Shown: positions 1 to 64,000 of the stretch, one piece after another | How the letters are laid out: each line of letters begins with the position of its first letter | Numbering within the stretch: position 1 is the stretch's first letter | Program-made: the position numbers and the translations under genes | The notes under the pieces: model-generated | Database searches by the model: none | Told to the model about the DNA's origin: nothing | What the model saw: the letters and a program-made list of their open reading frames with translations, nothing else | Source: Anaerolineaceae bacterium | GTDB taxonomy: Bacteria > Chloroflexota > Anaerolineae > Aggregatilineales > Phototrophicaceae | DNA length: 64,000 bases | Assembly (NCBI GenBank): GCA_026708325.1 | Contig: JAPOVC010000024.1 | Span: forward strand, 78,282 to 142,281 | Reading direction: 5' to 3'

Positions 1-149
1 CCTTCCGGATCGCCGGTGAGCGGAAAAAAGTGGTCCCAGGTCCAGATGCTGTCGACGCCCATGGCCTCGACTCTGCGGACGCCCTCAATGTATTCCGGCC
101 AGGAGCAGTGCTGGGGCTGCATCTGGACGCCGACGTGCATGCGGGTCAT
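1..149 (-). CDS. LLM-class flavin-dependent oxidoreductase, N-terminal part (cut by window edge)
   Basis: Only the first 49 codons lie in the window. The translation begins MTRMHVGVQMQPQH and continues with an EGVRRVEAMGVDSIWTWDHF segment, the beta1-alpha1-beta2 pattern of bacterial luciferase-like (F420- or FMN-dependent) monooxygenases, in which a WDH motif follows the second strand. The ATG at 149 has a GAGGAAAG ribosome site about six bases upstream; an ATG at 140 is an alternative. The substrate cannot be told from this fragment. It is divergent from galT. Confidence 0.75.
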   Translation of the reverse strand, partial: MTRMHVGVQMQPQHCSWPEYIEGVRRVEAMGVDSIWTWDHFFPLTGDPE

Positions 150-294
150 GGCGCTTTCCTCGTCTCTGTTGCGGCCAGTGTAACGGCGGGAAACCGGGAT
201 GGCCAGGCAGGGGCGTGGCTCGACCTCACCCACGGCCTTGCTCGATTGTTTCGGCGTACAGGAGTCTTTTGCTCAGGGCAAACCGTCTTCCCGC

Positions 295-359
295 GCCCTC
301 ACCCCCCCCCCACCCCTTTCCCGCTGAGTCGCGGGAGCCCTTCCCTGAGGGAGAGGGGG
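295..359 (+). repeat. Composite palindromic repeat (outer repeat with one inserted hairpin)
   Basis: Begins GCCCTCACC, then a C-rich tract, an inserted hairpin module TTTCCCG-CTGAGTCG-CGGGAGCCC, and the terminal CCCTGAGGGAGAGGGGG arm. It ends 40 bases before galT, so it sits in or beside that gene's promoter. Confidence 0.85.
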
Positions 360-399
360 AAAGAGTACAATGGCGCGATGAGTTGGTCAGGAGAGGGCC

Positions 400-1419
400 A
401 TGCAACTGGACCCGCTTGAGCACCCGCATCGGCGGAAAAACCTGCTGACGGGGGAGTACGTGCTGGTCTCGCCGCAGCGGGCCACAAGGCCGTGGCAGGG
501 TGCGCTGGAAGCGCCGGCGCCGGAGCGTCTGCCGGCCCACGACCCGGACTGTTATCTCTGCCCCGGCAACGAACGGGCCGGCGGCATCCTCAACCCGCAC
601 TACGAGCGGACCTTTCTGTTCCGCAACGACTTCCCTGCCCTGCTGCCTGAAGCGCGCCCGGCAGCGGCGGGGGACGAGCCGCTCCTGCAGCTGGAGGCGG
701 TTCGCGGCGACTGTCAGGTGCTGTGTTTTTCGCCGCGACACGACGCGACCCTGGCGGGGATGGCGTTGACGGAATTGCGCCACGTCATCGACGTGCAGGC
801 AACGGTGCTGGCCGACCTGGGACGGCGCTGGCGGCACGTGCAACTCTTTGAGAACCGCGGCGACGCCATGGGCGCGTCGAGCCCGCACACGCACGCCCAG
901 ATCTGGGCCTGCGACGCCCTGCCGACGATCGTGGCACGCGAGGACGCGCAACAGAGGCAATACGTCCGGGTGCATGGCGGGCGACCGCTTCTGCAGGACT
1001 ACGCCGATGCCGAACTGCGCTGCGGCGAGCGGACCGTCGGCATGAATCAGCACTGGCTGGCGCTGGTGCCCTTCTGGGCGCTGTGGCCCTTCGAGACTCT
1101 GCTGCTGCCGCGACGGCAGGTCGGCCAACTGCAGGACCTGACGGATGTTGAACGGGACGCCCTGGCCCCGCTCTTGCGCGAGTTGTTGCGGCGTTATGAC
1201 GGGCTGTTCAACGCGCCCTTCCCCTACTCGATGGGCTGGCACCAGGCGCCGGCTGGCGGCGAGGCGCACTGGCAGTTGCACGCGCACTTCCTGCCGCCGC
1301 TGCTGCGCTCGGCGACGGTGCGCAAGTTCATGGTGGGTTTTGAATTGCTGGCTGAGGCGCAGCGCGATCTGACGCCGGAGCAGGCGGCGGAACGCCTCCG
1401 GCGAGTGCCGGTGGAGTAA
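400..1419 (+). CDS. galT: UDP-glucose--hexose-1-phosphate (galactose-1-phosphate) uridylyltransferase
   Basis: Leloir pathway enzyme exchanging UMP between UDP-glucose and galactose-1-phosphate in the cytoplasm. At 339 residues it has the usual length. Visible landmarks are the CYLC zinc pair (C51, C54), the zinc histidine in CFSPRH (H114), the active-site segment MGASSPHTHAQIWA (H163-T-H165) and the C-terminal MGWHQAP and QLHAHFLPPLLRSATVRKFMVGFE block with the iron-site histidines. The usual HPH is HTH here; the nucleophilic second histidine is kept. An AGGAGAGG ribosome site precedes the ATG. galK and melA lie about 25 kb away, so the pathway is split. It converges on an aldo/keto reductase 47 bp downstream. 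Confidence 0.95.
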   Translation: MQLDPLEHPHRRKNLLTGEYVLVSPQRATRPWQGALEAPAPERLPAHDPDCYLCPGNERAGGILNPHYERTFLFRNDFPALLPEARPAAAGDEPLLQLEAVRGDCQVLCFSPRHDATLAGMALTELRHVIDVQATVLADLGRRWRHVQLFENRGDAMGASSPHTHAQIWACDALPTIVAREDAQQRQYVRVHGGRPLLQDYADAELRCGERTVGMNQHWLALVPFWALWPFETLLLPRRQVGQLQDLTDVERDALAPLLRELLRRYDGLFNAPFPYSMGWHQAPAGGEAHWQLHAHFLPPLLRSATVRKFMVGFELLAEAQRDLTPEQAAERLRRVPVE

Positions 1420-1466
1420 ATCGAAACTCCCGCTTCTGTCGGGTTGCTCTCGCGTCCTGCCGTGGC

Positions 1467-2408
1467 TCAGGTGTCGCCGGCCAGAATGGCGTTGACCTCG
1501 TCGTATTCGTCGGACGTGAGTTGCCAGTCCGCGGCGCGGGCGTTGGCGCGCAGCTGGTCCGGGCGCGTGACGCCGGAAATGACGGAGCAGACCTCGGGGC
1601 GGGCCAGCAACCAGGCCTGGGCCAGTTCGGCCATCGTATGCTCGCGCTCGCGGGCCCAGACTTCAAGCCGCTCGACCAGGCCGTAATTGGCGTCCGTCAT
1701 GTAGCGTTGCACGTAGGCGCTGCTTTCCCCGCGCGAGCCAGGCGGCGCGCCGGCTTTCCGTGTGTACTTGCCGGTCAGGAAGCCGCCGGCCAGCGGGAAG
1801 TAGGGGATGAAGCCCAGTCCGCCCTGCTCGCAGAAGGGCAGCACCTCGTCCTCGACCTGGCGCTCCAGCATGTGATAGTGGGACTGGACGCTGACGAGCG
1901 GCTCCCAGGCGTTGAATTGCGCCAGCAGGTTGGCCTGCGCCAGTTGCCAGGACATGTAATTCGAAGCGCCGATGTAGCGCACTTTCCCGGCGCTGACGAG
2001 ATCATCCAGGGTGCGCATCGTCTGCTCAATGGGCGTGCGCCAGTCCCAGCGGTGCATTTGGTACAGGTCGATGTGGTCCGTCTGCAGGCGGCGCAGGCTG
2101 TCCTCGACGGCGCGCAAAAGGTGATAGCGCGAGGTACCGCGGTCGTTGGGGCCGGGCCCGACGGGGAAGAAGGCCTTGGTGGCGACGAGGAAACTGTCAC
2201 GCTGGCCGCGCAGGGCGCGCCCCAGCAGACGTTCGGATTCGCCACCGGTATAGGCGTTGGCAGTGTCGATAAAGTTGATTTCCAGTTCGCGGGCGAGAGA
2301 CAGAATGTTGTGGACGCCGTTCTGGTCCACGACTCCGCCGAACTGGTTGCTGCCGAGGCCGATGGCGGAGACGCGCACGCCGCTGCTGCCGAGTCGTCGC
2401 AGTTGCAT
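1467..2408 (-). CDS. Aldo/keto reductase
   Basis: NAD(P)H-dependent (beta/alpha)8 barrel reductase of 313 residues. The catalytic tetrad can be read directly: D48 and Y53 in DTANAYTGG, K78 in VATKAFF, and the histidine in DLYQMHRWD. The C-terminal part has the SGVTRPDQL cofactor-binding segment typical of the VKbeta/YghZ-like family. A GAGGG ribosome site lies before the ATG. It is transcribed convergently with galT. It is only distantly similar to the pair of aldo/keto reductases at 59-61 kb. The substrate is unknown; sugar-derived aldehydes are plausible from the neighbourhood. Confidence 0.9.
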   Translation of the reverse strand: MQLRRLGSSGVRVSAIGLGSNQFGGVVDQNGVHNILSLARELEINFIDTANAYTGGESERLLGRALRGQRDSFLVATKAFFPVGPGPNDRGTSRYHLLRAVEDSLRRLQTDHIDLYQMHRWDWRTPIEQTMRTLDDLVSAGKVRYIGASNYMSWQLAQANLLAQFNAWEPLVSVQSHYHMLERQVEDEVLPFCEQGGLGFIPYFPLAGGFLTGKYTRKAGAPPGSRGESSAYVQRYMTDANYGLVERLEVWAREREHTMAELAQAWLLARPEVCSVISGVTRPDQLRANARAADWQLTSDEYDEVNAILAGDT

Positions 2409-2582
2409 GGGAAACCCTCGCTGGTATTCAGGACTGCCCTATTTTACGCGAAGGCGGGGCAGATTCGCAGTCTGCGGGGCGATCGAATCGACAGATAACG
2501 GAGGTTATGCCACAATGGGTGTGTCCATCGCAGGCGTCGCAACGTCGCGGACGTACGACGGCGCAGAAAGACGACCCCTCCC

Positions 2583-2915
2583 ATGTCCCAACCACAGACG
2601 GTCACCACCGAGTCCCTGCCGCCGGAGTGGCAGCATCTGGCCACGAAAGCCGACCTGGCTGAGATTCACGGCGAAGTGGCGGAGTTGCGCAGCAACGTGG
2701 TGGAATTGCGAACAAGAGTGGAGTTCATGGTCACAATGGAAGACCTCGCCAAATTGCGCGGTGAGTTTTCCGAATCGCGGACCGGGTTGTTCGGGCTGCG
2801 GGTCAGCCTGGGGACGGCCGGTTGGTTCCCCGGGCTGGCGGTCGGGCTGGAGATCGCGCTTGTGGTGGCCCTGGTGCAGATCGGCCTGTTTTTCCTGCTG
2901 CGCTCACTCGGCTGA
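2583..2915 (+). CDS. Small coiled-coil protein with a C-terminal membrane anchor
   Basis: A 110-residue protein of unknown function. Residues about 19-65 form a heptad-like amphipathic stretch (ATKADLAEIHGEVAELRSNV...) containing the TKADLAEI pattern of DUF1640-type coiled-coil proteins. Residues about 80-107 are a single hydrophobic segment (GLAVGLEIALVVALVQIGLFFLL) ending in RSLG. The layout predicts a tail-anchored membrane protein with a cytoplasmic coiled coil. No good ribosome site precedes the ATG. The family link is by eye only. A palindromic repeat follows 25 bp downstream. Confidence 0.6.
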   Translation: MSQPQTVTTESLPPEWQHLATKADLAEIHGEVAELRSNVVELRTRVEFMVTMEDLAKLRGEFSESRTGLFGLRVSLGTAGWFPGLAVGLEIALVVALVQIGLFFLLRSLG

Positions 2916-2940
2916 GGCGTCTTGCCCGGCGTTTGCCGAC

Positions 2941-2997
2941 GCCCTCACCCCAAACCCTTTCCCGCTGAGTCGCGGGAGCCCTTCTCAGGGAGAGAGG
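2941..2997 (+). repeat. Composite palindromic repeat with one inserted hairpin
   Basis: GCCCTCACCCC start, inserted module TTTCCCG-CTGAGTCG-CGGGAGCCC, then a shortened TCTCAGGGAGAGAGG arm. It lies between the 3' ends of two convergent genes. Confidence 0.85.
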
Positions 2998-3049
2998 CCC
3001 TTAATTCCAGATTTGCGGATCAACTTGCGACAATTGACAGAGCGCAAGT

Positions 3050-3892
3050 TCAGTCGGAGGATTCCTCCAGACCGGCGTCAGCCATCACCGCGCGCAGGGC
3101 CTTGACGGCGCGGGTCATGCCGTCGGGGCCGCTGAAGCCGATGCTATGCGCGGCCAGCTTGAGATGCGGTTCCATGGCGAGCACGCCGTCGAAATCCCGC
3201 TCGCGCAGCGCAGCCATCAACTCGGGAAACTGGCCCTCCCCCTCCCCTGCCGTGACGACCGTGTTGTCGGCGCGGGAGTCCTTGACGTGCACGCAATCGA
3301 CGCGCTCCGCCTGGGCGTCGAAGTATTGCATGCTCTTCAGCACGCCCGCCTGGACGTAGTTGGCCGGGTCCCAGATCAGGCGAAAGTGCGGGCTGTCGAT
3401 GGCTTCCGCGAAGGCCAGCACCCGTTCCGGGCGGTCGCCGACGATGTGGCGCTCGTTTTCGTGCAGCAGGGTGAAACCGGCGTCGGCGGCGATGGCCGTG
3501 AGCGCGGCCAGGCGATCGATCACCTGAGGGACAAACTGGTCGTAGTGGTCGTTGCCTGAGGTGTCGTCGGGATACCAGGAAAAAATGCGGATGCGCGAAC
3601 AGGCGAGGATGTCGCCGATTTCGACCAGGCGGCGGATGCGCTGCTCGTCGAGGGCGACCGGCTCGGCGAGGGGCGATTTGCCGACCGGGCTGCCCAGCGC
3701 GCTGACGTGGACCCCGGCGGCGTCGCAGGCGGCGCGGGCCTGGCGGGCCTGGTCGTCGCTGAGCTGAAGGACGTTGATGCCCCAGGCGGCGCGCAAGTCG
3801 AGGCCAGGGACGCGAAGTTCGTTGAGGACAGCCAGTTGCCCGTCAAGATCCTGGGCGATTTCATCGCCGAAGGCGCTGAGGGTGACGCTCAT
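3050..3892 (-). CDS. Sugar phosphate isomerase/epimerase (xylose-isomerase-like TIM barrel)
   Basis: 280-residue protein starting MSVTLSAFGDEIAQDL. It has the metal-binding TIM-barrel features of the AP-endonuclease-2/IolE-like family: LLHENERH, LIWDPANYV and VHVKDSRA with acidic and histidine ligands, then GEGEGQFPELMAAL and VLAMEPHL. The start is fixed by a 4-bp ATGA overlap with the upstream dehydrogenase, so the two are translationally coupled. The pair looks like an isomerase/dehydrogenase module for a sugar, inositol or sugar acid; the substrate cannot be named. Confidence 0.88.
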   Translation of the reverse strand: MSVTLSAFGDEIAQDLDGQLAVLNELRVPGLDLRAAWGINVLQLSDDQARQARAACDAAGVHVSALGSPVGKSPLAEPVALDEQRIRRLVEIGDILACSRIRIFSWYPDDTSGNDHYDQFVPQVIDRLAALTAIAADAGFTLLHENERHIVGDRPERVLAFAEAIDSPHFRLIWDPANYVQAGVLKSMQYFDAQAERVDCVHVKDSRADNTVVTAGEGEGQFPELMAALRERDFDGVLAMEPHLKLAAHSIGFSGPDGMTRAVKALRAVMADAGLEESSD

Positions 3893-5001
3893 GTCTGGCG
3901 CTCCATTTGTGTTTCCTCGTCCTGCAGGCGCTGCAAGAGGTCCGCGTAGGCCTGGCGGTCGAGGGGGAAGTCGATGGTCTGGCCGCTGTAGTGCGAAGCG
4001 ATCATGCCATTGGCGAGTTCCAGGCCGTGAAGGGATGAGGGCCCGTCGGCCACAAGTGCCTCGCCATGCAGGATGGCGTTGCAGAAATTGCGATGGATAT
4101 CTTCGTGCTTGCCGGTCTCGGGTCCCAGCTCGGTCTCGACTTCCAGCATGCCGGGGTGGCTGAAGCCATCCTGCGCGGAAACGATGAAGTCGTAGAGGTC
4201 CTGATCGAAGCGGGAGAAGCGCAGCGCGCCCTTGTCGACGCGGATGACGCCGCCGGTGCCGATCACTTCGAAGCGGTTGATTTTGCCACCCTCGGCGGTG
4301 CTGGCGTGGAAAACCCCCATGGCGCCGCCGGGCCACTGCATCATGGCCTGCACGGTATCCGCCGGCGTGATGTCGTGGAAGATGGTGGGCGCCCAGGCGT
4401 GGACGCGGGCGGGCATGCCGACGAGCCAGCAGATGAGGTCCATGTCGTGAGGCGTCTGGTTCATCAGCAGGGCGCCGCCCTCTCCGTTCCAGCTGCCGCG
4501 CCATTCGTTGGCCTGGTAGTAGGCGGCGGCGCGAGTCCAGGTCGTCTTGACGTCAATGTGCTGGATCCTGCCCAGTTGGCCGGAGTCGATGATGCGTTTG
4601 GCGGCGACGATCTCGGGACGGGTACGCTGCTGGTAGTTGATGGCCAGCAGGCGTCCGGCTTTCGCAGCCGCCCGGTTCATGGCGTCGGCGTCGCTGACCT
4701 GCAGGGCCATGGGCTTTTCGCAGAGCACGTGCGCGCCGGCGCCCAGGGCGGCGATGGCGATTTCGGCGTGGACCTTGTGCTGGGCCATGATGACCACGGC
4801 CTCGGGCCGCAGTTCGTCGAGCATTTCCCGGTAGTCCGTGTACCAGGGGCAGTTGAAGTGTTCGGCGGCCTTTCGCGCACGTTGCTCGCGGTGGTCGCAG
4901 ACGGCGATGACGTCACAGTCGGTCTCTGCGATGGCGGGATCGTGCATGCGGCGGACGGCGGCTCCGGCGCCGATCAGGGCGTACTGGACTCTTCGGGTCA
5001 T
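3889..5001 (-). CDS. Gfo/Idh/MocA family oxidoreductase
   Basis: 370-residue NAD(P)-dependent dehydrogenase. The N-terminal Rossmann fold shows GAGAAVRRMHDPAI (glycine-rich loop about residues 12-14), VIAVCDHREQRA, and the catalytic CEKPMAL lysine motif near residue 95. The C-terminal half has the GGALLMNQTPHDMDL motif that holds the substrate-contacting D and H. A strong AGGAGGT ribosome site lies seven bases before the ATG. It is the first gene of a two-gene unit with the epimerase downstream. Confidence 0.92.
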   Translation of the reverse strand: MTRRVQYALIGAGAAVRRMHDPAIAETDCDVIAVCDHREQRARKAAEHFNCPWYTDYREMLDELRPEAVVIMAQHKVHAEIAIAALGAGAHVLCEKPMALQVSDADAMNRAAAKAGRLLAINYQQRTRPEIVAAKRIIDSGQLGRIQHIDVKTTWTRAAAYYQANEWRGSWNGEGGALLMNQTPHDMDLICWLVGMPARVHAWAPTIFHDITPADTVQAMMQWPGGAMGVFHASTAEGGKINRFEVIGTGGVIRVDKGALRFSRFDQDLYDFIVSAQDGFSHPGMLEVETELGPETGKHEDIHRNFCNAILHGEALVADGPSSLHGLELANGMIASHYSGQTIDFPLDRQAYADLLQRLQDEETQMERQT

Positions 5002-5030
5002 AGTTACCTCCTGCGTAGGGTATTTCGGCC

Positions 5031-5068
5031 GCCCTCACCCCAAACCCCTCTCCCTGAGGGAGAGGGGC
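5031..5068 (+). repeat. Simple palindromic repeat without inserted hairpin
   Basis: GCCCTCACCCCAAACC followed by the hairpin CTCTCCCTGAGGGAGAG. This is the uninterrupted form of the outer repeat and shows what the composite copies looked like before insertion. It lies between two minus-strand genes. Confidence 0.85.
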
Positions 5069-5140
5069 TTTTGGGCCAGACTATGCGGGTTCGCCTGAAT
5101 GCGGGAATTGTAGCAGCAAGCGTCATGTGGATCACACTGT

Positions 5141-6004
5141 TTAGGCGCTATCGAAAACGCGGGCGATGGCGGCGTTGAGGAAGCCGATATTGTGCGGCAG
5201 GGCCTCATCGACCGGGCGGGCGGCGCTGAAGTCCTCAATGCCCAGCCAGCCCTCGTAGCCGGCCCGCTTCAGGGCGCTGAAGAGCGCGTCCCAGTCGACC
5301 ACGCCGTCTTCCAGCGGCGACCACTCCGCCTGCCAGACTCCGCCGTCTTCCGGCGCGGCGTAGCTGGCGTTCTTGATGTGAACGTGGGCCAGCCAGGGGC
5401 CGAGCACCTGAAAGCCGAGATCGTAGTGTTCGTAGCCTTCGCGGGCCATGTTGCCGGCATCGTGCAGGACACCGATGAAGTCGGGGTCGAAGGGAGCGAC
5501 GAGGCGCTGCGCCAGCGAGGCGCTGCAGGTGATGGTGCCGTGGTGCAGTTCGACGATGGCGCGCACATTGTACTGCCGGGCCAGCTCCTGACAGCCCTCG
5601 AGGAAGCGCGAGGCGCGGGCGAAACTGTCGGCGTACGAAAGGCCGTCAGCGTCGGGCCAGCGGCCGGGGTTGACCCGGATGTTGCGCGCGCCGCAGGTCT
5701 GCGCGAAGCGCATGGCGCGCTCGGTGTTTTCCAGGTCGCCGACGTCGATGTAAGTGCCGAGGCCGGGGATGATCAGGCCATGGGCGGCGGCGACGTCGCG
5801 GGCCCGAATGGCGCTCTCCTCATTGAGCGGCAGCGTGCAGTGGTTGGCGCCCCAGTAGGCGAGCCGCCCGGCAGAGCCACTGGGCCTGCTTTCATCGCTG
5901 ACGCGCCACTCGACTCCGGCGTAGCCGTGACGCTGGAGCGCGGCCGCGCCTTCCTCGGGCGTGAGTTCCGGCAGCATGACGGTGAAGACTGATATGTTGA
6001 ACAC
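5141..6004 (-). CDS. Sugar phosphate isomerase/epimerase (hydroxypyruvate-isomerase-like)
   Basis: 287-residue TIM-barrel protein, MFNISVFTVMLPELTPEEGAAALQ. Recognisable are IVELHHGTI, FIGVLHDAGNMAREG, LAHVHIKNA and WLGIEDFS, the usual metal-ligand strands of the family. Translation starts at a GTG (6004) with AAGGAGA placed about seven bases upstream. It follows the SDR genes with a 28-bp gap and is probably in their operon. It is not close to the epimerase at 3050. The substrate is unknown. Confidence 0.87.
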   Translation of the reverse strand: MFNISVFTVMLPELTPEEGAAALQRHGYAGVEWRVSDESRPSGSAGRLAYWGANHCTLPLNEESAIRARDVAAAHGLIIPGLGTYIDVGDLENTERAMRFAQTCGARNIRVNPGRWPDADGLSYADSFARASRFLEGCQELARQYNVRAIVELHHGTITCSASLAQRLVAPFDPDFIGVLHDAGNMAREGYEHYDLGFQVLGPWLAHVHIKNASYAAPEDGGVWQAEWSPLEDGVVDWDALFSALKRAGYEGWLGIEDFSAARPVDEALPHNIGFLNAAIARVFDSA

Positions 6005-6032
6005 GGGTGTCTCCTTTCAGGCGCGGCCTGGT

Positions 6033-6860
6033 TCAACCGAAAAGCAGGGATTGCGCGCCGTCGATATAGATGACCTCGCCGGTGACGTGGGCGGCCATGT
6101 CCGAGACGAGGAAGAGTACGACGCGGGCGACCTGCTCCGGCGTGGCCGGCGCGCCGTCAGTCAGCGGGACATTGCCGGCGGGCGCCTGCAAAAGATAGCG
6201 AAGCCCCTGACGGCCACGATGCAGCGTGTTTTCCGAAATGTTGGTCGTGACACTGCCGGGGCAGATGACGTTGACGCGAATGCGATCGCGCGCCAGCTCG
6301 ATGGCCAGCATCTTGCCGAGGGCCAGCTGGGCGGCCTTGGAGGCAGCATAGACGGAAGCGCCGCAATTGCTGTACATCCTCGTGCCATTGACGGAGGAGG
6401 TGATGACGATGGCGCCACCCCTTTCACGCAAATGCGGCAGCGCAGCGTTGATGCTGAGGAAGGTGCCCTTGAGGTTGATATCCATGGTCTGGTCGTACTC
6501 GTCGGGCGTGATGTTGTCGACGGCGGCCCAGACGCCGTTGATGCCGGCATTGGCGAAAAGGATGTCAAGGCGGCCGAAGCGCCCCGTGAGTTGCCTGACG
6601 GCGGCGTTCAGGGCGGCGGGGTCGCGCACGTCGGCCTGAAGGGCCATGGCACCGGGGCCGGCGGCGTCCACTTCGGCGGCGGCCGCGTCGAGCCTGTCGG
6701 GGTTGAAGTCCAGCAGACCGACGCGCGCGCCTTCCTGCGCAAACTTCAGCGCCGCCCCGCGGCCAATGCCGGAAGCGCCGCCGGTGACCAGCGCCACTTT
6801 CCCGTCCAGGGGGACGGGAGCCCTTCCGCTCAGTCGCGGGAGTCCTTCATCAAGCTGCAT
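6033..6860 (-). CDS. SDR family oxidoreductase, copy 1 (repeat-derived N-terminus)
   Basis: 275-residue short-chain dehydrogenase with TGGASGIG cofactor loop, NAG, catalytic serine (VITSSVNG) and YAASK active site, so predicted active. The start chosen is the ATG at 6860 (MQLDEGLPRL). The first 20 residues are unusual: EGLPRLSGRAPVPLD is the translation of a palindromic repeat module inserted between the expected MQLD and GKVALVTG. Copy 3 has no such insert. It is the third of three tandem SDR paralogues on this strand, 99 bp after copy 2, followed by an epimerase. Likely role: oxidation of a sugar or polyol hydroxyl. Confidence 0.9.
   Translation of the reverse strand: MQLDEGLPRLSGRAPVPLDGKVALVTGGASGIGRGAALKFAQEGARVGLLDFNPDRLDAAAAEVDAAGPGAMALQADVRDPAALNAAVRQLTGRFGRLDILFANAGINGVWAAVDNITPDEYDQTMDINLKGTFLSINAALPHLRERGGAIVITSSVNGTRMYSNCGASVYAASKAAQLALGKMLAIELARDRIRVNVICPGSVTTNISENTLHRGRQGLRYLLQAPAGNVPLTDGAPATPEQVARVVLFLVSDMAAHVTGEVIYIDGAQSLLFG
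6798..6848 (-). repeat. Double hairpin repeat module inside the SDR copy 1 coding sequence
   Basis: On the plus strand this reads TTTCCCG-TCCAGGGGGA-CGGGAGCCC directly followed by TTCCG-CTCAGT-CGCGGGAGTCC. It is the same two-hairpin arrangement found in the intergenic copies at 32461 and 34321. It is in frame with the SDR and supplies most of its new N-terminus. Confidence 0.9.
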
Positions 6861-6959
6861 GACACGCCCTTTCCCGTCTGCGTATCCGGCGCGCCCCATC
6901 ATAGGGCGTATACGGTGGGTCTGCCAGGTGCGCTGTCAGGCGGCCGCCGGGGCCGGAAA

Positions 6960-7784
6960 TCAACCGCGGAACATGGACTGGGCCCCGTCGACGACCAAGG
7001 CCTCGCCGGTGACGTAGCTGGCCTCGTCCGAGACGAGAAAGAACACGGCGCTGGCGATCTGGTCCGGCGTGGCCGGCGCGCCGTCGGTCAGGGGGACGTC
7101 GCCGCTGTGACGGACGGGGTAGCGCAGCTTCTCCATGTTGCGGTAGCTGATATGGTCCAGAATGTTGGTGCTGACGTTGCCCGGGCAGACGATGTTGACG
7201 CGGATGCGCTCATGCGCCAGCTCGAAGGCCAGCATCTTGCCGAAGGCCAGCTGGGCGGCCTTGGTGCTGGCATACACCGATGCGCCGACGCTGCTGAACA
7301 TCGCATTCCCCGTGACGGAGGCGGTGATGACGATCGACCCGCCCTGCACCCGCAGGGCCGGCAGGGCCGCCTGGACGCTGAGAAAGGTGCCCCGCACGTT
7401 GATGCTGAAGAGTTGGTCGAATTCGTCGGGCCGGATGTCCCCGACGGGCGCCCAGAGGCCGGCGATGCCGGCATTGGCGAAGAGTATGTCAAGGCGGCCA
7501 AAGCGCTCCACCAGCTGCCCAACGGCGGCGTGCATGGCGGCGGGGTCGCGCACGTCGGCGAGCAGCGAAACCCCGCCGGGGCCGACAGCATTAACCTCGG
7601 CCGTGGCCTCATCAAGGGTGTCGGGGTTGAAGTCCAGCAGGCCGACCCGCGCGCCTTCCCGCGCGAAGCGGAGGGCCGTGGCGCGGCCGATACCGGAGGC
7701 GGCGCCGGTGATCAGGGCGACCTTGCCGTCCAGGGGGACGGGAGCCCTTCCGCTCACTCGCGGGAGTCCTTCGTCAGGCAGCAT
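6960..7784 (-). CDS. SDR family oxidoreductase, copy 2 (repeat-derived N-terminus)
   Basis: 274 residues, closely similar to its neighbours. TGAASGIG, NAG, VITASVTG and YASTK are intact. It starts MLPDEGLPRVSGRAPVPLDGKVAL: as in copy 1, a 15-residue stretch encoded by an inserted hairpin repeat separates the initiator region from the GKVAL strand. No Shine-Dalgarno of note precedes the ATG (GGAAAA lies just before it). It lies between copies 1 and 3 with gaps of 99 and 51 bp, so the three are probably cotranscribed. Confidence 0.9.
   Translation of the reverse strand: MLPDEGLPRVSGRAPVPLDGKVALITGAASGIGRATALRFAREGARVGLLDFNPDTLDEATAEVNAVGPGGVSLLADVRDPAAMHAAVGQLVERFGRLDILFANAGIAGLWAPVGDIRPDEFDQLFSINVRGTFLSVQAALPALRVQGGSIVITASVTGNAMFSSVGASVYASTKAAQLAFGKMLAFELAHERIRVNIVCPGNVSTNILDHISYRNMEKLRYPVRHSGDVPLTDGAPATPDQIASAVFFLVSDEASYVTGEALVVDGAQSMFRG
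7726..7774 (-). repeat. Double hairpin repeat module inside the SDR copy 2 coding sequence
   Basis: Same arrangement as at 6798, with one change in the second loop (CTCACTCG for CTCAGTCG). Because it is shared at the same codon position by copies 1 and 2 and absent from copy 3, it either inserted before their duplication or was spread by gene conversion. Confidence 0.9.
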
Positions 7785-7835
7785 GGCGTTTTCCTTCCCG
7801 TACAGGCCACACGACAGCCGTTTCCCAGGACACGG

Positions 7836-8615
7836 TCAGCCGCGCAGGATGGAGACGGCGCCGTCGACGACAACGACCTCGCCGGTGACGTAGCTGGCCA
7901 TGTCGGAGACGAGGAAGAGCACGACGCTGGCGATCTGGTCCGGCGTGGCCGCTTCCCCGTCTGTGAGCGGAACGCCGCCGGTGTGCTCGATCGGGTAGCG
8001 CAGTTTCTCCAGGTTGCGGTAGGTGATGTGGTCGAGAATGTTGGTGTTGACGCCGCCCGGACAGACGACGTTGACGCGGATGCGGTCCTGCGCCAGCTCG
8101 AAGGCCAGCATCTTGCCAAATGCCAGCACGGCGGCTCTGGTGGTGGCATAGACCGATGCGCCGCTGTCGGAAAACATGTGTGTTCCTGTCACCGAAGAAG
8201 TGATGACGATCGACCCGCCCTGCGCCCGCAGGGCCGGCAGGGCCGCCTGGACGCTGAGGAAGGTACCCTTGACGTTGACGCTGATGAGGTGATCGAACTC
8301 GTCGGGCGTAATGTCCTCCACCGGTGCCCAGACGCCGGGGATGCCGGCGTTGGCGAAAAGGATGTCGAGCTGGCCGTAACGGTCGGTGAGTTGCGCGACG
8401 GCGGCGGACAGGGCGGCCGGGTGGCGCAGGTCGGCGAGCAATGAAACCGCGCCGGGGCCGACAGCATCCACCTCGGCCGTGGCCTCGTCGAGGGTGTCGG
8501 GGTTGACGTCCAGCAGGCCGACGCGCGCGCCTTCGCGGGCGAAACGGAGGGCCGTGGCCCGGCCGATGCCGGAGGCGGCGCCGGTGACCAGGGCGACTTT
8601 TCCTTCAAGCAGCAT
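7836..8615 (-). CDS. SDR family oxidoreductase, copy 3 (YxxxR active site)
   Basis: 259 residues from the ATG at 8615 (MLLEGKVALVTGAASGIG), which has AAGG eight bases upstream and matches the usual SDR start; a longer reading to 8660 is unlikely. The glycine-rich loop, NAG and VITSSVTG serine are present, but the active-site motif reads YATTR: the catalytic lysine of YxxxK is an arginine (AGA codon). Copies 1 and 2 keep the lysine. It may be impaired or altered in activity. It is the first SDR of the tandem set and follows a Gfo/Idh/MocA gene and a double repeat. Confidence 0.9.
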   Translation of the reverse strand: MLLEGKVALVTGAASGIGRATALRFAREGARVGLLDVNPDTLDEATAEVDAVGPGAVSLLADLRHPAALSAAVAQLTDRYGQLDILFANAGIPGVWAPVEDITPDEFDHLISVNVKGTFLSVQAALPALRAQGGSIVITSSVTGTHMFSDSGASVYATTRAAVLAFGKMLAFELAQDRIRVNVVCPGGVNTNILDHITYRNLEKLRYPIEHTGGVPLTDGEAATPDQIASVVLFLVSDMASYVTGEVVVVDGAVSILRG

Positions 8616-8652
8616 GTTGCAAGCCTTTCTGTGCAGGGATGATGGTTTGGCA

Positions 8653-8735
8653 GCCCTCACCCCCTGCCTCTTTCCCGCTGAGTCGCGGAAGCCCTGTCCC
8701 GCTCAGTCGCGGGAGCCCTTCCTCAGGGAAAGGGG
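8653..8735 (+). repeat. Composite repeat with two successive hairpin insertions
   Basis: GCCCTCACCCC start, module TTTCCCG-CTGAGTCG-CGGAAGCCC, then a second module GTCCCG-CTCAGTCG-CGGGAGCCC, then the CCTCAGGGAAAGGGG arm. It shows that modules can stack at one site. It lies between the dehydrogenase at 8758 and SDR copy 3. Confidence 0.88.
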
Positions 8736-8757
8736 AGATACAAGTGATTCCAGAGTC

Positions 8758-10071
8758 TCATGGTAACTGCAACAGGTCGTCGACGTTCACGGGCCGGCGG
8801 GTGGCGATGGAGTGGTTGGCGGCGATGCCGGTGAGGATGGAGGCCGCGCCGTCGAGGTGACTGGCGCCGCGACCTAGCGGATCCTGGGGCGGACCGGGCG
8901 AGAAGAGTTGCTCAAGCATGAGCGGGTCGGCGCCGCCGTGGCCGCCCCTGGCGACGGGAATATCCGCCGTCCAGGAGTCGGCGAAGTGCGGAAATACGCG
9001 CAGTTCGGTGTGGCGGTAGGCGCCCTTGCTGGCGGCGATATGACGCTCCTCGGCCTCCGCCGAGGTCTTGCTGGCGGCGGTCTTGGTGCTCTCGACGACG
9101 TCAAGTTCGAGGCGGCCGCGCGTGCCGCTGATGGCGACACGATAGCCCTCCCAGGGGGCGTAGGCGACGAGGCTGTAGGCCAACAGGGCGCCGCTGCGAT
9201 AGCGGACGGTGACGCAGCAGGTGTCCTCGATGGTGACCGGCTCGCCGAAGACGTTGCGATCGCGCCGGTAGCCGGTCTCGGCCTCCGCGTCGAGGTAGAG
9301 ACTGGTCAGCGCCGGGTCCTGATCGAGGAAGAGGGCGAAGGGGTCGTCACGGGCGGCGGGCTCGCCCGTGTAACGGTCGTAGCTGTAGTACTCGCCGCGC
9401 GCGGCGGCGTTGGCCGCACCGTAGAACTTGAGGTCGCCGATGGCGGAGACCTGCTGCGGCCAGGAGTCGATCCACCAGTTGACGAGGTCGAAATGGTGGG
9501 TGGCCTTGTGGACGAGCAGGCCGCCGGAATTGTGTTTTTCGCGATGCCAGCGACGGAAATAGTCAGCGCCATGGCTGGTATCCAGCAGCCAGTTCAGGGA
9601 AACGTGCAGCGGACGGCCGATGGTGCCCGCGGCGATGAGTTCGCGCAGGCGTGAGTGGGCCGGGGCGTAACGGTAGTTGAAGGTGACGCGCAGCTGGCGG
9701 CCGGTCGCCGCGATGGTATCGAAGATTGCGCGGGCCTTGCCGTCGTCGATGGTCATGGGCTTTTCGCAGATGACGTCGCAGCCGAGTTGCATGGCGCGGA
9801 TGATGTAGAGGTGGTGCGCGGAGTCCATGGTGGCGACGATGACGACGTCGGGACGCGTTTCGGCGACCATGCGATCGAAATCGTCGGCGTGGTAGGCGGG
9901 AACCGGCGGGTGCCCGTAAAGCTCCTGCAGGCGTCCGTTGTGCCAGGCCATGCGAACGCGGCTGAGGTCGCAGAGTGCGACAAGGCGGTTGTCGGCGCTC
10001 CAGGTTTCGCAGAGGGCCTGGACGTACATACCGGCGCGGCCGCCGGTGCCGACGATGGCGTGACGTTTCAT
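8758..10071 (-). CDS. Gfo/Idh/MocA family oxidoreductase
   Basis: 437-residue dehydrogenase, longer than the 3889 copy. [16 protein letters not shown] is the dinucleotide loop, [12 protein letters not shown] the second strand, CEKPMTI the catalytic lysine motif, and [20 protein letters not shown] the substrate-side histidine motif. The extra length lies in the C-terminal half (residues about 220-330), as in Gfo/Idh/MocA members acting on larger glycosides. A GGGAG ribosome site precedes the ATG. It probably leads the SDR/epimerase set on this strand. Confidence 0.9.
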
Positions 10072-10204
10072 GGAGGTCTCCCGGATGCGGATGGCGGGGC
10101 AGACTCTACACCGTCGACACGCTCACCCCAAACCCGCCACCCCGCCCCGGGAACCGAAGCCTGTTCAGGCAGAGCGACAATTTTGCCTGACAGATATCAA
10201 TGTG

Positions 10205-12217
10205 TCAGTAAGTCAGAGACGTGAAGATCTGCGGTGAGTCGCGGGTGGGCAGGACTTCCCCGGAGGCGAGCGCGTAGAGGTTATCGAGCGCCTGACGCGC
10301 CGAGGTGACCAGGGGCTCGCAGGGGCGGTGACAAATATCCAGCAAGCCGCTGTTCCAGGCCTCGCCCTGCAGATCGCCGAGCGCGGAACGATCGTAGAAT
10401 GAGTCGTAGTGCAGGCCGACACAGCCGGGAAGGGCAGCGGCGTTTTCGAGGCAGGCGCGCAGGGCCGGGCCGCGAGCGTCCTGTTGCGCCACGCGCGGGC
10501 CAGGACCGCTGGCAGGCAGCCCGGCGTCGAGGGCGCCCACGCTCCAGGCGCTGATCAAAACGGGCAGGCCCTGTTCCGCCTGAATGCGTTCCGCGTCGAG
10601 CGAGGAGACCAGGGCGCTGTCGCAACTCATACTGAAGACGTCGCTGCCGTGACGGACCTGGCGGCACCAGTCGGGCGGCAGTCCTTGCCAGCGCATGCCC
10701 AGATTGAGATGGTGGGGGTCGACGCTGCGGCAGGTCGTGGTGAGAGTGTTGAAGTAATGGTTGAGCAGGAGCACGCTGAAGTCGGCCAGGTCCCTGCGGG
10801 CGGCAGGGCCCAGCGCTGCGGACCAGCGGCCGGCGCGAATGTCATCGAAGCTGACGGTCATGTGCCAGGCCTTGCCGAGCGAACGCTCGTCACCGTGGCG
10901 CTCGCGCAGAAAGTCCAGCAGGGCGCGGCGGCTGTGGCAGGTCTCGGTGTTGTAAAGCATGCCGGCGGCCGGCGGCTCGGCGCCCAGACTCCAGGCCGGG
11001 GTGTCCATGAGGAAGTAGCCGAGCAGGCTGCGGTCCTCGCGAGAGGCGAGCAATTGCGAGGCAAGCAGGCGGGCATCCTCGACGAATTGGGGGTCGAAGA
11101 CGTCGGGCAGGTCTCGCCAGATGAAAGCGGCCCGGGGCCAGGCGAGGGGTTGCAGGGTGCGCGTCCAGGGTATGCCGGGAAAGCGACCAGGTCCGCCTTC
11201 GGAATGATGGCCGATGGTGTTGAATCCGGCGCGATGCAGCCAGGAGCGGGCGATCGTCGTCCAGTGACGATGCCAGGTGTTGGGCCCAAAGGCGCGCATG
11301 AGGTTGGCCTGCAGAAAGTCAACCAGTTCCTGGTCCTCGCGCTGGCGACGGACGGCGGCGAATTCGAAATCCGTTGAGTCCGGAGTCCAGTCGAGCGCGC
11401 CCTGCATGTGTGAGATGCAGGTCTCGACCGAGGCGCGCAGGCCATTGAGACCGGCCGACCAGAAGGCGTGGCCGTCAGGCGCGACCAGCCACCAGCGCTG
11501 GCCGTCGTGGTGGGTGCGAAACCAGCCGCTGGCCTCGAATCCGCCGCGCCGCCACGCGCCCTGTTCCGTGAAATCGCGCGGCCAGGCCCGGGTCTGGGCC
11601 GAGAGGAGCTGGTCCTGCAGGCGCTGGCTGACTTCCGCCTGTTGCTCGCTCTTGCCGCTCCAGGAGCGCAGGGCGGTCTGGCCCAGGGCATCCAGCAGGG
11701 CGCCACGCGGCAATACGGGCTGATCGAGCGCGAGGGGCTCGACAGCGCTGGCGACCAGAGGCGTCATGCACCAGCGCGTGGGCTGCTCGCCGCGCGTGGC
11801 CACCAGCAGGCGCAGTCGGCTCACGGAGCCGGGTTGCACGGCATCGCCCTTGACAGCGGGTTTGAGCCAGGCGCCTTCACGTGGCAGGCGCGCCCGGCCA
11901 AGCGAAAGCGCATCAAGCGGCAAACGCAGACGCGCGGAGGCCTGGGGCAGCAGCGCGAACTGTAGCTGAAAGCGGGGTCCGTCCCCTTCTTCCTGAAGTT
12001 CGAGCAGAAAAACCACGCTTTCGTCGCCATCGAGCAGCATGTCGGCGGTGAGCCAGAGGGCCTCGCCGAGAGCGCCGGGCCGGACGTGGTATTCCAGACC
12101 GTCGTTGACGGCGCCGGCGGCGTACCAGGTGGCATCGAAGACGGGCGCCGTGCCGCTCCCGGCGTTGATACCGCCGAGCAGTTCAACGGGGTTGATGGTA
12201 AATGGCAGGCTCGCCAT
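10205..12217 (-). CDS. GH50 (beta-agarase)-like protein, both catalytic glutamates apparently replaced
   Basis: 670 residues from the ATG at 12217, which has a perfect GGAGGA site. Residues about 230-256 (GWFRTHHDGQRWWLVAPDGH, then AFWSAG) and 500-511 (HHLNLGMRWQGL) follow the GH50/agarase-type barrel pattern. Where the acid/base NE is expected (GYF-DNE-W in my recollection of the family) this protein has YFLMDTPAW (401-409). Where the nucleophile is expected (GEFHFGALD-G) it has SAWSVGALDAG (556-566), with alanine at 557. The N-terminal about 200 residues look like a beta-sandwich module. No signal peptide is seen. It may bind rather than cut glycans. Fold assignment is moderate; loss of activity is inference. 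Confidence 0.6.
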   Translation of the reverse strand: MASLPFTINPVELLGGINAGSGTAPVFDATWYAAGAVNDGLEYHVRPGALGEALWLTADMLLDGDESVVFLLELQEEGDGPRFQLQFALLPQASARLRLPLDALSLGRARLPREGAWLKPAVKGDAVQPGSVSRLRLLVATRGEQPTRWCMTPLVASAVEPLALDQPVLPRGALLDALGQTALRSWSGKSEQQAEVSQRLQDQLLSAQTRAWPRDFTEQGAWRRGGFEASGWFRTHHDGQRWWLVAPDGHAFWSAGLNGLRASVETCISHMQGALDWTPDSTDFEFAAVRRQREDQELVDFLQANLMRAFGPNTWHRHWTTIARSWLHRAGFNTIGHHSEGGPGRFPGIPWTRTLQPLAWPRAAFIWRDLPDVFDPQFVEDARLLASQLLASREDRSLLGYFLMDTPAWSLGAEPPAAGMLYNTETCHSRRALLDFLRERHGDERSLGKAWHMTVSFDDIRAGRWSAALGPAARRDLADFSVLLLNHYFNTLTTTCRSVDPHHLNLGMRWQGLPPDWCRQVRHGSDVFSMSCDSALVSSLDAERIQAEQGLPVLISAWSVGALDAGLPASGPGPRVAQQDARGPALRACLENAAALPGCVGLHYDSFYDRSALGDLQGEAWNSGLLDICHRPCEPLVTSARQALDNLYALASGEVLPTRDSPQIFTSLTY

Positions 12218-12426
12218 GCGTCCTCCGGGCAGTTGCGCGGAAGTATAGCGAATGGTGACAGGGGACCTCCCTGCACCGGGTTGCTGCCGCGGCGGCGACG
12301 GGCCTACAAGCAACAGAGTCATCAATGACAGCGGTCACAAGGGCTGCCGTAAATTGGTGCCGGGCGGCCATGGCCGCTGCCCCGCCAAATCGCTAGACTG
12401 GCGCAACCCCGCGAATGGAGGCCGGT

Positions 12427-12744
12427 ATGTTCTTTGAATTGCGCTCTTATCCCGTGCTCCCGGGCAAGATGGAGGCCTGGGTCAGGTTCATGGACGAGGA
12501 AATCATCCCTTATCAGTTGTCAAAGGGGATGTGCATTCCCGCCAGTTTTGTCGATGAGGAAAATTACCGTTACGTGTGGTTCCGGCGATTCGCAGACGAG
12601 GCCGAGCGGGACCGGCAATACGCGGCGGTCTACGAAGAAGAGATCTGGACCGGGGACATGCGACCGCGGGTAGGGGAATACATCGACCACGACGGCGTCA
12701 CGGTCAGTATCCTGCGGGCGACGCCGCGCTCATTCATGCGTTAG
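12427..12744 (+). CDS. NIPSNAP family protein
   Basis: 105 residues starting MFFELRSYPVLPGKMEAWVRFMDEEIIP, the conserved ELRxY...PGK opening of the NIPSNAP dimeric alpha/beta-barrel family, with YVWFRRFADEAERDRQ as second half-motif. A GGAGG site lies seven bases before the ATG at 12427, which is preferred to the ATG at 12415. The molecular role of bacterial NIPSNAPs is not established. It sits just ahead of two MFS transporters. Confidence 0.85.
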   Translation: MFFELRSYPVLPGKMEAWVRFMDEEIIPYQLSKGMCIPASFVDEENYRYVWFRRFADEAERDRQYAAVYEEEIWTGDMRPRVGEYIDHDGVTVSILRATPRSFMR

Positions 12745-12802
12745 GCATACGCCAGGATTGACCGGTCCGTACGGGAATCCAACCCTGACTGAAACCCAGA
12801 CC

Positions 12803-13996
12803 ATGCCGGCCCCTCTGGCGCCGGCCCCGGCGAGGAGCGACGGCCGGCTGCTGCGTTTCTCGCTGTTGAGTGGCGGGATGCTGGTGGTGATGGCCAACGC
12901 CTCCCTGTCCCCGGCCTTGCCGCAGTTGCGTGCAGTCTTCACTGAAGCCAGCGACCTGCAAATCCGCATGATTCTGACGCTGCCGGCGCTGGTCATCGTG
13001 TTGGCGTCGCCGCTGGCGGGCTGGACGGCGGACCGCTACGGGCGCAAGCCCCTGCTGATCCTGTCGGCGCTGCTCTACGGACTGGCGGGCAGTTCGGGCT
13101 ACCTGGCGAGGGACATTGGCGCCCTGCTGACGGGGCGGGCGCTGCTTGGCATGGCCATGGCGGGTCTGATGACCTGTGTGTCGACCCTGGTGGTGGACTA
13201 CTTCAGCGGCGCGGCGCGGGCGCGTTTCATGGGGCTGCAGGCGGCGGTCGGCGGTCTGGGCGGCGGCTTTTTTCTGGTGTTGGCCGGCATGCTGGCGGAC
13301 GTCGGCTGGCAACGACCCTTCCTGATGTACCTGGTGGCCCTGGTCCTGGCGCCCCTGATGCTGACAAGTCTGTACGAGCCGGGGCGCTCCACAGCGGCAA
13401 AAACACCGGACCGGGCCCCGACTGTGTCGGCGCGCACACTGCGGCTTGCCCTGTTTGCCTGCCTGATGGTGGGGTTCAACCAGGCCGTTTTCAATCTGGT
13501 GCCCCTGCAGCTGCCCTTTCTGTTGCGATCGCGACTCGGGGCGACCAGCACGGAAAACGGCCTGATGATCGGTGTATTGGCCCTGTTTTTCTCGCTGGGG
13601 GCGCTGGTTTACGGGCGCGTCGGCACGCGGGCGGCGCACATTCCCCTGGCGGGGGCAGCGCTGGCCTTGATGGGTGCCAGCTTTGGCCTGATCGCCCTGG
13701 CGACGAATAGCCTCGCGGTGTACGTCGCGATGGTCATGTGCGGGCTGGGTCTGGGCCTTTTCATGCCCAACATCCAGTTGCTGCTGGCCAACGGGGCGCC
13801 GCAGGCCCTGCGCGGCCGTCTGATGGGCAGTTATTCGGCATCCCTGTATCTGGGTCAGTTTGTTTCGCCTCTCATCCTGCAGGTGACGGGTACGGGCACG
13901 GCATCGGCAGGGGACTGGCTGAACATTGGCTTCGTGACCCTGCTGGTCGGCGCGCTGCTGGTGCTGCTGCGACCGCACATCGAGCGCCTGATTTGA
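12803..13996 (+). CDS. MFS transporter (copy 1 of a tandem pair)
   Basis: About 397 residues with some twelve hydrophobic segments. The loop 2-3 signature GWTADRYGRKPLL marks the major facilitator superfamily, and the first half (SLSPALPQLRAVF, GRALLGMAMAGLMT) resembles Bcr/CflA-like drug or metabolite exporters. The ATG at 12803 gives a 21-residue N-tail like that of the next gene; a TTG at 12758 is an alternative and neither has a convincing ribosome site. The substrate is unknown. Confidence 0.88.
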   Translation: MPAPLAPAPARSDGRLLRFSLLSGGMLVVMANASLSPALPQLRAVFTEASDLQIRMILTLPALVIVLASPLAGWTADRYGRKPLLILSALLYGLAGSSGYLARDIGALLTGRALLGMAMAGLMTCVSTLVVDYFSGAARARFMGLQAAVGGLGGGFFLVLAGMLADVGWQRPFLMYLVALVLAPLMLTSLYEPGRSTAAKTPDRAPTVSARTLRLALFACLMVGFNQAVFNLVPLQLPFLLRSRLGATSTENGLMIGVLALFFSLGALVYGRVGTRAAHIPLAGAALALMGASFGLIALATNSLAVYVAMVMCGLGLGLFMPNIQLLLANGAPQALRGRLMGSYSASLYLGQFVSPLILQVTGTGTASAGDWLNIGFVTLLVGALLVLLRPHIERLI

Positions 13997-14057
13997 TGAT
14001 CGTCCTGCGCGCCATCCCTGCAATTTACTCTGCTGGCCGCGCTATCAGGACTCAGGG

Positions 14058-15305
14058 GTGGCGTCGGTGAGTCAGGTCCTGGTGCCGGAGACAGTGGACG
14101 AGCGCAGCGAGCGTTGGCCCTTGCAACTGTCCCTGCTGGCCGGCAGCGTACTGGTGGTCATTTGCAGCACTCCCCTTGCGCCAGCCCTGCCCAAAATGCG
14201 CGAGGATTTCGCTGGCGCCGGCGATCTGCAGGTACCCATGGTCCTGACGATTCCCGCGCTGGTCATTGTGCTGGTGGCGCCGCTGGTCGGCTGGGTTGCG
14301 GACCGCTACGGGCGCAAGCCCCTGTTCATCGCGTCTGCCCTGCTCTACGGTCTGGTGGGAAGCTCGGGCTTCGTCGCCGGGGACATGGGCACGATTCTCG
14401 TGGGCAGGGCCCTCTTCGGCGTCGCCGTGGCGGGTCTCATGACCAGCGTGGCGGCCCTGCTGAGCGACTATTTCAGCGGGCGCGCCAGGGCGCGCTTCAT
14501 GGGGCTTCAGGCGGCGGCGATGGGAATTGGCAACAGCTTGTTCCTGGTACTGGGCGGCGTCCTGGCGGAAGGCGGCTGGCGGCCTCCCTTCCTGATGTTT
14601 CTGGCCGCGCCGGCGCTCCTGCCCCTGTTTATTCTCAGCCTCTATGAGCCGTCGCAGGTCAGACAGGGTCACGCGTCGGGCGGTCAGCGCGCCAGGGCGA
14701 AGCTCCCCTGGCCGCTGCTGCGACTGACCCTCTTCGTCTATGCGCTGGTCGGTCTGAGCCAGATTTCCTTCTATCTGGTCCCCTTGCAGATGCCCTTCTG
14801 GCTGCAGCAACGCTTCGCGACTTCCAGCACTGATAGCGGCATCGCCATCGGCCTTGTCGCCCTGAGTTTTGCGCTGTCCTCGATGGTGTACGGGCGCCTT
14901 GGCACGCGCGTGGCACATATTCCGCTGGCCGGTCTGGCGCTGGCCCTGCTGGGCGCCTCCTATCTGCTCATCGCCCTGGCGCTGACCCGTCACGTCGTCT
15001 ATGCCGGGTTGCTGCTGGCCGGCGTGGCCCTCGGATGGGTCCTGCCCAACCTGAACCTGTGGCTGGCCAACCGGACGCCGGCGGCCCTGCGCGGTCGTTT
15101 GCTGGGCGGATTCTCCGCCGCCATCTTCCTCGGCCATTTCCTTTCACCGCTGCTGCTGCAGGCGCCGGCGACTCTTGCGGAGATGGGCATTCTGTGGCAA
15201 CGCGTGGGTCTGGGTCTGCTGGTCTTTGGAGTGTTGCTGGCGACGCTGCGGGGGCCACTGGCGCGCGTTTTTTCGTTCAGTACACACTCAGCCGTCAACG
15301 CCTGA
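14058..15305 (+). CDS. MFS transporter (copy 2 of a tandem pair)
   Basis: 415 residues, a clear paralogue of the preceding gene: GWVADRYGRKPLFIASALLYG against GWTADRYGRKPLLILSALLYG, and YFSGRARARFMGLQAA against YFSGAARARFMGLQAA. About twelve membrane segments. The start is a GTG at 14058 with AGGA nine bases upstream. Its last 18 bp overlap the end of the convergent sulfotransferase gene. Confidence 0.88.
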   Translation: MASVSQVLVPETVDERSERWPLQLSLLAGSVLVVICSTPLAPALPKMREDFAGAGDLQVPMVLTIPALVIVLVAPLVGWVADRYGRKPLFIASALLYGLVGSSGFVAGDMGTILVGRALFGVAVAGLMTSVAALLSDYFSGRARARFMGLQAAAMGIGNSLFLVLGGVLAEGGWRPPFLMFLAAPALLPLFILSLYEPSQVRQGHASGGQRARAKLPWPLLRLTLFVYALVGLSQISFYLVPLQMPFWLQQRFATSSTDSGIAIGLVALSFALSSMVYGRLGTRVAHIPLAGLALALLGASYLLIALALTRHVVYAGLLLAGVALGWVLPNLNLWLANRTPAALRGRLLGGFSAAIFLGHFLSPLLLQAPATLAEMGILWQRVGLGLLVFGVLLATLRGPLARVFSFSTHSAVNA

Positions 15306-16241
15306 ATAGCCAAGTTCGAGCGCCAGCTGCCGGCATTGCAACTGCAACTTTTCCCGTTGTGCGGCAGAGATTTCCTGAACGGAACCTGAACCATGGCGGT
15401 AACGGCCGGCATTGAGTTTCTGGCCCAGCACACGATCGATGCGACGGCGCGACGGCGGCTCGCTGTCAACAAGGGCAAAGAGGAGGCGCAACGATTCCGG
15501 GTCGGCGTCAAAGATGTCTTCGCAACGCAGGTGAAGGCCCTGGCCCGGTGGCAAGGTAGACAGAAACTCTTTGGCGAAACGGTTGACTTCCTGCCAAAGC
15601 CAGACGCTTTTTGTGAAAGGATCACGCGCTTCCCAGTCTGCGGCGGCGCAGGTGTCAGGACGCGGCGCGATACGCGCTTCGGCGAGGCGCGGAGTGGAAT
15701 ACCATCCAAATCGGGTTGCAGAGTTCGCGAAGGGCAAGGGAGCGCGAGTGATGTGCAGGAAACGGCACCCTGGCATCATGTGGAGCAGGAAAGGGGCCAG
15801 GAAGGTGTTGTGATATGAGGACTCGGCATAGCGTTTGCCGGCCATGTTGGCTGCCTGCCAGAGTGATGCGCGAGCGAGTAACATGGCCTCGCTGACAATT
15901 TGCCTGTCGGCATCGGGATTGAAGTAAACCTGAAGGGCAAGGCGGTGAAGGTCTGGCATTGGCTCGTGCCAGGCCTGGACTCCGGGCACCAGCGCAAGTA
16001 GTCGAGCGAGGGTATGGGTGCCACTACGGCCGGTCCCGAGCACATAGAGAGGTGGCTCGCAAGGCAAATCAAATGTGATGGCAGGATGCCGGTTTTGCAG
16101 GGCGCGAAAGAACAACTGCCGACCCAGAACCGGAGGGGTGGTTGAGACCCGCTCCAGCCATCGCCCCAGATTCGTTCGCAAGGCGCCAGGGACAAAAAGC
16201 ATCTCCGTTAACGACTGCCCCGAGGCAGGTTTCATTCGCAA
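15288..16241 (-). CDS. Sulfotransferase family protein
   Basis: 317 residues. GTGRSGTHTLARLL (about 69-82) is the 5'-phosphosulfate-binding P-loop of PAPS-dependent sulfotransferases, preceded by the expected hydrophobic strand PPLYVL. CRFLHITRAPLPFANS resembles the 3'-phosphate-binding segment (R and S residues). The start is uncertain: a TTG at 16241 is well spaced from GGAG, while an ATG at 16235 is too far from it for an ideal fit. It ends tail-to-tail inside the MFS gene. The acceptor is unknown. Confidence 0.8.
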   Translation of the reverse strand: MRMKPASGQSLTEMLFVPGALRTNLGRWLERVSTTPPVLGRQLFFRALQNRHPAITFDLPCEPPLYVLGTGRSGTHTLARLLALVPGVQAWHEPMPDLHRLALQVYFNPDADRQIVSEAMLLARASLWQAANMAGKRYAESSYHNTFLAPFLLHMMPGCRFLHITRAPLPFANSATRFGWYSTPRLAEARIAPRPDTCAAADWEARDPFTKSVWLWQEVNRFAKEFLSTLPPGQGLHLRCEDIFDADPESLRLLFALVDSEPPSRRRIDRVLGQKLNAGRYRHGSGSVQEISAAQREKLQLQCRQLALELGYSGVDG

Positions 16242-16955
16242 AAAGACTCCAGGCTTGCGATGCGGTCGAGATCACATTCAATTCGAGATTTCAGGATAGC
16301 TTCAGGCCTTCGGTGTGCTGTGGTCGCCCTCAGCCAGGCGCTGCGCCCGGAGACAGGGCGCTTCCCAATCGGACGAGCAGGCGTTGGCCGCGGCCTGAGG
16401 ATCGTTGTACGATCGCTCGCCAACACCACAGGTGAATTGGTCTCATTCCATCGAAAACACACTGTCGCATTAACTTCATACTAAACTAATCTGGTGTCCA
16501 AAGCAAGCGGCACACTATAGATCCTCGTCCCAACCACTTGTTCTCTTCGAACGCAGGCTGCAAGCTTCCCCCGAAAGTTTACATTTCCGGCAAACAACAG
16601 ACCCCGCTCCCTGGTGCGTTATTGTTGCAGGGCTGCCTCTGCCCGGTTTGCTTCAGCCGGGATGGACGGTCAGTTGACCTTGCAGGGCATCATCGACAAT
16701 TCAATTCGTTCAATCCTCGTTGTCATCCAGGCTACGGGAGTCTGCAGGGGCGTTTGCAGCGACGAGGCGCTTGACCGCGCCAGGGTTGCGAGTGTCGGTC
16801 GCAGGGTTGGCAATGGTCCTGATGTGGCAAAACGTCGCGCTGGCGCCGATCCGTCCCGGACGTAGCCGGAACGCCCGTTTTACAAAGGTCAACCGCCCTT
16901 TGGCGTCGGGATACGAGGCTCCCCGGACAGCGATGGCCCGTGTAGAGGTCCTGTT
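16242..16955. other. 714-bp non-coding stretch, somewhat AT-richer
   Basis: No reading frame here has both a plausible start and codon use like the neighbours. The middle (about 16430-16620) is distinctly less GC-rich than the flanks. I see no palindromic repeat, hairpin or tRNA-like structure. It may be a decayed gene or the promoter region of the sulfotransferase. Confidence 0.5.
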
Positions 16956-18863
16956 TCAGTCCTCCAGCGTACTGAGGTCGCCTTCCGGCAGGCCCTGGAC
17001 GCGGGCCTTGAGGACGCGGCGCATGATTTTGCCCGAGCGGGTCTTGGGCAAGGCATCGACGAAGACGATCTGTGAGGGCACGGCAATGGGGCCGACCTCG
17101 CGCCGCACGTGGGCGCGCAGGTCCTGCTCCAGTTGCGCATCGCCAGACACGCCGTCCACCAGGATGCAGGAGGCGTGGATCGTGCTGCCGCGCAGTTCGT
17201 CCGGCAGGCCGATGACGGCGGACTCGGCCACGGCGGGATGGCTGACGAGGCCGGACTCGACCTCGGCAGTGCCGAGTCGATAGCCGCTGACCTTGATCAC
17301 GTCATCGATACGGCCGATCACCCAGATGTAGCCATCTTCGTCGCGACGGGCGGAGTCGCCGGCGAGGTACCAGCCCTCATCGCCGTAGGCGCTCCAGTAC
17401 TGGTCGACGTAACGGTCGGGATCGCCGTAGACCGTGCGCAGCATGCCGGGCCAGGGCTGCCTGACGACCAGATAACCGTCCTCGTTGGCGGCACAGCTGC
17501 GGCCCTCCTCGTCAACGATGTCGACGTCAATGCCGGGGAAGGGTCGCGTTGCGCTGCCGGGCTTGAGCCCGACGGAGGGGACCGGGGCGATCATGAAGCC
17601 GCCCGTCTCGGTCTGCCACCAGGTATCCATGACGGGGCAGCGACCGCCGCCGATGTGGCGATGGTACCAGCGCCAGGCCTCGGGATTGATGGGCTCGCCG
17701 ACCGAGCCGAGCAGGCGCAGGCTGGAGAGATCGTGACGGGCGGGCCAGGCCTCGCCGAAGCGCATCAGGCCGCGAATGGCCGTGGGCGCGGTATAAAGAA
17801 TCGTAATGCCGTAATCGGCAACCAGTTTCCACCAGCGGTCCGGGTAGGGATACGTCGGCGCGCCCTCGTACATGAAACTGGTGGCGCCGAGGATGAGGGG
17901 AGCGTAGACGATGTAGCTGTGGCCGGTGATCCAGCCGGGGTCGGCGGCACACCACCAGACATCCTCGTCGCGGATATCGAAGACCCAGCTCAGGGTGGTG
18001 GAAGTGTAGACCTGGTAACCGCCGTGGGTGTGAAGCACGCCCTTGGGCTTGCCGGTTGTGCCGCTGGTGTAGAGGATGAAGAGCGGGTCCTCGGCGTCCA
18101 TGACTTCGGTCTCGCAGACCGTTTTGACGTGCGGCTGGGCCAGCAGGTCGTGGAGCCAGTAGTCGCGGCCGGGCTCCATGTGGACCTCATGGCCGGTGCG
18201 GCGGGCGACGACGACGGTCTCGACCACCGGCGACACCCTGACGGCCTCGTCGGCGATGTCCTTGAGGCGCACGATGTTGCCGCGCAGCCATGCCCCGTCG
18301 GAGGTGATGAGGACGCGACTCTGCGCGTCGTCGATGCGATCGGCCAGGGCCTGTTCCGAGAAGCCGCCGTAGACGACGCTGTGCACGGCGCCCAGCTTGA
18401 CGCAGGCCAGCATGGCGATCATCAGTTCGGGCGTGCGACCCATGTAGATGGTGACGCGGTCGCCCTTCCCCACCCCGAGGCCCTTCAGCAGGTTGGCGTA
18501 GCGGTTGGTCTCCTGCCAGAGTTCCCAAAAGGACCAGGTCTGGCGATCGCCGGGCTCACCTTCCCAGATGAGGGCCAGTTTGTTGCGCCGCGCCGTGTCG
18601 ACGTGGCGGTCGAGGGCATTGAGCACGATGTTGGTCTTGCCGCCCGTGAACCAGCGGAAAAAGGGCGCGTTGCTGCGGTCCAGCACCTGCTTCCAGGGTT
18701 CGTACCAGTTAAGTGTTGCTGCACGTTCGGCCCAGAAGGCCTCGATGTCGGCCATGGCGCGGGCGTAGGTCGCTTCGTAATCGCTGATGCGGGCGCTGCC
18801 GGCGACGTCGGGGTCCGGCCGGACCCATTCGCTGGCGGCGGGGGTGAACTGCTCGTCCGTCAT
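16956..18863 (-). CDS. acs: Acetate--CoA ligase (acetyl-CoA synthetase)
   Basis: 635-residue AMP-forming ligase that activates acetate to acetyl-CoA. It has the N-terminal ACS domain (WYEPWKQVLDRSNAPFFRWF), the P-loop YTSGTTGKPKG (265-275), the acetate-pocket region WWCAADPGWITGHSYIVYAPL, MDTWWQTETGG, the hinge GRIDDVIKVSGYRLGTAEVES and the regulatory lysine in TRSGKIMRR (K612), the site acetylated in other Acs enzymes. AAGGAG precedes the ATG. A sigma70-like promoter lies 30-55 bp upstream. It is divergent from the tail-collar genes. Confidence 0.95.
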   Translation of the reverse strand: MTDEQFTPAASEWVRPDPDVAGSARISDYEATYARAMADIEAFWAERAATLNWYEPWKQVLDRSNAPFFRWFTGGKTNIVLNALDRHVDTARRNKLALIWEGEPGDRQTWSFWELWQETNRYANLLKGLGVGKGDRVTIYMGRTPELMIAMLACVKLGAVHSVVYGGFSEQALADRIDDAQSRVLITSDGAWLRGNIVRLKDIADEAVRVSPVVETVVVARRTGHEVHMEPGRDYWLHDLLAQPHVKTVCETEVMDAEDPLFILYTSGTTGKPKGVLHTHGGYQVYTSTTLSWVFDIRDEDVWWCAADPGWITGHSYIVYAPLILGATSFMYEGAPTYPYPDRWWKLVADYGITILYTAPTAIRGLMRFGEAWPARHDLSSLRLLGSVGEPINPEAWRWYHRHIGGGRCPVMDTWWQTETGGFMIAPVPSVGLKPGSATRPFPGIDVDIVDEEGRSCAANEDGYLVVRQPWPGMLRTVYGDPDRYVDQYWSAYGDEGWYLAGDSARRDEDGYIWVIGRIDDVIKVSGYRLGTAEVESGLVSHPAVAESAVIGLPDELRGSTIHASCILVDGVSGDAQLEQDLRAHVRREVGPIAVPSQIVFVDALPKTRSGKIMRRVLKARVQGLPEGDLSTLED

Positions 18864-18890
18864 GGGGAACTCCTTGTCGCTGCGGGCGTG

Positions 18891-18918
18891 ATTCTAGCGA
18901 AGCGGAATGTCAGCGCAA
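18891..18918 (-). promoter_or_regulatory. Sigma70-type promoter of acs
   Basis: Read on the minus strand: TTGCGC, 16-bp spacer, TAGAAT. The -10 lies 28 bp upstream of the acs ATG. Confidence 0.6.
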
Positions 18919-18946
18919 GCGCGGGCCAGGCTGAACGCAAAGCAAA

Positions 18947-19004
18947 GAACATATGTGCTACACATGGTGCAGGGTGCATGATACACAAGGACTGTCACGC
19001 GACA
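18947..19004 (+). promoter_or_regulatory. Paired palindromic boxes upstream of tail-collar gene 1
   Basis: GAACATATGTGC (18947-18958), one base off a GAAC-N4-GTTC palindrome, and TGTCACGCGACA (18993-19004), an imperfect palindrome. The same two boxes, in the same order and one base further apart, precede tail-collar gene 2. GAAC-N4-GTTC is the core of the Gram-positive LexA (Cheo) box. Confidence 0.5.
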
Positions 19005-19047
19005 TGACAAGCACCCATCTGACAAATCTGACACAGGGAAAGGAAAA

Positions 19048-19671
19048 ATGACCGATCAGAATCAAGAGTCTACGACGCTCTCCAATGCCATTTCCGGCTC
19101 GGTCGATCTGACCTTCACGCTGCCGCCGGACGACAACTATCTGCAGTCCGATCAAGCCGTGCCGGTGGAAGTGCTGCCGGCCTCCGCCCTGGCTGTGCGG
19201 GCCGGCGCAGTGCTCGCCTGGGCGGGCAGCGCGGCGCCGGATGGCTGGAAGCTTTGCGACGGGGCGGCGGTCAGCCGTACGGACTTCGAGGACCTGTTCG
19301 GCGTCATCGGCGAGACCTTCGGCGCGGGAGACGGCAGCACGACATTCAACCTGCCCGACCTGCGCGGCCGCTTCCCGCTGGGTCTGGACAACATGGGCGG
19401 CACGAGCGCAGACAGCGTCACTGTGACGGCAGCCGACGCACTGGCGGGCGTGGGCGGTTCGGAGACGCATGCGCTGACGGTCGATGAGATACCGGCGCAC
19501 AATCACGGGTTTCGGCGTGTTGGCAGCGGCAACACCGGTGCGCGAGCCATCCAGACGCGCAGCAATTCCGATTGGGAAAACAACGACGTCATCATCGACG
19601 ATGCTGGCGGCGGCCAGGCGCACGACAACCTGCCGCCCTTCCTGTCGCTGAACTACATCATCAAGACCTGA
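19048..19671 (+). CDS. Phage tail-collar domain protein, copy 1
   Basis: 207 residues. Residues about 54-115 carry the tail-collar (PF07484-type) pattern: GAVLAWAGSAAPDGWKLCDGAAVSR, FGAGDGSTTFNLPDLRGRFPLG. The C-terminus has ETHALTVDEIPAHNHGF and ends NLPPFLSLNYIIKT, as in microcystin-dependent (MdpB-like) and short tail-fibre proteins. The N-terminal 50 residues are acidic and have no signal peptide. AGGGAAAGGA precedes the ATG. No other phage structural gene is nearby. Its last five codons recur 139 bp downstream in a tandem duplication. Confidence 0.88.
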   Translation: MTDQNQESTTLSNAISGSVDLTFTLPPDDNYLQSDQAVPVEVLPASALAVRAGAVLAWAGSAAPDGWKLCDGAAVSRTDFEDLFGVIGETFGAGDGSTTFNLPDLRGRFPLGLDNMGGTSADSVTVTAADALAGVGGSETHALTVDEIPAHNHGFRRVGSGNTGARAIQTRSNSDWENNDVIIDDAGGGQAHDNLPPFLSLNYIIKT

Positions 19672-19682
19672 GGGTCGGGCTG

Positions 19683-19745
19683 GCCCTATTCCCGCTCAGT
19701 CGCGGGAGCCCTCCCCCTGCCCCCTCTCCCTCGTGGAGAGGGGGT
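19683..19745 (+). repeat. Composite repeat with the hairpin inserted in the left arm
   Basis: GGCCCT, module ATTCCCG-CTCAGTCG-CGGGAGCCCT, then CCCCCTGCC and an uninterrupted CTCTCCCTCGTGGAGAG hairpin followed by TTTT. The insertion is at a different position from most copies; GCCCT is present at both of its ends. The terminal hairpin plus T-run could terminate transcription. Confidence 0.85.
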
Positions 19746-19822
19746 TTTCGATTGATAAAGGGAAGCGTCCCGGATCCCGGTCGATCTTCCTCCCCATCAT
19801 CAAGACCTGAAGGGCTTTGCAT

Positions 19823-19883
19823 GCCCTCACCCCCTGCCCCTTTCCCACTTAGTCGCGGGAGCCCTTCCCTCAGGGAGAGGGGG
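19823..19883 (+). repeat. Composite repeat with one inserted hairpin
   Basis: GCCCTCACCCC start, module TTTCCCA-CTTAGTCG-CGGGAGCCC, then CCCTCAGGGAGAGGGGG and TTTT. It belongs to the second unit of the 139-bp tandem duplication, but its insertion is in the right arm, unlike that in the first unit. Confidence 0.85.
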
Positions 19884-19991
19884 TTTTCGTTGGACAAGGG
19901 GAAGCATCTCCGACCGCGGTCCGCTTTCCCGGCTGCTACAACGATGAGCAGCTGGTCTGCAAGCAGGGCGCAAGTTCCAGTCATGAAATGA

Positions 19992-20050
19992 GAACATATG
20001 TTCCCCAATGGCAGGCGCGGCCATGATAAACAGGGAATTGTCGCGTGATA
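19992..20050 (+). promoter_or_regulatory. Paired palindromic boxes upstream of tail-collar gene 2
   Basis: GAACATATGTTC (19992-20003) is a perfect 12-bp palindrome of the GAAC-N4-GTTC type. TGTCGCGTGATA (20039-20050) is the counterpart of the second box at 18993. The stretch between (CATGATAAACAGGGA) also matches the copy upstream of gene 1, so the whole control region was duplicated with the gene. Confidence 0.55.
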
Positions 20051-20084
20051 TGCAATCGGTGAACCAAAGTGAGAGGAAGAAAGA

Positions 20085-20843
20085 ATGACGACGGGACAAA
20101 CGCCGGAACCTGAAACTCCGATGGAAGAGGCAACAGAAGAGGCGGGCGGCGTCTCCGGCATGGTGAACCTCACCATCAACCTGCCGGACAACATTCGGAT
20201 CAGCACGGTGGACAGTGACGAGGAGGAGACAACGGTGAGTAATGGCAACACGACAGGCATGATCCAGATTTTCGCCGGCCCGACGGCGCCGGCTGGCTGG
20301 CTGCTCTGCAACGGCGCGGCGGTGAGTCGGGCGACATACTCCGACCTGTTCGACGTGATCGGTACGCGCTACGGGGTTGGAAACGCCAACACGACCTTCA
20401 ACCTGCCGGACCTGCGCGGGCGCTTCCCACTGGGCAAGGATGACATGGGTGAAGTGAGTGCGGATAGGGTGGCGTCTGCAGAGGCGGATGAACTGGGAGG
20501 GAATGGCGGAGCGGAGAATCATGCATTGACCCTGGAACAGACTCCGACACATGGCCATGCGCTTCTTGCTGGAGAAGCGAACGTCCCCGGGGGAGGTCCG
20601 GGCGGGGACGTGAGATGGCCCGGACCCGCACGTGGTTCCGAGCATGGAATGAAAAGGGTCAAGTTCGAAGTCAACGAAGGCACCCGGACAAGACCATACG
20701 CCAGATACCAAGTCTCTGCTGGAATCAATGGAAGTGGGTATCAGAGTTCGGAATATCCACCTTTCGTATCCCCTGTCGGTGACAGTCAGTCACACAACAA
20801 CATGCCGCCCTACCAAACGCTGAACTACATAATCAAGACCTGA
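20085..20843 (+). CDS. Phage tail-collar domain protein, copy 2
   Basis: 252 residues, a paralogue of copy 1 with a longer, glutamate-rich N-terminus (PEPETPMEEATEEAGG). The collar motif is clear: GMIQIFAGPTAPAGWLLCNG, then ANTTFNLPDLRGRFPLGKDD. An insertion at about 165-215 (GGGPGGDVRWPGPARG...) precedes the shared ending NNMPPYQTLNYIIKT. GAGAGGAAG precedes the ATG. Followed by a degenerate palindromic repeat and a strong terminator. Possible roles are a surface-adhesion or tail-like particle component; no other tail genes are seen. Confidence 0.87.
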   Translation: MTTGQTPEPETPMEEATEEAGGVSGMVNLTINLPDNIRISTVDSDEEETTVSNGNTTGMIQIFAGPTAPAGWLLCNGAAVSRATYSDLFDVIGTRYGVGNANTTFNLPDLRGRFPLGKDDMGEVSADRVASAEADELGGNGGAENHALTLEQTPTHGHALLAGEANVPGGGPGGDVRWPGPARGSEHGMKRVKFEVNEGTRTRPYARYQVSAGINGSGYQSSEYPPFVSPVGDSQSHNNMPPYQTLNYIIKT

Positions 20844-20844
20844 C

Positions 20845-20879
20845 GCCCTCACCCCCTCTCCATCAGGTAGATGGGGAGG
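20845..20879 (+). repeat. Degenerate simple palindromic repeat
   Basis: GCCCTCACCCC directly followed by CTCTCCATCAGGTAGATGGGG, a decayed version of the terminal hairpin. It lies immediately after the stop of tail-collar gene 2. Confidence 0.7.
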
Positions 20880-20916
20880 AAATCTTTCGCGTCTAGGTTG
20901 CCCGATCCGGGATAAC

Positions 20917-20946
20917 AGAAACGCCGCTCAATTGAGCGGCGTTTCT
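20917..20946. terminator. Bidirectional intrinsic terminator
   Basis: A perfect 30-bp palindrome: AGAAACGCCGCTCAA and its exact complement, with A-run on one side and T-run on the other. It separates the convergent tail-collar gene 2 and carD. Confidence 0.85.
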
Positions 20947-20972
20947 GCGTGAACCGGATGGTCCGGGCCGGC

Positions 20973-21482
20973 TCAGCCGGGGTGGTAGTCGGTCAGGTGG
21001 CGTTGCATGGCGTCCTCGACGATGCCGTCGATGCAGATCTGGATGTCTTCCGAGCTGCGGGAAGCGCCCAGGGCGATCTCGCCGACGAGGCGCTCCAGCG
21101 CGTTTTTGCGCAGGCGGCGGTCGGTGCCGGTGAGCTTGCCGGTGCGCTCGCGCCAGCTCAGATCGCGCAGCACCTGGGCGATCTGGGCCGGTTTGCCGCT
21201 GTTGAGTTTCTTCTCGATGAATCCCTGACGGGTGCGGTGGTTGTCGTGCAGGATGTCGGGCGTGTCGCCCATGACCGTCTCGATGAGGATGGTGTCCTGC
21301 ATCGCCTGCCGCAGTTCTGCGTTTTCGATGGCGTCTTCGGGGATCAGCAGGGTGCCGGTTTCGTCAGCCAGTTTGATTTCGTAATGGGGGCGACGTTTAC
21401 CCTGACGCCGCATGACGCGCTGGCCGGTAACGGTACCTGCGCCGTAGCGCAGGTGTACGACCTTGTCGCCAACTTCCACCAT
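20973..21482 (-). CDS. CarD family transcriptional regulator
   Basis: 169 residues from the ATG at 21482 (MVEVGDKVVHLRYGAGTV), the standard CarD start; an upstream extension to 21584 lacks support. Residues 1-55 form the Tudor-like RNA-polymerase-interacting domain (VGDKVVH...YGAGTV, HYEIKLADETGTLLIPED), and residues 70-169 the helical domain with basic segment SWRERTGKLTGTDRRLRKNALE. CarD proteins bind RNA polymerase beta and stabilise the open complex at promoters. A weak AGGAA site precedes the ATG. Confidence 0.9.
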   Translation of the reverse strand: MVEVGDKVVHLRYGAGTVTGQRVMRRQGKRRPHYEIKLADETGTLLIPEDAIENAELRQAMQDTILIETVMGDTPDILHDNHRTRQGFIEKKLNSGKPAQIAQVLRDLSWRERTGKLTGTDRRLRKNALERLVGEIALGASRSSEDIQICIDGIVEDAMQRHLTDYHPG

Positions 21483-21727
21483 AGGGATTCCTGTCTTCCC
21501 GGCTGCCCCGCCCGGGCGCTGCCGTAGCAGCCACGACCCCTGCAGGGGGCCGGAAAACCACTGGATTTCGGGGCATGCTACCACAGGCTCCGGCAGATTT
21601 GCAGGGTGAATCCCGGCCCCGTGCCAGCCAGGGGTTGCTGGATGGGCTCACGCCCAGGGCCTCGCGCCTGGCGGGGTCGTGGCGGGGAAGACTACAATTT
21701 CTGGCGGTCAAGCGCAGGAATGACGTC

Positions 21728-22690
21728 ATGGCGGCAATCTTGAGTGAAAGCAGTTGGCGGGCGTGGTACAGCGCGGCCCGGCCGCGCACCCTGACGGCGA
21801 CGCTGGCGCCGCTGGCGCTGGCGGGAGTCATGGCCCTTGACCACGAAGTCTTCGACGGGCCGGTGTTCGCCCTGGCGCTCTTTGGCGCCCTGCTGCTGCA
21901 GGTGGCCACCAACCTCATCAACGAATATGCGGACTGGCAACGCGGCACGGACCGCTACAAGCAGGCCGGCCAGGGCATGACAATCAAACAGGGCGTGTTG
22001 CCGGCGCGGAGCGTAGGGGTCGGCGCCCTGCTGAGCCTTGGCGGCGCGGTGCTGGTGGGCCTGCTCCTGCTGGCTCGTGAAGGGCCGGACCTGCTGGCCT
22101 CGCCCCTGCTGTGGATCGGCGCCGGCGGTGTGCTGGTGGCGGTCGCCTACACGGCAGGGCCCCTGCCGCTCTCGCGCCTTGGGCTGGGCGAAGTGGCGGT
22201 GGGCATTTTCATGGGCCCGCTGATGGTGCTGGGCGCCTGGTACGTGCAGGCGCGTTGTCTCACCTGGCAGGTCATGTTGGCCTCCCTGCCCCTGGCGCTG
22301 ATGGTGGCGGCCATCCTGCACGCCAACAACCTGCGTGACATGGAAGCGGACCGCGCGGTGGGCAAACGGACCCTGGCCGTCCGTTTCGGCTGGCGCGCGG
22401 CGCGGGCCGAGTACCTGCTGCTGGTCTCCGGCAGTTACATACTGCTCCTGTTGCTGGTCGTCAGCGGGGACATTCCCTGGCCCGCCCTGCTCGCGCTGCT
22501 GACCCTGCCGGAGGCGTTGCAGTTGCAGCGCCAGGTGTTGGCAACGACGGAGGTCAGTACGCTGCACGTGGTGCAGGGCCGCACAGCCCGCCTGCACGGC
22601 CGCTTTGGCGGCGCGCTGGCGCTGGGCTGGCTGCTGGCTGCGCTTGCGGGGGCTGGCAGCGCCCCCCTGCCGCCCACTCTGTGTATGTGA
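21728..22690 (+). CDS. menA: 1,4-dihydroxy-2-naphthoate polyprenyltransferase
   Basis: 320-residue UbiA-superfamily membrane enzyme with about nine hydrophobic segments. The first prenyl-diphosphate/Mg site is NLINEYADWQRGTD, followed by GQGMTIKQGVLPA as in MenA; the second is NNLRDMEADRAVGKRTLAVRFG. It would attach the isoprenoid side chain in menaquinone synthesis. The ATG at 21728 is chosen because it gives the usual SSWRAWYSAARPRTL opening and has AGGA upstream; the frame is open further 5'. No other men gene is adjacent. Confidence 0.92.
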   Translation: MAAILSESSWRAWYSAARPRTLTATLAPLALAGVMALDHEVFDGPVFALALFGALLLQVATNLINEYADWQRGTDRYKQAGQGMTIKQGVLPARSVGVGALLSLGGAVLVGLLLLAREGPDLLASPLLWIGAGGVLVAVAYTAGPLPLSRLGLGEVAVGIFMGPLMVLGAWYVQARCLTWQVMLASLPLALMVAAILHANNLRDMEADRAVGKRTLAVRFGWRAARAEYLLLVSGSYILLLLLVVSGDIPWPALLALLTLPEALQLQRQVLATTEVSTLHVVQGRTARLHGRFGGALALGWLLAALAGAGSAPLPPTLCM

Positions 22691-22752
22691 CATCACTCAC
22701 AATGCGGAAATGCATTGCGGGGCCCTACTCCGGTGGGGGCCTCTTCCTGCGC

Positions 22753-22758
22753 TATACT
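22753..22758 (+). promoter_or_regulatory. Possible -10 element of parA
   Basis: TATACT, 49 bp upstream of the parA ATG. No good -35 is visible at the right distance. Confidence 0.35.
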
Positions 22759-22807
22759 GCGCGGGCGGCGCGACGGTAGCCGATTGTGGCAGGACCGGAG
22801 GAACGGG

Positions 22808-23587
22808 ATGCACGTCATCACGCTGCTCAACGAAAAGGGTGGCGTAGGCAAGACGACGCTGGCGACGCACATCGCCGCCGGCCTGGCCGTGTCGGGGCAT
22901 CGCGTCGTACTCATTGACGCGGACCCGCAGGGCCACGCGACCGTCATGTGCGGCATGCCGAAAGAGCCCGGCCTCTACAACCTGCTGGTGCGCGATGCCG
23001 GTCTGCAGGACACCATGCGTCAGGTGCCGGGCGAACAGTACCGAATGGAGGGCCGGGACCTGAAGGGCGAGTTGTTTCTGGTGCCCTCGAACATTGAGAC
23101 GCGCAACATCGCCAACTCGATTTCGGACGCCTTTGCCGTCAGTGACCGCGTGCGCGAGCTGGAAGAGCTGATCGACTTCGTCATCTTCGACACCTCACCG
23201 ACGCCCTCACTGCTGCACGGCTCCATCTACCTGGCGACGGACCACATCATTTACCCGACGAAGTGCGAGTATTTGTCCTTTGACGGCCTGGTGGAGAGCA
23301 TCCGGCATCGCGAGGCGGCGCAGCAACATCGTGAGCGCTGGAACCTCGGCCCCATCGAGGTCATGGGCATCGTGCCCACGATGTTCCGGCGCCAGACCCT
23401 GGAGCACCGCGAGAACCTCAAGGACCTCTGCAACATGTTCGGTGACAAGGTCTGGCCGCCCATTACCCAGCGCACCGTCTGGACCGAGGCGGTGTCCGAC
23501 CGACGGCCCGTGTTCGCGATGCAGCCCCGCAGCCCGGCGGCGGCGGAGGCGCTGGACCTGGTGCGCCGCGTCCAGGCGGCGGTGTGA
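22808..23587 (+). CDS. ParA/Soj family ATPase
   Basis: 259 residues. The deviant Walker A KGGVGKTT (10-17) has both lysines, VVLIDADPQGHAT is Walker A', and FVIFDTSPTPS is Walker B. A GGAGGA site lies five bases before the ATG. The partner parB-like gene starts one base after its stop, so the two form an operon. Such pairs segregate chromosomes or plasmids. There is no dnaA, gidA or origin nearby, so this could be a second or accessory system. It lies downstream of menA on the same strand. Confidence 0.9.
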   Translation: MHVITLLNEKGGVGKTTLATHIAAGLAVSGHRVVLIDADPQGHATVMCGMPKEPGLYNLLVRDAGLQDTMRQVPGEQYRMEGRDLKGELFLVPSNIETRNIANSISDAFAVSDRVRELEELIDFVIFDTSPTPSLLHGSIYLATDHIIYPTKCEYLSFDGLVESIRHREAAQQHRERWNLGPIEVMGIVPTMFRRQTLEHRENLKDLCNMFGDKVWPPITQRTVWTEAVSDRRPVFAMQPRSPAAAEALDLVRRVQAAV

Positions 23588-23588
23588 C

Positions 23589-24767
23589 GTGTCGCAGCGA
23601 CGGCGCCGGCGGGACCGCGAAGGCACCTTGTTGAACCTGCAACGCAGCAGCGCGCAAGAGGCGGCCGACGCCATTTATCGAGATCCGGGCCTGCCACCGG
23701 ATATCGCCAGCCTGGATGCGCAGCGCAAGACCGCGCGGCCGGTGGACATCGGCAGCATCTGGCCCGACCGCAGCCAGCCGCGACGCGCCGTGCCCTTTCG
23801 TGCCCGCAGGCACTGGGACGGCGATCCACGGCATGTGGCGCAAATCTTCAGGGGTTGGCTGGAGGAGTTGCAGCGGGATGGTATCGCGCTGGACCTGGGA
23901 GAACTGCTCCGGCAAAGGCACTGGCCGGAGGGACTGGACGACACGCCGGACGAAGGCGGCGAGTCATGGCCCTGGCCTGAGGAGTCTGGTCCGCTGGCCG
24001 CCGCGCTGCCGGGTCTGGTGCGGCTGGCCGTCAACATTCGCCAGACCGGGCTGACCAACCCAATCACTGTGGCGCGCGCGGAGCGGGCCTTCCTGCTGGA
24101 GACCGGCGAGCGGCGCTGGCTGGCCTTTCATCTGCTGCAGATGCACTTTCCCGACGAAAACTGGTCGCACATTCCGGCCCATCTGGTGGAGCGCGTTGAC
24201 GTCTGGCGCCAGGCGGGCGAGAACAGCGCGCGTCGCGACCTGAACGCCATAGGGCGCGCGCGCCAGCTTGCCATTCTTCTGATGGACCTGCTGCGCGAAC
24301 GGGGCCACAGTTTTCTGGAGTTTGACGAGGTGCTGGCCACGGGCGGCAGCGAGCGCGACTACTACGCCCAGGTGGCGGACGGCCAGGAATTCCGCATTCC
24401 GCGGGGGGAGGGCGAGCGCTTGCTGAACGCGATGGCCCTCAACAGTCCCACGCAGCTGCGCCAGTATCGCGCCCTGTTGCGCCTGGACGACGAACGCTGG
24501 CAGGACGCCGACGAGCGCAATCTTGGCGAAGGCGAGATCCGGCGCATGAAGCCTCCGTCCAGGTCACACCCCGCGCCGCCGCAGCGCGAACTGGAAGGCA
24601 ATCCCTTCACGGATCCCGCGACTCGACGTCGCCGTCAACGCATCTGGGGTTACGCACGGCGCTATTCCGCCCTGGGCGACGATGAACGGCTGCGGGCTCT
24701 GGAACAGATCGATCTGGACCGGCGCTGGCTGGAGGAACTGCGCGGGGCCATCCGCCGCCGCGGATAG
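23589..24767 (+). CDS. ParB-like partition protein with an interrupted N-terminal domain
   Basis: 392 residues from a GTG one base after parA. Two halves of the ParB/Srx CTPase core can be read: SIWPDRSQPRR (about 56-66) and VRLAVNIRQTGLTNPITV, then ETGERRWLAF (about 144-180). About 80 residues lie between them where ParB normally has few; this insert has a WLEELQRDGIALDLGELL helix and an acidic, W-rich stretch. After the core come helices consistent with the HTH region (ARQLAILLMDLLRERGHSFLEFDEVLA) and a basic C-terminus. No second parB is seen. parS sites were not found by eye. Confidence 0.75.
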   Translation: MSQRRRRRDREGTLLNLQRSSAQEAADAIYRDPGLPPDIASLDAQRKTARPVDIGSIWPDRSQPRRAVPFRARRHWDGDPRHVAQIFRGWLEELQRDGIALDLGELLRQRHWPEGLDDTPDEGGESWPWPEESGPLAAALPGLVRLAVNIRQTGLTNPITVARAERAFLLETGERRWLAFHLLQMHFPDENWSHIPAHLVERVDVWRQAGENSARRDLNAIGRARQLAILLMDLLRERGHSFLEFDEVLATGGSERDYYAQVADGQEFRIPRGEGERLLNAMALNSPTQLRQYRALLRLDDERWQDADERNLGEGEIRRMKPPSRSHPAPPQRELEGNPFTDPATRRRRQRIWGYARRYSALGDDERLRALEQIDLDRRWLEELRGAIRRRG

Positions 24768-24894
24768 CGTAACGCCGGTTACGCTTTGCCAGTCCCCGGC
24801 AGCTGTTGCTCCGTCAATGCCACGCCATATTCCTGCGCCGCTGTGCGTAACCCGCGTTGCGTCAGACGATCGAACCCTGAAAACACATCTTTAT

Positions 24895-24908
24895 GTGAAA
24901 TATTTCAC
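24895..24908. promoter_or_regulatory. Perfect 14-bp palindrome, candidate operator of melA
   Basis: GTGAAATATTTCAC lies in a short AT-rich patch about 150 bp upstream of melA. Perfect palindromes of this size and composition are typical of LacI- or GntR-type operators. No regulator gene is adjacent. Confidence 0.5.
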
Positions 24909-25054
24909 TAATTGGCTGGAACATGCGGCGGGCCCGGGGGTCTCCCGGGACATTGTGGCAGTGGGGCCAGAAGTGGGGCAGGGCGGACGGAAGCGGCTAC
25001 GGGTACACTTGGGCCGCTTTGACCGCGGCGAACTTGCGACAGGAAAGGCAGGGC

Positions 25055-26353
25055 ATGACGAAGATCACCTTTATTGGCGCCGGCAGCACTGTGTTCGCGC
25101 GCAACCTGATGGGCGACATCCTGCAGTATCCCGCGCTGCAGGACGTCACGCTCAGCCTGCATGACATCGACGAGGACCGGCTGTCGACCTCCGGCATCGT
25201 GGCGCGCAAGGTGGCGGAAACGCTGGACGTCGAGCCGACCATTGAGACGACGACTGACCGTCGCGCGGCGCTGGACGGCGCTGACTACGCCATCAGCATG
25301 TTCCAGATCGCCGGCTACAAACCCGGCACGGTCATCGACTTCGAGGTGCCGAAACGCTACGGCTTGCGGCAGACGATCGGCGACACTTTGGGCATCGGCG
25401 GCATCATGCGGGCCCTGCGCACCATTCCCGTCTTTCTCGAGATGGCGCGCGACATGCAGGAGCTTTGTCCCGACGTGATGCATTTGAATTACGTCAACCC
25501 GATGGCCATGAATTGCCTCGGCCTGAACCGCGCCACGTCGATCAGCACGGTCGGCCTGTGCCACAGTGTGCAGGGCACGGCGAAGCAACTGGCGCGCGAC
25601 GTCGGCGTGCCCCTGGAGGAAGTCAACTATCTGGCGGCGGGCATCAACCACATGGCCTTTTATCTGAAGTTCGAGCGCGACGGCGAGGATCTGTACCCTC
25701 TGATTCATCAGGTGCAGCGCGACGGTCGGGAACCGGAGGACAACCGGGTGCGCTACGAGATGCTGCAGCGCCTCGGCTACTTCGTGACCGAATCCAGCGA
25801 ACACTTCAGTGAGTACGTGCCCTGGTTCATCAAGCGCGACCGCGCTGATCTGGTCGAGGAATTCAACGTGCCGCTGGACGAGTACCTGCGGCGCTGCGAG
25901 CTCCAGATCGACCACTGGCAGAAGCTGCGGGCTGAAATGGAAGCGCCGGACTACCGGCCCGAGATTCGCCGCAGCATGGAATACGGCTCGCAGATCATCA
26001 ACGCCATGGAGACTGACGAGCCGGAGGTGATCTACGGCAACGTCAGCAACGACGGCCTGATCGACAACCTTCCGCAGGGCTGCGCGGTGGAAGTGCCCTG
26101 CCTGGTGGACTGCAACGGTGTGCAGCCGACGCGCATCGGCGCGCTGCCGCCGCAACTGGCGGCGCTGATCCGCACAAACGTCAACGTGCAGGAACTGACC
26201 GTGGAGGCGGCGCTGACGGGCAGGCGCGAGCACATTTACCACGCGGCGATGCTCGACCCGCATACGGCGGCCGAGTTGTCGCTGGGGCAGATTTATGCGC
26301 TGGTGGACGAGTTGATCGAGGCCCACGGGGACTGGTTGCCGGCGTATCACTGA
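25055..26353 (+). CDS. melA: GH4 alpha-galactosidase/alpha-glucosidase
   Basis: 432-residue NAD+- and Mn2+-dependent glycosidase of family 4, using a redox-elimination mechanism. Evidence: the Rossmann opening ITFIGAGSTVFARN, LHDIDEDRL, the metal ligands in GLCHSVQG (C169, H170) and INHMAFYL (H199), YVNPMAMN, and SSEHFSEYVPWF. CHS(V) with this ending fits alpha-galactosidases (MelA) better than 6-phospho-glycosidases. AGGAAAGG precedes the ATG. It converges with galK, 53 bp away; together they release and phosphorylate galactose. Confidence 0.9.
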   Translation: MTKITFIGAGSTVFARNLMGDILQYPALQDVTLSLHDIDEDRLSTSGIVARKVAETLDVEPTIETTTDRRAALDGADYAISMFQIAGYKPGTVIDFEVPKRYGLRQTIGDTLGIGGIMRALRTIPVFLEMARDMQELCPDVMHLNYVNPMAMNCLGLNRATSISTVGLCHSVQGTAKQLARDVGVPLEEVNYLAAGINHMAFYLKFERDGEDLYPLIHQVQRDGREPEDNRVRYEMLQRLGYFVTESSEHFSEYVPWFIKRDRADLVEEFNVPLDEYLRRCELQIDHWQKLRAEMEAPDYRPEIRRSMEYGSQIINAMETDEPEVIYGNVSNDGLIDNLPQGCAVEVPCLVDCNGVQPTRIGALPPQLAALIRTNVNVQELTVEAALTGRREHIYHAAMLDPHTAAELSLGQIYALVDELIEAHGDWLPAYH

Positions 26354-26406
26354 ACACTTTTGACCGGCTACGTTTCTCGCCGGGTGGCCTGCCCAATGTA
26401 ACTTGT

Positions 26407-27552
<1,146 letters not shown>

Positions 27553-27611
27553 GGGACGCTCCTGGTTCTTGTGGCGTCATCCGGGATTGTAACGCCATGA
27601 CGGTTTGCCGC

Positions 27612-27674
27612 GCCCTCACCCCCCGGCCCCATTCCCGCTCAGTCGCGGGAGCCCTTCCCTGAGGGAGAGGGGGA
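27612..27674 (+). repeat. Composite repeat with one inserted hairpin
   Basis: GCCCTCACCCC start, module ATTCCCG-CTCAGTCG-CGGGAGCCC, then CCCTGAGGGAGAGGGGG. First of three copies in the galK/GH32 intergenic region. Confidence 0.88.
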
Positions 27675-27803
27675 GACCTCTGATCCAGGAAAGGGGCGTT
27701 ATGGACCTGTGTTGTTGATCTCTTCATACTTGCCCCTGTCTTGCTGGCGGCCAGATCTCTTGTCAGGGCAAGCAATAGTAGAAGATTCGACCACAGGCAC
27801 CTG

Positions 27804-27845
27804 GAGCCCCTCTCCCTCAGGGAGAGGGGTTTGGGGTGAGGGCCG
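27804..27845 (-). repeat. Simple palindromic repeat, opposite orientation
   Basis: CTCTCCCTCAGGGAGAG hairpin followed by GGGGTTTGGGGTGAGGGC, the complement of the usual start. It is uninterrupted, and head-to-head with the next copy. Confidence 0.85.
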
Positions 27846-27904
27846 CCCTCACTGCCCAAACCCATTCCCGCTCAGTCGGGGAAGTCTTTCCCCAGGGAGA
27901 GGGG
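27845..27904 (+). repeat. Composite repeat with one inserted hairpin
   Basis: CGCCCTCACTGCCC start, module ATTCCCG-CTCAGTCG-GGGAAGTC, then a CCCCAGGGAGAGGGGG arm. With the preceding inverted copy it forms a large inverted repeat centred near 27845. Confidence 0.85.
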
Positions 27905-27924
27905 GCAATTGCCAGGAGGGAGAG

Positions 27925-27953
27925 TTGCGAGGTTACGTGATACTGGCTATGTT
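27925..27953 (+). promoter_or_regulatory. Sigma70-type promoter of the GH32 gene
   Basis: TTGCGA, 17-bp spacer, TATGTT, ending 46 bp upstream of the ATG. Confidence 0.5.
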
Positions 27954-27999
27954 TCGTGCGCCTTGTTTCCCTCTAGATAGTGGTCCAGGAGTGTTGCGT

Positions 28000-29439
28000 A
28001 TGCCTTCCCTATACACGGTCGAGGAAATGCAGCAGCAGCGGGAGGCGCTTGCCGTTGACTGGCAACGGCCCACCTGGCACTTCCTGCCGCCCTCCTGCTG
28101 GATGAACGACCCCAACGGCCTGCTGCAATGGGGCGATCAGTATCACCTTTTCTACCAGCACTATCCCTTCAAGGCGGTGCATCGCGACATGCACTGGGGC
28201 CACGCCGTCAGCGAGGACCTGATTCACTGGCGCGACCTGCCGGTAGCCTTTGCGCCGGTTGCCGGCAGCTACGACGAATCGGGCGTGTTCACCGGCTGCG
28301 CGGTCGACAATGACGGCGTACCGACCATCATTTACACGGCCACCAGCGGGCCCGGCAGCCAGGTGCAGGTGCAGGCCCTGGCCACGGGCAGCGGCGAGGA
28401 CCTGGTGCGCTGGGAACGCCATCCGGCCAACCCGGTGCTGGCGGAGGTGCCGGCCATCTCCGGCCAGACGCGCGACTTCCGCGACCCCTTCGTCTGGCGC
28501 GGCGAGGACGGCTGGTACATGGTGCTGGGCTGCCGCATCGAGGGCAACGGCGGCATGATCCCGCTCTACCGCTCGCCGGACCTGGTGGACTGGGAGTACC
28601 TGGGCCCGATGATCACCGGCGACGTGGACAAGCATGGCAGGATGTGGGAATGCCCCAACTTCTTCCCCCTGGGCGACAAGTGGGTGCTGTATTTCTCGTC
28701 CATCCACGATGACCGCGAGAACACCGTCTACTGGATGGCGGGTGACTTTGACGGGCGTCGCTTCCATCCGGAGACGGACGGCGTGCTGGATTACGCCTAC
28801 TACTACGCGCCGCTGTGCATTGAGGACAGCCAGGGACGGCGTCTGATGTGGGGCTGGCTGCGCGAGGGCCGCAGCATCTCCGAGCAGGTGCGCGCCGACT
28901 GGTCCGGCGTCCAGGCCATCCCGCGCGTACTCAGCCTGGACAGTCAGCAGCGCCTGGTGATGGAGCCCGTCGCCGAGATGGCGGGCATCCGCGGCGCGCA
29001 TACGCAGCTAGGCGCGCAGGATGTCGAAGGCGAGCTGGCTTTGGATTGCGGCAGCCTGGCGCTGGAGTTGCGCGCCAGTTTCGCGCCGCAGGGACAGGTC
29101 GGCCTGAAGCTGGCCCAGGCGCCGGACGGCAGCTACGGCGCGGCCATCAGTTGGGACGCGGCGGCGCAGGAACTGACGGTGACGCGCCAGGACAGCAGCC
29201 TGTTCAACGACAACGACCCCTGCACGGCGCCGCACCAACTGGCGGCGGGCGAATCCCTTGACCTGCTGGTCCTGCTGGACGGCTCGGTGCTGGAGATCAT
29301 CGCCAACGGCCGCACGAGCATCACCAGCCGCATCTATCCGCCCGACGCCGAATGCACAGGTCTGGCTCTTACGGGTGCCGGCGCGCGCCTGAACGCGCTG
29401 GACGTCTGGCAGATGGAGCCAACCTGGCCTCGTAAATGA
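28000..29439 (+). CDS. GH32 beta-fructosidase (sucrose/sucrose-6-phosphate hydrolase)
   Basis: 479 residues from the ATG at 28000, with AGGAG about nine bases upstream. All three catalytic motifs are present: WMNDPNG (nucleophile D37), FRDPF (161-163) and MWECPNFF (acid/base E217). The C-terminal 130 residues form the expected beta-sandwich. No signal peptide, so it acts in the cytoplasm on sucrose or short fructans. Its last ten residues (EPTWPRK end) are novel: a near-copy of the preceding 20 codons with a different ending lies 1.3 kb downstream beyond the DarT island. Confidence 0.93.
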   Translation: MPSLYTVEEMQQQREALAVDWQRPTWHFLPPSCWMNDPNGLLQWGDQYHLFYQHYPFKAVHRDMHWGHAVSEDLIHWRDLPVAFAPVAGSYDESGVFTGCAVDNDGVPTIIYTATSGPGSQVQVQALATGSGEDLVRWERHPANPVLAEVPAISGQTRDFRDPFVWRGEDGWYMVLGCRIEGNGGMIPLYRSPDLVDWEYLGPMITGDVDKHGRMWECPNFFPLGDKWVLYFSSIHDDRENTVYWMAGDFDGRRFHPETDGVLDYAYYYAPLCIEDSQGRRLMWGWLREGRSISEQVRADWSGVQAIPRVLSLDSQQRLVMEPVAEMAGIRGAHTQLGAQDVEGELALDCGSLALELRASFAPQGQVGLKLAQAPDGSYGAAISWDAAAQELTVTRQDSSLFNDNDPCTAPHQLAAGESLDLLVLLDGSVLEIIANGRTSITSRIYPPDAECTGLALTGAGARLNALDVWQMEPTWPRK

Positions 29440-29451
29440 CCCTGTGAAGCG

Positions 29452-29970
29452 ATGAGAAATGTGAGATTTCACGTCCTGTATCACTTCACTGACACAAGAA
29501 ATTTAGACAATATAAGGGAATTTGGAGGTCTATACTCCCTAGCGGAACTGCGTCGGCAAGGAATTCCAATTCCGGCGCCAGGTGGCGGCAATTTAAGCCA
29601 TAGCTTGGCCCAACAAAAGGGTTTGGACTGCTATGTGCATCTTTGCTGCATCGTACGCCACCCGATGGAATTCGTCGTACATCAAGACGGAAGTATCGCG
29701 GAAACAATCTATCTGCGAATTGATCCGGAAATTGTCCTTTGGTCTGGAGTACGTTTTGCGCCTAACAATTCTCTCAAAACAGGGGTTTCGCTTTATGCTA
29801 TGGACGAAGCAGTTGAGAAGAACATGATTGACTTTGAAGTCTGCAACCAATTATTCAGGCAGCAAGATTCGGATGAGAAGCAGAAGCGCTGGGAAGCCGC
29901 CAGACGATACGAGATTCTGGTTCCTGACAAAATCCCGTTGAAGTTTATCAGGAATTTCCCTTGTGGCTGA
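29452..29970 (+). CDS. darT: DarT1-like DNA ADP-ribosyltransferase toxin
   Basis: 172 residues. The pattern LYHFTDTRNLDNIREFGGLYSL (HFT at 11-13), IPIPAPGGGNLSHSL, GLDCYVHLCCIVRHPM, LRIDPEIV and YEILVPDKIPLKFI (candidate catalytic glutamate E154) is that of DarT (formerly DUF4433), which ADP-ribosylates bases in single-stranded DNA and is toxic without its antitoxin. Family recognition is from memory of the motifs. It overlaps the partner gene by 8 bp. The start has no strong ribosome site. Codon use differs from the rest of the window, indicating transfer. Confidence 0.82.
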   Translation: MRNVRFHVLYHFTDTRNLDNIREFGGLYSLAELRRQGIPIPAPGGGNLSHSLAQQKGLDCYVHLCCIVRHPMEFVVHQDGSIAETIYLRIDPEIVLWSGVRFAPNNSLKTGVSLYAMDEAVEKNMIDFEVCNQLFRQQDSDEKQKRWEAARRYEILVPDKIPLKFIRNFPCG

Positions 29971-30700
29971 GCGTCCTGTTTTTTTTCCAACACCGCCGGG
30001 TCAACACCCTCATGTTGAGGAGCTTTGCTTCAGTTTTGTGTGGAATCCAGGCTTCGCTCCTGTTCAGAAAAAGAAAAACATTAGTGCCTTGCACAAGGCT
30101 GCGGAAAGAGAAGGGTATTTGCCTCTATTGGAGATCTCGACAAAATCGGACGAGAAGCTTGGAAAACGCCTCAGCGCATTCAATCTTAAGGTTCACAGTG
30201 AAAGTGATGGTGAGATTCCGCTGGAATGCGCGTTTCAAGGGAGCAAAGTCTTCGAAGGGGGAGGGCCTTTCACAGACTTGTACAAAGTTGACCCCAAGAC
30301 GGCAAAAAGGGACCAACGGTTGAGAACTTCGGGGGCGCTCGTCAGGTTTGCGTTCGAAGGTGTCTCATTCGAACCTGAGCCCAAGACCGCATTTTATGAC
30401 TGGTTGTACATCAGGGCGATTTATCCACACAGAGAATGGCTTGAGAGGCTGAAACAATACAAGGGATTCACGGATATTGAATTCAATCCCCAGAAATCGA
30501 TTAACTGTCAGGCTTATTCCTGTGCCTTGTTTGTGGCTCTCATGAAAAGAAGCCAACTGGATTCCGCTGTTTCCTCCAAGGCAAATTTTCTTGCACTGCT
30601 TGCGGGAACTGAATTCAAGTTGGCGCGCGAAGAGATTCACGAGAGTTCTGAGCTACAGCAGCTCTCCATCGATTTCCAAGAGGAGCATCAGAGCCGTTGA
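29963..30700 (+). CDS. NADAR-type antitoxin associated with DarT1
   Basis: 245 residues starting at a GTG inside the end of darT (8-bp overlap), which indicates translational coupling. MAERPVFFPTP, FVWNPGFAPVQKKKNISALHKAAE, LLEISTKSDEKLGKRLSAFNL, ECAFQGSKVFEGGGPFTDLY, PKTAFYDWLYI and GFTDIEFNPQKSINCQA match what I recall of DarT1-linked NADAR proteins, glycosidases that remove the ADP-ribose mark from DNA. The fold of this subgroup is taken from that recollection. It is expected to neutralise the toxin and protect against phage. Confidence 0.78.
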   Translation: MAERPVFFPTPPGQHPHVEELCFSFVWNPGFAPVQKKKNISALHKAAEREGYLPLLEISTKSDEKLGKRLSAFNLKVHSESDGEIPLECAFQGSKVFEGGGPFTDLYKVDPKTAKRDQRLRTSGALVRFAFEGVSFEPEPKTAFYDWLYIRAIYPHREWLERLKQYKGFTDIEFNPQKSINCQAYSCALFVALMKRSQLDSAVSSKANFLALLAGTEFKLAREEIHESSELQQLSIDFQEEHQSR

Positions 30701-30732
30701 ATTGTCACGTGGTCTCTGCGTCTGGGGACGGT

Positions 30733-30810
30733 ACCGGCTTGGCGCTGACGGGCGCCGGCGCGCGCCTGAACGCGCTGGACGTCTGGCAGATGCGGGCGGT
30801 ATTTCCCTGA
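30733..30810 (+). pseudogene. Displaced 3' end of the GH32 gene
   Basis: In-frame remnant reading TGLALTGAGARLNALDVWQM then RAVFP and a TGA stop. It is most simply the original gene terminus, cut off when the DarT island entered with its own copy of the tail. It has no start or ribosome site of its own. Confidence 0.75.
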
Positions 30811-30958
30811 GCCAGATTCGCCCGGCCACAAAATAGCGATTGCGAAGGACATCTGTACCCGGCCTCGCCTGAAATCGGGGCATGACTGCGCGCCGGAAAT
30901 CTGCTACCTTGCGCCCCGGAACGCCATTGTTGTCGGAAGGACATGAGGAGAGTTGGCA

Positions 30959-32356
30959 ATGGGCAAGTTAAGTCGTCGGGAAATGCTGCAGACCACGGCC
31001 GCGGGCACGGCGGGTCTGGCGGCAGTCTCACTGCCTGGCGCGGCGCTGGCGGGGGTCCCTTCGCAGGACGAGGTCACGCTGCGCTTCCAGGTCAATTACA
31101 ACTTCTACATTGATGTGGTGGAGGCCTACAAGTCGGTCGCGCCGCACGTGACCGTGGAGGCCGTGCAGGTGACCGGTACGGACCACGCGGAAGTGGCGAC
31201 CAAGATTCTGGCTTCGCTGGCGGCGGGTAACCCGGTGGACATCGGCTACGCGGCCACCGAGGCGACGCAGCTTTACGCCGGCGAGGGCCTGGCGATGGGC
31301 CTGAAGGACCGTTTGCTGGACCAGGCGGACGACTTCATGGAGTACTTCTCGGACGTCAGCGCCGTGCTGACCGAGACGATGCTTTTTGAGGGCGACCTGT
31401 ACCAGCTGCCGCGCGACTTCAACGCCGCCAACATGTACCTCAACATGAACCTTCTGAACGAGGCGGGCATTGAGGTGCCGGGCGAGGACTGGACGATCGA
31501 GGAATTCACTGACATGGCGAAGGCCCTGACGGGTCTGGGCGAGGCCGGCGACTCCTTCGGTTTTGCATGGCCGAACCGGCTCTGGGGCGGCTGGATGCCC
31601 TGGATCTTCGTCAACGAGACCAACATCCTGACCGAGGAGAAGGCCCCCGGCGGCGAGTGGTTCTGGGACACCTTCTACGCGGACGACCCCTGGGCCGAGG
31701 GTCGTGGCGGCGGCTATCGCTGGCCGGAACCGCAGGCCAACAACCCGGCCGTTGTCGAAGCGCTGGAATACGTCGTCTCGCTGACGGCGGATGGCTACGC
31801 GCCGACGGCCGAGCTGGGGTTCAGCGAGAACCTGGCCGGCTTCTTCGCCAACGACAAGATTGCGATGTTCCCGGCGGGTGGCTTTTTCACCGGCTTCCTC
31901 GAGGCCAACGGCATGGCGAAGGACACCTTCGACGTGCAGTTCTGGCCGAACTGGAAGTCACAGCGGCACCAGCTGGGCGTGGGCGCGGCCTGGATTCTGA
32001 ACGGCGGCGCCAACGTCGAGGCGGCCTGGGATTTCGTGAAGTGGAACACCCGGCGCGACGTGATGGAGCTGATCGGCTTCTTCAAGGACAACTCGACGCT
32101 CACGACGCCGGCGCGGCGTTCCATGTGCAACGCCGAGCGCTTTGAGCGCACCGGCCCGGCCAACTGGCACGTGTTCTACGACACGGTCGACGCGCGGCCG
32201 GACACGGGTCCGATCCCGGCACCGGTGTTCTCGATCGAGCTGACCAACATCTTCACCCGCTACACCAGCCTGGCGGTCAGCCTTGAGCAGTCGCCGCAGG
32301 ACGCGCTGGACAACATGCAGGCGGAACTGGAGGACCTCTACGCGCGCAACGCGTAA
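30959..32356 (+). CDS. Tat-exported sugar ABC transporter substrate-binding protein, paralogue 1
   Basis: 465 residues. The N-terminus MGKLSRREMLQTTAAGTAGLAAVSLPGAALAG is a twin-arginine signal (SRREML), so the protein is exported folded. The mature part follows family 1 (MalE-like) solute-binding proteins: TDHAEVATKILASLAAGNPVDIGY, YQLPRDFNAANMYLN, MFPAGGFF and a C-terminal TNIFTRYTSLAVSLEQSPQDALDNMQAELEDLYARNA. W-rich stretches (WGGWMPWIF, EWFWDTFY) would stack on a carbohydrate. The ATG at 30959 has GAGGAG eight bases upstream. First of five tandem paralogues. Confidence 0.92.
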   Translation: MGKLSRREMLQTTAAGTAGLAAVSLPGAALAGVPSQDEVTLRFQVNYNFYIDVVEAYKSVAPHVTVEAVQVTGTDHAEVATKILASLAAGNPVDIGYAATEATQLYAGEGLAMGLKDRLLDQADDFMEYFSDVSAVLTETMLFEGDLYQLPRDFNAANMYLNMNLLNEAGIEVPGEDWTIEEFTDMAKALTGLGEAGDSFGFAWPNRLWGGWMPWIFVNETNILTEEKAPGGEWFWDTFYADDPWAEGRGGGYRWPEPQANNPAVVEALEYVVSLTADGYAPTAELGFSENLAGFFANDKIAMFPAGGFFTGFLEANGMAKDTFDVQFWPNWKSQRHQLGVGAAWILNGGANVEAAWDFVKWNTRRDVMELIGFFKDNSTLTTPARRSMCNAERFERTGPANWHVFYDTVDARPDTGPIPAPVFSIELTNIFTRYTSLAVSLEQSPQDALDNMQAELEDLYARNA

Positions 32357-32397
32357 GGGTTGGCGCGAGACTCAGCGGGTAGTCGGCCAGATTTGTG

Positions 32398-32437
32398 GCC
32401 CTCACCCCCCGGCCCCCTCTCCCTCAGGGAGAGGGGG
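32398..32437 (+). repeat. Simple palindromic repeat
   Basis: GCCCTCACCCCCCGGCC plus the perfect CTCTCCCTCAGGGAGAG hairpin, 40 bp after the first binding-protein gene. Confidence 0.88.
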
Positions 32438-32460
32438 TGACTCGTTAAGCGGGCAACCGA

Positions 32461-32537
32461 CCCCGGCCTCTTTCCCGTCCTGGGGGACGGGAGCCTTTCC
32501 CGCTCAGACGCGGGAGCCCTTACTCAGGAAGAGGGGG
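32461..32537 (+). repeat. Composite repeat with two different hairpin modules in tandem
   Basis: TTTCCCG-TCCTGGGGGA-CGGGAGCC followed directly by TTTCCCG-CTCAGACG-CGGGAGCCC, then a CTCAGGAAGAGGGGG arm. The two modules share ends but differ in loop. It is the same order, on the opposite strand, as the insert in the SDR genes. Confidence 0.88.
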
Positions 32538-32766
32538 TGTTATTGTCCCTGACAGGGCAGAGGCCGGCAGGTCCCTTTCCTCTTCTACTGTTCTGGTGAA
32601 TCCAGGGTGAGGTCGCAGGGGCAGTTGTACGCGTGGCGCCGGGGACGTCTGGCGAATACAATCTGGTCTGTTCGCCGTCGCAAGCGGCATCGTGCGCGCG
32701 GGAAGGAGCGCTGGCCCGACCCGGCGACGGACAATTGTTTGGCGGGGTATTTTTGGAGGAAGTGAA

Positions 32767-34167
32767 ATGGGCAAGTTAAGTCGAAGGGAAATGTTGCAGG
32801 CGAGCGCGGCCGGTGTGGCCGGGGTCGCCGCGACGGCGTTGCCGGGGGGCGTGTCGCTGGCCTCGGCGCCGTCACAGGACGACGTCACGATGCGCTATCA
32901 GGTCTTCTGGCCGGCGGACTACGACCAGGTCCTGGCAGCCTACACTGAAGCCAATCCGCACGTCACGCTGGAGATTATCAGCGTGACCGGGACGGACCAT
33001 CAGGAAGTGGCGACCAAGATTCTGGCCTCGCTGGCGGCCGGCACGCCAATCGACATTGGTTTCGCCTGTACCGAGGCGACGCAACTCTACGCCGGTGAAG
33101 GTCTGGCCGCGCCGCTCAAGGGACTGCTGATGGACCAGGCGGATGACTTCAAGGAATATTTCGCCGATATCAGCCCGGTCCTGTCGGAGACCATGTTCTG
33201 GGAAGGCGACTACTACCAGTTGATGGTCGACTGGAACGCCGCCAACATGTTCTTCAACATCAACCTGCTCAACGCGGCGGGCCTGGAAATGCCCGAAGAG
33301 ACCTGGACGCGGGAGGACTTTGTCGCCTACGCGCAGGCCATGACAGGCCTGGGCGAGGCCGGCGATTCCTTCGGCTTTGCCTGGCCGAACCGGCTCTGGG
33401 GCGGCTGGATGCCCTGGATCTTCGTCAACGAGAGCAACATCCTGAGCGAGGAGCGGGCGCCGGGCGGTGAATGGTTCTGGGACACCTTCTATGCCGATGA
33501 ACCGAAGGCCGAGGGTCGCGGCGGCGGCTACCGCTGGCCGGAACCGCAGGCCAACAACCCTGCGGTAGTCGAGGCGCTGGAATTCGTCGTCTCGCTGACG
33601 GCCGAGGGTTCGGCGCCGACGGCCGAGCTGGGCTTCAGCCAGAACATGGCCGGCTTCTTCACCAACGACAAGATCGGCATGTTCCCGGCGGGTGGCTTCT
33701 TCACCGGCCACCTGCTGGAGAGCGGTATGGAAATGGGCGAATTCGACGTGCAGTACTGGCCGGCCTGGGCCTCGCAGCGGCACCAGTTGGGCGTCTGCGG
33801 CCCCTGGCTGCTGAACGAAGGCCCCAACCTGGACCAGGCCTGGGACTTCGTCAAGTTCAGCACGCAGCGCGAAGTGATGGAGACGCTGGCATTCTTCCGG
33901 GACACGACGCGCACGACGCCGGTGCGGCGCTCGATGAACAACGCCGAGCGCTATGCCGACACGGGCCCGGCCAACTGGCACGTCTTCTACGGCACGGCGG
34001 ACGAGCGCCCTGACACAGGGCCGATCCCGGCGCCGGTGTTCTCGGTGGAACTGAGCAACATCTTCACCCGCTACACCAGCCTGGCGGTCAGCCTGGAGCA
34101 GTCGCCGCAGGAAGCGATGGACAATATGCAGGCGGAACTGGAGGACCTCTACGCGCGCCACGCGTAG
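32767..34167 (+). CDS. Tat-exported sugar ABC transporter substrate-binding protein, paralogue 2
   Basis: 466 residues with signal MGKLSRREMLQASAAGVAGVAATALPGGVSLASA and a mature protein very similar to paralogue 1 (SFGFAWPNRLWGGWMPWIFVNE is shared almost whole). The substrate-contact region differs: YYQLMVDWNAANMFFN for YQLPRDFNAANMYLN. GGAGGAAGT precedes the ATG at 32767. An upstream TACAAT (32657) may be a -10. The long spacing from paralogue 1 and the intervening repeats suggest a separate transcript. Confidence 0.92.
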   Translation: MGKLSRREMLQASAAGVAGVAATALPGGVSLASAPSQDDVTMRYQVFWPADYDQVLAAYTEANPHVTLEIISVTGTDHQEVATKILASLAAGTPIDIGFACTEATQLYAGEGLAAPLKGLLMDQADDFKEYFADISPVLSETMFWEGDYYQLMVDWNAANMFFNINLLNAAGLEMPEETWTREDFVAYAQAMTGLGEAGDSFGFAWPNRLWGGWMPWIFVNESNILSEERAPGGEWFWDTFYADEPKAEGRGGGYRWPEPQANNPAVVEALEFVVSLTAEGSAPTAELGFSQNMAGFFTNDKIGMFPAGGFFTGHLLESGMEMGEFDVQYWPAWASQRHQLGVCGPWLLNEGPNLDQAWDFVKFSTQREVMETLAFFRDTTRTTPVRRSMNNAERYADTGPANWHVFYGTADERPDTGPIPAPVFSVELSNIFTRYTSLAVSLEQSPQEAMDNMQAELEDLYARHA

Positions 34168-34206
34168 GCAGGGGTCGAATGTGCTGCGGGGTGGGGGTCT
34201 GGATGG

Positions 34207-34292
34207 GCCCTTTTCCCGCTCAGTCGCGGGAGCCCTCCCCCAACCCCCTCTTTCCCGCCTGGTCGCGGGAGCCCTTCTCAGGGAGAGGGGGA
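34207..34292 (+). repeat. Composite repeat with hairpins inserted in both arms
   Basis: GGGCCCT, module TTTCCCG-CTCAGTCG-CGGGAGCCCT, CCCCCAACCCCCTC, second module TTTCCCG-CCTGGTCG-CGGGAGCCC, then TCTCAGGGAGAGGGGG. Removing the two modules restores the simple repeat almost exactly. Confidence 0.9.
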
Positions 34293-34320
34293 GTAGTTTG
34301 TGAATGTGACGGGATTCTCA

Positions 34321-34397
34321 CCTCATAACCCCTTTCCCGTCCTGGGTGACGGGAGCCTTTCCCGCTCAGACGCGGGAGCCCTTCAGGGAGAGGGGGA
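34321..34397 (+). repeat. Composite repeat with two different hairpin modules in tandem
   Basis: CCTCATAACCCC start (degenerate), TTTCCCG-TCCTGGGTGA-CGGGAGCC, then TTTCCCG-CTCAGACG-CGGGAGCCC and TCAGGGAGAGGGGG. Same two-module order as at 32461. Confidence 0.87.
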
Positions 34398-34409
34398 GTG
34401 TTCTCAGGG

Positions 34410-34445
34410 ACGGGGCAGTGGCCGGCGGGTCGCTGCCCCGTTTTT
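34410..34445 (+). terminator. Intrinsic terminator after paralogue 2
   Basis: Stem ACGGGGCAG / CTGCCCCGT around GGCCGGCGGG, followed by TTTTTGTT. Decayed versions of the same block lie after paralogues 1 (about 32550) and 3 (about 36180), so each gene once had its own terminator. Confidence 0.75.
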
Positions 34446-34489
34446 GTTACGGCGAGTCCAATTTGACGACCCTGGGGCGACGGCTCCTG

Positions 34490-34518
34490 TTGCGGCGGGG
34501 TGACCCGCTGGCTAAACT
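34490..34518 (+). promoter_or_regulatory. Sigma70-type promoter of paralogue 3
   Basis: TTGCGG, 17-bp spacer, TAAACT. The homologous element is conserved upstream of paralogue 4 in the same spacing. It lies just downstream of the terminator at 34410. Confidence 0.65.
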
Positions 34519-34638
34519 ATGCTGCGACTCCCGCGCAAGGGGACTGGCGATGCGCCGGCGGGAAGCGGACCGGGGTTCTGCTGCCCCAGGCCGCGAACAG
34601 TCACAGTTTTCGAGGGGATTTTTTTTGGAGGAAGTGAA

Positions 34639-36030
34639 ATGGGCAAGATAAGTCGCAGGGAAATGTTACAGGCGAGCGCGGCCGGTCTGGCCGGTGCTGC
34701 CGCCACCGCCTTGCCGGGGGGCGTTTCGCTGGCCTCGGCGCCATCGCAGGACCAGATTTCGATGCGCTACCAGACCTTTAACATCGATACTGTGCAGCAC
34801 ATGCTCAACACCTACATGGAGCTGAACCCGCACGTGTCGATTGAGGCCATTTCGGTCACCGGCGTCGATCATCAGGAAGTCGCCACCAAGATTCTGGCGA
34901 CCCTGGCGGCCGGCAATCCGGTGGACGTCGGCTTCGCCTGCACCGAGGTGACGCACCTCTACGCCGGAGAAGGTCTGGCGCAGCCGCTGACCGCGCGCCT
35001 GATGGACGACGCGGAAGAGTTCATGGAGTATTACGCGGACACCAGCGCGGCGCTTTCGGAGACCATGCTTTACGAGGGCGACGTCTACCAACTGATGGAC
35101 AATTTCAACGCGGCCAACATGTTCTTCAACAAGAATCTGCTGGCCGAGGCCGGGCTGGAGATGCCGGGCAAGGAATGGACCAAGGACGACTTCTACGGCA
35201 TGGCACAGGCCATGACCGGCATTGACGGCTCCTTCGGCTATGGCTGGATCAATCGCTTCTGGGGCAGCTGGATGCCCTGGATCTTCGTCAATGACACCAA
35301 CGTGCTTGAGGAAGAGCGGGCGCCCGGCGGCGAGTGGTTCTGGGACACCTTCTATGCAGGTGACGAGCGCGCCGTGGGGCGCGGTGGTGGCTGGCGCTGG
35401 CCGGCGCCGCAGGCCAACAACCCGAAGATGGTCGAGGCGCTGGAATTCGTGGTTTCGCTGACGGAGGAGGGACTGACGCCGGCGGTGTCGATCGGCGGTG
35501 GCAACACCCTGCTGGGCTTCTTCAGCGCCAACAAGCTGGGCATGACGCCGGCGGGCGGCTTCTGGTCCGGCGGGCTGATCAACTCCGGCCTGGAACCGGG
35601 CTCCTTCGACACGCAGTTCTGGCCGGAGTGGAAGTCGCAACGGCATCAGCTGGGCGTCTGCGGCCCGTGGATTCTGGATGGCGGCCCCAACGCCGACCAG
35701 TGCTGGGACTTCCTGAAGCACTACAAGAAGCGCGAGATTCAGGACAACCTGGGTCACTTCACGCCCTTGCCGCTGACGACGCCGACGCGGCGTTCGCTGA
35801 ACACGGAAGAGCGCTTCGGCCCGACGGGCGTGGAGAACTGGCGCGTGTTCTACGAGACGATCGACGAGCGCCCGGACACGGGTCCGATCGCGCAGCCGGT
35901 ATTCGTGGTGGAACTGACGAACATTTTCACGCGTTACACCAGTCTGGCGACGAGCGGCGAGCAGACGCCGCAGGAAGCGCTGGACAACATGCAGGCGGAG
36001 ATGGAGGACCTCTACGCGCGCAACGCGTAG
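34639..36030 (+). CDS. Tat-exported sugar ABC transporter substrate-binding protein, paralogue 3
   Basis: 463 residues; signal MGKISRREMLQASAAGLAGAAATALPGGVSLASA. With paralogue 4 it forms a closer pair: both share ISMRYQTFN, ISVTGVDH, HLYAG and YEGDVYQLMDNFNAANMFFNKNLL-type contacts, and GSFGYGWINRFWGSWMPWIF instead of the WPNRLWGGW of 1 and 2. GGAGGAAGT precedes the ATG at 34639. It has its own promoter 120 bp upstream. The divergence in binding-cleft segments suggests a different sugar. Confidence 0.92.
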   Translation: MGKISRREMLQASAAGLAGAAATALPGGVSLASAPSQDQISMRYQTFNIDTVQHMLNTYMELNPHVSIEAISVTGVDHQEVATKILATLAAGNPVDVGFACTEVTHLYAGEGLAQPLTARLMDDAEEFMEYYADTSAALSETMLYEGDVYQLMDNFNAANMFFNKNLLAEAGLEMPGKEWTKDDFYGMAQAMTGIDGSFGYGWINRFWGSWMPWIFVNDTNVLEEERAPGGEWFWDTFYAGDERAVGRGGGWRWPAPQANNPKMVEALEFVVSLTEEGLTPAVSIGGGNTLLGFFSANKLGMTPAGGFWSGGLINSGLEPGSFDTQFWPEWKSQRHQLGVCGPWILDGGPNADQCWDFLKHYKKREIQDNLGHFTPLPLTTPTRRSLNTEERFGPTGVENWRVFYETIDERPDTGPIAQPVFVVELTNIFTRYTSLATSGEQTPQEALDNMQAEMEDLYARNA

Positions 36031-36067
36031 GCACTGGTCAAATGTATTGTGGGGAGGGTCTGACAGG

Positions 36068-36115
36068 CCCTCACCCCCAACCCCCTCTCCCTCAGGGAGA
36101 GGGGGCGCTTTTTTT
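36068..36115 (+). repeat. Simple palindromic repeat acting as terminator of paralogue 3
   Basis: GCCCTCACCCCCAACC and the perfect CTCTCCCTCAGGGAGAG hairpin, followed after CGC by seven T residues. This is a standard intrinsic terminator built from the repeat, 40 bp after the stop codon. Confidence 0.8.
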
Positions 36116-36244
36116 GTATAGAGAAGGCACAAATTGAGCGCCCGCCGCGGCGGTGGACCAGGCGCAAGGTAAACGATCGACGGGTCGCTGCCCCGCTTTT
36201 GCTGCGCAGAGTCCAATGCAGGAAGGTTCTGGCAACTGCTCTTG

Positions 36245-36273
36245 TTGCGGCGTCGGGACCGCCTGGTTAGACT
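36245..36273 (+). promoter_or_regulatory. Sigma70-type promoter of paralogue 4
   Basis: TTGCGG, 17-bp spacer, TAGACT, homologous to the element at 34490. The long 5' leader and the ribosome site are conserved with paralogue 3. Confidence 0.65.
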
Positions 36274-36393
36274 ATGGTCCATGCGCTGGCGCGGCGATGC
36301 AAGCTGCGCCGCTGTCGTAGACGGGAACGGGGTTCTGCTGCCCCGACCCGCAAACTAATAGCGCTCTGGTGGAATGGTTTTGGAGGAGGGGAA

Positions 36394-37785
36394 ATGGCTT
36401 CATTGAGTCGAAGGGAAATGCTGCAGGCGAGCGCGGCCGGTCTGGCCGGCGCTGCCGCGACCGCTTTACCGGGGGGCGTATCGCTGGCCTCGGCGCCATC
36501 GCAGGACCAGATTTCGATGCGTTACCAGACCTTTAACGTGGATGCCGTGCAGGACATGCTCAACAGCTACGTGGAAATGAACCCGCACGTGTCAATCGAG
36601 GCCATTTCGGTGACGGGCGTCGATCACGCTGAAGTCGCCACCAAGATTCTGGCGACCCTGGCGGCCGGCAACCCGGTGGACGTCGGCTTCGCCTGCACGG
36701 AGACGACGCACCTCTACGCCGGTCAGGGCATTGCGCAGCCGCTGACCGCGCGCCTGATGGACGATGCGGAAGAGTTCCTGGAGTACTACGCGGACACCAG
36801 CCCGGCGCTTTCGGAGGCCATGCTCTACGAGGGCGACGTTTTCCAGCTGATGGACACCTTCAACGCGGCCAACATGTTTTACAACAAGAATCTGCTGGAA
36901 GCGGCCGGACTGGAGGAGCCGGGCAAGGACTGGACCAAGGACGACTTCTACGGCATGGCGCAGGCCATGACCGGCATCGACGGGTCTTTCGGTTACGGCT
37001 GGACCAACCGCTTCTGGGGCAGCTGGATGCCCTGGATCTTCGTCAATGACACCAACGTGCTGGTGGAAGAGCGGGCGCCCGGCGGCGAGTGGTTCTGGGA
37101 TACCTTCTATGCGGATGACGAGCGCGCCGAGGGGCGTAGCGGTGGCTGGCGCTGGCCGGCGCCGCAGGCCAACAACCCGAGGATGGTCGAGGCGCTGGAA
37201 TTCGTGGTTGCCATGATTCAGGAGGGGCTGGCGCCGGCCGTGGAACTGGGCGGTGGCCGTACGCTTCAGGGCTTCTTCACCAGCAACAAACTGGGCATGA
37301 CCCCGGCGGGCGGTTTCTGGGCCGGCGGGCTTTACAACGCGGGCATGGAACCGGGCACCTTTGAAGCCCAGTTCTGGCCGGCATGGAGGACGCAGCGGCA
37401 TCAACTGGGCATCTGCGGTCCCTGGATTCTGGACGGTGGCGGCAACGAAGACCAGTGCTGGGACTTCCTCAAGCATTACAAGAAAGCGGAAGTGCAGGAT
37501 AACCTGGGTTATTTCAATCCTGTACCGGCAACGACGCCGTCGCGGCGTTCACTGAACACGGAAGAGCGCTGGGGCCCGACGGGCGTGAAGAACTGGCGCA
37601 TCTTCTACGAGACGATCGACGAACGGCCGGACACGGGACCGATCGCGCAACCGGCGTTTGTGGTGGAACTGACGAACATCTTCACCCGCTACACCAGTCT
37701 GGCGACCAACGGCGAGCAGACGCCGCAGGAAGCGCTGGACAACATGCAGGCGGAGATGGAAGACCTTTACGCGCGCAACGCGTAA
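36394..37785 (+). CDS. Tat-exported sugar ABC transporter substrate-binding protein, paralogue 4
   Basis: 463 residues; signal MASLSRREMLQASAAGLAGAAATALPGGVSLASA. It is the closest relative of paralogue 3 and ends with the same EMEDLYARNA. Differences gather in loops of the mature protein (FQLMDTFNAANMFYN, AMIQEGLAPAVELGGGRTLQGFFTSNKLG). GGAGGAGG precedes the ATG at 36394. It is followed by a GCGGGAC/GTCCCGC hairpin. Confidence 0.92.
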   Translation: MASLSRREMLQASAAGLAGAAATALPGGVSLASAPSQDQISMRYQTFNVDAVQDMLNSYVEMNPHVSIEAISVTGVDHAEVATKILATLAAGNPVDVGFACTETTHLYAGQGIAQPLTARLMDDAEEFLEYYADTSPALSEAMLYEGDVFQLMDTFNAANMFYNKNLLEAAGLEEPGKDWTKDDFYGMAQAMTGIDGSFGYGWTNRFWGSWMPWIFVNDTNVLVEERAPGGEWFWDTFYADDERAEGRSGGWRWPAPQANNPRMVEALEFVVAMIQEGLAPAVELGGGRTLQGFFTSNKLGMTPAGGFWAGGLYNAGMEPGTFEAQFWPAWRTQRHQLGICGPWILDGGGNEDQCWDFLKHYKKAEVQDNLGYFNPVPATTPSRRSLNTEERWGPTGVKNWRIFYETIDERPDTGPIAQPAFVVELTNIFTRYTSLATNGEQTPQEALDNMQAEMEDLYARNA

Positions 37786-37802
37786 GGTCTGTGAGACTGG
37801 TT

Positions 37803-37850
37803 GCGGGACGGCGGCCGGCAGGTCGCTGTCCCGCATTCAATTGACTTTTT
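37803..37850 (+). terminator. Probable terminator after paralogue 4
   Basis: Stem GCGGGAC / GTCCCGC around GGCGGCCGGCAGG, related to the block at 34410. The T-run (five T) is 11 bases beyond the stem, so termination may be weak. Confidence 0.5.
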
Positions 37851-37957
37851 ATGGCGGCATAAGAATTCCAGAAAAAAGTGGGTTGCAGCGACGCTGCGAA
37901 TTTCCGGGCAATCTCCAGCGAGGCGCCGGCTGACAGTCACACAGGGCCAGTGATCTG

Positions 37958-38038
37958 GCGCGATTCGTCGTCAGCCTGGCAGCGGACGCCCATTACCTGA
38001 CCGACCACAAGGGCCATGACCTCAAGCAGGTCCGGTGA
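37958..38038 (+). pseudogene. Possible gene remnant (26 codons and a stop)
   Basis: A frame reading ARFVVSLAADAHYLTDHKGHDLKQVR then TGA. Almost every third codon position is G or C, as in the real genes here, yet there is no start and the frame is closed 27 bp upstream. It looks like the C-terminus of a lost gene. I do not recognise the family. Confidence 0.35.
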
Positions 38039-38102
38039 GTTGTTTTGGCGAGCCTGCAAGCGGGTCAACATGAGCCCCGGGATATTTTTGGGAGAATTTG
38101 AA

Positions 38103-39479
38103 ATGAATGCGTTGAGTCGACGGGAAATGATACAGGCGAGCGCGGCCACGGTGGCCGCTGTCGCGTTACCGGGAAGCGTGGCGCTGGCCTCGGCACCATC
38201 GCAGGACAACATCACGTTGCGCCTGCAGGCCGACCCGCGGGACTATCAGGAAGTGATCGATGCCTACGCTGGCGTCGCGCCCAACGTGACCGTCGAGCCG
38301 GTCAGCGTGACCGGCATCGACCACGCCGAGGTCGCGACCAAGATTTTGGCTTCGCTGGCCGCCGGCACGCCGGTGGATATCGGCTTCGCGGCCACGGAAG
38401 CGACGCAGCTATACGCCGGCGAGGGCCTGGCGATGGGCATGAAAGACCGCCTGCTGGACCAGCCCGATGACCTGATGGAGTATTTTTCGGACGTCAGCCC
38501 GGTGCTGGTCGAAACCGACTTTTACGAAGGCGACCTTTATCAGTTGCCGCGCGACTTTAATGCCGCCAACATGTGGCTGAACACCAAACTGGTAGGGGAG
38601 GCCGGCCTGGAGATGCCCGGCGAGGACTGGACGAAGGACGACTTCAATGAATACGCGAAAGCCCTGACCGGGCTGGGCCCGGAAGGCGATTCCTTCGGCT
38701 TCGCCTGGAACAACGGGCTCTGGGGTGGCTGGCTGCCCTGGATCTTCGTCAACGGGAGCAACCTGCTTAGCGAGGAACGCGTGGGGGGCGGCGAGTGGCT
38801 GTGGGACACTTTCTACGCCGATGACCCCAATGCCGCGGGGCGTGGCGGCGGCTTCCGCTGGCCGGAACCACAGGCCAACAACGCGGCCAACGTGGAGGCG
38901 CTGGAGCACGTAGTGGCGCTGACGCGGGACGGTTATGCGCCATCGGTCGAACGCGGTTTTGCCGAGAATCTGTCGGGCTTTTTCGCCGCCGACAAGATTG
39001 GCATGTACCCTGGCGGGGGCTTCTTCACGGGCTTCCTGCAGGACGCCGGTATGGAACCGGGCACATACGACGCCCAGTTCTGGCCCTGGTGGCAGTCCCA
39101 GCGGCACCAGCTGGGCGTGGGCGCGCTGTGGATCCTGATCGGCGGCAGTGAAGATGCCGCCTGGGACTTCGTCAAGTGGCACACAGGCCGCGACGTGATG
39201 GAGATGATCGGTTTCTTCCGGGTGACGCGGACGACGCCGGCGCGGCGCTCGATGTGCACGGCAGAGCGCTTTCCAAACGTGAGCAACTGGAACATATTTT
39301 ACGACACGGTGGACGCGCGGCCGGACACGGGGCCGATCCCGGCGCCGGTCTTCTCGATCGAATTGACGAATATTTTCACGCGCTACACTGAAGTGGCCGT
39401 CAGCCTGGAGCAATCGCCGCAGGATACGCTGGACGCGATGCAGCGCGAGCTGGAAGACCTCTACGCGCGCAACGCGTAG
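38103..39479 (+). CDS. Tat-exported sugar ABC transporter substrate-binding protein, paralogue 5
   Basis: 458 residues; signal MNALSRREMIQASAATVAAVALPGSVALASA. It groups with paralogue 1: YQLPRDFNAANMWLN, LAMGMKDRLLDQPDD, SFGFAWNNGLWGGW and VDARPDTGPIPAPVFSIELTNIFTRYT. GGGAGAA precedes the ATG at 38103. It is the last binding protein and the only one next to the permease genes, from which it is separated by a 13-bp-stem hairpin. Confidence 0.92.
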   Translation: MNALSRREMIQASAATVAAVALPGSVALASAPSQDNITLRLQADPRDYQEVIDAYAGVAPNVTVEPVSVTGIDHAEVATKILASLAAGTPVDIGFAATEATQLYAGEGLAMGMKDRLLDQPDDLMEYFSDVSPVLVETDFYEGDLYQLPRDFNAANMWLNTKLVGEAGLEMPGEDWTKDDFNEYAKALTGLGPEGDSFGFAWNNGLWGGWLPWIFVNGSNLLSEERVGGGEWLWDTFYADDPNAAGRGGGFRWPEPQANNAANVEALEHVVALTRDGYAPSVERGFAENLSGFFAADKIGMYPGGGFFTGFLQDAGMEPGTYDAQFWPWWQSQRHQLGVGALWILIGGSEDAAWDFVKWHTGRDVMEMIGFFRVTRTTPARRSMCTAERFPNVSNWNIFYDTVDARPDTGPIPAPVFSIELTNIFTRYTEVAVSLEQSPQDTLDAMQRELEDLYARNA

Positions 39480-39501
39480 GGTCGACAGCGGCAGAACAGC
39501 A

Positions 39502-39551
39502 AGCGGCTGCACAGGGATTCGTCAGAAGACTGTGCAGCCGCTATACTTTTT
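39502..39551 (+). terminator. Hairpin with T-run between the last binding protein and the permeases
   Basis: Perfect 13-bp stem AGCGGCTGCACAG / CTGTGCAGCCGCT, 15-base loop, then ATAC and five T. It can act as a partial terminator or as a 3' stabiliser that keeps binding protein in excess over permease. Confidence 0.75.
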
Positions 39552-39577
39552 GCCAGGCAGTTGAGAGGAGGCGCAGC

Positions 39578-40531
39578 GTGGCATCCGAAGCGACCCTGGG
39601 CAGCGGTCGACGCAACTGGCTACCTTCCTGGCTGGCCGGGGACACGGTGCAGGGCATCCGGCGCCAGCGGATGGTGCTGGGCATTCTCTTCCTGTTGCCG
39701 ACGCTGATCGGTCTGATCCTCTTCGTGCTGGGCCCAATCGTGGTGGCCGTCGCGATGGGCTTTATGAAATGGAATGTCTTCCGGCCACCGGAGTTTGTCG
39801 CGCTCAAGAATTTTGCGCGACTGTTTCAACATGATCTTGTGGGAAACAGCTTCAGCAACACCTTCGTCATGATGGCGATGACGGTGGGCATGCTGGAGGT
39901 CTTTGCGATCGCGCTGGCGCTTTCGGTGCACCGCTTCGCGCGCAGCCGCCTGGCCTACTTCTTTCGGACGGTCTGGTTTCTGCCGGTGCTGCTCTCGGGC
40001 GTCTCGGTGGCCGTCACGCTGTCCTACATGTTTCATACGGATTTCGGCGTCGTCAACTATTACCTTGGGGTGCTCGGCATCGACAAGGTGCCCTGGCTGG
40101 TCTCCAGCGACGTGGTGCGCCTGAGCGTCTCGCTGGCAACAGTGTGGCGGAACCTGGGCTTCACCTTCATCATCTATCTGGGCGGCGTGAGCGCCCTGCC
40201 GCAGGAGATCCTGGAAGCGGCCACGGTGGACGGGGCGCGTGGACTCAAGCGACTGTGGCTGATCACGTTGCCGCTGCTGAGTCCGACGATCCTGTTTGCG
40301 ACGGTGATCGACGTGATTCGCCTGCTGCAGTTCTTCGACGAGCCCTATGTGATGACTCGCGGGGGACCGGGCGATTCGAGCCGCACGGCCGTGATGATGG
40401 TCTACGACACGGCCTTCGCCAACCTTGAGTTCGGTTACGCCTCGAGTATTTCGGTGGTCCTGTTCCTGATCATTCTGGCGGTGACCGGTTTCCAGTTCCT
40501 GCTCAGCAAGCGCTGGGTCTTCTACCAGTAA
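39578..40531 (+). CDS. Sugar ABC transporter permease (MalF/UgpA-like)
   Basis: 317 residues, six membrane segments. The first is FLLPTLIGLILFVLGPIVVAVAMGF, and the conserved EAA loop is EAATVDGARGLKRLWLITLPLLSP, which docks the ATPase. The start is a GTG at 39578 with GAGGAGG upstream. It pairs with the next gene to form the channel for the upstream binding proteins. No ATP-binding subunit is encoded in the cluster, so a shared MsmK/UgpC-type ATPase must come from elsewhere. Confidence 0.92.
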   Translation: MASEATLGSGRRNWLPSWLAGDTVQGIRRQRMVLGILFLLPTLIGLILFVLGPIVVAVAMGFMKWNVFRPPEFVALKNFARLFQHDLVGNSFSNTFVMMAMTVGMLEVFAIALALSVHRFARSRLAYFFRTVWFLPVLLSGVSVAVTLSYMFHTDFGVVNYYLGVLGIDKVPWLVSSDVVRLSVSLATVWRNLGFTFIIYLGGVSALPQEILEAATVDGARGLKRLWLITLPLLSPTILFATVIDVIRLLQFFDEPYVMTRGGPGDSSRTAVMMVYDTAFANLEFGYASSISVVLFLIILAVTGFQFLLSKRWVFYQ

Positions 40532-40547
40532 GGGAGGGGAGACGAAC

Positions 40548-41447
40548 ATGACGGTCATCAACCGGCTCTCGACCCGGCGCCGCGGTGACGAGGACGTGGT
40601 GGAACGCATCCCGGACTGGATGCCGCGCAATGCTGCAGACTGGCTGGCGATGGCTTTCATGGTGGCCATCGGCATGCTGACGATCATGCCGATCATATGG
40701 GTCATGTCCACCTCGCTGCGCACGCCGGCGGAATCCTTCACCGTGCCACCGGAGTGGCTGCCGGAGGACCTGTATTTTGGCAACTATTTGCAGGTCTTCG
40801 ATGAGATCCCCTTCGTCTACCAGATGGGCAACAGTTTCTTTGTGACGCTTTCGACGGTCGTCGGGCAATTGACGACGGCCACGCTGGCGGGCTACACCTT
40901 CGCGCGGCTGTACTTTCCCGGGCGCGACGCGTTGTTCTGGGTGGTGCTGGCCACGCTAATGATCCCCTACCAGGCGACACTGATTCCGCTCTTCGTCATC
41001 ATTTCAAAAGTCTTCGGGCTGGCCGACACGCTGTGGTCGCTGATTTTGCCGGCCTTGCCGACGGCCTTCGGCACCTTCCTGCTACGCCAGTACTTCCTGC
41101 AGATTCCCGTGGAGTATGAGGAAGCGGCGATGATGGACGGGGCCAACCAGTTCCAGATCTTCCGCCGCGTCTACCTGCCGATGGTGGCGCCGGGCATGGC
41201 GATCCTGGCGGTGCTGGCCTTCAACGGCAAATGGAACGACTTCCTGACGCCGCTGATCTTTATGAACACGACGTCCCGCTTCCCGATCACGCTGGGCATC
41301 AACGACCTGCAGCGTTACATGATGACCGGCAGCATCTCGGTGGTGTTGGCGGCCATCGTCATGGCGACGCTGCCGGTGGTCATCGTCTACATCTTCGGCC
41401 AGCGTTACCTGATCGAGGGCCTGATGGTGGGCGGTCTGAAGGGCTAG
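40548..41447 (+). CDS. Sugar ABC transporter permease (MalG/UgpE-like)
   Basis: 299 residues, six membrane segments. The EAA loop is EAAMMDGANQFQIFRRVYLPMVAPG, and the C-terminus YLIEGLMVGGLKG is the usual MalG-type ending (GLxxGAVKG). GGGAGGGGAGA precedes the ATG, 16 bp after the first permease, so the two are cotranscribed. Confidence 0.93.
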   Translation: MTVINRLSTRRRGDEDVVERIPDWMPRNAADWLAMAFMVAIGMLTIMPIIWVMSTSLRTPAESFTVPPEWLPEDLYFGNYLQVFDEIPFVYQMGNSFFVTLSTVVGQLTTATLAGYTFARLYFPGRDALFWVVLATLMIPYQATLIPLFVIISKVFGLADTLWSLILPALPTAFGTFLLRQYFLQIPVEYEEAAMMDGANQFQIFRRVYLPMVAPGMAILAVLAFNGKWNDFLTPLIFMNTTSRFPITLGINDLQRYMMTGSISVVLAAIVMATLPVVIVYIFGQRYLIEGLMVGGLKG

Positions 41448-41467
41448 GCGGGACTTCCTGGCGGCCG

Positions 41468-41512
41468 GCCCTCACCCTCCGACCCCCTCTCCCCAAGTAG
41501 AGGGGGAGGGCA
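41468..41512 (+). repeat. Simple palindromic repeat, slightly degenerate
   Basis: GCCCTCACCCTCCGACC with CTCTCCCCAAGTAGAGGGGG. It separates the convergent permease and oxidase genes. Confidence 0.8.
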
Positions 41513-41525
41513 ATTCTTGCCAGAC

Positions 41526-42677
41526 TCAATTGATTGGCACCATCTCTCGGCTGGCGCGCAGGAAAGCGATGTCGTGGCGTGTCGAGCCCTGCAGGGCGAG
41601 GTCAGCCAGGATTTCGCCGATGACGCTGGCGAACTTGTAGCCGTGGCCGCTGAAGCCGGCGGCGAAATGGACCTGCTCACACTCCGGATGGCGATCGATG
41701 ATGAAGTGCTCGTCGGGCGTGTTGGTGAACATGCAGACCTTGTGCAGCAGGTCCGGGCCGGCGCCACCCGGGAAGTAGCGTTCCGCGAAGTCGCGCAGTA
41801 TCCGCTGGTCCTCATCCCGCACACACTCCCGATCGAGCGTGTCGGGGTCGGCGGTCTCCTCCAGGTGATGGTAGCGGCCGACCTTGAATCCCTGCCCCGC
41901 AAAGTCCGGGAAGCCGTAATAGCGGCCCTCCTCGACCAGACAGTTGAAAACCGGGAAGCGCTCCGGCGTGAAATGTGGCGGGTCCAGCGGCTGCATCCAG
42001 GCCAGCACCTGACGCTCGGGCAGGGCGACTGACGCGAGTCGCGGCAGTAACTGCCCGGCCCAGGCGCCGGCCGTGATGACCAGTCGCTGCGCGAGATGGA
42101 CTTCCCTCTCCGTGCTCACTTGCAGCAGTCCGTCGGCGTTGACCTGCCAGTCGAGAACGCGTTGGCCCGTACGCAAGGTCGCGCCCCGCTCGCAGGCCGC
42201 CCGCACGAAGGCCCGGATGCCGGCCTCGGGGAGCAAAAAACCGCCCTTCGGCTGGTAAAGGCCCATGGTTTCCGCGGGGAAACGGTAGCCGGGCCAGCGC
42301 GCGCTGATCTCGGCGCCGGTCAGGGCCTCATGCTCGAGGTCGTGCTCCAGGCAGGACTGCAGGGACCCTGCAAAGACCTCGTTGTCCGGCGGGCCGATAT
42401 CCAGCGAGCCGCAGATGTGAAGCAGGTGCTCGCCGGAGTCCCTCTCCAGTGCGCGCCAGAGCTCGTAGCTGCGGCGCAGCAGGGGCACGTAGGCCGGGTC
42501 CTCGTAGTAGGCCAGGCGGATGATGCGCGTCAGGCCGTGCGAGGAGCCCATCTCGTGGGCCAGGTCGAATTGTTCGAGGCCGAGCACGCGTTGGCCGCGG
42601 CGGGCGAGCTGGTAGAGCGCAGCGCTGCCCATCCCGCCGACGCCAAGGACGATGACGTCCCAGGGTTTCGAATTCAT
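41526..42677 (-). CDS. SolA/monomeric sarcosine oxidase-like FAD amine oxidase
   Basis: 383 residues. VIVLGVGGMGSAALYQLARRG is the FAD-binding motif (GxGxxG), LEQFDLAHEMGSSHGLTRIIR the MSOX/SolA signature, KVCMFTNTPDEHFIID holds the cysteine that carries covalent FAD in sarcosine oxidases, and GFSGHGYKFASVIGEILADLA is the C-terminal motif. It oxidises an N-methyl amino acid, releasing formaldehyde and H2O2. AGGA precedes the ATG. It lies just after the peptide-transporter operon on the same strand and may use its cargo. Confidence 0.9.
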   Translation of the reverse strand: MNSKPWDVIVLGVGGMGSAALYQLARRGQRVLGLEQFDLAHEMGSSHGLTRIIRLAYYEDPAYVPLLRRSYELWRALERDSGEHLLHICGSLDIGPPDNEVFAGSLQSCLEHDLEHEALTGAEISARWPGYRFPAETMGLYQPKGGFLLPEAGIRAFVRAACERGATLRTGQRVLDWQVNADGLLQVSTEREVHLAQRLVITAGAWAGQLLPRLASVALPERQVLAWMQPLDPPHFTPERFPVFNCLVEEGRYYGFPDFAGQGFKVGRYHHLEETADPDTLDRECVRDEDQRILRDFAERYFPGGAGPDLLHKVCMFTNTPDEHFIIDRHPECEQVHFAAGFSGHGYKFASVIGEILADLALQGSTRHDIAFLRASREMVPIN

Positions 42678-42758
42678 GGTCCTGCGCTTCTCCCTCTACG
42701 AATGCCGTGAAGCCGCTGCGGAGCGCAGGACGGCCTTGTCGACAGGATGGAACGCCGC

Positions 42759-43795
<1,037 letters not shown>

Positions 43796-43799
<4 letters not shown>

Positions 43800-44839
43800 G
43801 CGTTCGTCCTTTCGCCGGAAGCCGGCAGGATTTCACGGGTCCGCGCGCAGAGCGCCCACTGGCCAGGCCCGACCTCGACCAGTTCCGGGCTGGCGCATTT
43901 GTCGGCAAGGTAATGGTGGCAGCGGGGGTGGAAGGCGCAGCCGGGCGGAATGTTGTAGGGGTCGGGTACGTTGCCGACGATCGATTCGAGCCGTTCGGTG
44001 ACGACGTCATGACGCGGGATGGAGCGCAGCAGGGCCTGGGTATAGGGATGGGCGGCCCGGTGAAAGATCGTGTCCACGTCGGCGATTTCGACTTCCTTGC
44101 CGAGGTACATGACGGCCACGTCGTCGGCCATTTCGGCGATGACGCCCAGGTCATGGGTGATGAACAGGATGGCCATGCCAAACTCGTCCTGCAGGTCACG
44201 CATCAGGTCCAGGATTTGCGACTGGGTGGTGACGTCGAGGGCGGTGGTGGGCTCGTCGGCGATCAGCAGGCGCGGGCTGCAGGTGAGGGCCATGGCGATC
44301 ATGACCCGCTGGCGCATGCCCCCGCTGAGTTCGTGGCGGTAGGCGTCCAGCAGACGCGCCGGCTGCGACAGACCGACGCGGTTCAGCAACTCGACGGACT
44401 GTTCGGTGGCTTCTGCGTCAGTGGCGTTGTGATGCAGACGGATGGCCTCGATCATCTGGTTGCCGATGCTGTGCACAGGGCTGAGCGAAGTCATCGGCTC
44501 CTGGAAGATCATGGCGATTTCGCCCCAGCGAAGATTGCGAATATCGGGCCCCCGGGGATCGAGTTGGGCGATGTCGACCGGATGGTCCGGATCGCCATAC
44601 CACAGAATCTCGCCCCGGTCGATGCGCCCCGGCCGCTGCACCATGTTGAGAATGGCGCGCGCCGTGACGCTCTTGCCGCAACCGCTTTCCCCGACGACGC
44701 CCAGCGTCCTGCCCGCCTGCAGGTTGAGGGTGACGCCGGAAACGGCGCGCACGATGCCCTCGGTCAGGTAAAAGCTGACGTGCAGGTCGCGGACTTCCAG
44801 CAGCGTGTCGCCCATGGTTTGCTCCCGTGGCTGGCTCAT
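43796..44839 (-). CDS. Oligopeptide/dipeptide ABC transporter ATP-binding protein (OppD/DppD-like)
   Basis: 347 residues. Walker [12 protein letters not shown] (47-57), signature [15 protein letters not shown], Walker [13 protein letters not shown], and the C-terminal [15 protein letters not shown] cluster. Its ATG overlaps the oppC stop by 4 bp and its end overlaps oppF by 4 bp, so the ATPases are translated in a coupled run. Confidence 0.94.
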
Positions 44840-45990
44840 CGGCTGAAGGGATCGGCGGCGTCACGCAGGCCGTCGCCGAGGAAGTTGAAGGCCAGCACGG
44901 CAATGACGACGGCCAAACCCGGTATCAGGAGCCATGGCGCCAGGGCGACAGTGCGGACGTTTTGCGCCTCCTGCAACAGGACCCCCCAGCTGATGATGGG
45001 CTGTTTGAGGCCCAGCCCGAGGAAGCTGAGCGCGGTCTCGGCGAGGATGATGCCGGGGATGGAGAGCGTCAGCGAGGCGATGAGATGGCTGGAGAAGGAG
45101 GGCACCATGTGGCGCAGGATAATGCGCCGGTCGCTTGCGCCGCCGAGGCGGGCGGCCAGCACGAAGTCTTCGGTGCGCAGGGCGAGGAAGCGACCGCGCA
45201 CCTGGCGCGCCAGGCCTGTCCAGCCGATGGCGGAGAGAATGATGGTGATGCCGAAGTAGCGCCACTCCAGCGGCCATTCCGGTGGCAGGGCGGCGCTGAG
45301 ACCCATCCAGAGCGGAATGGAGGGGATGGAGCGGATGAACTCGATGACGCGCTGGATGACGTTATCCACCTGGCCGCCGTAGTAGCCGGAGATGCCGCCG
45401 AGAATGATGCCGAGGATCAGACTGAGGAAAACGCTGACGAGACCGATGGAGAGCGAGATACGGCCGCCGGTGACGATGCGGGAAAACATGTCGCGGCCCA
45501 GCCGGTCCGTGCCAAGCGGGAAATAAACGGCCCTGGGGTCGGCGTCGGGGCCGAGGCCAAACAAATGAAGGTCAGACTCGAAAATCCCCCACAGTTTGTA
45601 GGGCCTGCCGGGCGTGAAAAAGTAGAGCGGGTGCCAGACGCTGGTATCGACTTCGTAGTTGCGGCGCAGGGTCTCGGGGTCGCGGACGGTCTTCAGGCCA
45701 TAGACGCCCGGCCGCAGCGAGAAGTTTCCTTCGGCGTCGATGAAGGAGATCGACATGGGCGGCACGTTTTTCCAGGAGGCGTTGACGCCGTTGGGATCCA
45801 GGTGCGAGACGAATTCAGGGAAGATCATGCCCAGCAGGTAAAAAATGGCGAGGATGGCCACACTGACGAGAGCGATACGGTGCTTGCGAAACTTCCACCA
45901 CATCAACTGGCGCGGCGTGGCGATGGCAACCTGTTCGCGCTCTTCAAGGGGGGCGCCGGATGCAGACAGCTGGATGTCCTCAAGTGCCAT
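44836..45990 (-). CDS. Oligopeptide/dipeptide ABC transporter permease (OppC/DppC-like)
   Basis: 384 residues, longer than the roughly 300 of E. coli OppC. The extra length is a soluble stretch between the first membrane segment and the FPLGTDRLGRDMFSRI motif (about residues 60-165). The EAA-type loop is DFVLAARLGGASDRRIILRHMVP. GGAG lies seven bases before the ATG. The gene starts 14 bp after oppB. Confidence 0.92.
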   Translation of the reverse strand: MALEDIQLSASGAPLEEREQVAIATPRQLMWWKFRKHRIALVSVAILAIFYLLGMIFPEFVSHLDPNGVNASWKNVPPMSISFIDAEGNFSLRPGVYGLKTVRDPETLRRNYEVDTSVWHPLYFFTPGRPYKLWGIFESDLHLFGLGPDADPRAVYFPLGTDRLGRDMFSRIVTGGRISLSIGLVSVFLSLILGIILGGISGYYGGQVDNVIQRVIEFIRSIPSIPLWMGLSAALPPEWPLEWRYFGITIILSAIGWTGLARQVRGRFLALRTEDFVLAARLGGASDRRIILRHMVPSFSSHLIASLTLSIPGIILAETALSFLGLGLKQPIISWGVLLQEAQNVRTVALAPWLLIPGLAVVIAVLAFNFLGDGLRDAADPFSR

Positions 45991-46003
45991 GACGGGCTCC
46001 GGC

Positions 46004-46990
46004 CTATTCGAGACGGATACGTGGATCGATCAGCGCGAGCATAATATCGGAGATCAGGGTGCCGATGATGGTCAGCACGCTGACAATCAGGATGATGGCG
46101 CCGGCGAGGAACATGTCCTGCGAAAGCAGGGAACGCAGCAGAATGGGCCCGATAGTCGGCAGGTTCAGAACGGTGGCGACGATGACGACGCCGCCGACGA
46201 GTTCGGGCAGGGCGTAGCCGATGGTGCTGATGAAGGGGTTGAGGGCGACGCGCACGGGGTACTTCCAGATGAGGCGCCATTCGGCGAGGCCCTTGGCGCG
46301 GGCGGTCTCGACGTAGGGCTGGGTAATTTCATCGAGCATGTTGGCGCGCATGGTGCGAATCAGGCCGGCGGTGCCGGCCGTGCCGACCACGATCATGGGG
46401 ATCCAGAGGTGATGGAGCAGGTCAATGAACTTGTTCAGGTCCCAGGGTGCGTCGCGGTACTCCGGTGAGAAGAGTCCGCCGACGTGTTGGTCGAAGACGG
46501 AGAAACCGATCCACATCAACACCAGGGCCAGCATGAAATTGGGGATGGCGAGGCCGAGAAAGCCGAAAAAAGTCGCGATGTAATCGCCGGCTGAATACTG
46601 GCGGGTGGCGGAATAGACGCCGATGGGGATGGCGACGGTCCAGACGAAGAGAATGGTGGAAATGTTGATAAGCACCGTGTAGCCGACGCGATGCCAGATA
46701 ATCTGGTTGACGGGAATGCGCCATTCGAGCGAACGGCCGAAATCGCCGCGCAGCGCGACGTTGCTGATCCACTTGATGTAGCGCGTGGGCATCGGTTCGC
46801 CGAGGCCGTAGGACACCCGCATTTGTTCGAGTCGCTCTTCGGAGAGGATGTCGCCCTGTTCGGCGAGGGTCGCCGCATAGGCGGTCAGGTAGTCGCCGGG
46901 CGGCAACTCAATGATGATGAAGGCCACGACCGAGATGGCGGCCATGGTGAAGACGGCGATGATGGCGCGACGTACGATAAATCTGAGCAC
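46004..46990 (-). CDS. Oligopeptide/dipeptide ABC transporter permease (OppB/DppB-like)
   Basis: 328 residues with six membrane segments. It opens MLRFIVRRAIIAVFTMAAISVVAFII from a GTG start, and has the YVETARAKGLAEWRLIWKYPVRVALNP loop typical of OppB. It follows the binding-protein gene after a 98-bp gap holding a 14-bp-stem hairpin. Confidence 0.92.
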   Translation of the reverse strand: MLRFIVRRAIIAVFTMAAISVVAFIIIELPPGDYLTAYAATLAEQGDILSEERLEQMRVSYGLGEPMPTRYIKWISNVALRGDFGRSLEWRIPVNQIIWHRVGYTVLINISTILFVWTVAIPIGVYSATRQYSAGDYIATFFGFLGLAIPNFMLALVLMWIGFSVFDQHVGGLFSPEYRDAPWDLNKFIDLLHHLWIPMIVVGTAGTAGLIRTMRANMLDEITQPYVETARAKGLAEWRLIWKYPVRVALNPFISTIGYALPELVGGVVIVATVLNLPTIGPILLRSLLSQDMFLAGAIILIVSVLTIIGTLISDIMLALIDPRIRLE

Positions 46991-47039
46991 CCGCCAACTA
47001 TACCCCGTTGTCTGTAGTTTGGGAAAAACAGGGGCGTGA

Positions 47040-47079
47040 CACCGCCGGGACCACAGCGAAGGGGCTGGTCCCGGCGGTG
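47040..47079 (-). terminator. Strong hairpin between oppA and oppB
   Basis: Perfect 14-bp stem CACCGCCGGGACCA / TGGTCCCGGCGGTG with a 12-base loop, 10 bases after the oppA stop. On the minus strand a run of five T follows 10 bases beyond the stem. More likely a transcript stabiliser or partial terminator than a full stop. Confidence 0.7.
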
Positions 47080-47088
47080 CGATCTGAC

Positions 47089-49065
47089 TTAAGTCTGGCG
47101 GCCAAATGAGAACTGGGCCAGTTGGGCGTAGCCCGGGCTTCTCAGCGTGTCGTCGTTGATGAAGCCGTCGGGCACGTTGTACATGTCACTGGAGACGATG
47201 ACGACAGTAGTGCCTTCGCCGACAGTGCCTATCTGGTAGGGATGGGCCTTGTGCACGTCCAGCAGTTGCTGGAAGAGGGCGTTGCGCCGGCCCTCATCGG
47301 GCTCCACGCGGGCCAGGTCCCAGAGCCGCCAGATTTCACGGATGGGATGGTCGGCCGGTGGTTCTTCCTTTTTGCGTTTGCTGGCTTCACCCAGAAACCA
47401 GTGGCCATAGAGCGGGGCCCAGGGGCCGTCATCAACGGTTCCCAGCATGCGGCCCGGATCGGCGATGACGATGGAGCTGCGATCGACGCCCCAGACTCCG
47501 ACGTCCACCTCGCCGCTGCGTACGCGTTCCTCGTAGAGCGAACGCTCGACGACATCCTGGCTGACTTCCAGGCCGATGGCGCGCCAGTAATTCTCGACGA
47601 GGCCGGCTTCATCGGCGCCTGGCGACCCGGTCTGGGCGCGGTGCATGATGGCGAATCTGATGCGCTCGCCGTTGTCCGGGCGCAGGCGGAAGCCCTCGCC
47701 ATCCGTGGCGAGGCCGATTTCATCCAGCAGGGCGCTGGCGCGCTCCGGATCATATTGGGTCCAGCGCGCCTCAAACTCCGGATCGTAGTTGGGCGAGCCG
47801 CTGACGGGTGACGCCTGCCGTGGTTCGGCGAGGCCATCATGGACCAGATCGTTGATTTCCTCGCGATTGATGGAAATCGACATGGCCTCCCGGAAGCGGG
47901 CGTCATCGAAGAGGGCGCGCAGCTGCGGATCAGAGTGGTTGATGTTGGGGTGGTAGGCGTTGGTAGAGGCATTGCGCCAGCGCAGCACGCGGTAATTGCC
48001 GGCCTCTTCGTTTTCCTTGTAGAAGGTGTAACCGGCCGCGCCAACGTGGCGCATCTGGAAGTCGATCAGCCCCTGGGCAATCCACAGGTCAAATACTGTG
48101 TTGTCGGCGAAGAGTGCGTTGTCAATGGAATCGATGTAAGGCAGCTGGTTACCCTCGGTATCAACCTGATGGTAAAAGGGATTGCGCTCCATCACGTAAG
48201 GATCTTCGATGGGATGGTTGGCGCTGCGCCACGCGCCGACCATGGGCAATTCCGGATTGAGGAAGAAGAAGGCGATGGGGCCTCGAAGATTGCCGGCGCC
48301 GCCAAACAATTCAATCCAGGAATCCAGGCCATTGGCTTCGATGGCCGCATCAATCCTGCTCTGGTCGCTGGTGTATTGCGGCATGAATTCACGCAGGTAG
48401 TGGGCCGGGGCGGCCATGGTGGGGCCGCCGGTCATCCCCATGGTGTTCTTGGCGATGATGATGGTCAGCAGCGGCACGGGTTGGGCGAAACGCACGGTCC
48501 AGGACAATTCGTCAAGGACCTCCAGTTCCATCAACGTGCCGCCGGGAGTCAGCTGCTGCTGCGGAGAGGCCAGTTCACCCAGGAACATCTCGTCGTACCA
48601 GAATTGAACATCCGCTGTCGTATAGGGCGCGCCATCCGACCATTTCAAACCCTCGCGGAGGGTGAAGGCGTACTCGGTGGCGTCCTCGTTTTGAGTCCAG
48701 CCGGAAATGTAGTTGGGCGCGAGGTTGATGGTATCGGCATCCGGCGACTCCCATTCGATCGCCATTTCCTCGACAAGCTTGATGTTGCCCCAGCGGTCGG
48801 AAATGCCCTTGAATCCCCGGCGCAGGGACCCGCCATATTGACCAGTGCCATCATAGGGTGTGATGACCCGCGGATTGAGCGGAACGCGTTCGTTTACGGG
48901 CGGCAGGGAACCGGCGGCGACCTGCTCCGCGAGCATGGGCGCTTCGTTGAAAGTCACCTGGCGCGACGGTGCGGCCACGGCGGGCAGGGCCATCGCGGCC
49001 ATGGCGCCGGCAGCGCTGCCGGCCGTCAGTTTCAGAAATTCACGTCTGTTAATCTGGTGGTCCAT
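47089..49065 (-). CDS. Tat-exported peptide ABC transporter substrate-binding protein (OppA/DppA-like, SBP_bac_5)
   Basis: 658 residues. The N-terminus MDHQINRREFLKLTAGSAAGAMAAMALPAVAA is an excellent twin-arginine signal (NRREFLK). The mature part has SBP_bac_5 features: GLKWSDGAPYTTADVQFWYDEM, NHSDPQLRALFDDARFREAMSISINREEINDLV, and the usual closing region. The ATG at 49065 has GGGGAGA nine bases upstream; longer readings upstream are not supported. First gene of the five-gene operon, with a promoter 375 bp upstream. Confidence 0.92.
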   Translation of the reverse strand: MDHQINRREFLKLTAGSAAGAMAAMALPAVAAPSRQVTFNEAPMLAEQVAAGSLPPVNERVPLNPRVITPYDGTGQYGGSLRRGFKGISDRWGNIKLVEEMAIEWESPDADTINLAPNYISGWTQNEDATEYAFTLREGLKWSDGAPYTTADVQFWYDEMFLGELASPQQQLTPGGTLMELEVLDELSWTVRFAQPVPLLTIIIAKNTMGMTGGPTMAAPAHYLREFMPQYTSDQSRIDAAIEANGLDSWIELFGGAGNLRGPIAFFFLNPELPMVGAWRSANHPIEDPYVMERNPFYHQVDTEGNQLPYIDSIDNALFADNTVFDLWIAQGLIDFQMRHVGAAGYTFYKENEEAGNYRVLRWRNASTNAYHPNINHSDPQLRALFDDARFREAMSISINREEINDLVHDGLAEPRQASPVSGSPNYDPEFEARWTQYDPERASALLDEIGLATDGEGFRLRPDNGERIRFAIMHRAQTGSPGADEAGLVENYWRAIGLEVSQDVVERSLYEERVRSGEVDVGVWGVDRSSIVIADPGRMLGTVDDGPWAPLYGHWFLGEASKRKKEEPPADHPIREIWRLWDLARVEPDEGRRNALFQQLLDVHKAHPYQIGTVGEGTTVVIVSSDMYNVPDGFINDDTLRSPGYAQLAQFSFGRQT

Positions 49066-49439
49066 GACAAGTCTCCCCTTTTTTCGAGCGTTCGACGTGG
49101 CAGACGACAAGACCTCAAAGGCAACCTCCTCTCTGCTGCACGAGGGCATACGAAGGAGTGCCGGCACACAGACTCAAGCGATGCTGGCAGTTGCCAAAGC
49201 GATTACTGGAATTTGAGGGGTTGTTAGAGCGTTGTCAGTGACGCAAATGATCGCTTAAGCGTTGTCGGCGACGAAAGGGGGCTGCGTCAGGTGAACCTGG
49301 AGGCCTGAAAGCGTCCGTTGAGGTTGGGGCGCCAGTTGAACAGCATCCGCGAAGACTCGGGGGCGGGAGGCACGGCCGTCAAGTGATCGGCCAGGCTCCC
49401 TCCGGTTTCTTGATGCCGCCTTAATGCCATGATAAAGGA
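49066..49439 (-). other. Long 5' leader of the oppA transcript
   Basis: About 370 bases lie between the predicted promoter and the ATG. They contain two copies of AGCGTTGTCRGYGACG 31 bp apart (49228-49243 and 49259-49274) and no open frame of note. I do not recognise a known riboswitch in it. Confidence 0.5.
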
Positions 49440-49467
49440 ATTATAACAATCTCACTTCGACTCGCAA
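49440..49467 (-). promoter_or_regulatory. Sigma70-type promoter of the opp operon
   Basis: On the minus strand: TTGCGA, 16-bp spacer, TATAAT (perfect -10) in an AT-rich patch. Confidence 0.65.
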
Positions 49468-49579
49468 GTTTAAGTTTTGACGGCCAGGAATCGTACAGGG
49501 CAACCCTTCGCAGCGCCTGGCCGCTTCCCCAGTTGACAAAGGCGCCGACGACCAGGGGAAATTTCATTGGATGGCCGTT

Positions 49580-50128
49580 TCAACCTTGTGGCAGGCCCGA
49601 AATGTTGCCGGCTTCGAGGTCGGCTTCCTGCGGTTTGGACAGGTGTACGCCGGCGGTCATCATCGCCTCATAAAACATGGGCAGCCAGTACTGAAACTTC
49701 TCCGGCGTGGCGCCCTGGGCGGTGAGCAGCACCTGGAAGTTGTGGCGGTAAAGGCCGCGCACCCAGCGCTTGCGACGCCGTTCACCGTCATTGAAGGAGA
49801 AGCGTGCCTGCAAATGAATGCGCGGGCCGTAAAGGACTTCCTGCTCACGCTCCTCAATTTCAACAGCGGGCAAGGCCTCAATGGCGCCGAAGAATCCTTC
49901 GGCGACGGCCTCCTCATCTTTTTTCGTAATCTCGAATCCCAGGTCGACGAGCCAGGCGGCGAAGATCGTCTGGTCGTCTTCGGCGTCCGGGCCATAGACC
50001 ACGCCCTCGCGCCCGTCGTTCCAGCTGAATTCGTTCCAGTCAATGGGAATGAAAAAGGAATAGTTTTCATGACGGTGCCACCTGAGACCGCGGAAGACCG
50101 GCCGCTCCTTGTCGGACAGACCTGGCAT
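49580..50128 (-). CDS. Hypothetical protein, possibly PsbP/MOG1-like fold
   Basis: 182 residues from the ATG at 50128, which has GGGAG eight bases upstream. Features such as YSFFIPIDWNEFSW, REGVVYGPDAEDDQTIFAAWLVDLG and MFYEAMMTAGVHL recall the beta-alpha-beta proteins of the PsbP/DUF1795 group, often used for protein-quality or transport-related tests, but the match is loose. No signal peptide or membrane segment. Function unknown. Confidence 0.65.
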   Translation of the reverse strand: MPGLSDKERPVFRGLRWHRHENYSFFIPIDWNEFSWNDGREGVVYGPDAEDDQTIFAAWLVDLGFEITKKDEEAVAEGFFGAIEALPAVEIEEREQEVLYGPRIHLQARFSFNDGERRRKRWVRGLYRHNFQVLLTAQGATPEKFQYWLPMFYEAMMTAGVHLSKPQEADLEAGNISGLPQG

Positions 50129-50271
50129 GGAAGCGCTCCCTGAATCCTGCCACAACATTACTTCGTTTCCCGGGCTGCCGCCAACACGGGTGGCGACCGG
50201 CTGCCGGGGCCTGGGCGGTGATGGACTCGTTCCCATGCCCCCGTTGGCCGAGTTTCGAGCAGCGGGGAAAT

Positions 50272-50334
50272 GCCCTCACCCCCCGGCCCATTTCCCGCTC
50301 GGTCGCGGGAGCCCTGTCCCTCAGGGAGAGGGGG
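50272..50334 (+). repeat. Composite repeat with one inserted hairpin
   Basis: GCCCTCACCCC start, module TTTCCCG-CTCGGTCG-CGGGAGCCC, then TGTCCCTCAGGGAGAGGGGG. First of an inverted pair in the 50.1-50.5 kb intergenic region. Confidence 0.87.
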
Positions 50335-50390
50335 AGTCAGGCATTTTGGAGAGCTTCTGTGAATCAACGTCGCTCATCGTTCGGGAAAGT

Positions 50391-50452
50391 CCCTCTCCCT
50401 CAGGGAAGGGCTCCCGTCCCCCGGGGCGGGAAATGATTTGGGGTGAGGGCTG
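50391..50452 (-). repeat. Composite repeat, opposite orientation, with a rare loop
   Basis: On its own strand: GCCCTCACCCC, AAATCA, TTTCCCG-CCCCGGGGGA-CGGGAGCCC, CCCTGAGGGAGAGGG. The loop differs from most copies while the module ends are conserved. Confidence 0.85.
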
Positions 50453-50549
50453 CCGGCGCATTTGGCTTCTCGCAGTCATCCTGGTGAACCGCAGCCCTGC
50501 TTTTCGGGATACACTTGAGGCAGGCGGGTGCCGAAACAGGGAGACGGCG

Positions 50550-52292
50550 ATGAAGACGACGATGAACGGGACGGAGAACGGCTGGCAGCGGGTTGCCGCT
50601 TACGATGATTTGCAAAGCGCGGGACAACTGACTGTGCAGGCGGGAGATCAAACCCTCGCGCTTGTCCTGCATGAAGAACGGGTATTCGCCATCGACAACC
50701 GCTGCCCCCACATGGGCTTTCCGCTGGATCGCGGCACCGTGCGCGACGGCATTCTGACCTGCCACTGGCATCACGCGCGCTTCGATCTGGCCAGCGGCGG
50801 TACCTTCGACCTTTGGGCCGACGACGTGCCGGCCTTCCCGGTCGAAGTGCGGGATGGCGGCGTATGGGTCGATGTGCGGACCAACGGGTCCGACCATGCG
50901 CGGCAGTGCGAACGGCTCGACGTGGGGCTGGAACGCAATCTCTCGCTGGTCATCGCCAAGGCGGTGCTGCTGCAGGAGGCGCAGGACGATCCGGTCGGGC
51001 CTTTCCGCACGGGCCTGGCCTTCGGCACGGAAAACCGCCTGGACGGCTGGGGTCAGGGTCTGACGATTCTGACCTGCATGCAAAACATGCTGCCGCAGCT
51101 GGAGGCCGATGAGCGGCCGCGGGCGCTGTATCAGGGCCTGGCGGCAGTGGCCAACGAGGTCAGCGGCGAACCGCCGCGCTTCGCCATCAAGGCGCTGCCG
51201 GGCGCCGGCCGCGACATCGACACGCTGAAAGGCTGGCTGCGGCAATTCGTCGAGGTGCGCGACGAGCAGGGCGCGGAGCGTTGCGTCATCTCCGCGCTGG
51301 AGGCCGGCGCCACGCGCCAACAGATGGCCGACATGCTCTTCGCCGCCGTGACCGACCATCGCTACATCGACGTCGGCCATCCGGCGGACTTCACCAACAA
51401 GGCCTTCGAGGCGCTGGACCACGTCGGCGACGAGTACGCCGCGCCCGCCCTGACCTGCCTGGTGCGCGGCCAGGCGATGGCGCGACGTATGGAAGAGGAC
51501 AACGCCTGGCGCTACCCGATTGACCTGGTGGCCCTGCTGGAATCAGCATTCGGGCAATTGCCGCAGGCGCTGGCGGCGGGACGGGGAAAGACCTGGACGG
51601 GCCGAGCGGGACTGGCGGCATTGATTCTGGAGGACGACCCGGCGGCCACGCTTGAGGCCATGCTGACGGCGTTGCGCGAAGGCGCGACAATGGTGGAACT
51701 GGCCTCGACGGTCTCTTACGCGGCGGCGCTGCGCATCGCGCGCTTCCACACCAGCAACGAATTCGGCGACTGGGATACGGCGCTGCACAGCTTCACCTTC
51801 GCCAACGCCATCGAGCAGGGTCTGCGGCGCGCGCCCTCGGTCGAGCTGTTGCGCGGCGCGCTGGATGCGGCCATGAGCGTCTATCTGGACCGCTTCCTCA
51901 ACATTCCGGCGGCCCGTCTGCCGCAGCCGAAGGGCGAGTCAACGGCGGCGGAGTCGCTGGCGGCCCTGCCGGAACTGCTCAACAACCAGCAGCAGGTCAA
52001 CGAGGCCGGCGCCCTGGTGGCGGAGTACTTCCATGCGGGTGGCGAGCCGGGTCCGATGCTGGCGATGCTGGGCCGGCTGCTGCTGCGCGAGGACCGCGAC
52101 TTCCACACCATCCAGATGGTGGAGGCGGCCATGCGGCAGTACCAGTTGCTGGGGCCGGGCGAGGAAGGCACGCACGTGCTGGTGGCGGCGGCCCGCTATC
52201 TGGCGGCGCATGCGCCGACGGTGCGCGCGCAGGGCCAGACCTGGCGCGTGGCGCGGCGTCTGCATCGCGGCGAGAGTCTTTTTGAGGGGTAA
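50550..52292 (+). CDS. Rieske [2Fe-2S] domain protein with a large helical C-terminal part
   Basis: 580 residues from the ATG at 50550, with AGGGAGA upstream. Residues about 10-105 are a Rieske domain: CPHMGFPLDRG and CHWHHARFDL give the two Cys-His ligand pairs, followed by the FPVEVRDGGVWV strand. The remaining 470 residues are helical, with two similar segments rich in conserved histidines (ISALEAGATRQQMADMLFAAVTDHRYIDVGH and LTALREGATMVELASTVSYAAALRIARFH) that faintly recall AhpD/carboxymuconolactone-type helical repeats. A redox role is likely, but the reaction is unknown. Confidence 0.8.
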   Translation: MKTTMNGTENGWQRVAAYDDLQSAGQLTVQAGDQTLALVLHEERVFAIDNRCPHMGFPLDRGTVRDGILTCHWHHARFDLASGGTFDLWADDVPAFPVEVRDGGVWVDVRTNGSDHARQCERLDVGLERNLSLVIAKAVLLQEAQDDPVGPFRTGLAFGTENRLDGWGQGLTILTCMQNMLPQLEADERPRALYQGLAAVANEVSGEPPRFAIKALPGAGRDIDTLKGWLRQFVEVRDEQGAERCVISALEAGATRQQMADMLFAAVTDHRYIDVGHPADFTNKAFEALDHVGDEYAAPALTCLVRGQAMARRMEEDNAWRYPIDLVALLESAFGQLPQALAAGRGKTWTGRAGLAALILEDDPAATLEAMLTALREGATMVELASTVSYAAALRIARFHTSNEFGDWDTALHSFTFANAIEQGLRRAPSVELLRGALDAAMSVYLDRFLNIPAARLPQPKGESTAAESLAALPELLNNQQQVNEAGALVAEYFHAGGEPGPMLAMLGRLLLREDRDFHTIQMVEAAMRQYQLLGPGEEGTHVLVAAARYLAAHAPTVRAQGQTWRVARRLHRGESLFEG

Positions 52293-52338
52293 GAAGCTGC
52301 TTTCGCTTCCCCGCCCTTTGGGGTGAGCGTGCCGGATG

Positions 52339-52394
52339 GCCCTCACCCCCCGGCCCCCGTCCCGCGACTGAGCGGGAAAGGATCTAGGGTGAGA
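52339..52394 (+). repeat. Palindromic repeat with the hairpin module in reverse
   Basis: GCCCTCACCCCCCGGCC, then TCCCGCGACTGAGCGGGAAAG (the module complement) and AGGGTGAGAGC, so the outer ends form an inverted repeat. Same architecture as the copy at the right edge of the window. Confidence 0.8.
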
Positions 52395-52431
52395 GCAGTC
52401 CGCCTGCGTTGTCCGTGAAGGGCAATCGCCG

Positions 52432-53112
52432 CTACTTCACATAATCCAGCACGAGGACGCGGGTGCTGTCGGGCAGGGAGCCCTGGGTGATGACCGCCTC
52501 GTAATCGAGAGCGAAGTCGACCTCCTCCTCCTCGTTGAAGAGCTCGAGGAAGCTGGAAATCCAGTAGATGCCGCGCGGGCGGTAGCTGAGCGTGCGGAAG
52601 TGCATCGGCACAACCAGTTTCGGCTGCGCCACCCGAATCACGGTCATCAGGTCGTCGAGTTCGATGGTGGGGTGGCCACCGGTGAGGGCCAGCAGAACGT
52701 CGAGATCGCGGAAGAAGTCGATTTGCGCATCCGTGAGCGGGTTGCCGACGTCGCCCATGTGGCCGATGCTGACGCCGTCGACGTCGAAGCGGTACATGCC
52801 GTTCGCGTCGGGGTCGTGGAAGCGGTGGTCCAGGGCCTCCATGGACTCGATGCAATGAAAGTTGATGCCATGCGAGTCCTGTTCGCCGCCGGCGCGGGCC
52901 ACGTCCAGCGCGGTGAGCACTTCCGGCTCGCCGGGAACGAGATCGGCGCGGCAGTGGAAGTCATCGTTGTCGGAGGAGCGGATGACGATATCGGGCGCTT
53001 CCTGCACCGGGCAGTAGCCGGCGGTCTCCGGGGTGTAGGGGTCGGTCACAATCGTCGTGCCGTCGTCGGCGGTGATCAGGAAGCAGGCCTGGCCATACCA
53101 TTTGAGCTTCAT
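52432..53112 (-). CDS. Metallo-beta-lactamase-fold metal-dependent hydrolase (UlaG/UPF0173-like)
   Basis: 226 residues, MKLKWYGQACFLITADDGTTIVTDPY. It belongs to the L-ascorbate-6-phosphate-lactonase-like/UPF0173 group of the MBL fold: TDPY in place of the usual HxHxDH, then HGINFHCIES, IGHMGDVGNPLTDAQ, LLALTGGHPTIEL and VVPMHFRTL. The start at 53112 has GGGGAGA upstream. The substrate is not known. It is transcribed toward the Rieske gene. Confidence 0.85.
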   Translation of the reverse strand: MKLKWYGQACFLITADDGTTIVTDPYTPETAGYCPVQEAPDIVIRSSDNDDFHCRADLVPGEPEVLTALDVARAGGEQDSHGINFHCIESMEALDHRFHDPDANGMYRFDVDGVSIGHMGDVGNPLTDAQIDFFRDLDVLLALTGGHPTIELDDLMTVIRVAQPKLVVPMHFRTLSYRPRGIYWISSFLELFNEEEEVDFALDYEAVITQGSLPDSTRVLVLDYVK

Positions 53113-53145
53113 CGCGTTCTCCCCGGAAGATCGTCGTCCACCCCG

Positions 53146-53175
53146 ATTGTACAGTGATTTGTCCACGTCTCCCAA
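53146..53175 (-). promoter_or_regulatory. Sigma70-type promoter of the MBL-fold gene
   Basis: On the minus strand: TTGGGA, 18-bp spacer, TACAAT, with the -10 about 34 bp from the ATG. Confidence 0.5.
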
Positions 53176-53181
53176 CTCCTG

Positions 53182-53243
53182 GCCCTCACCCCCCGGCCCC
53201 TTTCCCGCTCAGTCGCGAGAGCCCTTCCTCTGGGAGAAGGGGA
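53182..53243 (+). repeat. Composite repeat with one inserted hairpin
   Basis: GCCCTCACCCCCCGGCC, module TTTCCCG-CTCAGTCG-CGAGAGCCC, then CCTCTGGGAGAAGGGG. It lies between divergent promoters. Confidence 0.85.
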
Positions 53244-53330
53244 GGCAGATAGCATTGAAACCAGGTGTTGAATCGCTGACTCTGCGATTCAGACGATGGG
53301 CGCGAAAGGTGCATCGGCGGGGGCGGGAAT

Positions 53331-53339
53331 TGCTATAAT
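53331..53339 (+). promoter_or_regulatory. Extended -10 promoter of the mrp operon
   Basis: TGCTATAAT: a perfect TATAAT with the TGn extension, 90 bp before mrpA. No -35 is recognisable, as is usual for extended -10 promoters. Confidence 0.6.
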
Positions 53340-53428
53340 CGCGGGAGTGTTCCAGGGATCAAAGTCTGGTTGCCGATGAAACGCCGTCATCGCCGACGGG
53401 CGCTGTATTCATGTGAACGGGGCGGCTC

Positions 53429-55761
<2,333 letters not shown>

Positions 55762-55765
<4 letters not shown>

Positions 55766-56187
55766 CCTCGATCATTCTGGTGGTCGCGACGCGGCTGGTC
55801 TTTCCGCTCATGCTAATGTTCTCGCTGTTCCTGCTCCTGCGCGGCCACGATGCGCCGGGCGGCGGTTTCGTCGGCGGCCTGATGGCCGCTTCCGCCTTCG
55901 CGCTCTACGCCTTTGCCACCAGCGTGACGCGGGCGCGGGACGCGCTGCGGCGTAGCACCTTCCGCCTGATCGGCGTCGGTCTGCTCTTCGCCTTCGTCAG
56001 CGGCCTGCCCGGTCTTTTCGCCGGGAGCCCCTTTCTCAAGGCCCTGTGGACCTCGGCCGAGCTACCTGTCATCGGCAAGCTGAGTAGCGTGTTGCTCTTT
56101 GATACGGGCGTGCTGCTGGTGGTGGTGGGCGTGACGCTGACCATCGTGTTTGCGATGGCCGAGGCGGACGAGGAAGAGGAGGAATAG
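55762..56187 (+). CDS. mrpB: Na+/H+ antiporter subunit B (MrpB/MnhB)
   Basis: 141 residues, four membrane segments, with the conserved [19 protein letters not shown] motif. Its ATG overlaps the mrpA stop by 4 bp. The C-terminus is acidic (EADEEEEE). Confidence 0.95.
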
Positions 56188-56188
56188 G

Positions 56189-56551
56189 GTGGAAGTTGCG
56201 CTGGCGGTCGTGATCGGCGCGCTCTATGCGGCCGGTCTGTACATGATGCTGCGTCGCAGCATGGTCAAGCTGATCGCCGGCCTGGTGCTGCTGGGTTACG
56301 CCAGCAACCTGTTAATTTTCGTGGTAAGCCGCCTGACGCGGGCCAGGCCGCCGCTGGTGCCGGAGGGCGCGCAGGGCATCGCCGAGCCCTTCGCCGACCC
56401 CGTGCCGCAAGCGCTGATTCTGACGGCCATCGTGATTGGATTCGGCCTGCAGGCCTTCGCGCTCGTGCTGGTCCGCCGCGCCTACCAGGCGGTCAACAAC
56501 GACGACCTTGACCAGGTGACGGCCAGCGACCGGCCGGACCTGCAACGGTGA
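56189..56551 (+). CDS. mrpC: Na+/H+ antiporter subunit C (MrpC/MnhC, NuoK-like)
   Basis: 120 residues from a GTG at 56189, one base after the mrpB stop; GGAGG lies upstream. Three membrane segments as in Nuo[32 protein letters not shown] and [30 protein letters not shown]. Confidence 0.94.
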
Positions 56552-56631
56552 AGACTGCGGGACGCGGCGCCCGTTACCGGGCAGGGCATGGGAACGGGGT
56601 TGCGGGCAGCGATGCTGAAGAGGGGGACTGA

Positions 56632-58131
56632 CTGAACACGCTGCTGGTGCTGCCGATCCTGATCCCCTTCCTGATGGCGATTTTGTCGATCATCAACTGG
56701 GGCAATCGTGTGCTGCACCGCTTCCTGGCGCTGGCCGGCAGCGTCGGCCTGCTCTTTGCGGCGCTGGCCCTGTTGACCACGGTGAGCGAGCAGGGAATCC
56801 TGAGCAGCAACATCGGCGACTGGCCGGCGCCCTACGGCATCGTGCTGGTGGCGGACCTGCCGGGCGCGATCATGGTGCTGATGGCGGCCATCGTCGGTCT
56901 GGCGGTGCTGGTGTATTCCACCGCCTGCATGGACGAGGCCTGCGAGCGCTTCGGCTACTACCCGCTCATCCTGATTTTGCTCATGGGCATGTGCGGCGCT
57001 TTCCTGACGGGCGACCTCTTCAATCTCTACGTGTGGTTCGAAATCATGCTGATCGCCTCCTTCGCCCTGCTGGCGCTGGGGGGCAGCCGCGCGCAACTGG
57101 AGGGCTCGGTCAAGTACTTCGCGCTGAACCTGCTGGTCTCGGCCTTCTTCCTGACGGGCATCGGCTTCCTCTATGGCATGACCGGTTCGCTCAACATGGC
57201 GGCGCTGGCCCAGGCCCTGCGCGCGGCAGGGCCGGAGCAACCGGTGACGACGGTGGCCATCTTTTTCATGATCGCCTTCGGCATCAAGGCAGCCATGTTT
57301 CCGCTCTACTTTTGGCTGCCGGCCTCCTATCACACGCCACCGGTGCCGGTCTCGGCCATTTTCGCCGGCCTGCTGACCAAGGTCGGCGTCTACGCGATGA
57401 TTCGCGTGTTTACCCTGCTCTTCGTGCAGGATACGGAGTGGACGCACGGTCTGCTGCTGGCTGGCGCGGCGCTGACCATGTTGAGCGGTGTGCTGGGCGC
57501 GGTGGCGCGGCGCGAAATCCGGCGCATCCTGTCCTTCAACATCATCAGCCACATCGGCTATATCGTGCTGGGGCTGGCGCTGTATCGACCGCTGGCGCTG
57601 GCCGGCGCCTGGCTTTACATGATTCATCACGTCATCGTGATGGCCACGCTCTTTCTCGTGAGCGGCATCGTGCAGCGCGTCGGTGGCTCCTTCCGTCTGG
57701 CGCGCCTGGGCGGCCTTTATCAGGGGCATCCCGGCCTCGCGCTGCTCTTTCTCCTGCCGGCACTGGCGCTCTCCGGCGTGCCGCCTCTGTCGGGCTTCTG
57801 GCCAAAACTTGTGCTTCTGCAGGCCATGCTGCAGGACGGACTGTGGCTGGTGGCGGCGACCGCCTTGCTGGTCAGCCTGTTGACCCTTTTCTCGATGATG
57901 CGCATCTGGGTCGGCGCATTCTGGAGCCAGGCCCCGCAGAATGTGGCGACGCCAGGCCCCCTTGCCAACGTCGAGCGGCGCATGCTCTACGGACCGGTGC
58001 TGGCGCTCACGGCCCTGACCATCGCCATCAGCGTTTTCGCCGGCCCCGCGTTTGAACTGACGCAGCGGGCTGCGCAGCAACTGCTGGACCCGCAGCAGTA
58101 TATTGTGGCCGTGCTGGGGGAAAGCCCGTGA
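56632..58131 (+). CDS. mrpD: Na+/H+ antiporter subunit D (MrpD/MnhD, NuoN-like)
   Basis: About 499 residues, some 14 membrane segments. FPLYFWLPASYHTPPVPVSAIFAGLLTKVGVYAMIR is the ion-channel motif and WFEIMLIASFALLALGG carries the conserved glutamate. The start is uncertain: the frame opens immediately after a TGA at 56629, and the first codon, CTG (56632), follows AGGGGGA and would give MNTLLVLPILIPFL, the usual MnhD opening. The first conventional codon is a GTG at 56647, too far from the ribosome site. Confidence 0.93.
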   Translation: MNTLLVLPILIPFLMAILSIINWGNRVLHRFLALAGSVGLLFAALALLTTVSEQGILSSNIGDWPAPYGIVLVADLPGAIMVLMAAIVGLAVLVYSTACMDEACERFGYYPLILILLMGMCGAFLTGDLFNLYVWFEIMLIASFALLALGGSRAQLEGSVKYFALNLLVSAFFLTGIGFLYGMTGSLNMAALAQALRAAGPEQPVTTVAIFFMIAFGIKAAMFPLYFWLPASYHTPPVPVSAIFAGLLTKVGVYAMIRVFTLLFVQDTEWTHGLLLAGAALTMLSGVLGAVARREIRRILSFNIISHIGYIVLGLALYRPLALAGAWLYMIHHVIVMATLFLVSGIVQRVGGSFRLARLGGLYQGHPGLALLFLLPALALSGVPPLSGFWPKLVLLQAMLQDGLWLVAATALLVSLLTLFSMMRIWVGAFWSQAPQNVATPGPLANVERRMLYGPVLALTALTIAISVFAGPAFELTQRAAQQLLDPQQYIVAVLGESP

Positions 58132-58601
58132 ACTGGTTGCTGCTGCACGTCATGCTGGCCCTGATCTGGGCGGCGCTGAGCGGCGAACTGACGCCAGTCA
58201 ACGTCGCTGGCGGCTTTGTGGTGGGCTTTCTGGTGCTCTTGCTGGCGCGGGGCGCGCTGGGCTGTCAACGTTACGTCTCGCGCGTGCCGCGGGTGCTGCG
58301 CTTTGGACTTTACTTTTTGGCGATGCTGGTGCAGGCCAATTTGCGCGTGACCCTGGAGGTGTTGACGCCCAACTACAAGGCGCGCCCGGCGATCGTGGCT
58401 GTGCCGCTGGACATACGGGACGAGGTGGCGATCACCACCCTGGCCAACCTGATCACCCTGACGCCGGGCACGCTTTCGCTGGACGTCTCCACAGACCGGC
58501 GCGTGCTTTACGTGCACGCCATGTTTGTCACCGACGTGGAAGCCTTCCGGCTCGAGATCAAGGACGGGCTGGAGCAGCGCGTACAGGACGTGTTCACGTG
58601 A
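58128..58601 (+). CDS. mrpE: Na+/H+ antiporter subunit E (MrpE/MnhE)
   Basis: 157 residues; GTG start overlapping the mrpD stop by 4 bp. Two or three N-terminal membrane segments, then the conserved NLRVTLEVLTPNYKARPAIVAVPL and LANLITLTPGTLSLDV segments. Confidence 0.95.
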   Translation: MNWLLLHVMLALIWAALSGELTPVNVAGGFVVGFLVLLLARGALGCQRYVSRVPRVLRFGLYFLAMLVQANLRVTLEVLTPNYKARPAIVAVPLDIRDEVAITTLANLITLTPGTLSLDVSTDRRVLYVHAMFVTDVEAFRLEIKDGLEQRVQDVFT

Positions 58602-58870
58602 CCCTGCCTGATCTGGCGCTTTATCTGGTGCTGCCGCTTCTGGGTATCGCCCTGCTGCTGGCGCTCTGGCGGCTGCTGCGCGGGCCGCGTACGCCCGACC
58701 GCGTGGTGGCGCTGGACCTGATGGTGACGCTGGGACTGGGCACCATCGCCGGTTACGCCATCGCCACCGACCAGGCGGCCCTGCTGGACGTGGCGCTGGT
58801 GCTGGCGCTGATTTCCTTTCTGGGGACGACGGCCTTCGCCTACTACCTGCAGAGGAGGCCGGAAGCGTGA
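58598..58870 (+). CDS. mrpF: Na+/H+ antiporter subunit F (MrpF/MnhF)
   Basis: 90 residues, three membrane segments, with RLLRGPRTPDRVVALDLMVTL. GTG start overlapping the mrpE stop by 4 bp. Confidence 0.95.
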   Translation: MTLPDLALYLVLPLLGIALLLALWRLLRGPRTPDRVVALDLMVTLGLGTIAGYAIATDQAALLDVALVLALISFLGTTAFAYYLQRRPEA

Positions 58871-59265
58871 CCCTGATCCAGGGCCTGACGGCTCTGCTCT
58901 TGCTGACCGGCGCATTCTTCATGTTGATGGGCGCCGTGGGCATCGTGCGCATGCCGGACCTGTTCATGCGTATGTCAGCCACGACCAAGTCGGCCACGCT
59001 CGGCGTAAGCTTCATGATGCTGGCCGTGGCCTTGCACTTCAACGACTTGGCGATCGGCGCGCGGGCGCTGGCGACGATTCTCTTCGTCTTCCTGACGGCG
59101 CCGATCGCGGCCCACATGATCGCGCGCGCCGGTTACCTGCGGGGCGTCAGCCTGTGGCAGGGGACCATCAGCGACGAGTTGCAGGGTCGCTATGACGAGG
59201 AGACGGGCGAACTGGAGAGTGGCACGCCGGCCATGGCGCCGCCGCAGGGCGAACCGGAGGACTGA
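58867..59265 (+). CDS. mrpG: Na+/H+ antiporter subunit G (MrpG/MnhG)
   Basis: 132 residues, three membrane segments, with GAVGIVRMPDLFMRMSATTKSATLGV, the MnhG signature. GTG start overlapping mrpF by 4 bp. The hydrophilic C-terminal tail (DEETGELESGTPAMAPP) is longer than usual. Last gene of the operon, 83 bp before the first aldo/keto reductase. Confidence 0.95.
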   Translation: MTLIQGLTALLLLTGAFFMLMGAVGIVRMPDLFMRMSATTKSATLGVSFMMLAVALHFNDLAIGARALATILFVFLTAPIAAHMIARAGYLRGVSLWQGTISDELQGRYDEETGELESGTPAMAPPQGEPED

Positions 59266-59348
59266 AGGCAGCGCGCTCGCCCCGGTCGCGCCGCGATTGG
59301 CGCAGACCTCCGTAATGCGAATGCAGGGAAAGGACAGGAGAGCAAGGT

Positions 59349-60329
59349 ATGGAATACACACATCCCGGGCGCAGTGGACTGCTGGTGAGCCGTCTCTGTC
59401 TGGGCACGATGAACTTCGGCGCGCGCACGGACGAGGCGGAAAGCCGCGCCATCATGGACGCGGCGCTGGATGTCGGCATTAACTTCTTCGATACGGCCAA
59501 CATCTACGGCGCTTATGGCGGCGACCTGCCGGGCTACCGCGGCCTGACCGAGGACATTATGGGGCGCTGGTTCGCGCAGGGTGGCGGGCGGCGCGAGAAG
59601 GTGGTGCTGGCGACCAAGGTCTACAACCCGACGGGCGACTGGCCCAACGAGGGCAAGCTCTCCGCCCTGCACATCCGTCGCGCCTGCGAGGCCAGTTTGC
59701 GCCGCCTGCAGACGGACTACATCGACATCTACCAGGTCCATCACGTCGACCGCGAAACGCCCTGGGGAGAGATCTGGCAGGCGATGGAGCAGCTGATTCG
59801 CGAGGGGAAGATCCTCTATGTGGGCAGCAGTAACCACGCCGGCTGGCACATCGTCAAGGCCAACGAGGCCGCGCAGCGCCGCAACCTGCCGGGCCTGATC
59901 AGCGAGCAATGCAAGTACAGCCTCGCCGAAAGGCGGGTCGAGTTTGAGCTGTTGCCGGCCTGTCAGGACTACGGCGTGGGCGTGATTCCCTGGAGTCCCC
60001 TGCACGGCGGCCTGCTGGGCGGTGTTTTGCGCAAGCTGGCAGGGGGACGGCGCGCCTCGGCCGAGGTACAGGGGCAGATCGAGGGTCTGCGGCCGCAACT
60101 GGAGCGCTACGAGGCTTTTTGCGGCGAACTGGGCGAGGAACCGGCGGACGTGGCCCTGGCCTGGTTGCTTGCGCAGCCGGCGGTGACGGCGCCGATCATC
60201 GGGCCGGCGAACGCGGCGCAATTGCGGGGCAGTTTGCGCGCGCTGGAGCTCCGCCTGGGTGCGGAGCAACTGGCGGCGCTGGACGCCATCTGGCCGGGGC
60301 CGGGCGGCGAAGCGCCGGAATCCTGGTAA
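59349..60329 (+). CDS. Aldo/keto reductase (tandem copy 1)
   Basis: 326 residues, MEYTHPGRSGLLVSRLCLGTMNFG. The tetrad is present: D and Y in NFFDTANIYGAY, K in VLATKVY, H in DIYQVHHVD. The C-terminal cofactor segment is PAVTAPIIGPANAAQL. AGGAGAGC precedes the ATG. It is a close paralogue of the next gene, with most residues identical. The family includes YajO/Tas-like and potassium-channel beta-subunit-like reductases. The substrate is unknown. Confidence 0.92.
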   Translation: MEYTHPGRSGLLVSRLCLGTMNFGARTDEAESRAIMDAALDVGINFFDTANIYGAYGGDLPGYRGLTEDIMGRWFAQGGGRREKVVLATKVYNPTGDWPNEGKLSALHIRRACEASLRRLQTDYIDIYQVHHVDRETPWGEIWQAMEQLIREGKILYVGSSNHAGWHIVKANEAAQRRNLPGLISEQCKYSLAERRVEFELLPACQDYGVGVIPWSPLHGGLLGGVLRKLAGGRRASAEVQGQIEGLRPQLERYEAFCGELGEEPADVALAWLLAQPAVTAPIIGPANAAQLRGSLRALELRLGAEQLAALDAIWPGPGGEAPESW

Positions 60330-60377
60330 CGCAAGTCAGGCGGGAACAGCACGAGACAGAACAAACAGGAGAAGACC

Positions 60378-61358
60378 ATGGAGTACACACATCCCGGTCG
60401 CAGCGGCCTGAGCGTCAGCCGGCTGTGCCTCGGCACGATGAACTTTGGCCCGCACGCCAGCGAGGACGACAGCCAGGTCATCATGGACCGGGCGCTGGAC
60501 CTGGGCATCAACTTTTTCGACACGGCCAATCGCTACGGCCTGCGCGAAGGTCGGGGCCATCTCGGCCTTACCGAAGAAATCATCGGGCGCTGGTGGGCCC
60601 AGGGCGGCGGTCGGCGCGAGAAGGTGGTCCTGGCGACCAAACTCTATGGCGCGATGGGCGACTGGCCCAACGAGGGCAAGTTGTCGGCGCTCAACATTCG
60701 CCGGGCCTGTGAAGCCAGTTTGCGGCGGCTGCAGACCGACCACATCGACATTTACCAGATGCACCACGTCGACCGCGAGACGCCCTGGGAAGAGATCTGG
60801 CAGGGGATGGAACAGTTGCAGCGCGAGGGCAAGATCCTCTACGTGGGTAGCAGCAACTTCGCCGGCTGGCACATCGCGAAGGCCCAGGAAGCGGCGCAGC
60901 GGCGCAACTTCATGGGGCTGATCACCGAGCAATGCAAGTACAGCCTCAACGAGCGGACGGCCGAAATGGAGCTCCTGCCTGCCTGCGAGGACTACGGCGT
61001 GGGGACGATCCCCTGGAGCCCGCTGGCTGGCGGCCTGCTGGGCGGCGTGTTGCGCAAGATTGAGGAGGGTCGACGCGCCGCGGCGGGCATGCAGGCGCGC
61101 ATCGACGCCCTGCGACCGCAGCTTGAGCGTTACGAGAGCTTCTGTGCCGAAGCCGGCGAAGCGCCGGCGGACGTGGCCCTGGCCTGGTTGCTGGCGCAGC
61201 CGGCGGTGACGGCGCCGATTATCGGTCCGCGCAATCTGGAGCAGCTGGAGGGCAGTCTGCGCGCGCTGGAGATCCAGCTGGACGCGGAGCAGTTGGCGGC
61301 GCTGGACGCGATCTGGCCGGGTCCGGGCGGTCCTGCTCCGGAAGCCTGGGCCTGGTAG
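60378..61358 (+). CDS. Aldo/keto reductase (tandem copy 2)
   Basis: 326 residues, same layout: NFFDTANRYGLR, VLATKLYGAM, DIYQMHHVD, PAVTAPIIGPRNLEQL. ACAGGAGA precedes the ATG as in copy 1. The two end differently (GGEAPESW and GGPAPEAWAW). A third, degenerate copy of this 3' end lies about 85 bp downstream beyond a palindromic repeat. Confidence 0.92.
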   Translation: MEYTHPGRSGLSVSRLCLGTMNFGPHASEDDSQVIMDRALDLGINFFDTANRYGLREGRGHLGLTEEIIGRWWAQGGGRREKVVLATKLYGAMGDWPNEGKLSALNIRRACEASLRRLQTDHIDIYQMHHVDRETPWEEIWQGMEQLQREGKILYVGSSNFAGWHIAKAQEAAQRRNFMGLITEQCKYSLNERTAEMELLPACEDYGVGTIPWSPLAGGLLGGVLRKIEEGRRAAAGMQARIDALRPQLERYESFCAEAGEAPADVALAWLLAQPAVTAPIIGPRNLEQLEGSLRALEIQLDAEQLAALDAIWPGPGGPAPEAWAW

Positions 61359-61360
61359 GG

Positions 61361-61400
61361 GCCCTCACCCCCCAGCCCCCTCTCCCTCAGGGAGAGGGGG
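61361..61400 (+). repeat. Simple palindromic repeat
   Basis: GCCCTCACCCCCCAGCC with the perfect CTCTCCCTCAGGGAGAG hairpin, starting 3 bp after the stop codon of aldo/keto reductase copy 2. Confidence 0.88.
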
Positions 61401-61444
61401 AGCAATTTTCAAGAAATTGGGCAACTGTAGATGCTGAACCCAAT

Positions 61445-61495
61445 CTGGCCGGGACCGGGCGGCGAAGCGCTGGATGCCTGGGCCCGGAAGGGGGC
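61445..61495 (+). pseudogene. Remnant of an aldo/keto reductase 3' end
   Basis: Reads IWPGPGGEALDAWARKG, homologous to the last residues of the two reductases upstream (IWPGPGGEAPESW, IWPGPGGPAPEAWAW). Only the tail is left. It suggests a third tandem copy was deleted, with the palindromic repeat at the junction. Confidence 0.65.
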
Positions 61496-61527
61496 TCCCG
61501 TTCTGATAGTCCGCAGTCCGGTTTAGC

Positions 61528-62343
61528 CTAGAGTTCCTCACCCGTGACGTAGACCGTGTCGCGGAAGGCGAATTGATGGTAACTCTGGCCGAGGTTGTCG
61601 CGCAGAATGAAGTGATAGCAACCATCGCCCTGGGGCGCGACGCCGAGGGGTTCGTCGAGGACGACGGTTGACAGGGACCAGCCGCCAGGGAGCACCGGCC
61701 CGCTGATATCGGGGCGGCCGCTGGCGGTGGCGTGCATCACAAAGCGGGCGCCGTTGTCGCTGCTGAGGACGTGGACCTCGCCGCTGAAGCCGATATCGTG
61801 GCATTTGCGAATGACGTTCAGGCTGACGTGGCCGGGCAGCACCAGCGGGCCGAGGCAGCCGAGGCTGGAGGGGTGGCAGTCCGTCGCGGCGATGATGGCC
61901 AGGTCCATCCAGTTGTAGCCGTCGATCTCCCGGAAACGAAAGCAGTCGTCCCCTGTGCAGCCGAGGTCATTGCGCGCCGGCGCCATACCTATGGGCGGCG
62001 AGCCGTGGAAGCAACTCTCGTCGAAAAGCAGATGCCGCTCGCTGTTTTTGCTCCAGGGCAGGGAGGGCTGAAACGCGGGCCAGTCGTCGTGGCTGATGGC
62101 GTTGGGGCCGCCGGCGACGACGACGTGGTTGCCGGGAAGCCCGGGCAACTCGACCAGTTCCAGGGCCGTGCCTGGCGCGCCGCAGAGGGCGTTGGCCGGG
62201 CGTTCGCGGTCGCCGAGGGTGATGGCGAAGGTCTCGCGGCGGTTCAGCAGGTCGTTCCAGGCGACCGCGACGATGGCGTAGACGAGGCCAACCAGCAGGG
62301 CAAGCCGCAGCAGGGTCAGCAGAAGTCGGGCCAGGAAGCGCAC
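61528..62343 (-). CDS. Secreted or membrane-anchored Cys-rich protein of unknown function
   Basis: 271 residues. The N-terminus (RFLARLLLTLLRLALLVGLVYAIVAVAW) is a signal anchor, and the rest is hydrophilic and extracytoplasmic. It has eight cysteines, including a CTGDDC pair, which probably form disulphides. Segments such as ELPGLPGNHVVVAGGPNAISHDDWP and DGCYHFILRDNLGQSYHQFAF do not match a family I know. It is divergent from glpK with 82 bp between the starts. Confidence 0.75.
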   Translation of the reverse strand: MRFLARLLLTLLRLALLVGLVYAIVAVAWNDLLNRRETFAITLGDRERPANALCGAPGTALELVELPGLPGNHVVVAGGPNAISHDDWPAFQPSLPWSKNSERHLLFDESCFHGSPPIGMAPARNDLGCTGDDCFRFREIDGYNWMDLAIIAATDCHPSSLGCLGPLVLPGHVSLNVIRKCHDIGFSGEVHVLSSDNGARFVMHATASGRPDISGPVLPGGWSLSTVVLDEPLGVAPQGDGCYHFILRDNLGQSYHQFAFRDTVYVTGEEL

Positions 62344-62425
62344 GAGACCTCCAGGTCGCGTGGGGTACGCGTCAAGGCTATCATAGTCCGCGCGAATTGT
62401 GCATCCGCTGAAGGTGAGAGTGGAT

Positions 62426-63922
<1,497 letters not shown>

Positions 63923-63941
63923 AACAGACGCGCGTTGCGCG

Positions 63942-63995
63942 GCCCTCAGCCCCCTTGTCCCGCGGCTGAGCGGGAAAGGATTCAGGGTGAGGGCA
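63942..63995 (+). repeat. Palindromic repeat with the hairpin module in reverse
   Basis: GGCCCTCAGCCCCCTTG, TCCCGCGGCTGAGCGGGAAAG, ATTCAGGGTGAGGGC. Same architecture as the copy at 52339, with outer ends forming an inverted repeat. Confidence 0.8.
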
Positions 63996-64000
63996 GGTCA

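Follow-up and report, generated by a model that had tools for sequence, protein, structure and literature searches.

In-frame copies of a palindromic repeat in SDR genes and other enzyme genes of an Anaerolineaceae lineage

The window, by which we mean the whole 64,000-nucleotide stretch analysed here, contains three SDR genes that form a tandem array on the minus strand. The products of all three match the Pfam families adh_short_C2 and adh_short, as expected for SDR enzymes. Copy 1 (6033-6860; adh_short_C2 match at 1.3e-57) encodes 275 residues starting with MQLD-EGLPRLSGRAPVPLD-GKVALVTG, and copy 2 (6960-7784) encodes 274 residues starting with MLPD-EGLPRVSGRAPVPLD-GKVALITG. Copy 3 (7836-8615; 259 residues) starts with MLLE-GKVALVTG and represents an insert-free paralogue with an empty site. 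The inserts, also read on the minus strand, occupy positions 6804-6848 in copy 1 and 7728-7772 in copy 2, each comprising two hairpins and encoding EGLPRLSGRAPVPLD and EGLPRVSGRAPVPLD, respectively. They differ at a single base out of 45. Both are located after the ATG and three further codons, immediately before GKVAL, and add 15 codons with the consensus EGLPRxSGRAPVPLD. The open reading frames therefore bear out what an earlier note on this DNA had reported, namely that copies 1 and 2 carry 15 residues missing from copy 3, and that the insert is exactly 45 bp long in both, so that the reading frame is kept.

The same note had taken these residues for the translation of a two-hairpin module also seen between genes, and sequence comparison upheld this. 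A 51-bp stretch including the insert is 90% identical to an intergenic copy at 32471-32521 and 88% identical to another at 34333-34384 (both on the plus strand and both with hairpins of types B and A), with one extra base in each intergenic copy. It also matches, without gaps and at 94% identity, an intergenic copy on contig C176 of Anaerolineae bacterium 277c_24 (G002), which we compared together with the window's species (G000) and Anaerolineaceae bacterium RHO3_bin_8 (G001); all three genomes of the genus are draft assemblies. The DNA inserted in SDR copies 1 and 2 represents the core part of a palindromic repeat specific to the genus.

To characterize the repeat family, we combined pattern and model searches with fetched genome stretches. 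The core hairpin CCGCTCAGTCGCGGGAG, with up to three mismatches, has 18 matches in the window, whereas shuffles give an expectation of 0.64, and TCCCGCTCAGTCGCGGGAGCCC, at the same tolerance, has 73 matches in the genome against none for the reversed-pattern control. A covariance model found about 108 matches in the window's species, 36 in RHO3_bin_8 and 38 in 277c_24; when applied with stricter filters to 58 further genomes from the family, it detected nothing. As far as these searches reach, the palindromic repeat is restricted to the genus. At gathering thresholds, no Rfam family matched anywhere in the window. A full element is usually 57-63 bp long and consists of GCCCTCACCCC, one or more hairpins and GGGAGAGGGG; the element at 27612-27672 on the plus strand is a typical intergenic example. 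The hairpins are of exchangeable types (CCCGC-TCAGTC-GCGGG, CCCGTC-CTGGGG-GACGGG and others) and sometimes occur two in tandem, as do the two A hairpins identified by the covariance model in the intergenic region upstream of copy 3 (8653-8735, plus strand; G000:C21:86934-87016). A few paired changes, such as CCCATC...GATGGG, preserve the stem, with overall covariation being slight. Given how much of the fetched stretches is coding, 85 of 104 elements would be expected to overlap predicted CDS cores, but only 5 do. Neighbouring elements are arranged plus-minus in 11 cases and minus-plus in 3; one intergenic pair of the former kind (50272-50450) consists of two full-length elements separated by a 58-bp spacer. 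In the broad sense, therefore, these are REP-like intergenic palindromes: they have many copies, lie mainly between genes, keep their pairing and frequently form inverted pairs.

The elements are unevenly distributed. In G000, all those detected are on 9 of 29 contigs (C1, C4, C5, C6, C16, C17, C21, C26 and C28), amounting to 1.13 of 3.31 Mb. Among the elements listed for RHO3_bin_8, nearly all are on three contigs and one is on a 1.5-Mb contig. Several spacers of inverted pairs (G000:C26:74479-74514 and others) open with ACTTTAA immediately beyond the element; one subtype may have its end extended by this motif.

The related genomes provide empty, shortened and broken versions of the SDR site. 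In 277c_24, the three SDR proteins begin with MLLEGKVAL, MLLDGQVAL and MQLQDKVAL, and none has the peptide. Copies 2 and 3 of RHO3_bin_8 both start with MLLEGKVAL and likewise have no peptide, the ortholog of copy 2 (L071:1366) being an empty site. Its copy 1 starts with MQPEEGLPLLEGKVAL, in which seven in-frame residues represent either a remnant or a partial insert. Thus, the copy 1 insert is absent from the 277c_24 ortholog and shortened in RHO3_bin_8. The latter genome also has a decayed fourth copy (L071:2244-2900), which retains the complete insert minus one base, putting the ATG out of frame; an internal deletion in this pseudogene takes out the region around the NAG motif. Among the distant homologues inspected as an outgroup, the peptide was not found, and most of these proteins begin within about five residues of GKVALVTG.

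How did two adjacent paralogs come to share the insert? Its conservation in both copies might be taken to mean that these SDR enzymes have long had the 15 residues as a functional extension of the N-terminus, and that any likeness to the repeat is accidental. Matches of 88-94% over 51 bp to intergenic repeats speak against this reading, and the empty sites already contradict it: no sister or inspected outgroup SDR has the peptide without the DNA repeat. We consider its probability negligible. More serious is the idea, implied by the earlier note, that the element entered each of the two genes separately and that a local match to GGGAAAGG directed it to the same codon both times. The element is present in many copies, and both ends of the inserted fragment are similar to the host's GAAGGAAAGG. 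Guidance by the codons for DGK, as had been suggested, is plausible at this site but unproven; in the thiamine-diphosphate enzyme described below, a full-length insertion starts exactly at the element's own end and has no such match. Against separate insertions, a single base in 45 distinguishes the two inserts, and both have variants seldom met in the G000 copies (GGACTCCCGCGA with 3 occurrences versus 53 for GGGCTCCCGCGA, and GTCCCCCTGGAC with 3). Moreover, the identity between copies 1 and 2 is 93% in the first 60 alignment columns, which include the insert, but 71% in the following 60 and 74% in the remainder of the alignment. At the same time, copy 2 and its empty RHO3_bin_8 ortholog share 92% identity, and a tree groups the copy 2 orthologs with 100% support. 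This pattern of identity, together with the empty sister ortholog of copy 2, makes a single insertion followed by gene conversion after the species split the probable course of events, and conversion between adjacent paralogs is also the simpler route; two independent insertions appear unlikely. The direction of conversion would have been from copy 1 to copy 2. The 5′ flank of copy 1 in G000 is closer to the RHO3_bin_8 pseudogene than to RHO3_bin_8 copy 1; a duplication or recombination therefore belongs to the less clear history of copy 1.

We also asked where translation of the insert-bearing genes starts. Since REPs at the 5′ ends of ORFs in several species were mostly judged non-coding by those who described them (PMC3733652), initiation might take place downstream, at a GTG, leaving the element as a 5′ untranslated hairpin that influences expression. 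There are candidate codons for such a start, an in-frame GTG within the copy 2 insert and another at V22 in copy 1. However, the first is not common to both genes (the corresponding codon of copy 1 is CTG), and a start at V22 would leave nothing ahead of the first strand of the predicted structure. In copy 2, the 63 bp through the ATG differ at about 7 positions from the empty RHO3_bin_8 ortholog, both have the same GGAAGGA-type Shine-Dalgarno sequence and ATG, and the insert falls after ATGCTGC; as judged from this alignment, the insert lies downstream of the ancestral Shine-Dalgarno sequence and start codon. The 5′ region is not predicted to fold more strongly than shuffles, and its stability is about that of the empty-site ortholog, which led us to reject a strong effect of a start-codon hairpin on translation and also detracts from the untranslated reading. 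The ancestral upstream start, the frame kept in full-length genes and the frame lost in the pseudogene together indicate that translation through the insert, yielding 15 extra residues, is likely, and initiation downstream of it quite improbable. The proposal that the inserts created new N-termini thus stands in so far as the N-terminus is altered; the start codon itself is ancestral, so the proteins would be extended rather than newly started. If the insert is translated, the predicted peptides include MQLDEGLPR and LSGRAPVPLDGK.

The SDR genes are not the only coding sequences affected. A census of in-frame insertions in G000, based on a codon-usage gene model and Pfam, revealed several others. 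In a gene for a thiamine-diphosphate (TPP) enzyme (L139:1849-3729), an inverted pair of full elements with its spacer accounts for an additional 210 bp and a third element for 69 bp; the three elements add about 93 residues. Both insertion sites are within or adjoin the central domain defined by Pfam, and both are empty in RHO3_bin_8 and 277c_24. The inverted pair (L139:2482-2880) has a spacer of about 90 bp, and its outer ends, GCCCTCACCCC and GGGGTGAGGGC, are exact inverted repeats of each other, which suggests that the two elements move as one unit. No clear target-site duplication is seen at this site in comparison with the diverged empty sites. In the E2 subunit gene of a 2-oxoacid dehydrogenase (L127:2209-3702), the linker that joins the lipoyl domain to the E3-binding domain contains an element (L127:2482-2542), and the next linker contains another that is degenerate. 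The first element is absent in 277c_24 and longer by 24 bp, or one hairpin module, in RHO3_bin_8 (L154:10523-10606); by this comparison, hairpin modules change in frame within coding sequence. In a sulfatase gene (L146:2633-3946), the C-terminus is formed by an element. The C-terminal elements of the sulfatase orthologs in two species (L146:2639-2699 and L196:2646-2698) are in opposite orientation, which suggests either independent insertions or an inversion. Length differences among the full-length genes with inserts (TPP enzyme, E2 and sulfatase) are all multiples of three. The many upstream-extension ORFs that overlap elements were taken to be open frames entering intergenic DNA and were not counted as insertions.

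An element specially built to be stop-free could explain why these insertions are in frame. This was rejected, as the average number of open frames is 3.7 of 6 per element, compared with 4.1 in shuffles, and element lengths show no bias to multiples of three. Given elements without coding-adapted frames or lengths, purifying selection removing the other insertions suffices. The sites that remain look permissive in models and domain assignments, comprising inter-domain linkers, a C-terminus and the disordered N-terminal tail of the SDR. In the predicted SDR structure, residues 1-13 have pLDDT below 50 and the first strand is at residue 22; the alignment with the nearest solved chain, 3v8b, starts at residue 18. 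The 15 added residues probably have no function.

Taken together, these observations point to the following history. In this Anaerolineaceae lineage, a genus-specific intergenic hairpin repeat would move or recombine within the genome, and a 45-bp fragment of its core would have entered SDR copy 1, downstream of the start codon and ahead of the first β-strand, before the window's species split from RHO3_bin_8. With a length divisible by three, no stop in frame and a position in a disordered N-terminal tail, the insert, translated as 15 additional residues, may have been tolerated by the protein. Copying from copy 1 into the adjacent copy 2, most likely by gene conversion, would have followed in the lineage of the window's species. 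We regard this sequence of events as highly probable as a whole; the translation of the insert, the direction of conversion, the neutrality of the insert and the mobilising mechanism are the parts of it that we infer.

The best-known in-frame coding palindromes are those of Rickettsia. Rickettsia palindromic elements (RPEs) lie in frame in unrelated metabolic genes (Ogata et al. 2000, 2002, reviewed in PMC10969869), are about 150 bp long and encode a conserved peptide (PMC10969869). The Chloroflexota element is alike in adding a short peptide, in frame, to presumably functional proteins of unrelated metabolic genes and in being absent from orthologs, as seen in the filled and empty sites of the SDR, TPP enzyme and E2 genes. 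In contrast, it is about 60 bp long, has another sequence and is mostly intergenic. It is also read in various frames or strands depending on the gene, as illustrated by the derived peptides ALTPRPLSRPGGREPFPQGEG, ALTPNPVPSRGTGALPAGRG and EGLPRLSGRAPVPLD, and so has no single conserved peptide. The precedent from Rickettsia that the earlier note invoked holds for the way in which the element works, but precedents are broader, including REPs (PMC3733652) and enterobacterial RU elements (PMC2759123). REPs within ORFs have been reported in many bacteria, and GTAG REPs in Chloroflexi (PMC3733652). Like intragenic REPs and BIMEs of the GTAG and CGTC groups (PMC3733652), our elements are short hairpins, mainly intergenic and often in inverted pairs, and some of them lie within ORFs, either internally or at the N- or C-terminal end; they differ in ending with GCCCTCACCCC and GGGAGAGGGG rather than GTAG or CGTC tags. 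A Y1 (RAYT-type) transposase as the mobiliser was rejected, since PF01797 has no match in any of the three genus genomes while control genomes do match. The outer end GGGGTGAG agrees with GGGGWSAS, a motif found in TIRYT-associated repeats, which we treat only as a lead. Intragenic cases are likewise known for RU elements, whose units span 103-168 bp (PMC2759123). Both they and the present repeat are MITE-like and intergenic, with open frames fused into gene products, but RU elements are longer and unrelated in sequence and host. MITEs in general share the inverted pairs with matching outer ends (GCCCTCACCCC and GGGGTGAGGGC) and the lack of an own gene; here, however, the search for Y1_Tnp found no parent transposon, and no convincing target-site duplication was seen. 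In the open-access literature we found no specific description of coding palindromes in Anaerolineae or Chloroflexi. The Chloroflexota repeat functions like RPEs and REPs but differs from both in sequence, length or end tags, and is best regarded as a new, unrelated family.

A repeat that normally lies between genes thus sits in frame inside several enzyme genes of a little-known Chloroflexota group. It is possible, though doubtful, that this is a protein-remodelling palindrome family, with working enzymes acquiring, losing and swapping its hairpin modules in frame and some segments perhaps taken into use. For annotation, peptides of the form ALTPxPLSRPGGREPFPxGEG or EGLPRxSGRAPVP in proteins of this Anaerolineaceae lineage should be read as repeat-derived and not as domain signatures. 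With filled, empty, shortened and frameshifted versions of one site in three close species, the gain of such an insert, its spread between paralogs, its shrinkage and its decay can be traced base by base.

Follow-up and report, generated by a model that had tools for sequence, protein, structure and literature searches.

The gene at window:10205-12217:-, where the window is the whole stretch of 64,000 nucleotides analysed here, raises the question of what a protein built like a GH50 agarase does once the residues expected to cut a glycosidic bond have been replaced. It offers a testable case of a glycoside hydrolase whose gene and genomic neighbours have persisted after the loss of the catalytic pair and of most of the active site, and both intact relatives and a possible intermediate exist for comparison. 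Homology-based annotation could mislabel such a protein as an agarase. A limited literature search returned nothing on GH50 pseudoenzymes, nor on GH50 in Chloroflexi or Anaerolineae.

An intact gene of GH50 descent

We translated the reading frame from ATG to stop and obtained 670 residues with 0 internal stops (Table 1). The first-pass annotation, made from the letters alone, had described an intact gene without decay and with an ideal ribosome site. Both points stand: the frame is open and shows a dN/dS of 0.11–0.14 like its neighbours, and GGAGG precedes the ATG with a gap of 4 nt. The start is supported by (i) the homology of relatives, which begins near the same methionine, (ii) this GGAGG and (iii) a leader that is near-identical from TTCGCTATACTTC to the ATG in the other two species of the genus, the DNA farther upstream having diverged. 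The TATACT of the leader was called −10-like by eye and is absent from the list of the consensus promoter scan. No signal peptide is seen by eye at the N-terminus (MASLPFTINP), which suggests a cytosolic protein.

Table 1 Features of the locus. Aga50D residues carry the numbering of the printed chain
Feature	Position	Strand	Remark
GH50-like protein, 670 aa	10205..12217	-	N-terminal beta-rich part and C-terminal (beta/alpha)8 barrel
Conserved leader of the GH50-like gene	12222..12247	-	TATACT 12247-12242, GGAGG 12226-12222
Asp405, position of Aga50D Asn533	11003..11005	-	alignment; Asp also in L005
Thr406, acid/base position (Aga50D Glu534)	11000..11002	-	gap-free alignment
Asp533, for Tyr of 17/17 intact homologues, just after strand beta6	10619..10621	-	alignment
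Ala557, nucleophile position (Aga50D Glu695)	10547..10549	-	gap-free alignment
Asp605, position of Aga50D Phe742, end of strand beta8	10403..10405	-	alignment
Asp615, position of Aga50D Arg752	10373..10375	-	alignment
Glu619, position of Aga50D Glu757, sole kept of six named residues	10361..10363	-	alignment
Gfo/Idh/MocA oxidoreductase, 437 aa, with EKP motif	8758..10071	-	
Short-chain dehydrogenase	7836..8660	-	
Short-chain dehydrogenase	6960..7784	-	
Short-chain dehydrogenase	6033..6902	-	
Xylose-isomerase-like TIM barrel (PF01261)	5141..6004	-	
Second Gfo/Idh/MocA oxidoreductase, 370 aa	3889..5001	-	

Pfam and NCBIfam scans assign no family to the protein, and three intact homologues put through them (L010, L012, L014) likewise gave no match above cut-off. 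Its homology to characterised GH50 enzymes is nevertheless evident in both sequence and fold. A phmmer search of the PDB with the single protein finds the GH50 agarase 6xj9 at 1.4e-24, followed by 5z6p and 4bq2, and a profile built from the protein and ten relatives detects GH50 agarases with E-values of 6.3e-89 to 2.2e-86, and BpGH50 (5t3b) with 4.2e-27. We performed structure prediction with AlphaFold2 from the 11-row alignment (mean pLDDT 81.8, pTM 0.81). The best Foldseek matches of the model are GH50 structures (E 2e-43 and weaker), and VIA-align superposes it on them at Z 38.9 to 38.0 with an rmsd of ~8 Å over 573–620 residues, which may perhaps reflect a domain shift; for BpGH50 the fit is 2.8 Å across 378 residues (Z 28.3). 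When modelled, the intact homologue from Anaerolinea thermolimosa compares similarly with the GH50 structures (Z 39.5 to 35.7). The superposition that the first-pass annotation had proposed as a check thus places the protein among GH50 agarases, and the kinship is far beyond chance: the 670-aa protein is derived from a GH50-type glycoside hydrolase.

The exo-beta-agarase Aga50D of Saccharophagus degradans (PDB 4bq2-4bq5) shares the two-part architecture with the (beta/alpha)8 barrel, is matched by the profile over positions 128-652 and retains its Glu757 equivalent in the window protein; it differs in that identity is ~20%, no signal peptide is seen by eye in the window protein, and five of its active-site residues are all replaced there. 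The motifs GQRWWLVAPDGHAFWSAG (239-256), HLNLGMRW (503-510), GALDAG (561-566), VGLHYDSFYD (600-609), MDT (404-406) and SAW (556-558) were located in the translation. All motifs that had been quoted as a preserved barrel pattern are therefore present, but the HYD within the C-terminal one does not belong to that pattern, since its Asp605 replaces the Phe of 16/17 intact relatives (L005 has Ala) and is itself an active-site replacement.

Replacement of the active site

An excerpt of PMC11079163 names Glu695 of Aga50D as nucleophile, Glu534 as proton donor and Asn533, Phe742, Arg752 and Glu757 as further active-site residues; according to its introduction, the catalytic residues of GH50 had not been identified and were inferred from clan GH-A. 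In GH50 models described in an excerpt of PMC8551122, the carboxylate pair is spaced by ~5–5.4 Å. The chains of 4bq4 and 4bq5 carry Gln at the position of Glu534 in 4bq2, as would be expected of an inactivated mutant. Equivalences between Aga50D and the window protein were taken from alignments.

Five of the six named residues are replaced in the window protein, three of them by Asp. The absence of both catalytic glutamates had been noticed at first reading and is borne out by gap-free alignment; the replacements go beyond those two and extend to the positions of Asn533, Phe742 and Arg752, so that one of the four further site residues is kept (Glu619). With respect to clan GH-A, the barrel is present and the glutamates at the ends of strands 4 and 7 are both absent. 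A shifted alignment that would hide other catalytic acids was rejected: G400, Y401, F402, P407 and W409 on the acid/base side and W558, G561 and D564 on the nucleophile side are invariant or nearly so and align without gaps, and no other acid falls in either catalytic column. Based on these alignments, GH50 retaining hydrolysis looks lost.

The changes also reach residues outside the named six. Trp338 and Trp341 of the NWSDW motif of Anaerolineae are replaced, the residue aligned to Phe605 of the relatives is lost, and the His559 column, His in 17/17 intact homologues, has changed. Four Asp are new (405, 533, 605, 615), at or beside pocket positions by alignment; the model is of low confidence around Asp533 and Asp615 (ten-residue blocks with pLDDT 52 and 51), so that the pocket placement of these two rests on alignment.

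Continued cleavage by a residual or substrate-assisted glycosidase, in which Asp405 would act as acid and the nucleophile would be replaced by water or by a group of the substrate, is improbable. Asp405 does adjoin the old acid/base position, but the strand of Ala557 offers no carboxylate at its flanking columns (Ser556, Trp558), and the Arg752 and Phe742 positions have been replaced together with His559 and Tyr533, columns constant in 17/17 intact homologues. Hydrolysis could also have passed to another intact copy elsewhere in this genome, but none was found: the protein search of the genome (G000, which may be incomplete at 96%) gave one match, and the A1 profile search added one weak stretch on contig C27 (E 4e-4). 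A plasmid search by protein returned four records, all distant, the best-ranked at 31% identity.

A lectin that has merely lost its catalytic acids is expected to retain its sugar-contact residues, as in chitinase-like lectins. Here these residues are lost along with the acids, and the pocket has probably changed its ligand. A remodelled pocket, with four new Asp, fits better than a plain dead-glycosidase lectin. Of the earlier proposal that selection maintains a non-hydrolytic role such as glycan binding or sensing, purifying selection is upheld and glycan binding or sensing is no more than a candidate role; a simple lectin built on the old site is disfavoured by the loss at the Asn533, Phe742 and Arg752 positions and of the NWSDW tryptophans.

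Distribution among relatives

The genus comprises three genomes, and the gene is present in 3/3, each time with MDTP and SAW. By contrast, both glutamates are kept in all 17 close homologues that cover both columns (L004-L007, L010-L013, L032-L040), so that the alignment of homologues suggested at first reading finds the replacements fixed in the genus and absent from these close homologues. Both are also kept in the seven next-layer proteins that align in one stretch (L014, L015, L017, L043, L056 and two in L042); L046, aligned piecewise, has Glu at both places and is kept apart from this count. The alignment listing holds 51 open frames, and partial or duplicate rows were left out of the counts: L057 overlaps L039 and L059 is the L049 protein; L041 covers the acid/base column only, and L047 and L050-L052 the acid/base motif only; L044 and L023 cover only the nucleophile column (Glu and Asp, respectively); L016, L018, L045 and L053 cover neither; and fragments of L042 and L056 were set aside. 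L042 and L056 themselves (G742, contig C484) are tandem short GH50-like genes with intact glutamates in one Anaerolineae genome.

In the tree, a long stem (0.9) leads to the genus, which lies within a clade of its own family. Three GH50-like Anaerolineae proteins, all uncharacterised (L010 from A. thermolimosa, L028 in G028, L029 in G010), are 45–51% identical to the window protein and, unlike it, possess both catalytic glutamates. The last of these (L005, which is L029:9070-11079) is placed as sister of the genus with modest support (88/60); it reads MDEP, with both glutamates kept, Asp at 405 and Ala at 605. L005 is a possible intermediate, compatible with an Asn-to-Asp change having come first, although its residues could also have arisen by convergence. 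A letter make-up test marked L001-L003, L017 and L024 as unusual.

Loss of the glutamates is not unique to the genus within the wider GH50-related sequences, since both are absent in at least eight distant Chloroflexota rows (L019, L020, L022, L024, L025, L048, L049, L058). The first seven form a distant group with x-D-[C/V/I]-P at the acid/base motif, which puts Asp at the Asn533 column, and Asp ([G/A]D) at the nucleophile column. L020 and L024 match 4bq4 at 5e-21 and 2e-14, and no Pfam family was assigned to the members scanned (L020, L024, L049). On their motifs, these seven may represent an Asp/Asp lineage of their own, with a spread over more genera than the variant seen in the window. 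L058 and L047 read YYGYG or YYGY at the acid/base motif, an apparent further loss of Glu, and the nucleophile column of L058 is Asp.

Selection and the place of change

We determined dN/dS (NG86) for the three species pairs of the genus and obtained 0.135, 0.110 and 0.121 for the GH50-like gene, within the range of ten nearby genes (0.069 to 0.237); the 109-aa NIPSNAP gene (0.106, 0.040, 0.033) was left out of this range, its dS being near saturation in two pairs. The gene has the open frame and the purifying selection, despite the lost catalytic residues, that are expected of a pseudoenzyme, a homologue kept by selection without catalytic activity. A pseudogene or an assembly error is ruled out by the agreement of the three genomes together with the low dN/dS. 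Along the protein, residues 501-600 with Asp533 and Ala557 give 0.072 and 0.030; residues 401-500 with Asp405 and Thr406 (0.145 and 0.170) and residues 601-670 with Asp605 and Asp615 (0.140 and 0.112) are not specially constrained.

We then compared the genus with the intact rows, from which L005, although part of the 17/17 count, was left out because it already differs at Asn533. The 13 intact Anaerolineae rows share 197 invariant columns, and at 47 of these all three genus rows differ; when three distant rows are added (16 intact), 95 columns are invariant, of which 14 differ in the window protein and 13 in all three species. Over the same 197 columns, L005, L011, L012 and L013 differ at 27, 42, 63 and 73, so that what is unusual in the genus is where the changes lie and not how many there are. 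Within the barrel portion, changes fall on 9/21 invariant columns at strand ends versus 5/65 elsewhere in the 16-row set (Fisher p 0.0006), and on 15/36 versus 25/125 in the 13-row set (p 0.009). The site set comprises eight strand ends on the model, from two residues before to five after, with the end at 335 set by hand; as it was drawn up once the motif losses were known, these p-values are only indicative.

Within the genus, no special conservation of the new site was found (7/64 site positions vary versus 50/376 elsewhere in the barrel, p 0.39), in a comparison of three species at 89–91% identity that has little power. Relaxation by faster evolution of the whole protein was rejected, as no general speed-up is seen against the Gfo partner (ratio 0.53/0.34 on the window branch; 0.23/0.10 and 0.28/0.09 on the branches of relatives). 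A decaying relic that persists as a passenger next to metabolic genes would account for changes concentrated in the old active site and for site variation within the genus that resembles the rest of the barrel. It is nonetheless very improbable: the frame is open in 3/3 species, dN/dS is ~0.12 as in the neighbouring metabolic genes, the leader is conserved, and overall the protein evolves no faster relative to its Gfo partner.

A rival reading is a rebuilt enzyme, in which an Asp-rich pocket would bind a metal, or an Asp pair would carry out another reaction on the neighbours' sugar, as an inverting hydrolase, lyase, isomerase or epimerase. New chemistry remains a candidate because of the four new Asp, three of them at named active-site positions of Aga50D and the fourth at a column that is Tyr in 17/17 intact homologues. 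Asp405 may predate the loss of the glutamates, as the MDEP of L005 suggests, and the distant Chloroflexota group, too, lacks Glu534 and carries Asp in both the Asn533 and the Glu695 column. Yet the nucleophile column is Asp in that group and Ala in the window protein, the model is weak around two of the new Asp, and within the genus no special conservation of the site is seen; we regard a rebuilt enzyme as possible, tentatively so. More doubtful is the fuller proposal of a GH50 barrel whose Asp-rich pocket serves other chemistry as part of an oxidative sugar pathway, perhaps by way of an L005-like Asn-to-Asp step and paralleled by the distant group.

Genomic neighbourhood

The GH50-like gene heads a conserved run of oxidoreductase genes, the downstream homologues lying within 20 kb in both relatives of the genus; upstream are a divergent NIPSNAP-like gene and two MFS transporter genes. 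The association extends to genomes in which the glutamates are intact. In G028 and G010, a homologue of the 437-aa oxidoreductase with 67% identity lies one gene from the intact GH50-like gene, the gene in between being arabinofuranosidase-like in G028 and an alpha/beta hydrolase in G010. G010, in which both glutamates are intact, has much of the window's neighbourhood: a few kilobases on, it carries a short-chain dehydrogenase (55% identical to the window's nearest), an aldo/keto reductase-like gene (34%), an isomerase-like gene (64%) and a second Gfo protein (54%). Another Gfo-like group, 26–27% identical to the window's and named by similarity only, occurs near the intact genes of L063, L064 and L068. 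Overall, a same-strand Gfo-like gene is nearby in 5 of the 15 intact contexts inspected (of 17 close homologues); in L011 it is on the opposite strand, and several of the inspected contigs are short.

The GH50-like gene and the 437-aa oxidoreductase gene are separated by 133 bp. A promoter-like site (CTGACA, 17 nt, CAAAAT) lies at 10208-10180 on the minus strand, at the end of the GH50-like gene and upstream of the oxidoreductase gene; it is the one site found in the scan of 9900-12500, where 0.1 was expected. Given this gap and this site, co-transcription of the two genes can only be called putative.

Proposed role

We favour, at a probability of about one half, a non-hydrolytic protein that binds a sugar or intermediate of the pathway and is kept beside the sugar-type oxidoreductase genes. 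Such a GH50-derived protein would have lost the GH50 retaining mechanism and would have been maintained for another role. Its old pocket would have been remodelled, with Asp405, Asp533, Asp605 and Asp615 brought in and the residues aligned to Trp338, Trp341 and Phe605 lost, so as to bind a different polar ligand without cutting it. The ligand would most likely be a substrate or intermediate of the adjacent Gfo/Idh/MocA oxidoreductases and short-chain dehydrogenases, with which the protein might partner, or for which it might present or sequester the ligand. This reading draws on the glutamate pair replaced in 3/3 genus genomes and kept in 17/17 close homologues, on the clustering at strand ends, on the low dN/dS and on the kept neighbours. 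Against it count the site, which is not extra conserved in the genus, the intact relatives, which are uncharacterised, and the same-strand Gfo-like gene found in only a third of the intact contexts; the data would also be accounted for by a new enzymatic activity. The most fitting label for the protein is that of a pseudoenzyme, or a repurposed protein, of GH50 descent.

Heparanase 2 is placed in clan GH-A. As reported in an excerpt of PMC12406646, it is a glycosidase relative that lacks catalytic activity and has been kept; it differs from the window protein in belonging to another family and another organism. For the neighbouring enzymes, excerpts of PMC10628242 and PMC7676230 describe oxidation followed by elimination as a known route to glycoside breakage; that the window's oxidoreductase genes break glycosides in this way is only a suggestion.

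Further observations at the locus

The three short-chain dehydrogenase genes at 6033-8660 (minus strand) stand in tandem, and the stretch of G010 that was read has one (46–54% identity), which suggests a local duplication. An open frame of 827 aa runs antisense to these three genes on the plus strand (window 5961-8444) and is probably a by-product of high GC.

Follow-up and report, generated by a model that had tools for sequence, protein, structure and literature searches.

A row of diverged solute-binding protein genes beside one permease pair at a probable fructan uptake locus in the Phototrophicaceae (Chloroflexota)

Why should one transport locus encode five receptors for a single pair of permeases, and no ATPase? 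The window analysed here, a stretch of 64,000 nucleotides from an Anaerolineaceae bacterium, contains five complete tandem paralogues for solute-binding proteins (SBPs), S1 to S5, followed by one permease pair, P1 and P2, all as an earlier note made from the sequence had described. That note's statement that the locus lacks a sugar-type ATPase is likewise confirmed, the nearest ABC ATPases being of the Opp/Dpp type and on the opposite strand. The genes concerned are as follows.

27709–29439, + strand: GH32 glycoside hydrolase (fructan/sucrose type); Pfam Glyco_hydro_32N 6.6e-81
30959–32356, + strand: S1, SBP with Tat-type leader, ancestral PRDF kept; no orthologue in the G047 and G048 arrays
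32767–34167, + strand: S2, SBP, group A (LMVDW); orthologues in G047 and G048 (broken in the latter)
34639–36030, + strand: S3, SBP, group B (LMDNF); orthologues in G047 and G048
36394–37785, + strand: S4, SBP, group B (LMDTF); 86% identity to S3
38103–39479, + strand: S5, SBP, group C (LPRDF), adjoining the permeases; orthologues in G047 (array position 1) and G048
39578–40531, + strand: P1, sugar-type ABC permease (UgpA/GlcT-like); BPD_transp_1 5e-14, NCBIfam UgpA 5.8e-28 (under the curated cut-off)
40548–41447, + strand: P2, sugar-type ABC permease (UgpE/GlcU-like); BPD_transp_1 2e-16, NCBIfam UgpE 6e-31 (under the curated cut-off)

G000 denotes the window's genome, and G047 and G048 the congeners with arrays.

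S1–S5 with P1/P2 constitute a sugar-type (CUT1-like) ABC importer with a family 1 SBP. S1, S2, and S4 score above the cut-off for Pfam SBP_bac_1 (MalE-type fold); S3 and S5 have no SBP_bac_1 match at 0.001, yet are 59–86% identical to the other receptors. A structure model of S1 (pLDDT 78) compares with sugar-binding SBPs at Z 29–32, and UgpA and UgpE are the best NCBIfam matches of the two permeases, though under the curated equivalog cut-offs. Sucrose-, maltose-, and glucan-binding proteins are among the Foldseek and VIA matches, which are too broad for the ligand to be named from them. Each of the five receptors starts with a twin-arginine SRREM leader without a lipobox cysteine, and the genome encodes one TatC; Tat export of all five, as earlier claimed, agrees with both points, the leader being a reading of the sequence.

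Known CUT1-like loci often, but not always, include a MalK-type ATPase, which the array locus lacks; because importers that use MsmX are also without a local ATPase, according to the available excerpts of PMC7658222, its absence is compatible with CUT1-like membership. The genome as a whole has 136 matches to BPD_transp_1 and two OB_MalK ATPases. One of the two, the C14 ATPase, is an orphan gene away from the array locus, and answers the suggestion that an MsmK-type ATPase be sought elsewhere in the genome. MsmX (6yir) is its second-best solved relative (4.7e-124). The same excerpts describe MsmX as one ATPase for several sugar importers and give D77, R104, E110, and K154 as its multitask residues (PMC7658222); as read from the alignment, the C14 candidate keeps the first three and has alanine at K154 (three of four). 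The C20 ATPase has one of the four, read from its own sequence without alignment to MsmX.

The likely substrate of the locus is indicated by a point that the earlier note missed, its link to GH32. A GH32 gene stands directly upstream of the SBP gene in all nine of the nearest single-copy loci (the ninth, at a contig end, is without its permeases) and likewise in the arrays of both congeners; in the window, a DarT/NADAR pair lies between GH32 and S1. The second array, at a paralogous locus and divided between contigs C7 and C28, has GH32 genes downstream, and an Arthrobacter SBP of 39% identity is likewise accompanied by two permeases and a GH32-like gene. The more remote g22 relatives (about 50% identity) have no GH32 within ∼1.5 kb on either side. 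Judged by adjacency across relatives, array 1 appears to be a GH32 (fructan) uptake locus; this linkage tells the substrate of the locus, not the ligands of S2–S4.

How did the row arise? Arrays are confined to the window's genus, occurring in 3 of the 98 family genomes searched. In the tree, array 1 forms one clade (100/99 support) whose nearest rows are single-copy orthologues, its orthologue groups run across the three species, and the paralogous second locus expanded separately. The row thus grew within the genus by duplication from a single SBP gene plus permease pair, and the orthologue groups S2, S3/S4, and S5 are older than the three species. Array 1 copy number is 5/3/3 among the congeners and gene order differs too: the receptor adjoining P1 is S5-type in G000 and G048 and S3-type in G047, while P1 and P2 are 94–99% identical between species. 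Ratios of dN/dS are 0.06–0.17 for orthologous array-1 SBPs, so that the orthologue groups are under purifying selection, and 0.02–0.08 for the permeases; the raised values between paralogues within a genome (0.22–0.46) may reflect relaxed constraint. The proposal that one channel serves several receptors draws support from the derivation of the arrays, from this selection, and from the switching neighbour of a stable P1/P2. Orphan binding proteins of the same group, for which a genome search had been suggested, did not turn up: the window's genome has no close members of the family outside its two arrays. Gene conversion among the copies was also considered; a run test over 152 silent sites reached p 0.026–0.05 for 4 of the 16 pairs compared within genomes, unconvincing given the number of tests.

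The two sequence groups first discerned by eye, S1/S2/S5 and S3/S4, are recovered in the tree. Of the 428 positions in the mature array-1 alignment, 238 vary and 190 are identical in all copies; receptor groups are 59–75% identical to each other, with distinct residues fixed across species. The groups had been said to differ mainly in binding-cleft segments, which does not hold: when the alignment is cut into 29 blocks, each 15 residues long, all but one contain some of the 96 group-specific positions. The segment singled out is still a striking change: PRDF is unchanged in all eight single-copy proteins, in S1, and in S5-type receptors, and is altered in S2-type and S3/S4-type receptors. It is predicted to sit at the cleft/hinge, where it was placed by sequence alignment to 1eu8 and by the MalE hinge motif. 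Were the five receptors to share one ligand, the row would serve only to raise the amount of receptor protein. Receptors are normally required in excess over permeases, and the 190 invariant positions suit such a dosage effect, yet we consider it unlikely, given the divergence of the groups, their group-specific residues fixed across species, and their difference at PRDF, which does not vary among the single-copy relatives.

The five genes had also been taken for separate transcription units, with conserved promoter and terminator blocks. The candidate signals are these.

32412–32438, + strand: dispersed palindrome after S1; 48 sites in the genome
34405–34446, + strand: hairpin after S2 with T run, terminator-like; 19-pair stem, -35 kcal/mol, 0/100 shuffles
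34490–34518, + strand: promoter-like TTGCGG-N17-TAAACT before S3; kept before all four S3-type genes in three species
36081–36105, + strand: dispersed palindrome after S3, then T run; 48 sites in the genome
36245–36273, + strand: promoter-like TTGCGG-N17-TAGACT before S4; exact match
37802–37835, + strand: hairpin after S4; 15-pair stem, 0/100 shuffles; 90% flank identity with the S3-type gene of G048
39502–39542, + strand: hairpin between S5 and P1; 13-pair stem

Both promoter blocks are exactly as described, at 34490 and 36245, and when the window is shuffled by mononucleotides such blocks turn up 0.02 times on average; they are present only before S3 and S4, and the claim of separate units is supported for these two genes alone. 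Generic scans were near chance, for sigma-70 promoters (2 found against 1.2 expected) as for terminators (10 against 8.2). Ribosome sites resembling GGAGGAAGT can be clearly made out in S2, S3, and S4 and are weaker in S1 and S5. As to terminators, the strong stem and T run at 34405 are terminator-like; the hairpins at 32412 and 36081, being copies of the dispersed palindrome, are not gene-specific terminators, and those at 34405 and 37802 are distinct from it. All 30 of the SBP genes examined have a hairpin downstream. One like that between S5 and P1 is found in all eight single-copy loci, and G047 has a hairpin in the same place with both arms altered. The hairpins of array 2 have no T run and are therefore unlike ordinary terminators.

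Some of S1–S4 might instead have left the transporter, to work with other permeases or as scavengers or sensors; P1/P2 would then be supplied by S5 alone, or by whatever receptor is encoded next to P1. The gaps of 317–471 bases between successive SBP genes, with their hairpins, would accord with this, as would the promoter-like blocks of S3 and S4 and the dozens of other permeases among the 136 permease-domain matches; we hold it to be quite unlikely, since the P1-adjoining type switches between species beside nearly unchanged permeases and the genome lacks close family members outside the two arrays. Neutral expansion, with tandem-copy recombination adding and removing genes for little functional gain, would explain the variable copy number and order, the broken first G048 copy (leader not in frame, one internal stop), and the mixed flanks of the G048 S3-type gene (S3-like upstream, S4-like downstream), but is very improbable in view of the purifying selection on orthologues and the separate expansion of two loci.

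The reading that we favour, and regard as probable, is a CUT1-like type I ABC importer for beta-fructosides, in which duplication within the genus turned one receptor gene into several diverged ones. All five would dock on P1/P2, with the orphan C14 ATPase as the putative power source. S1 and S5 would keep the ancestral ligand, probably fructo-oligosaccharide, and S2 and S3/S4 would take related but different glycans; GH32 would then cleave the imported sugars inside the cell. The hairpin that separates P1 from the last receptor may keep receptor mRNA above permease mRNA, and S3 and S4 may be separately inducible through their own promoters. More tentatively, the locus could be a receptor-cassette system, in which recombination next to a constant fructan channel adds, removes, and reshuffles units of binding protein plus hairpin; this would go on in parallel at the two loci of the genus and yield species-specific sets of glycan receptors run by one genome-wide ATPase. 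If the favoured importer reading is right, the genomes offer a natural series, with one receptor in sister genera and arrays of three, four, or five at two loci of a single genus, which allows testing of whether diet widens by added receptors rather than channels; the PRDF-type receptor, as the ancestral type still in the array, would be a built-in control. It would also tie a poorly annotated Chloroflexota family of Tat-type binding proteins to GH32 fructan loci.

This multi-receptor arrangement is known in kind and new in its present place. For several SBPs on one permease in Chloroflexota, we found no description in the open PMC literature; excerpts of a paper on sponge Chloroflexi report many sugar ABC transporters, and the words ‘fructan’ and ‘solute-binding’ are absent from that available text (PMC6306507). 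Tandem diverged receptors outnumbering permeases, the feature seen in the array, also mark the Opp system of Borrelia burgdorferi. Its OppA proteins belong to a different SBP family (OppA type) from the array receptors. Excerpts of PMC5736914 describe five paralogous binding proteins there too (OppA1–A5), three of them tandem-encoded, with few permeases and a single set of ATPases; operonic transcripts occur, and every tandem gene also possesses an individual promoter. In the array, conserved promoter-like blocks precede S3 and S4 only. Related Borrelia species have fewer copies, one of them a truncated copy (same excerpts), and the array varies likewise. The Opp system differs, as far as those excerpts go, in taking peptides rather than sugars and in including a dedicated pair of ATPases and two pairs of permeases. 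GlnPQ, in the part of PMC8025302 available, also supplies one channel from several receptors that differ in specificity, but these are two substrate-binding domains fused to the permease, and the substrates are amino acids. The milk-oligosaccharide cluster of Bifidobacterium infantis holds, at one locus, six close family 1 SBPs whose glycan ranges overlap without being the same, its glycans being those of human milk and mucin (excerpts of PMC3057974).

The row of five sugar-binding paralogues with one permease pair, described in the earlier note, was confirmed: in the draft genome containing the window (G000; 3.3 Mb, 29 contigs), five complete paralogous solute-binding protein (SBP) genes, S1–S5, stand together, and two ABC permease genes, P1 and P2, follow. 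With start codons corrected to twin-arginine leaders, pairwise protein identity ranges from 59% (S4/S5) to 86% (S3/S4). The array and associated features are:

5' of S1, in order: GH4, galactokinase-like GHMP kinase, GH32, DarT-NADAR pair
29452-30700 (+): DarT (PF14487) and NADAR-DarT1 antitoxin (PF22397) pair, separating GH32 from S1
30959-39479 (+): S1–S5
39578-41447 (+): P1 and P2
3' of the array, opposite strand: DAO oxidoreductase and Opp/Dpp transporter
34574 and 36331: GGGTTCTGCTGC element, within S3-type gene leaders
5046, 27808, 32415, 36083, 61378 and elsewhere: dispersed palindrome CCCTCTCCCTNAGGGAGAGGG
L062:12635-14197 (−): congener G048, broken first SBP copy, without an in-frame leader and with one internal stop

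A profile built from S1–S5 (cut-off E ≤ 1e-60) had hits in 31 of 98 family genomes, with rows of at least three only in the window's genus (G000 and the congeners G047 and G048, both presumably of sponge source). Other genera have one SBP copy each, except that G093 and G094 have two, the second shorter. G000 itself has nine members, five in the window and four close to where contigs C7 and C28 end, with four counterparts in G047 and three in G048; from the contig ends we infer that these four form one array. The eight nearest single-copy genomes share the gene order GH32–SBP–P1–P2, and at a ninth locus, cut by a contig end, GH32 again adjoins the SBP. In Arthrobacter alkaliphilus (L082:8001-12710) two permeases and a GH32-like gene come after a 39% identical SBP, so that the SBP/GH32 link crosses phyla. 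The DarT/NADAR pair was not found at the congener array-1 loci (L060, L062), the counterparts of S1–S5.

Thirty proteins were placed in a tree, one of them from a broken gene and read with X. Array 1 (11 rows, support 100/99) and array 2, the second, paralogous SBP locus of the genus (11 rows, 100/100), each form a single clade. Both congeners have orthologues of S2, of S3 and of S5. The S5 group has S1 as its sister (90/86), and the S3 group excludes S4 (83/94). The duplications are therefore older than the three species; most simply, the congeners would have lost S1 and S4. Array-1 order is S5-type, S2, S3, P1 in G047 and broken S2, S3, S5, P1 in G048, where the S3-type gene is flanked upstream by S3-like and downstream by S4-like sequence (the latter 90% over 156 bases), as recombination of adjacent copies would be expected to give.

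Nei–Gojobori dN/dS (19 SBP pairs and 6 other pairs) was 0.06–0.17 for array-1 orthologous SBPs (0.15 and 0.07 in two pairs that involve the broken G048 copy and S2), 0.22–0.24 for S4 versus S3-type genes, 0.25–0.46 for the remaining three array-1 paralogue pairs computed, and 0.02–0.08 for permeases. At 243 positions invariant among eight single-copy proteins, S1 has 34 changes, S5 43, S2 46, S3 48 and S4 51. The segment LPRDFNAA is retained in S1, the S5-type proteins and seven of the eight single-copy proteins (the eighth has I for the first L); its counterpart is LMVDW in all three S2-type and LMDNF or LMDTF in all four S3/S4-type proteins. It aligns to LPVYIDAG of the trehalose/maltose-binding protein 1eu8, a segment that we take to border the sugar. 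The earlier view that groups {1,2,5} and {3,4} differ mainly in such cleft segments was not confirmed: differences overall are scattered along the protein.

A promoter-like block, TTGCG[GC]-N17-TA[ACG]ACT, precedes all four S3-type genes, in three species, with no other site in the window or L060/L062. The GGGTTCTGCTGC element follows it in all four; with three sites in the genome, two of them in the window, it is possibly an operator or an RNA element.

All 30 SBP genes have a hairpin of 10 or more pairs 3' of the stop codon (90–300 bases per gene, stretch picked by the analyst); at most 2 of 100 shuffles equalled it in 29 genes, and 9 of 100 in G047_a1. In four array-1 genes (S1, S3, G047_a1, G048_a1) the best hairpin resembles the dispersed palindrome, which has 48 exact sites in the genome and, at up to two mismatches, 7 in the window versus 0 expected. 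All 11 array-2 genes have a similar GGGGGAG...CTCCCCC hairpin ∼30 bases 3' of the stop; it lacks a T run. In the gap between the last SBP gene and P1, the G000/G048 and G047 hairpins occupy the same place, both arms differing. Hairpins so placed, as in malE-malF, are known to set the ratio of binding protein to permeases.

The genome search for an MsmK/UgpC-type ATPase gave two OB_MalK ATPases. That on C20 belongs to a different SBP/permease locus, and that on C14 is solitary among unrelated genes, matching 7x0q best and MsmX (6yir) second. The C14 ATPase has three of the four MsmX residues examined by mutation in PMC7658222.

Arrays of the S1–S5 kind are already known: in the well-documented Borrelia Opp system, receptor genes stand in tandem, with individual promoters and species-specific loss (PMC5736914). 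New here are the sugar/GH32 setting, two expansions within one genus and comparative evidence of turnover; past anatomy and descent, the mechanism is something that we infer. Receptor rows are a habit of G000 and no lone oddity, because two further contigs have them: C15:10050-14079 (L076) has three paralogous SBPs, 65–87% identical, with the second permease in two copies (77% identical), and C26:58575-62575 (L077) has three, 63–66% identical, one interrupted by a stop, and, judged from sequence, its own ABC ATPase gene.

Array 2 (L061:13351-16825, L063, L065) has two successive permease pairs, the second only ∼30% identical to P1/P2. Within GH32–SBP–permease loci, a Cpn60_TCP1 chaperonin-like gene adjoins a BNR/sortilin-like gene, odd company for a sugar operon:

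L067:8812-10440, L069:8526-10154, L070:2491-4122, L071, L072, L073: chaperonin-like gene
L065:2046-3743: chaperonin-like gene, own genome

The motifs RPTLGP and GDGTAT are kept in these genes (seven aligned; Cpn60_TCP1 family match checked in three).
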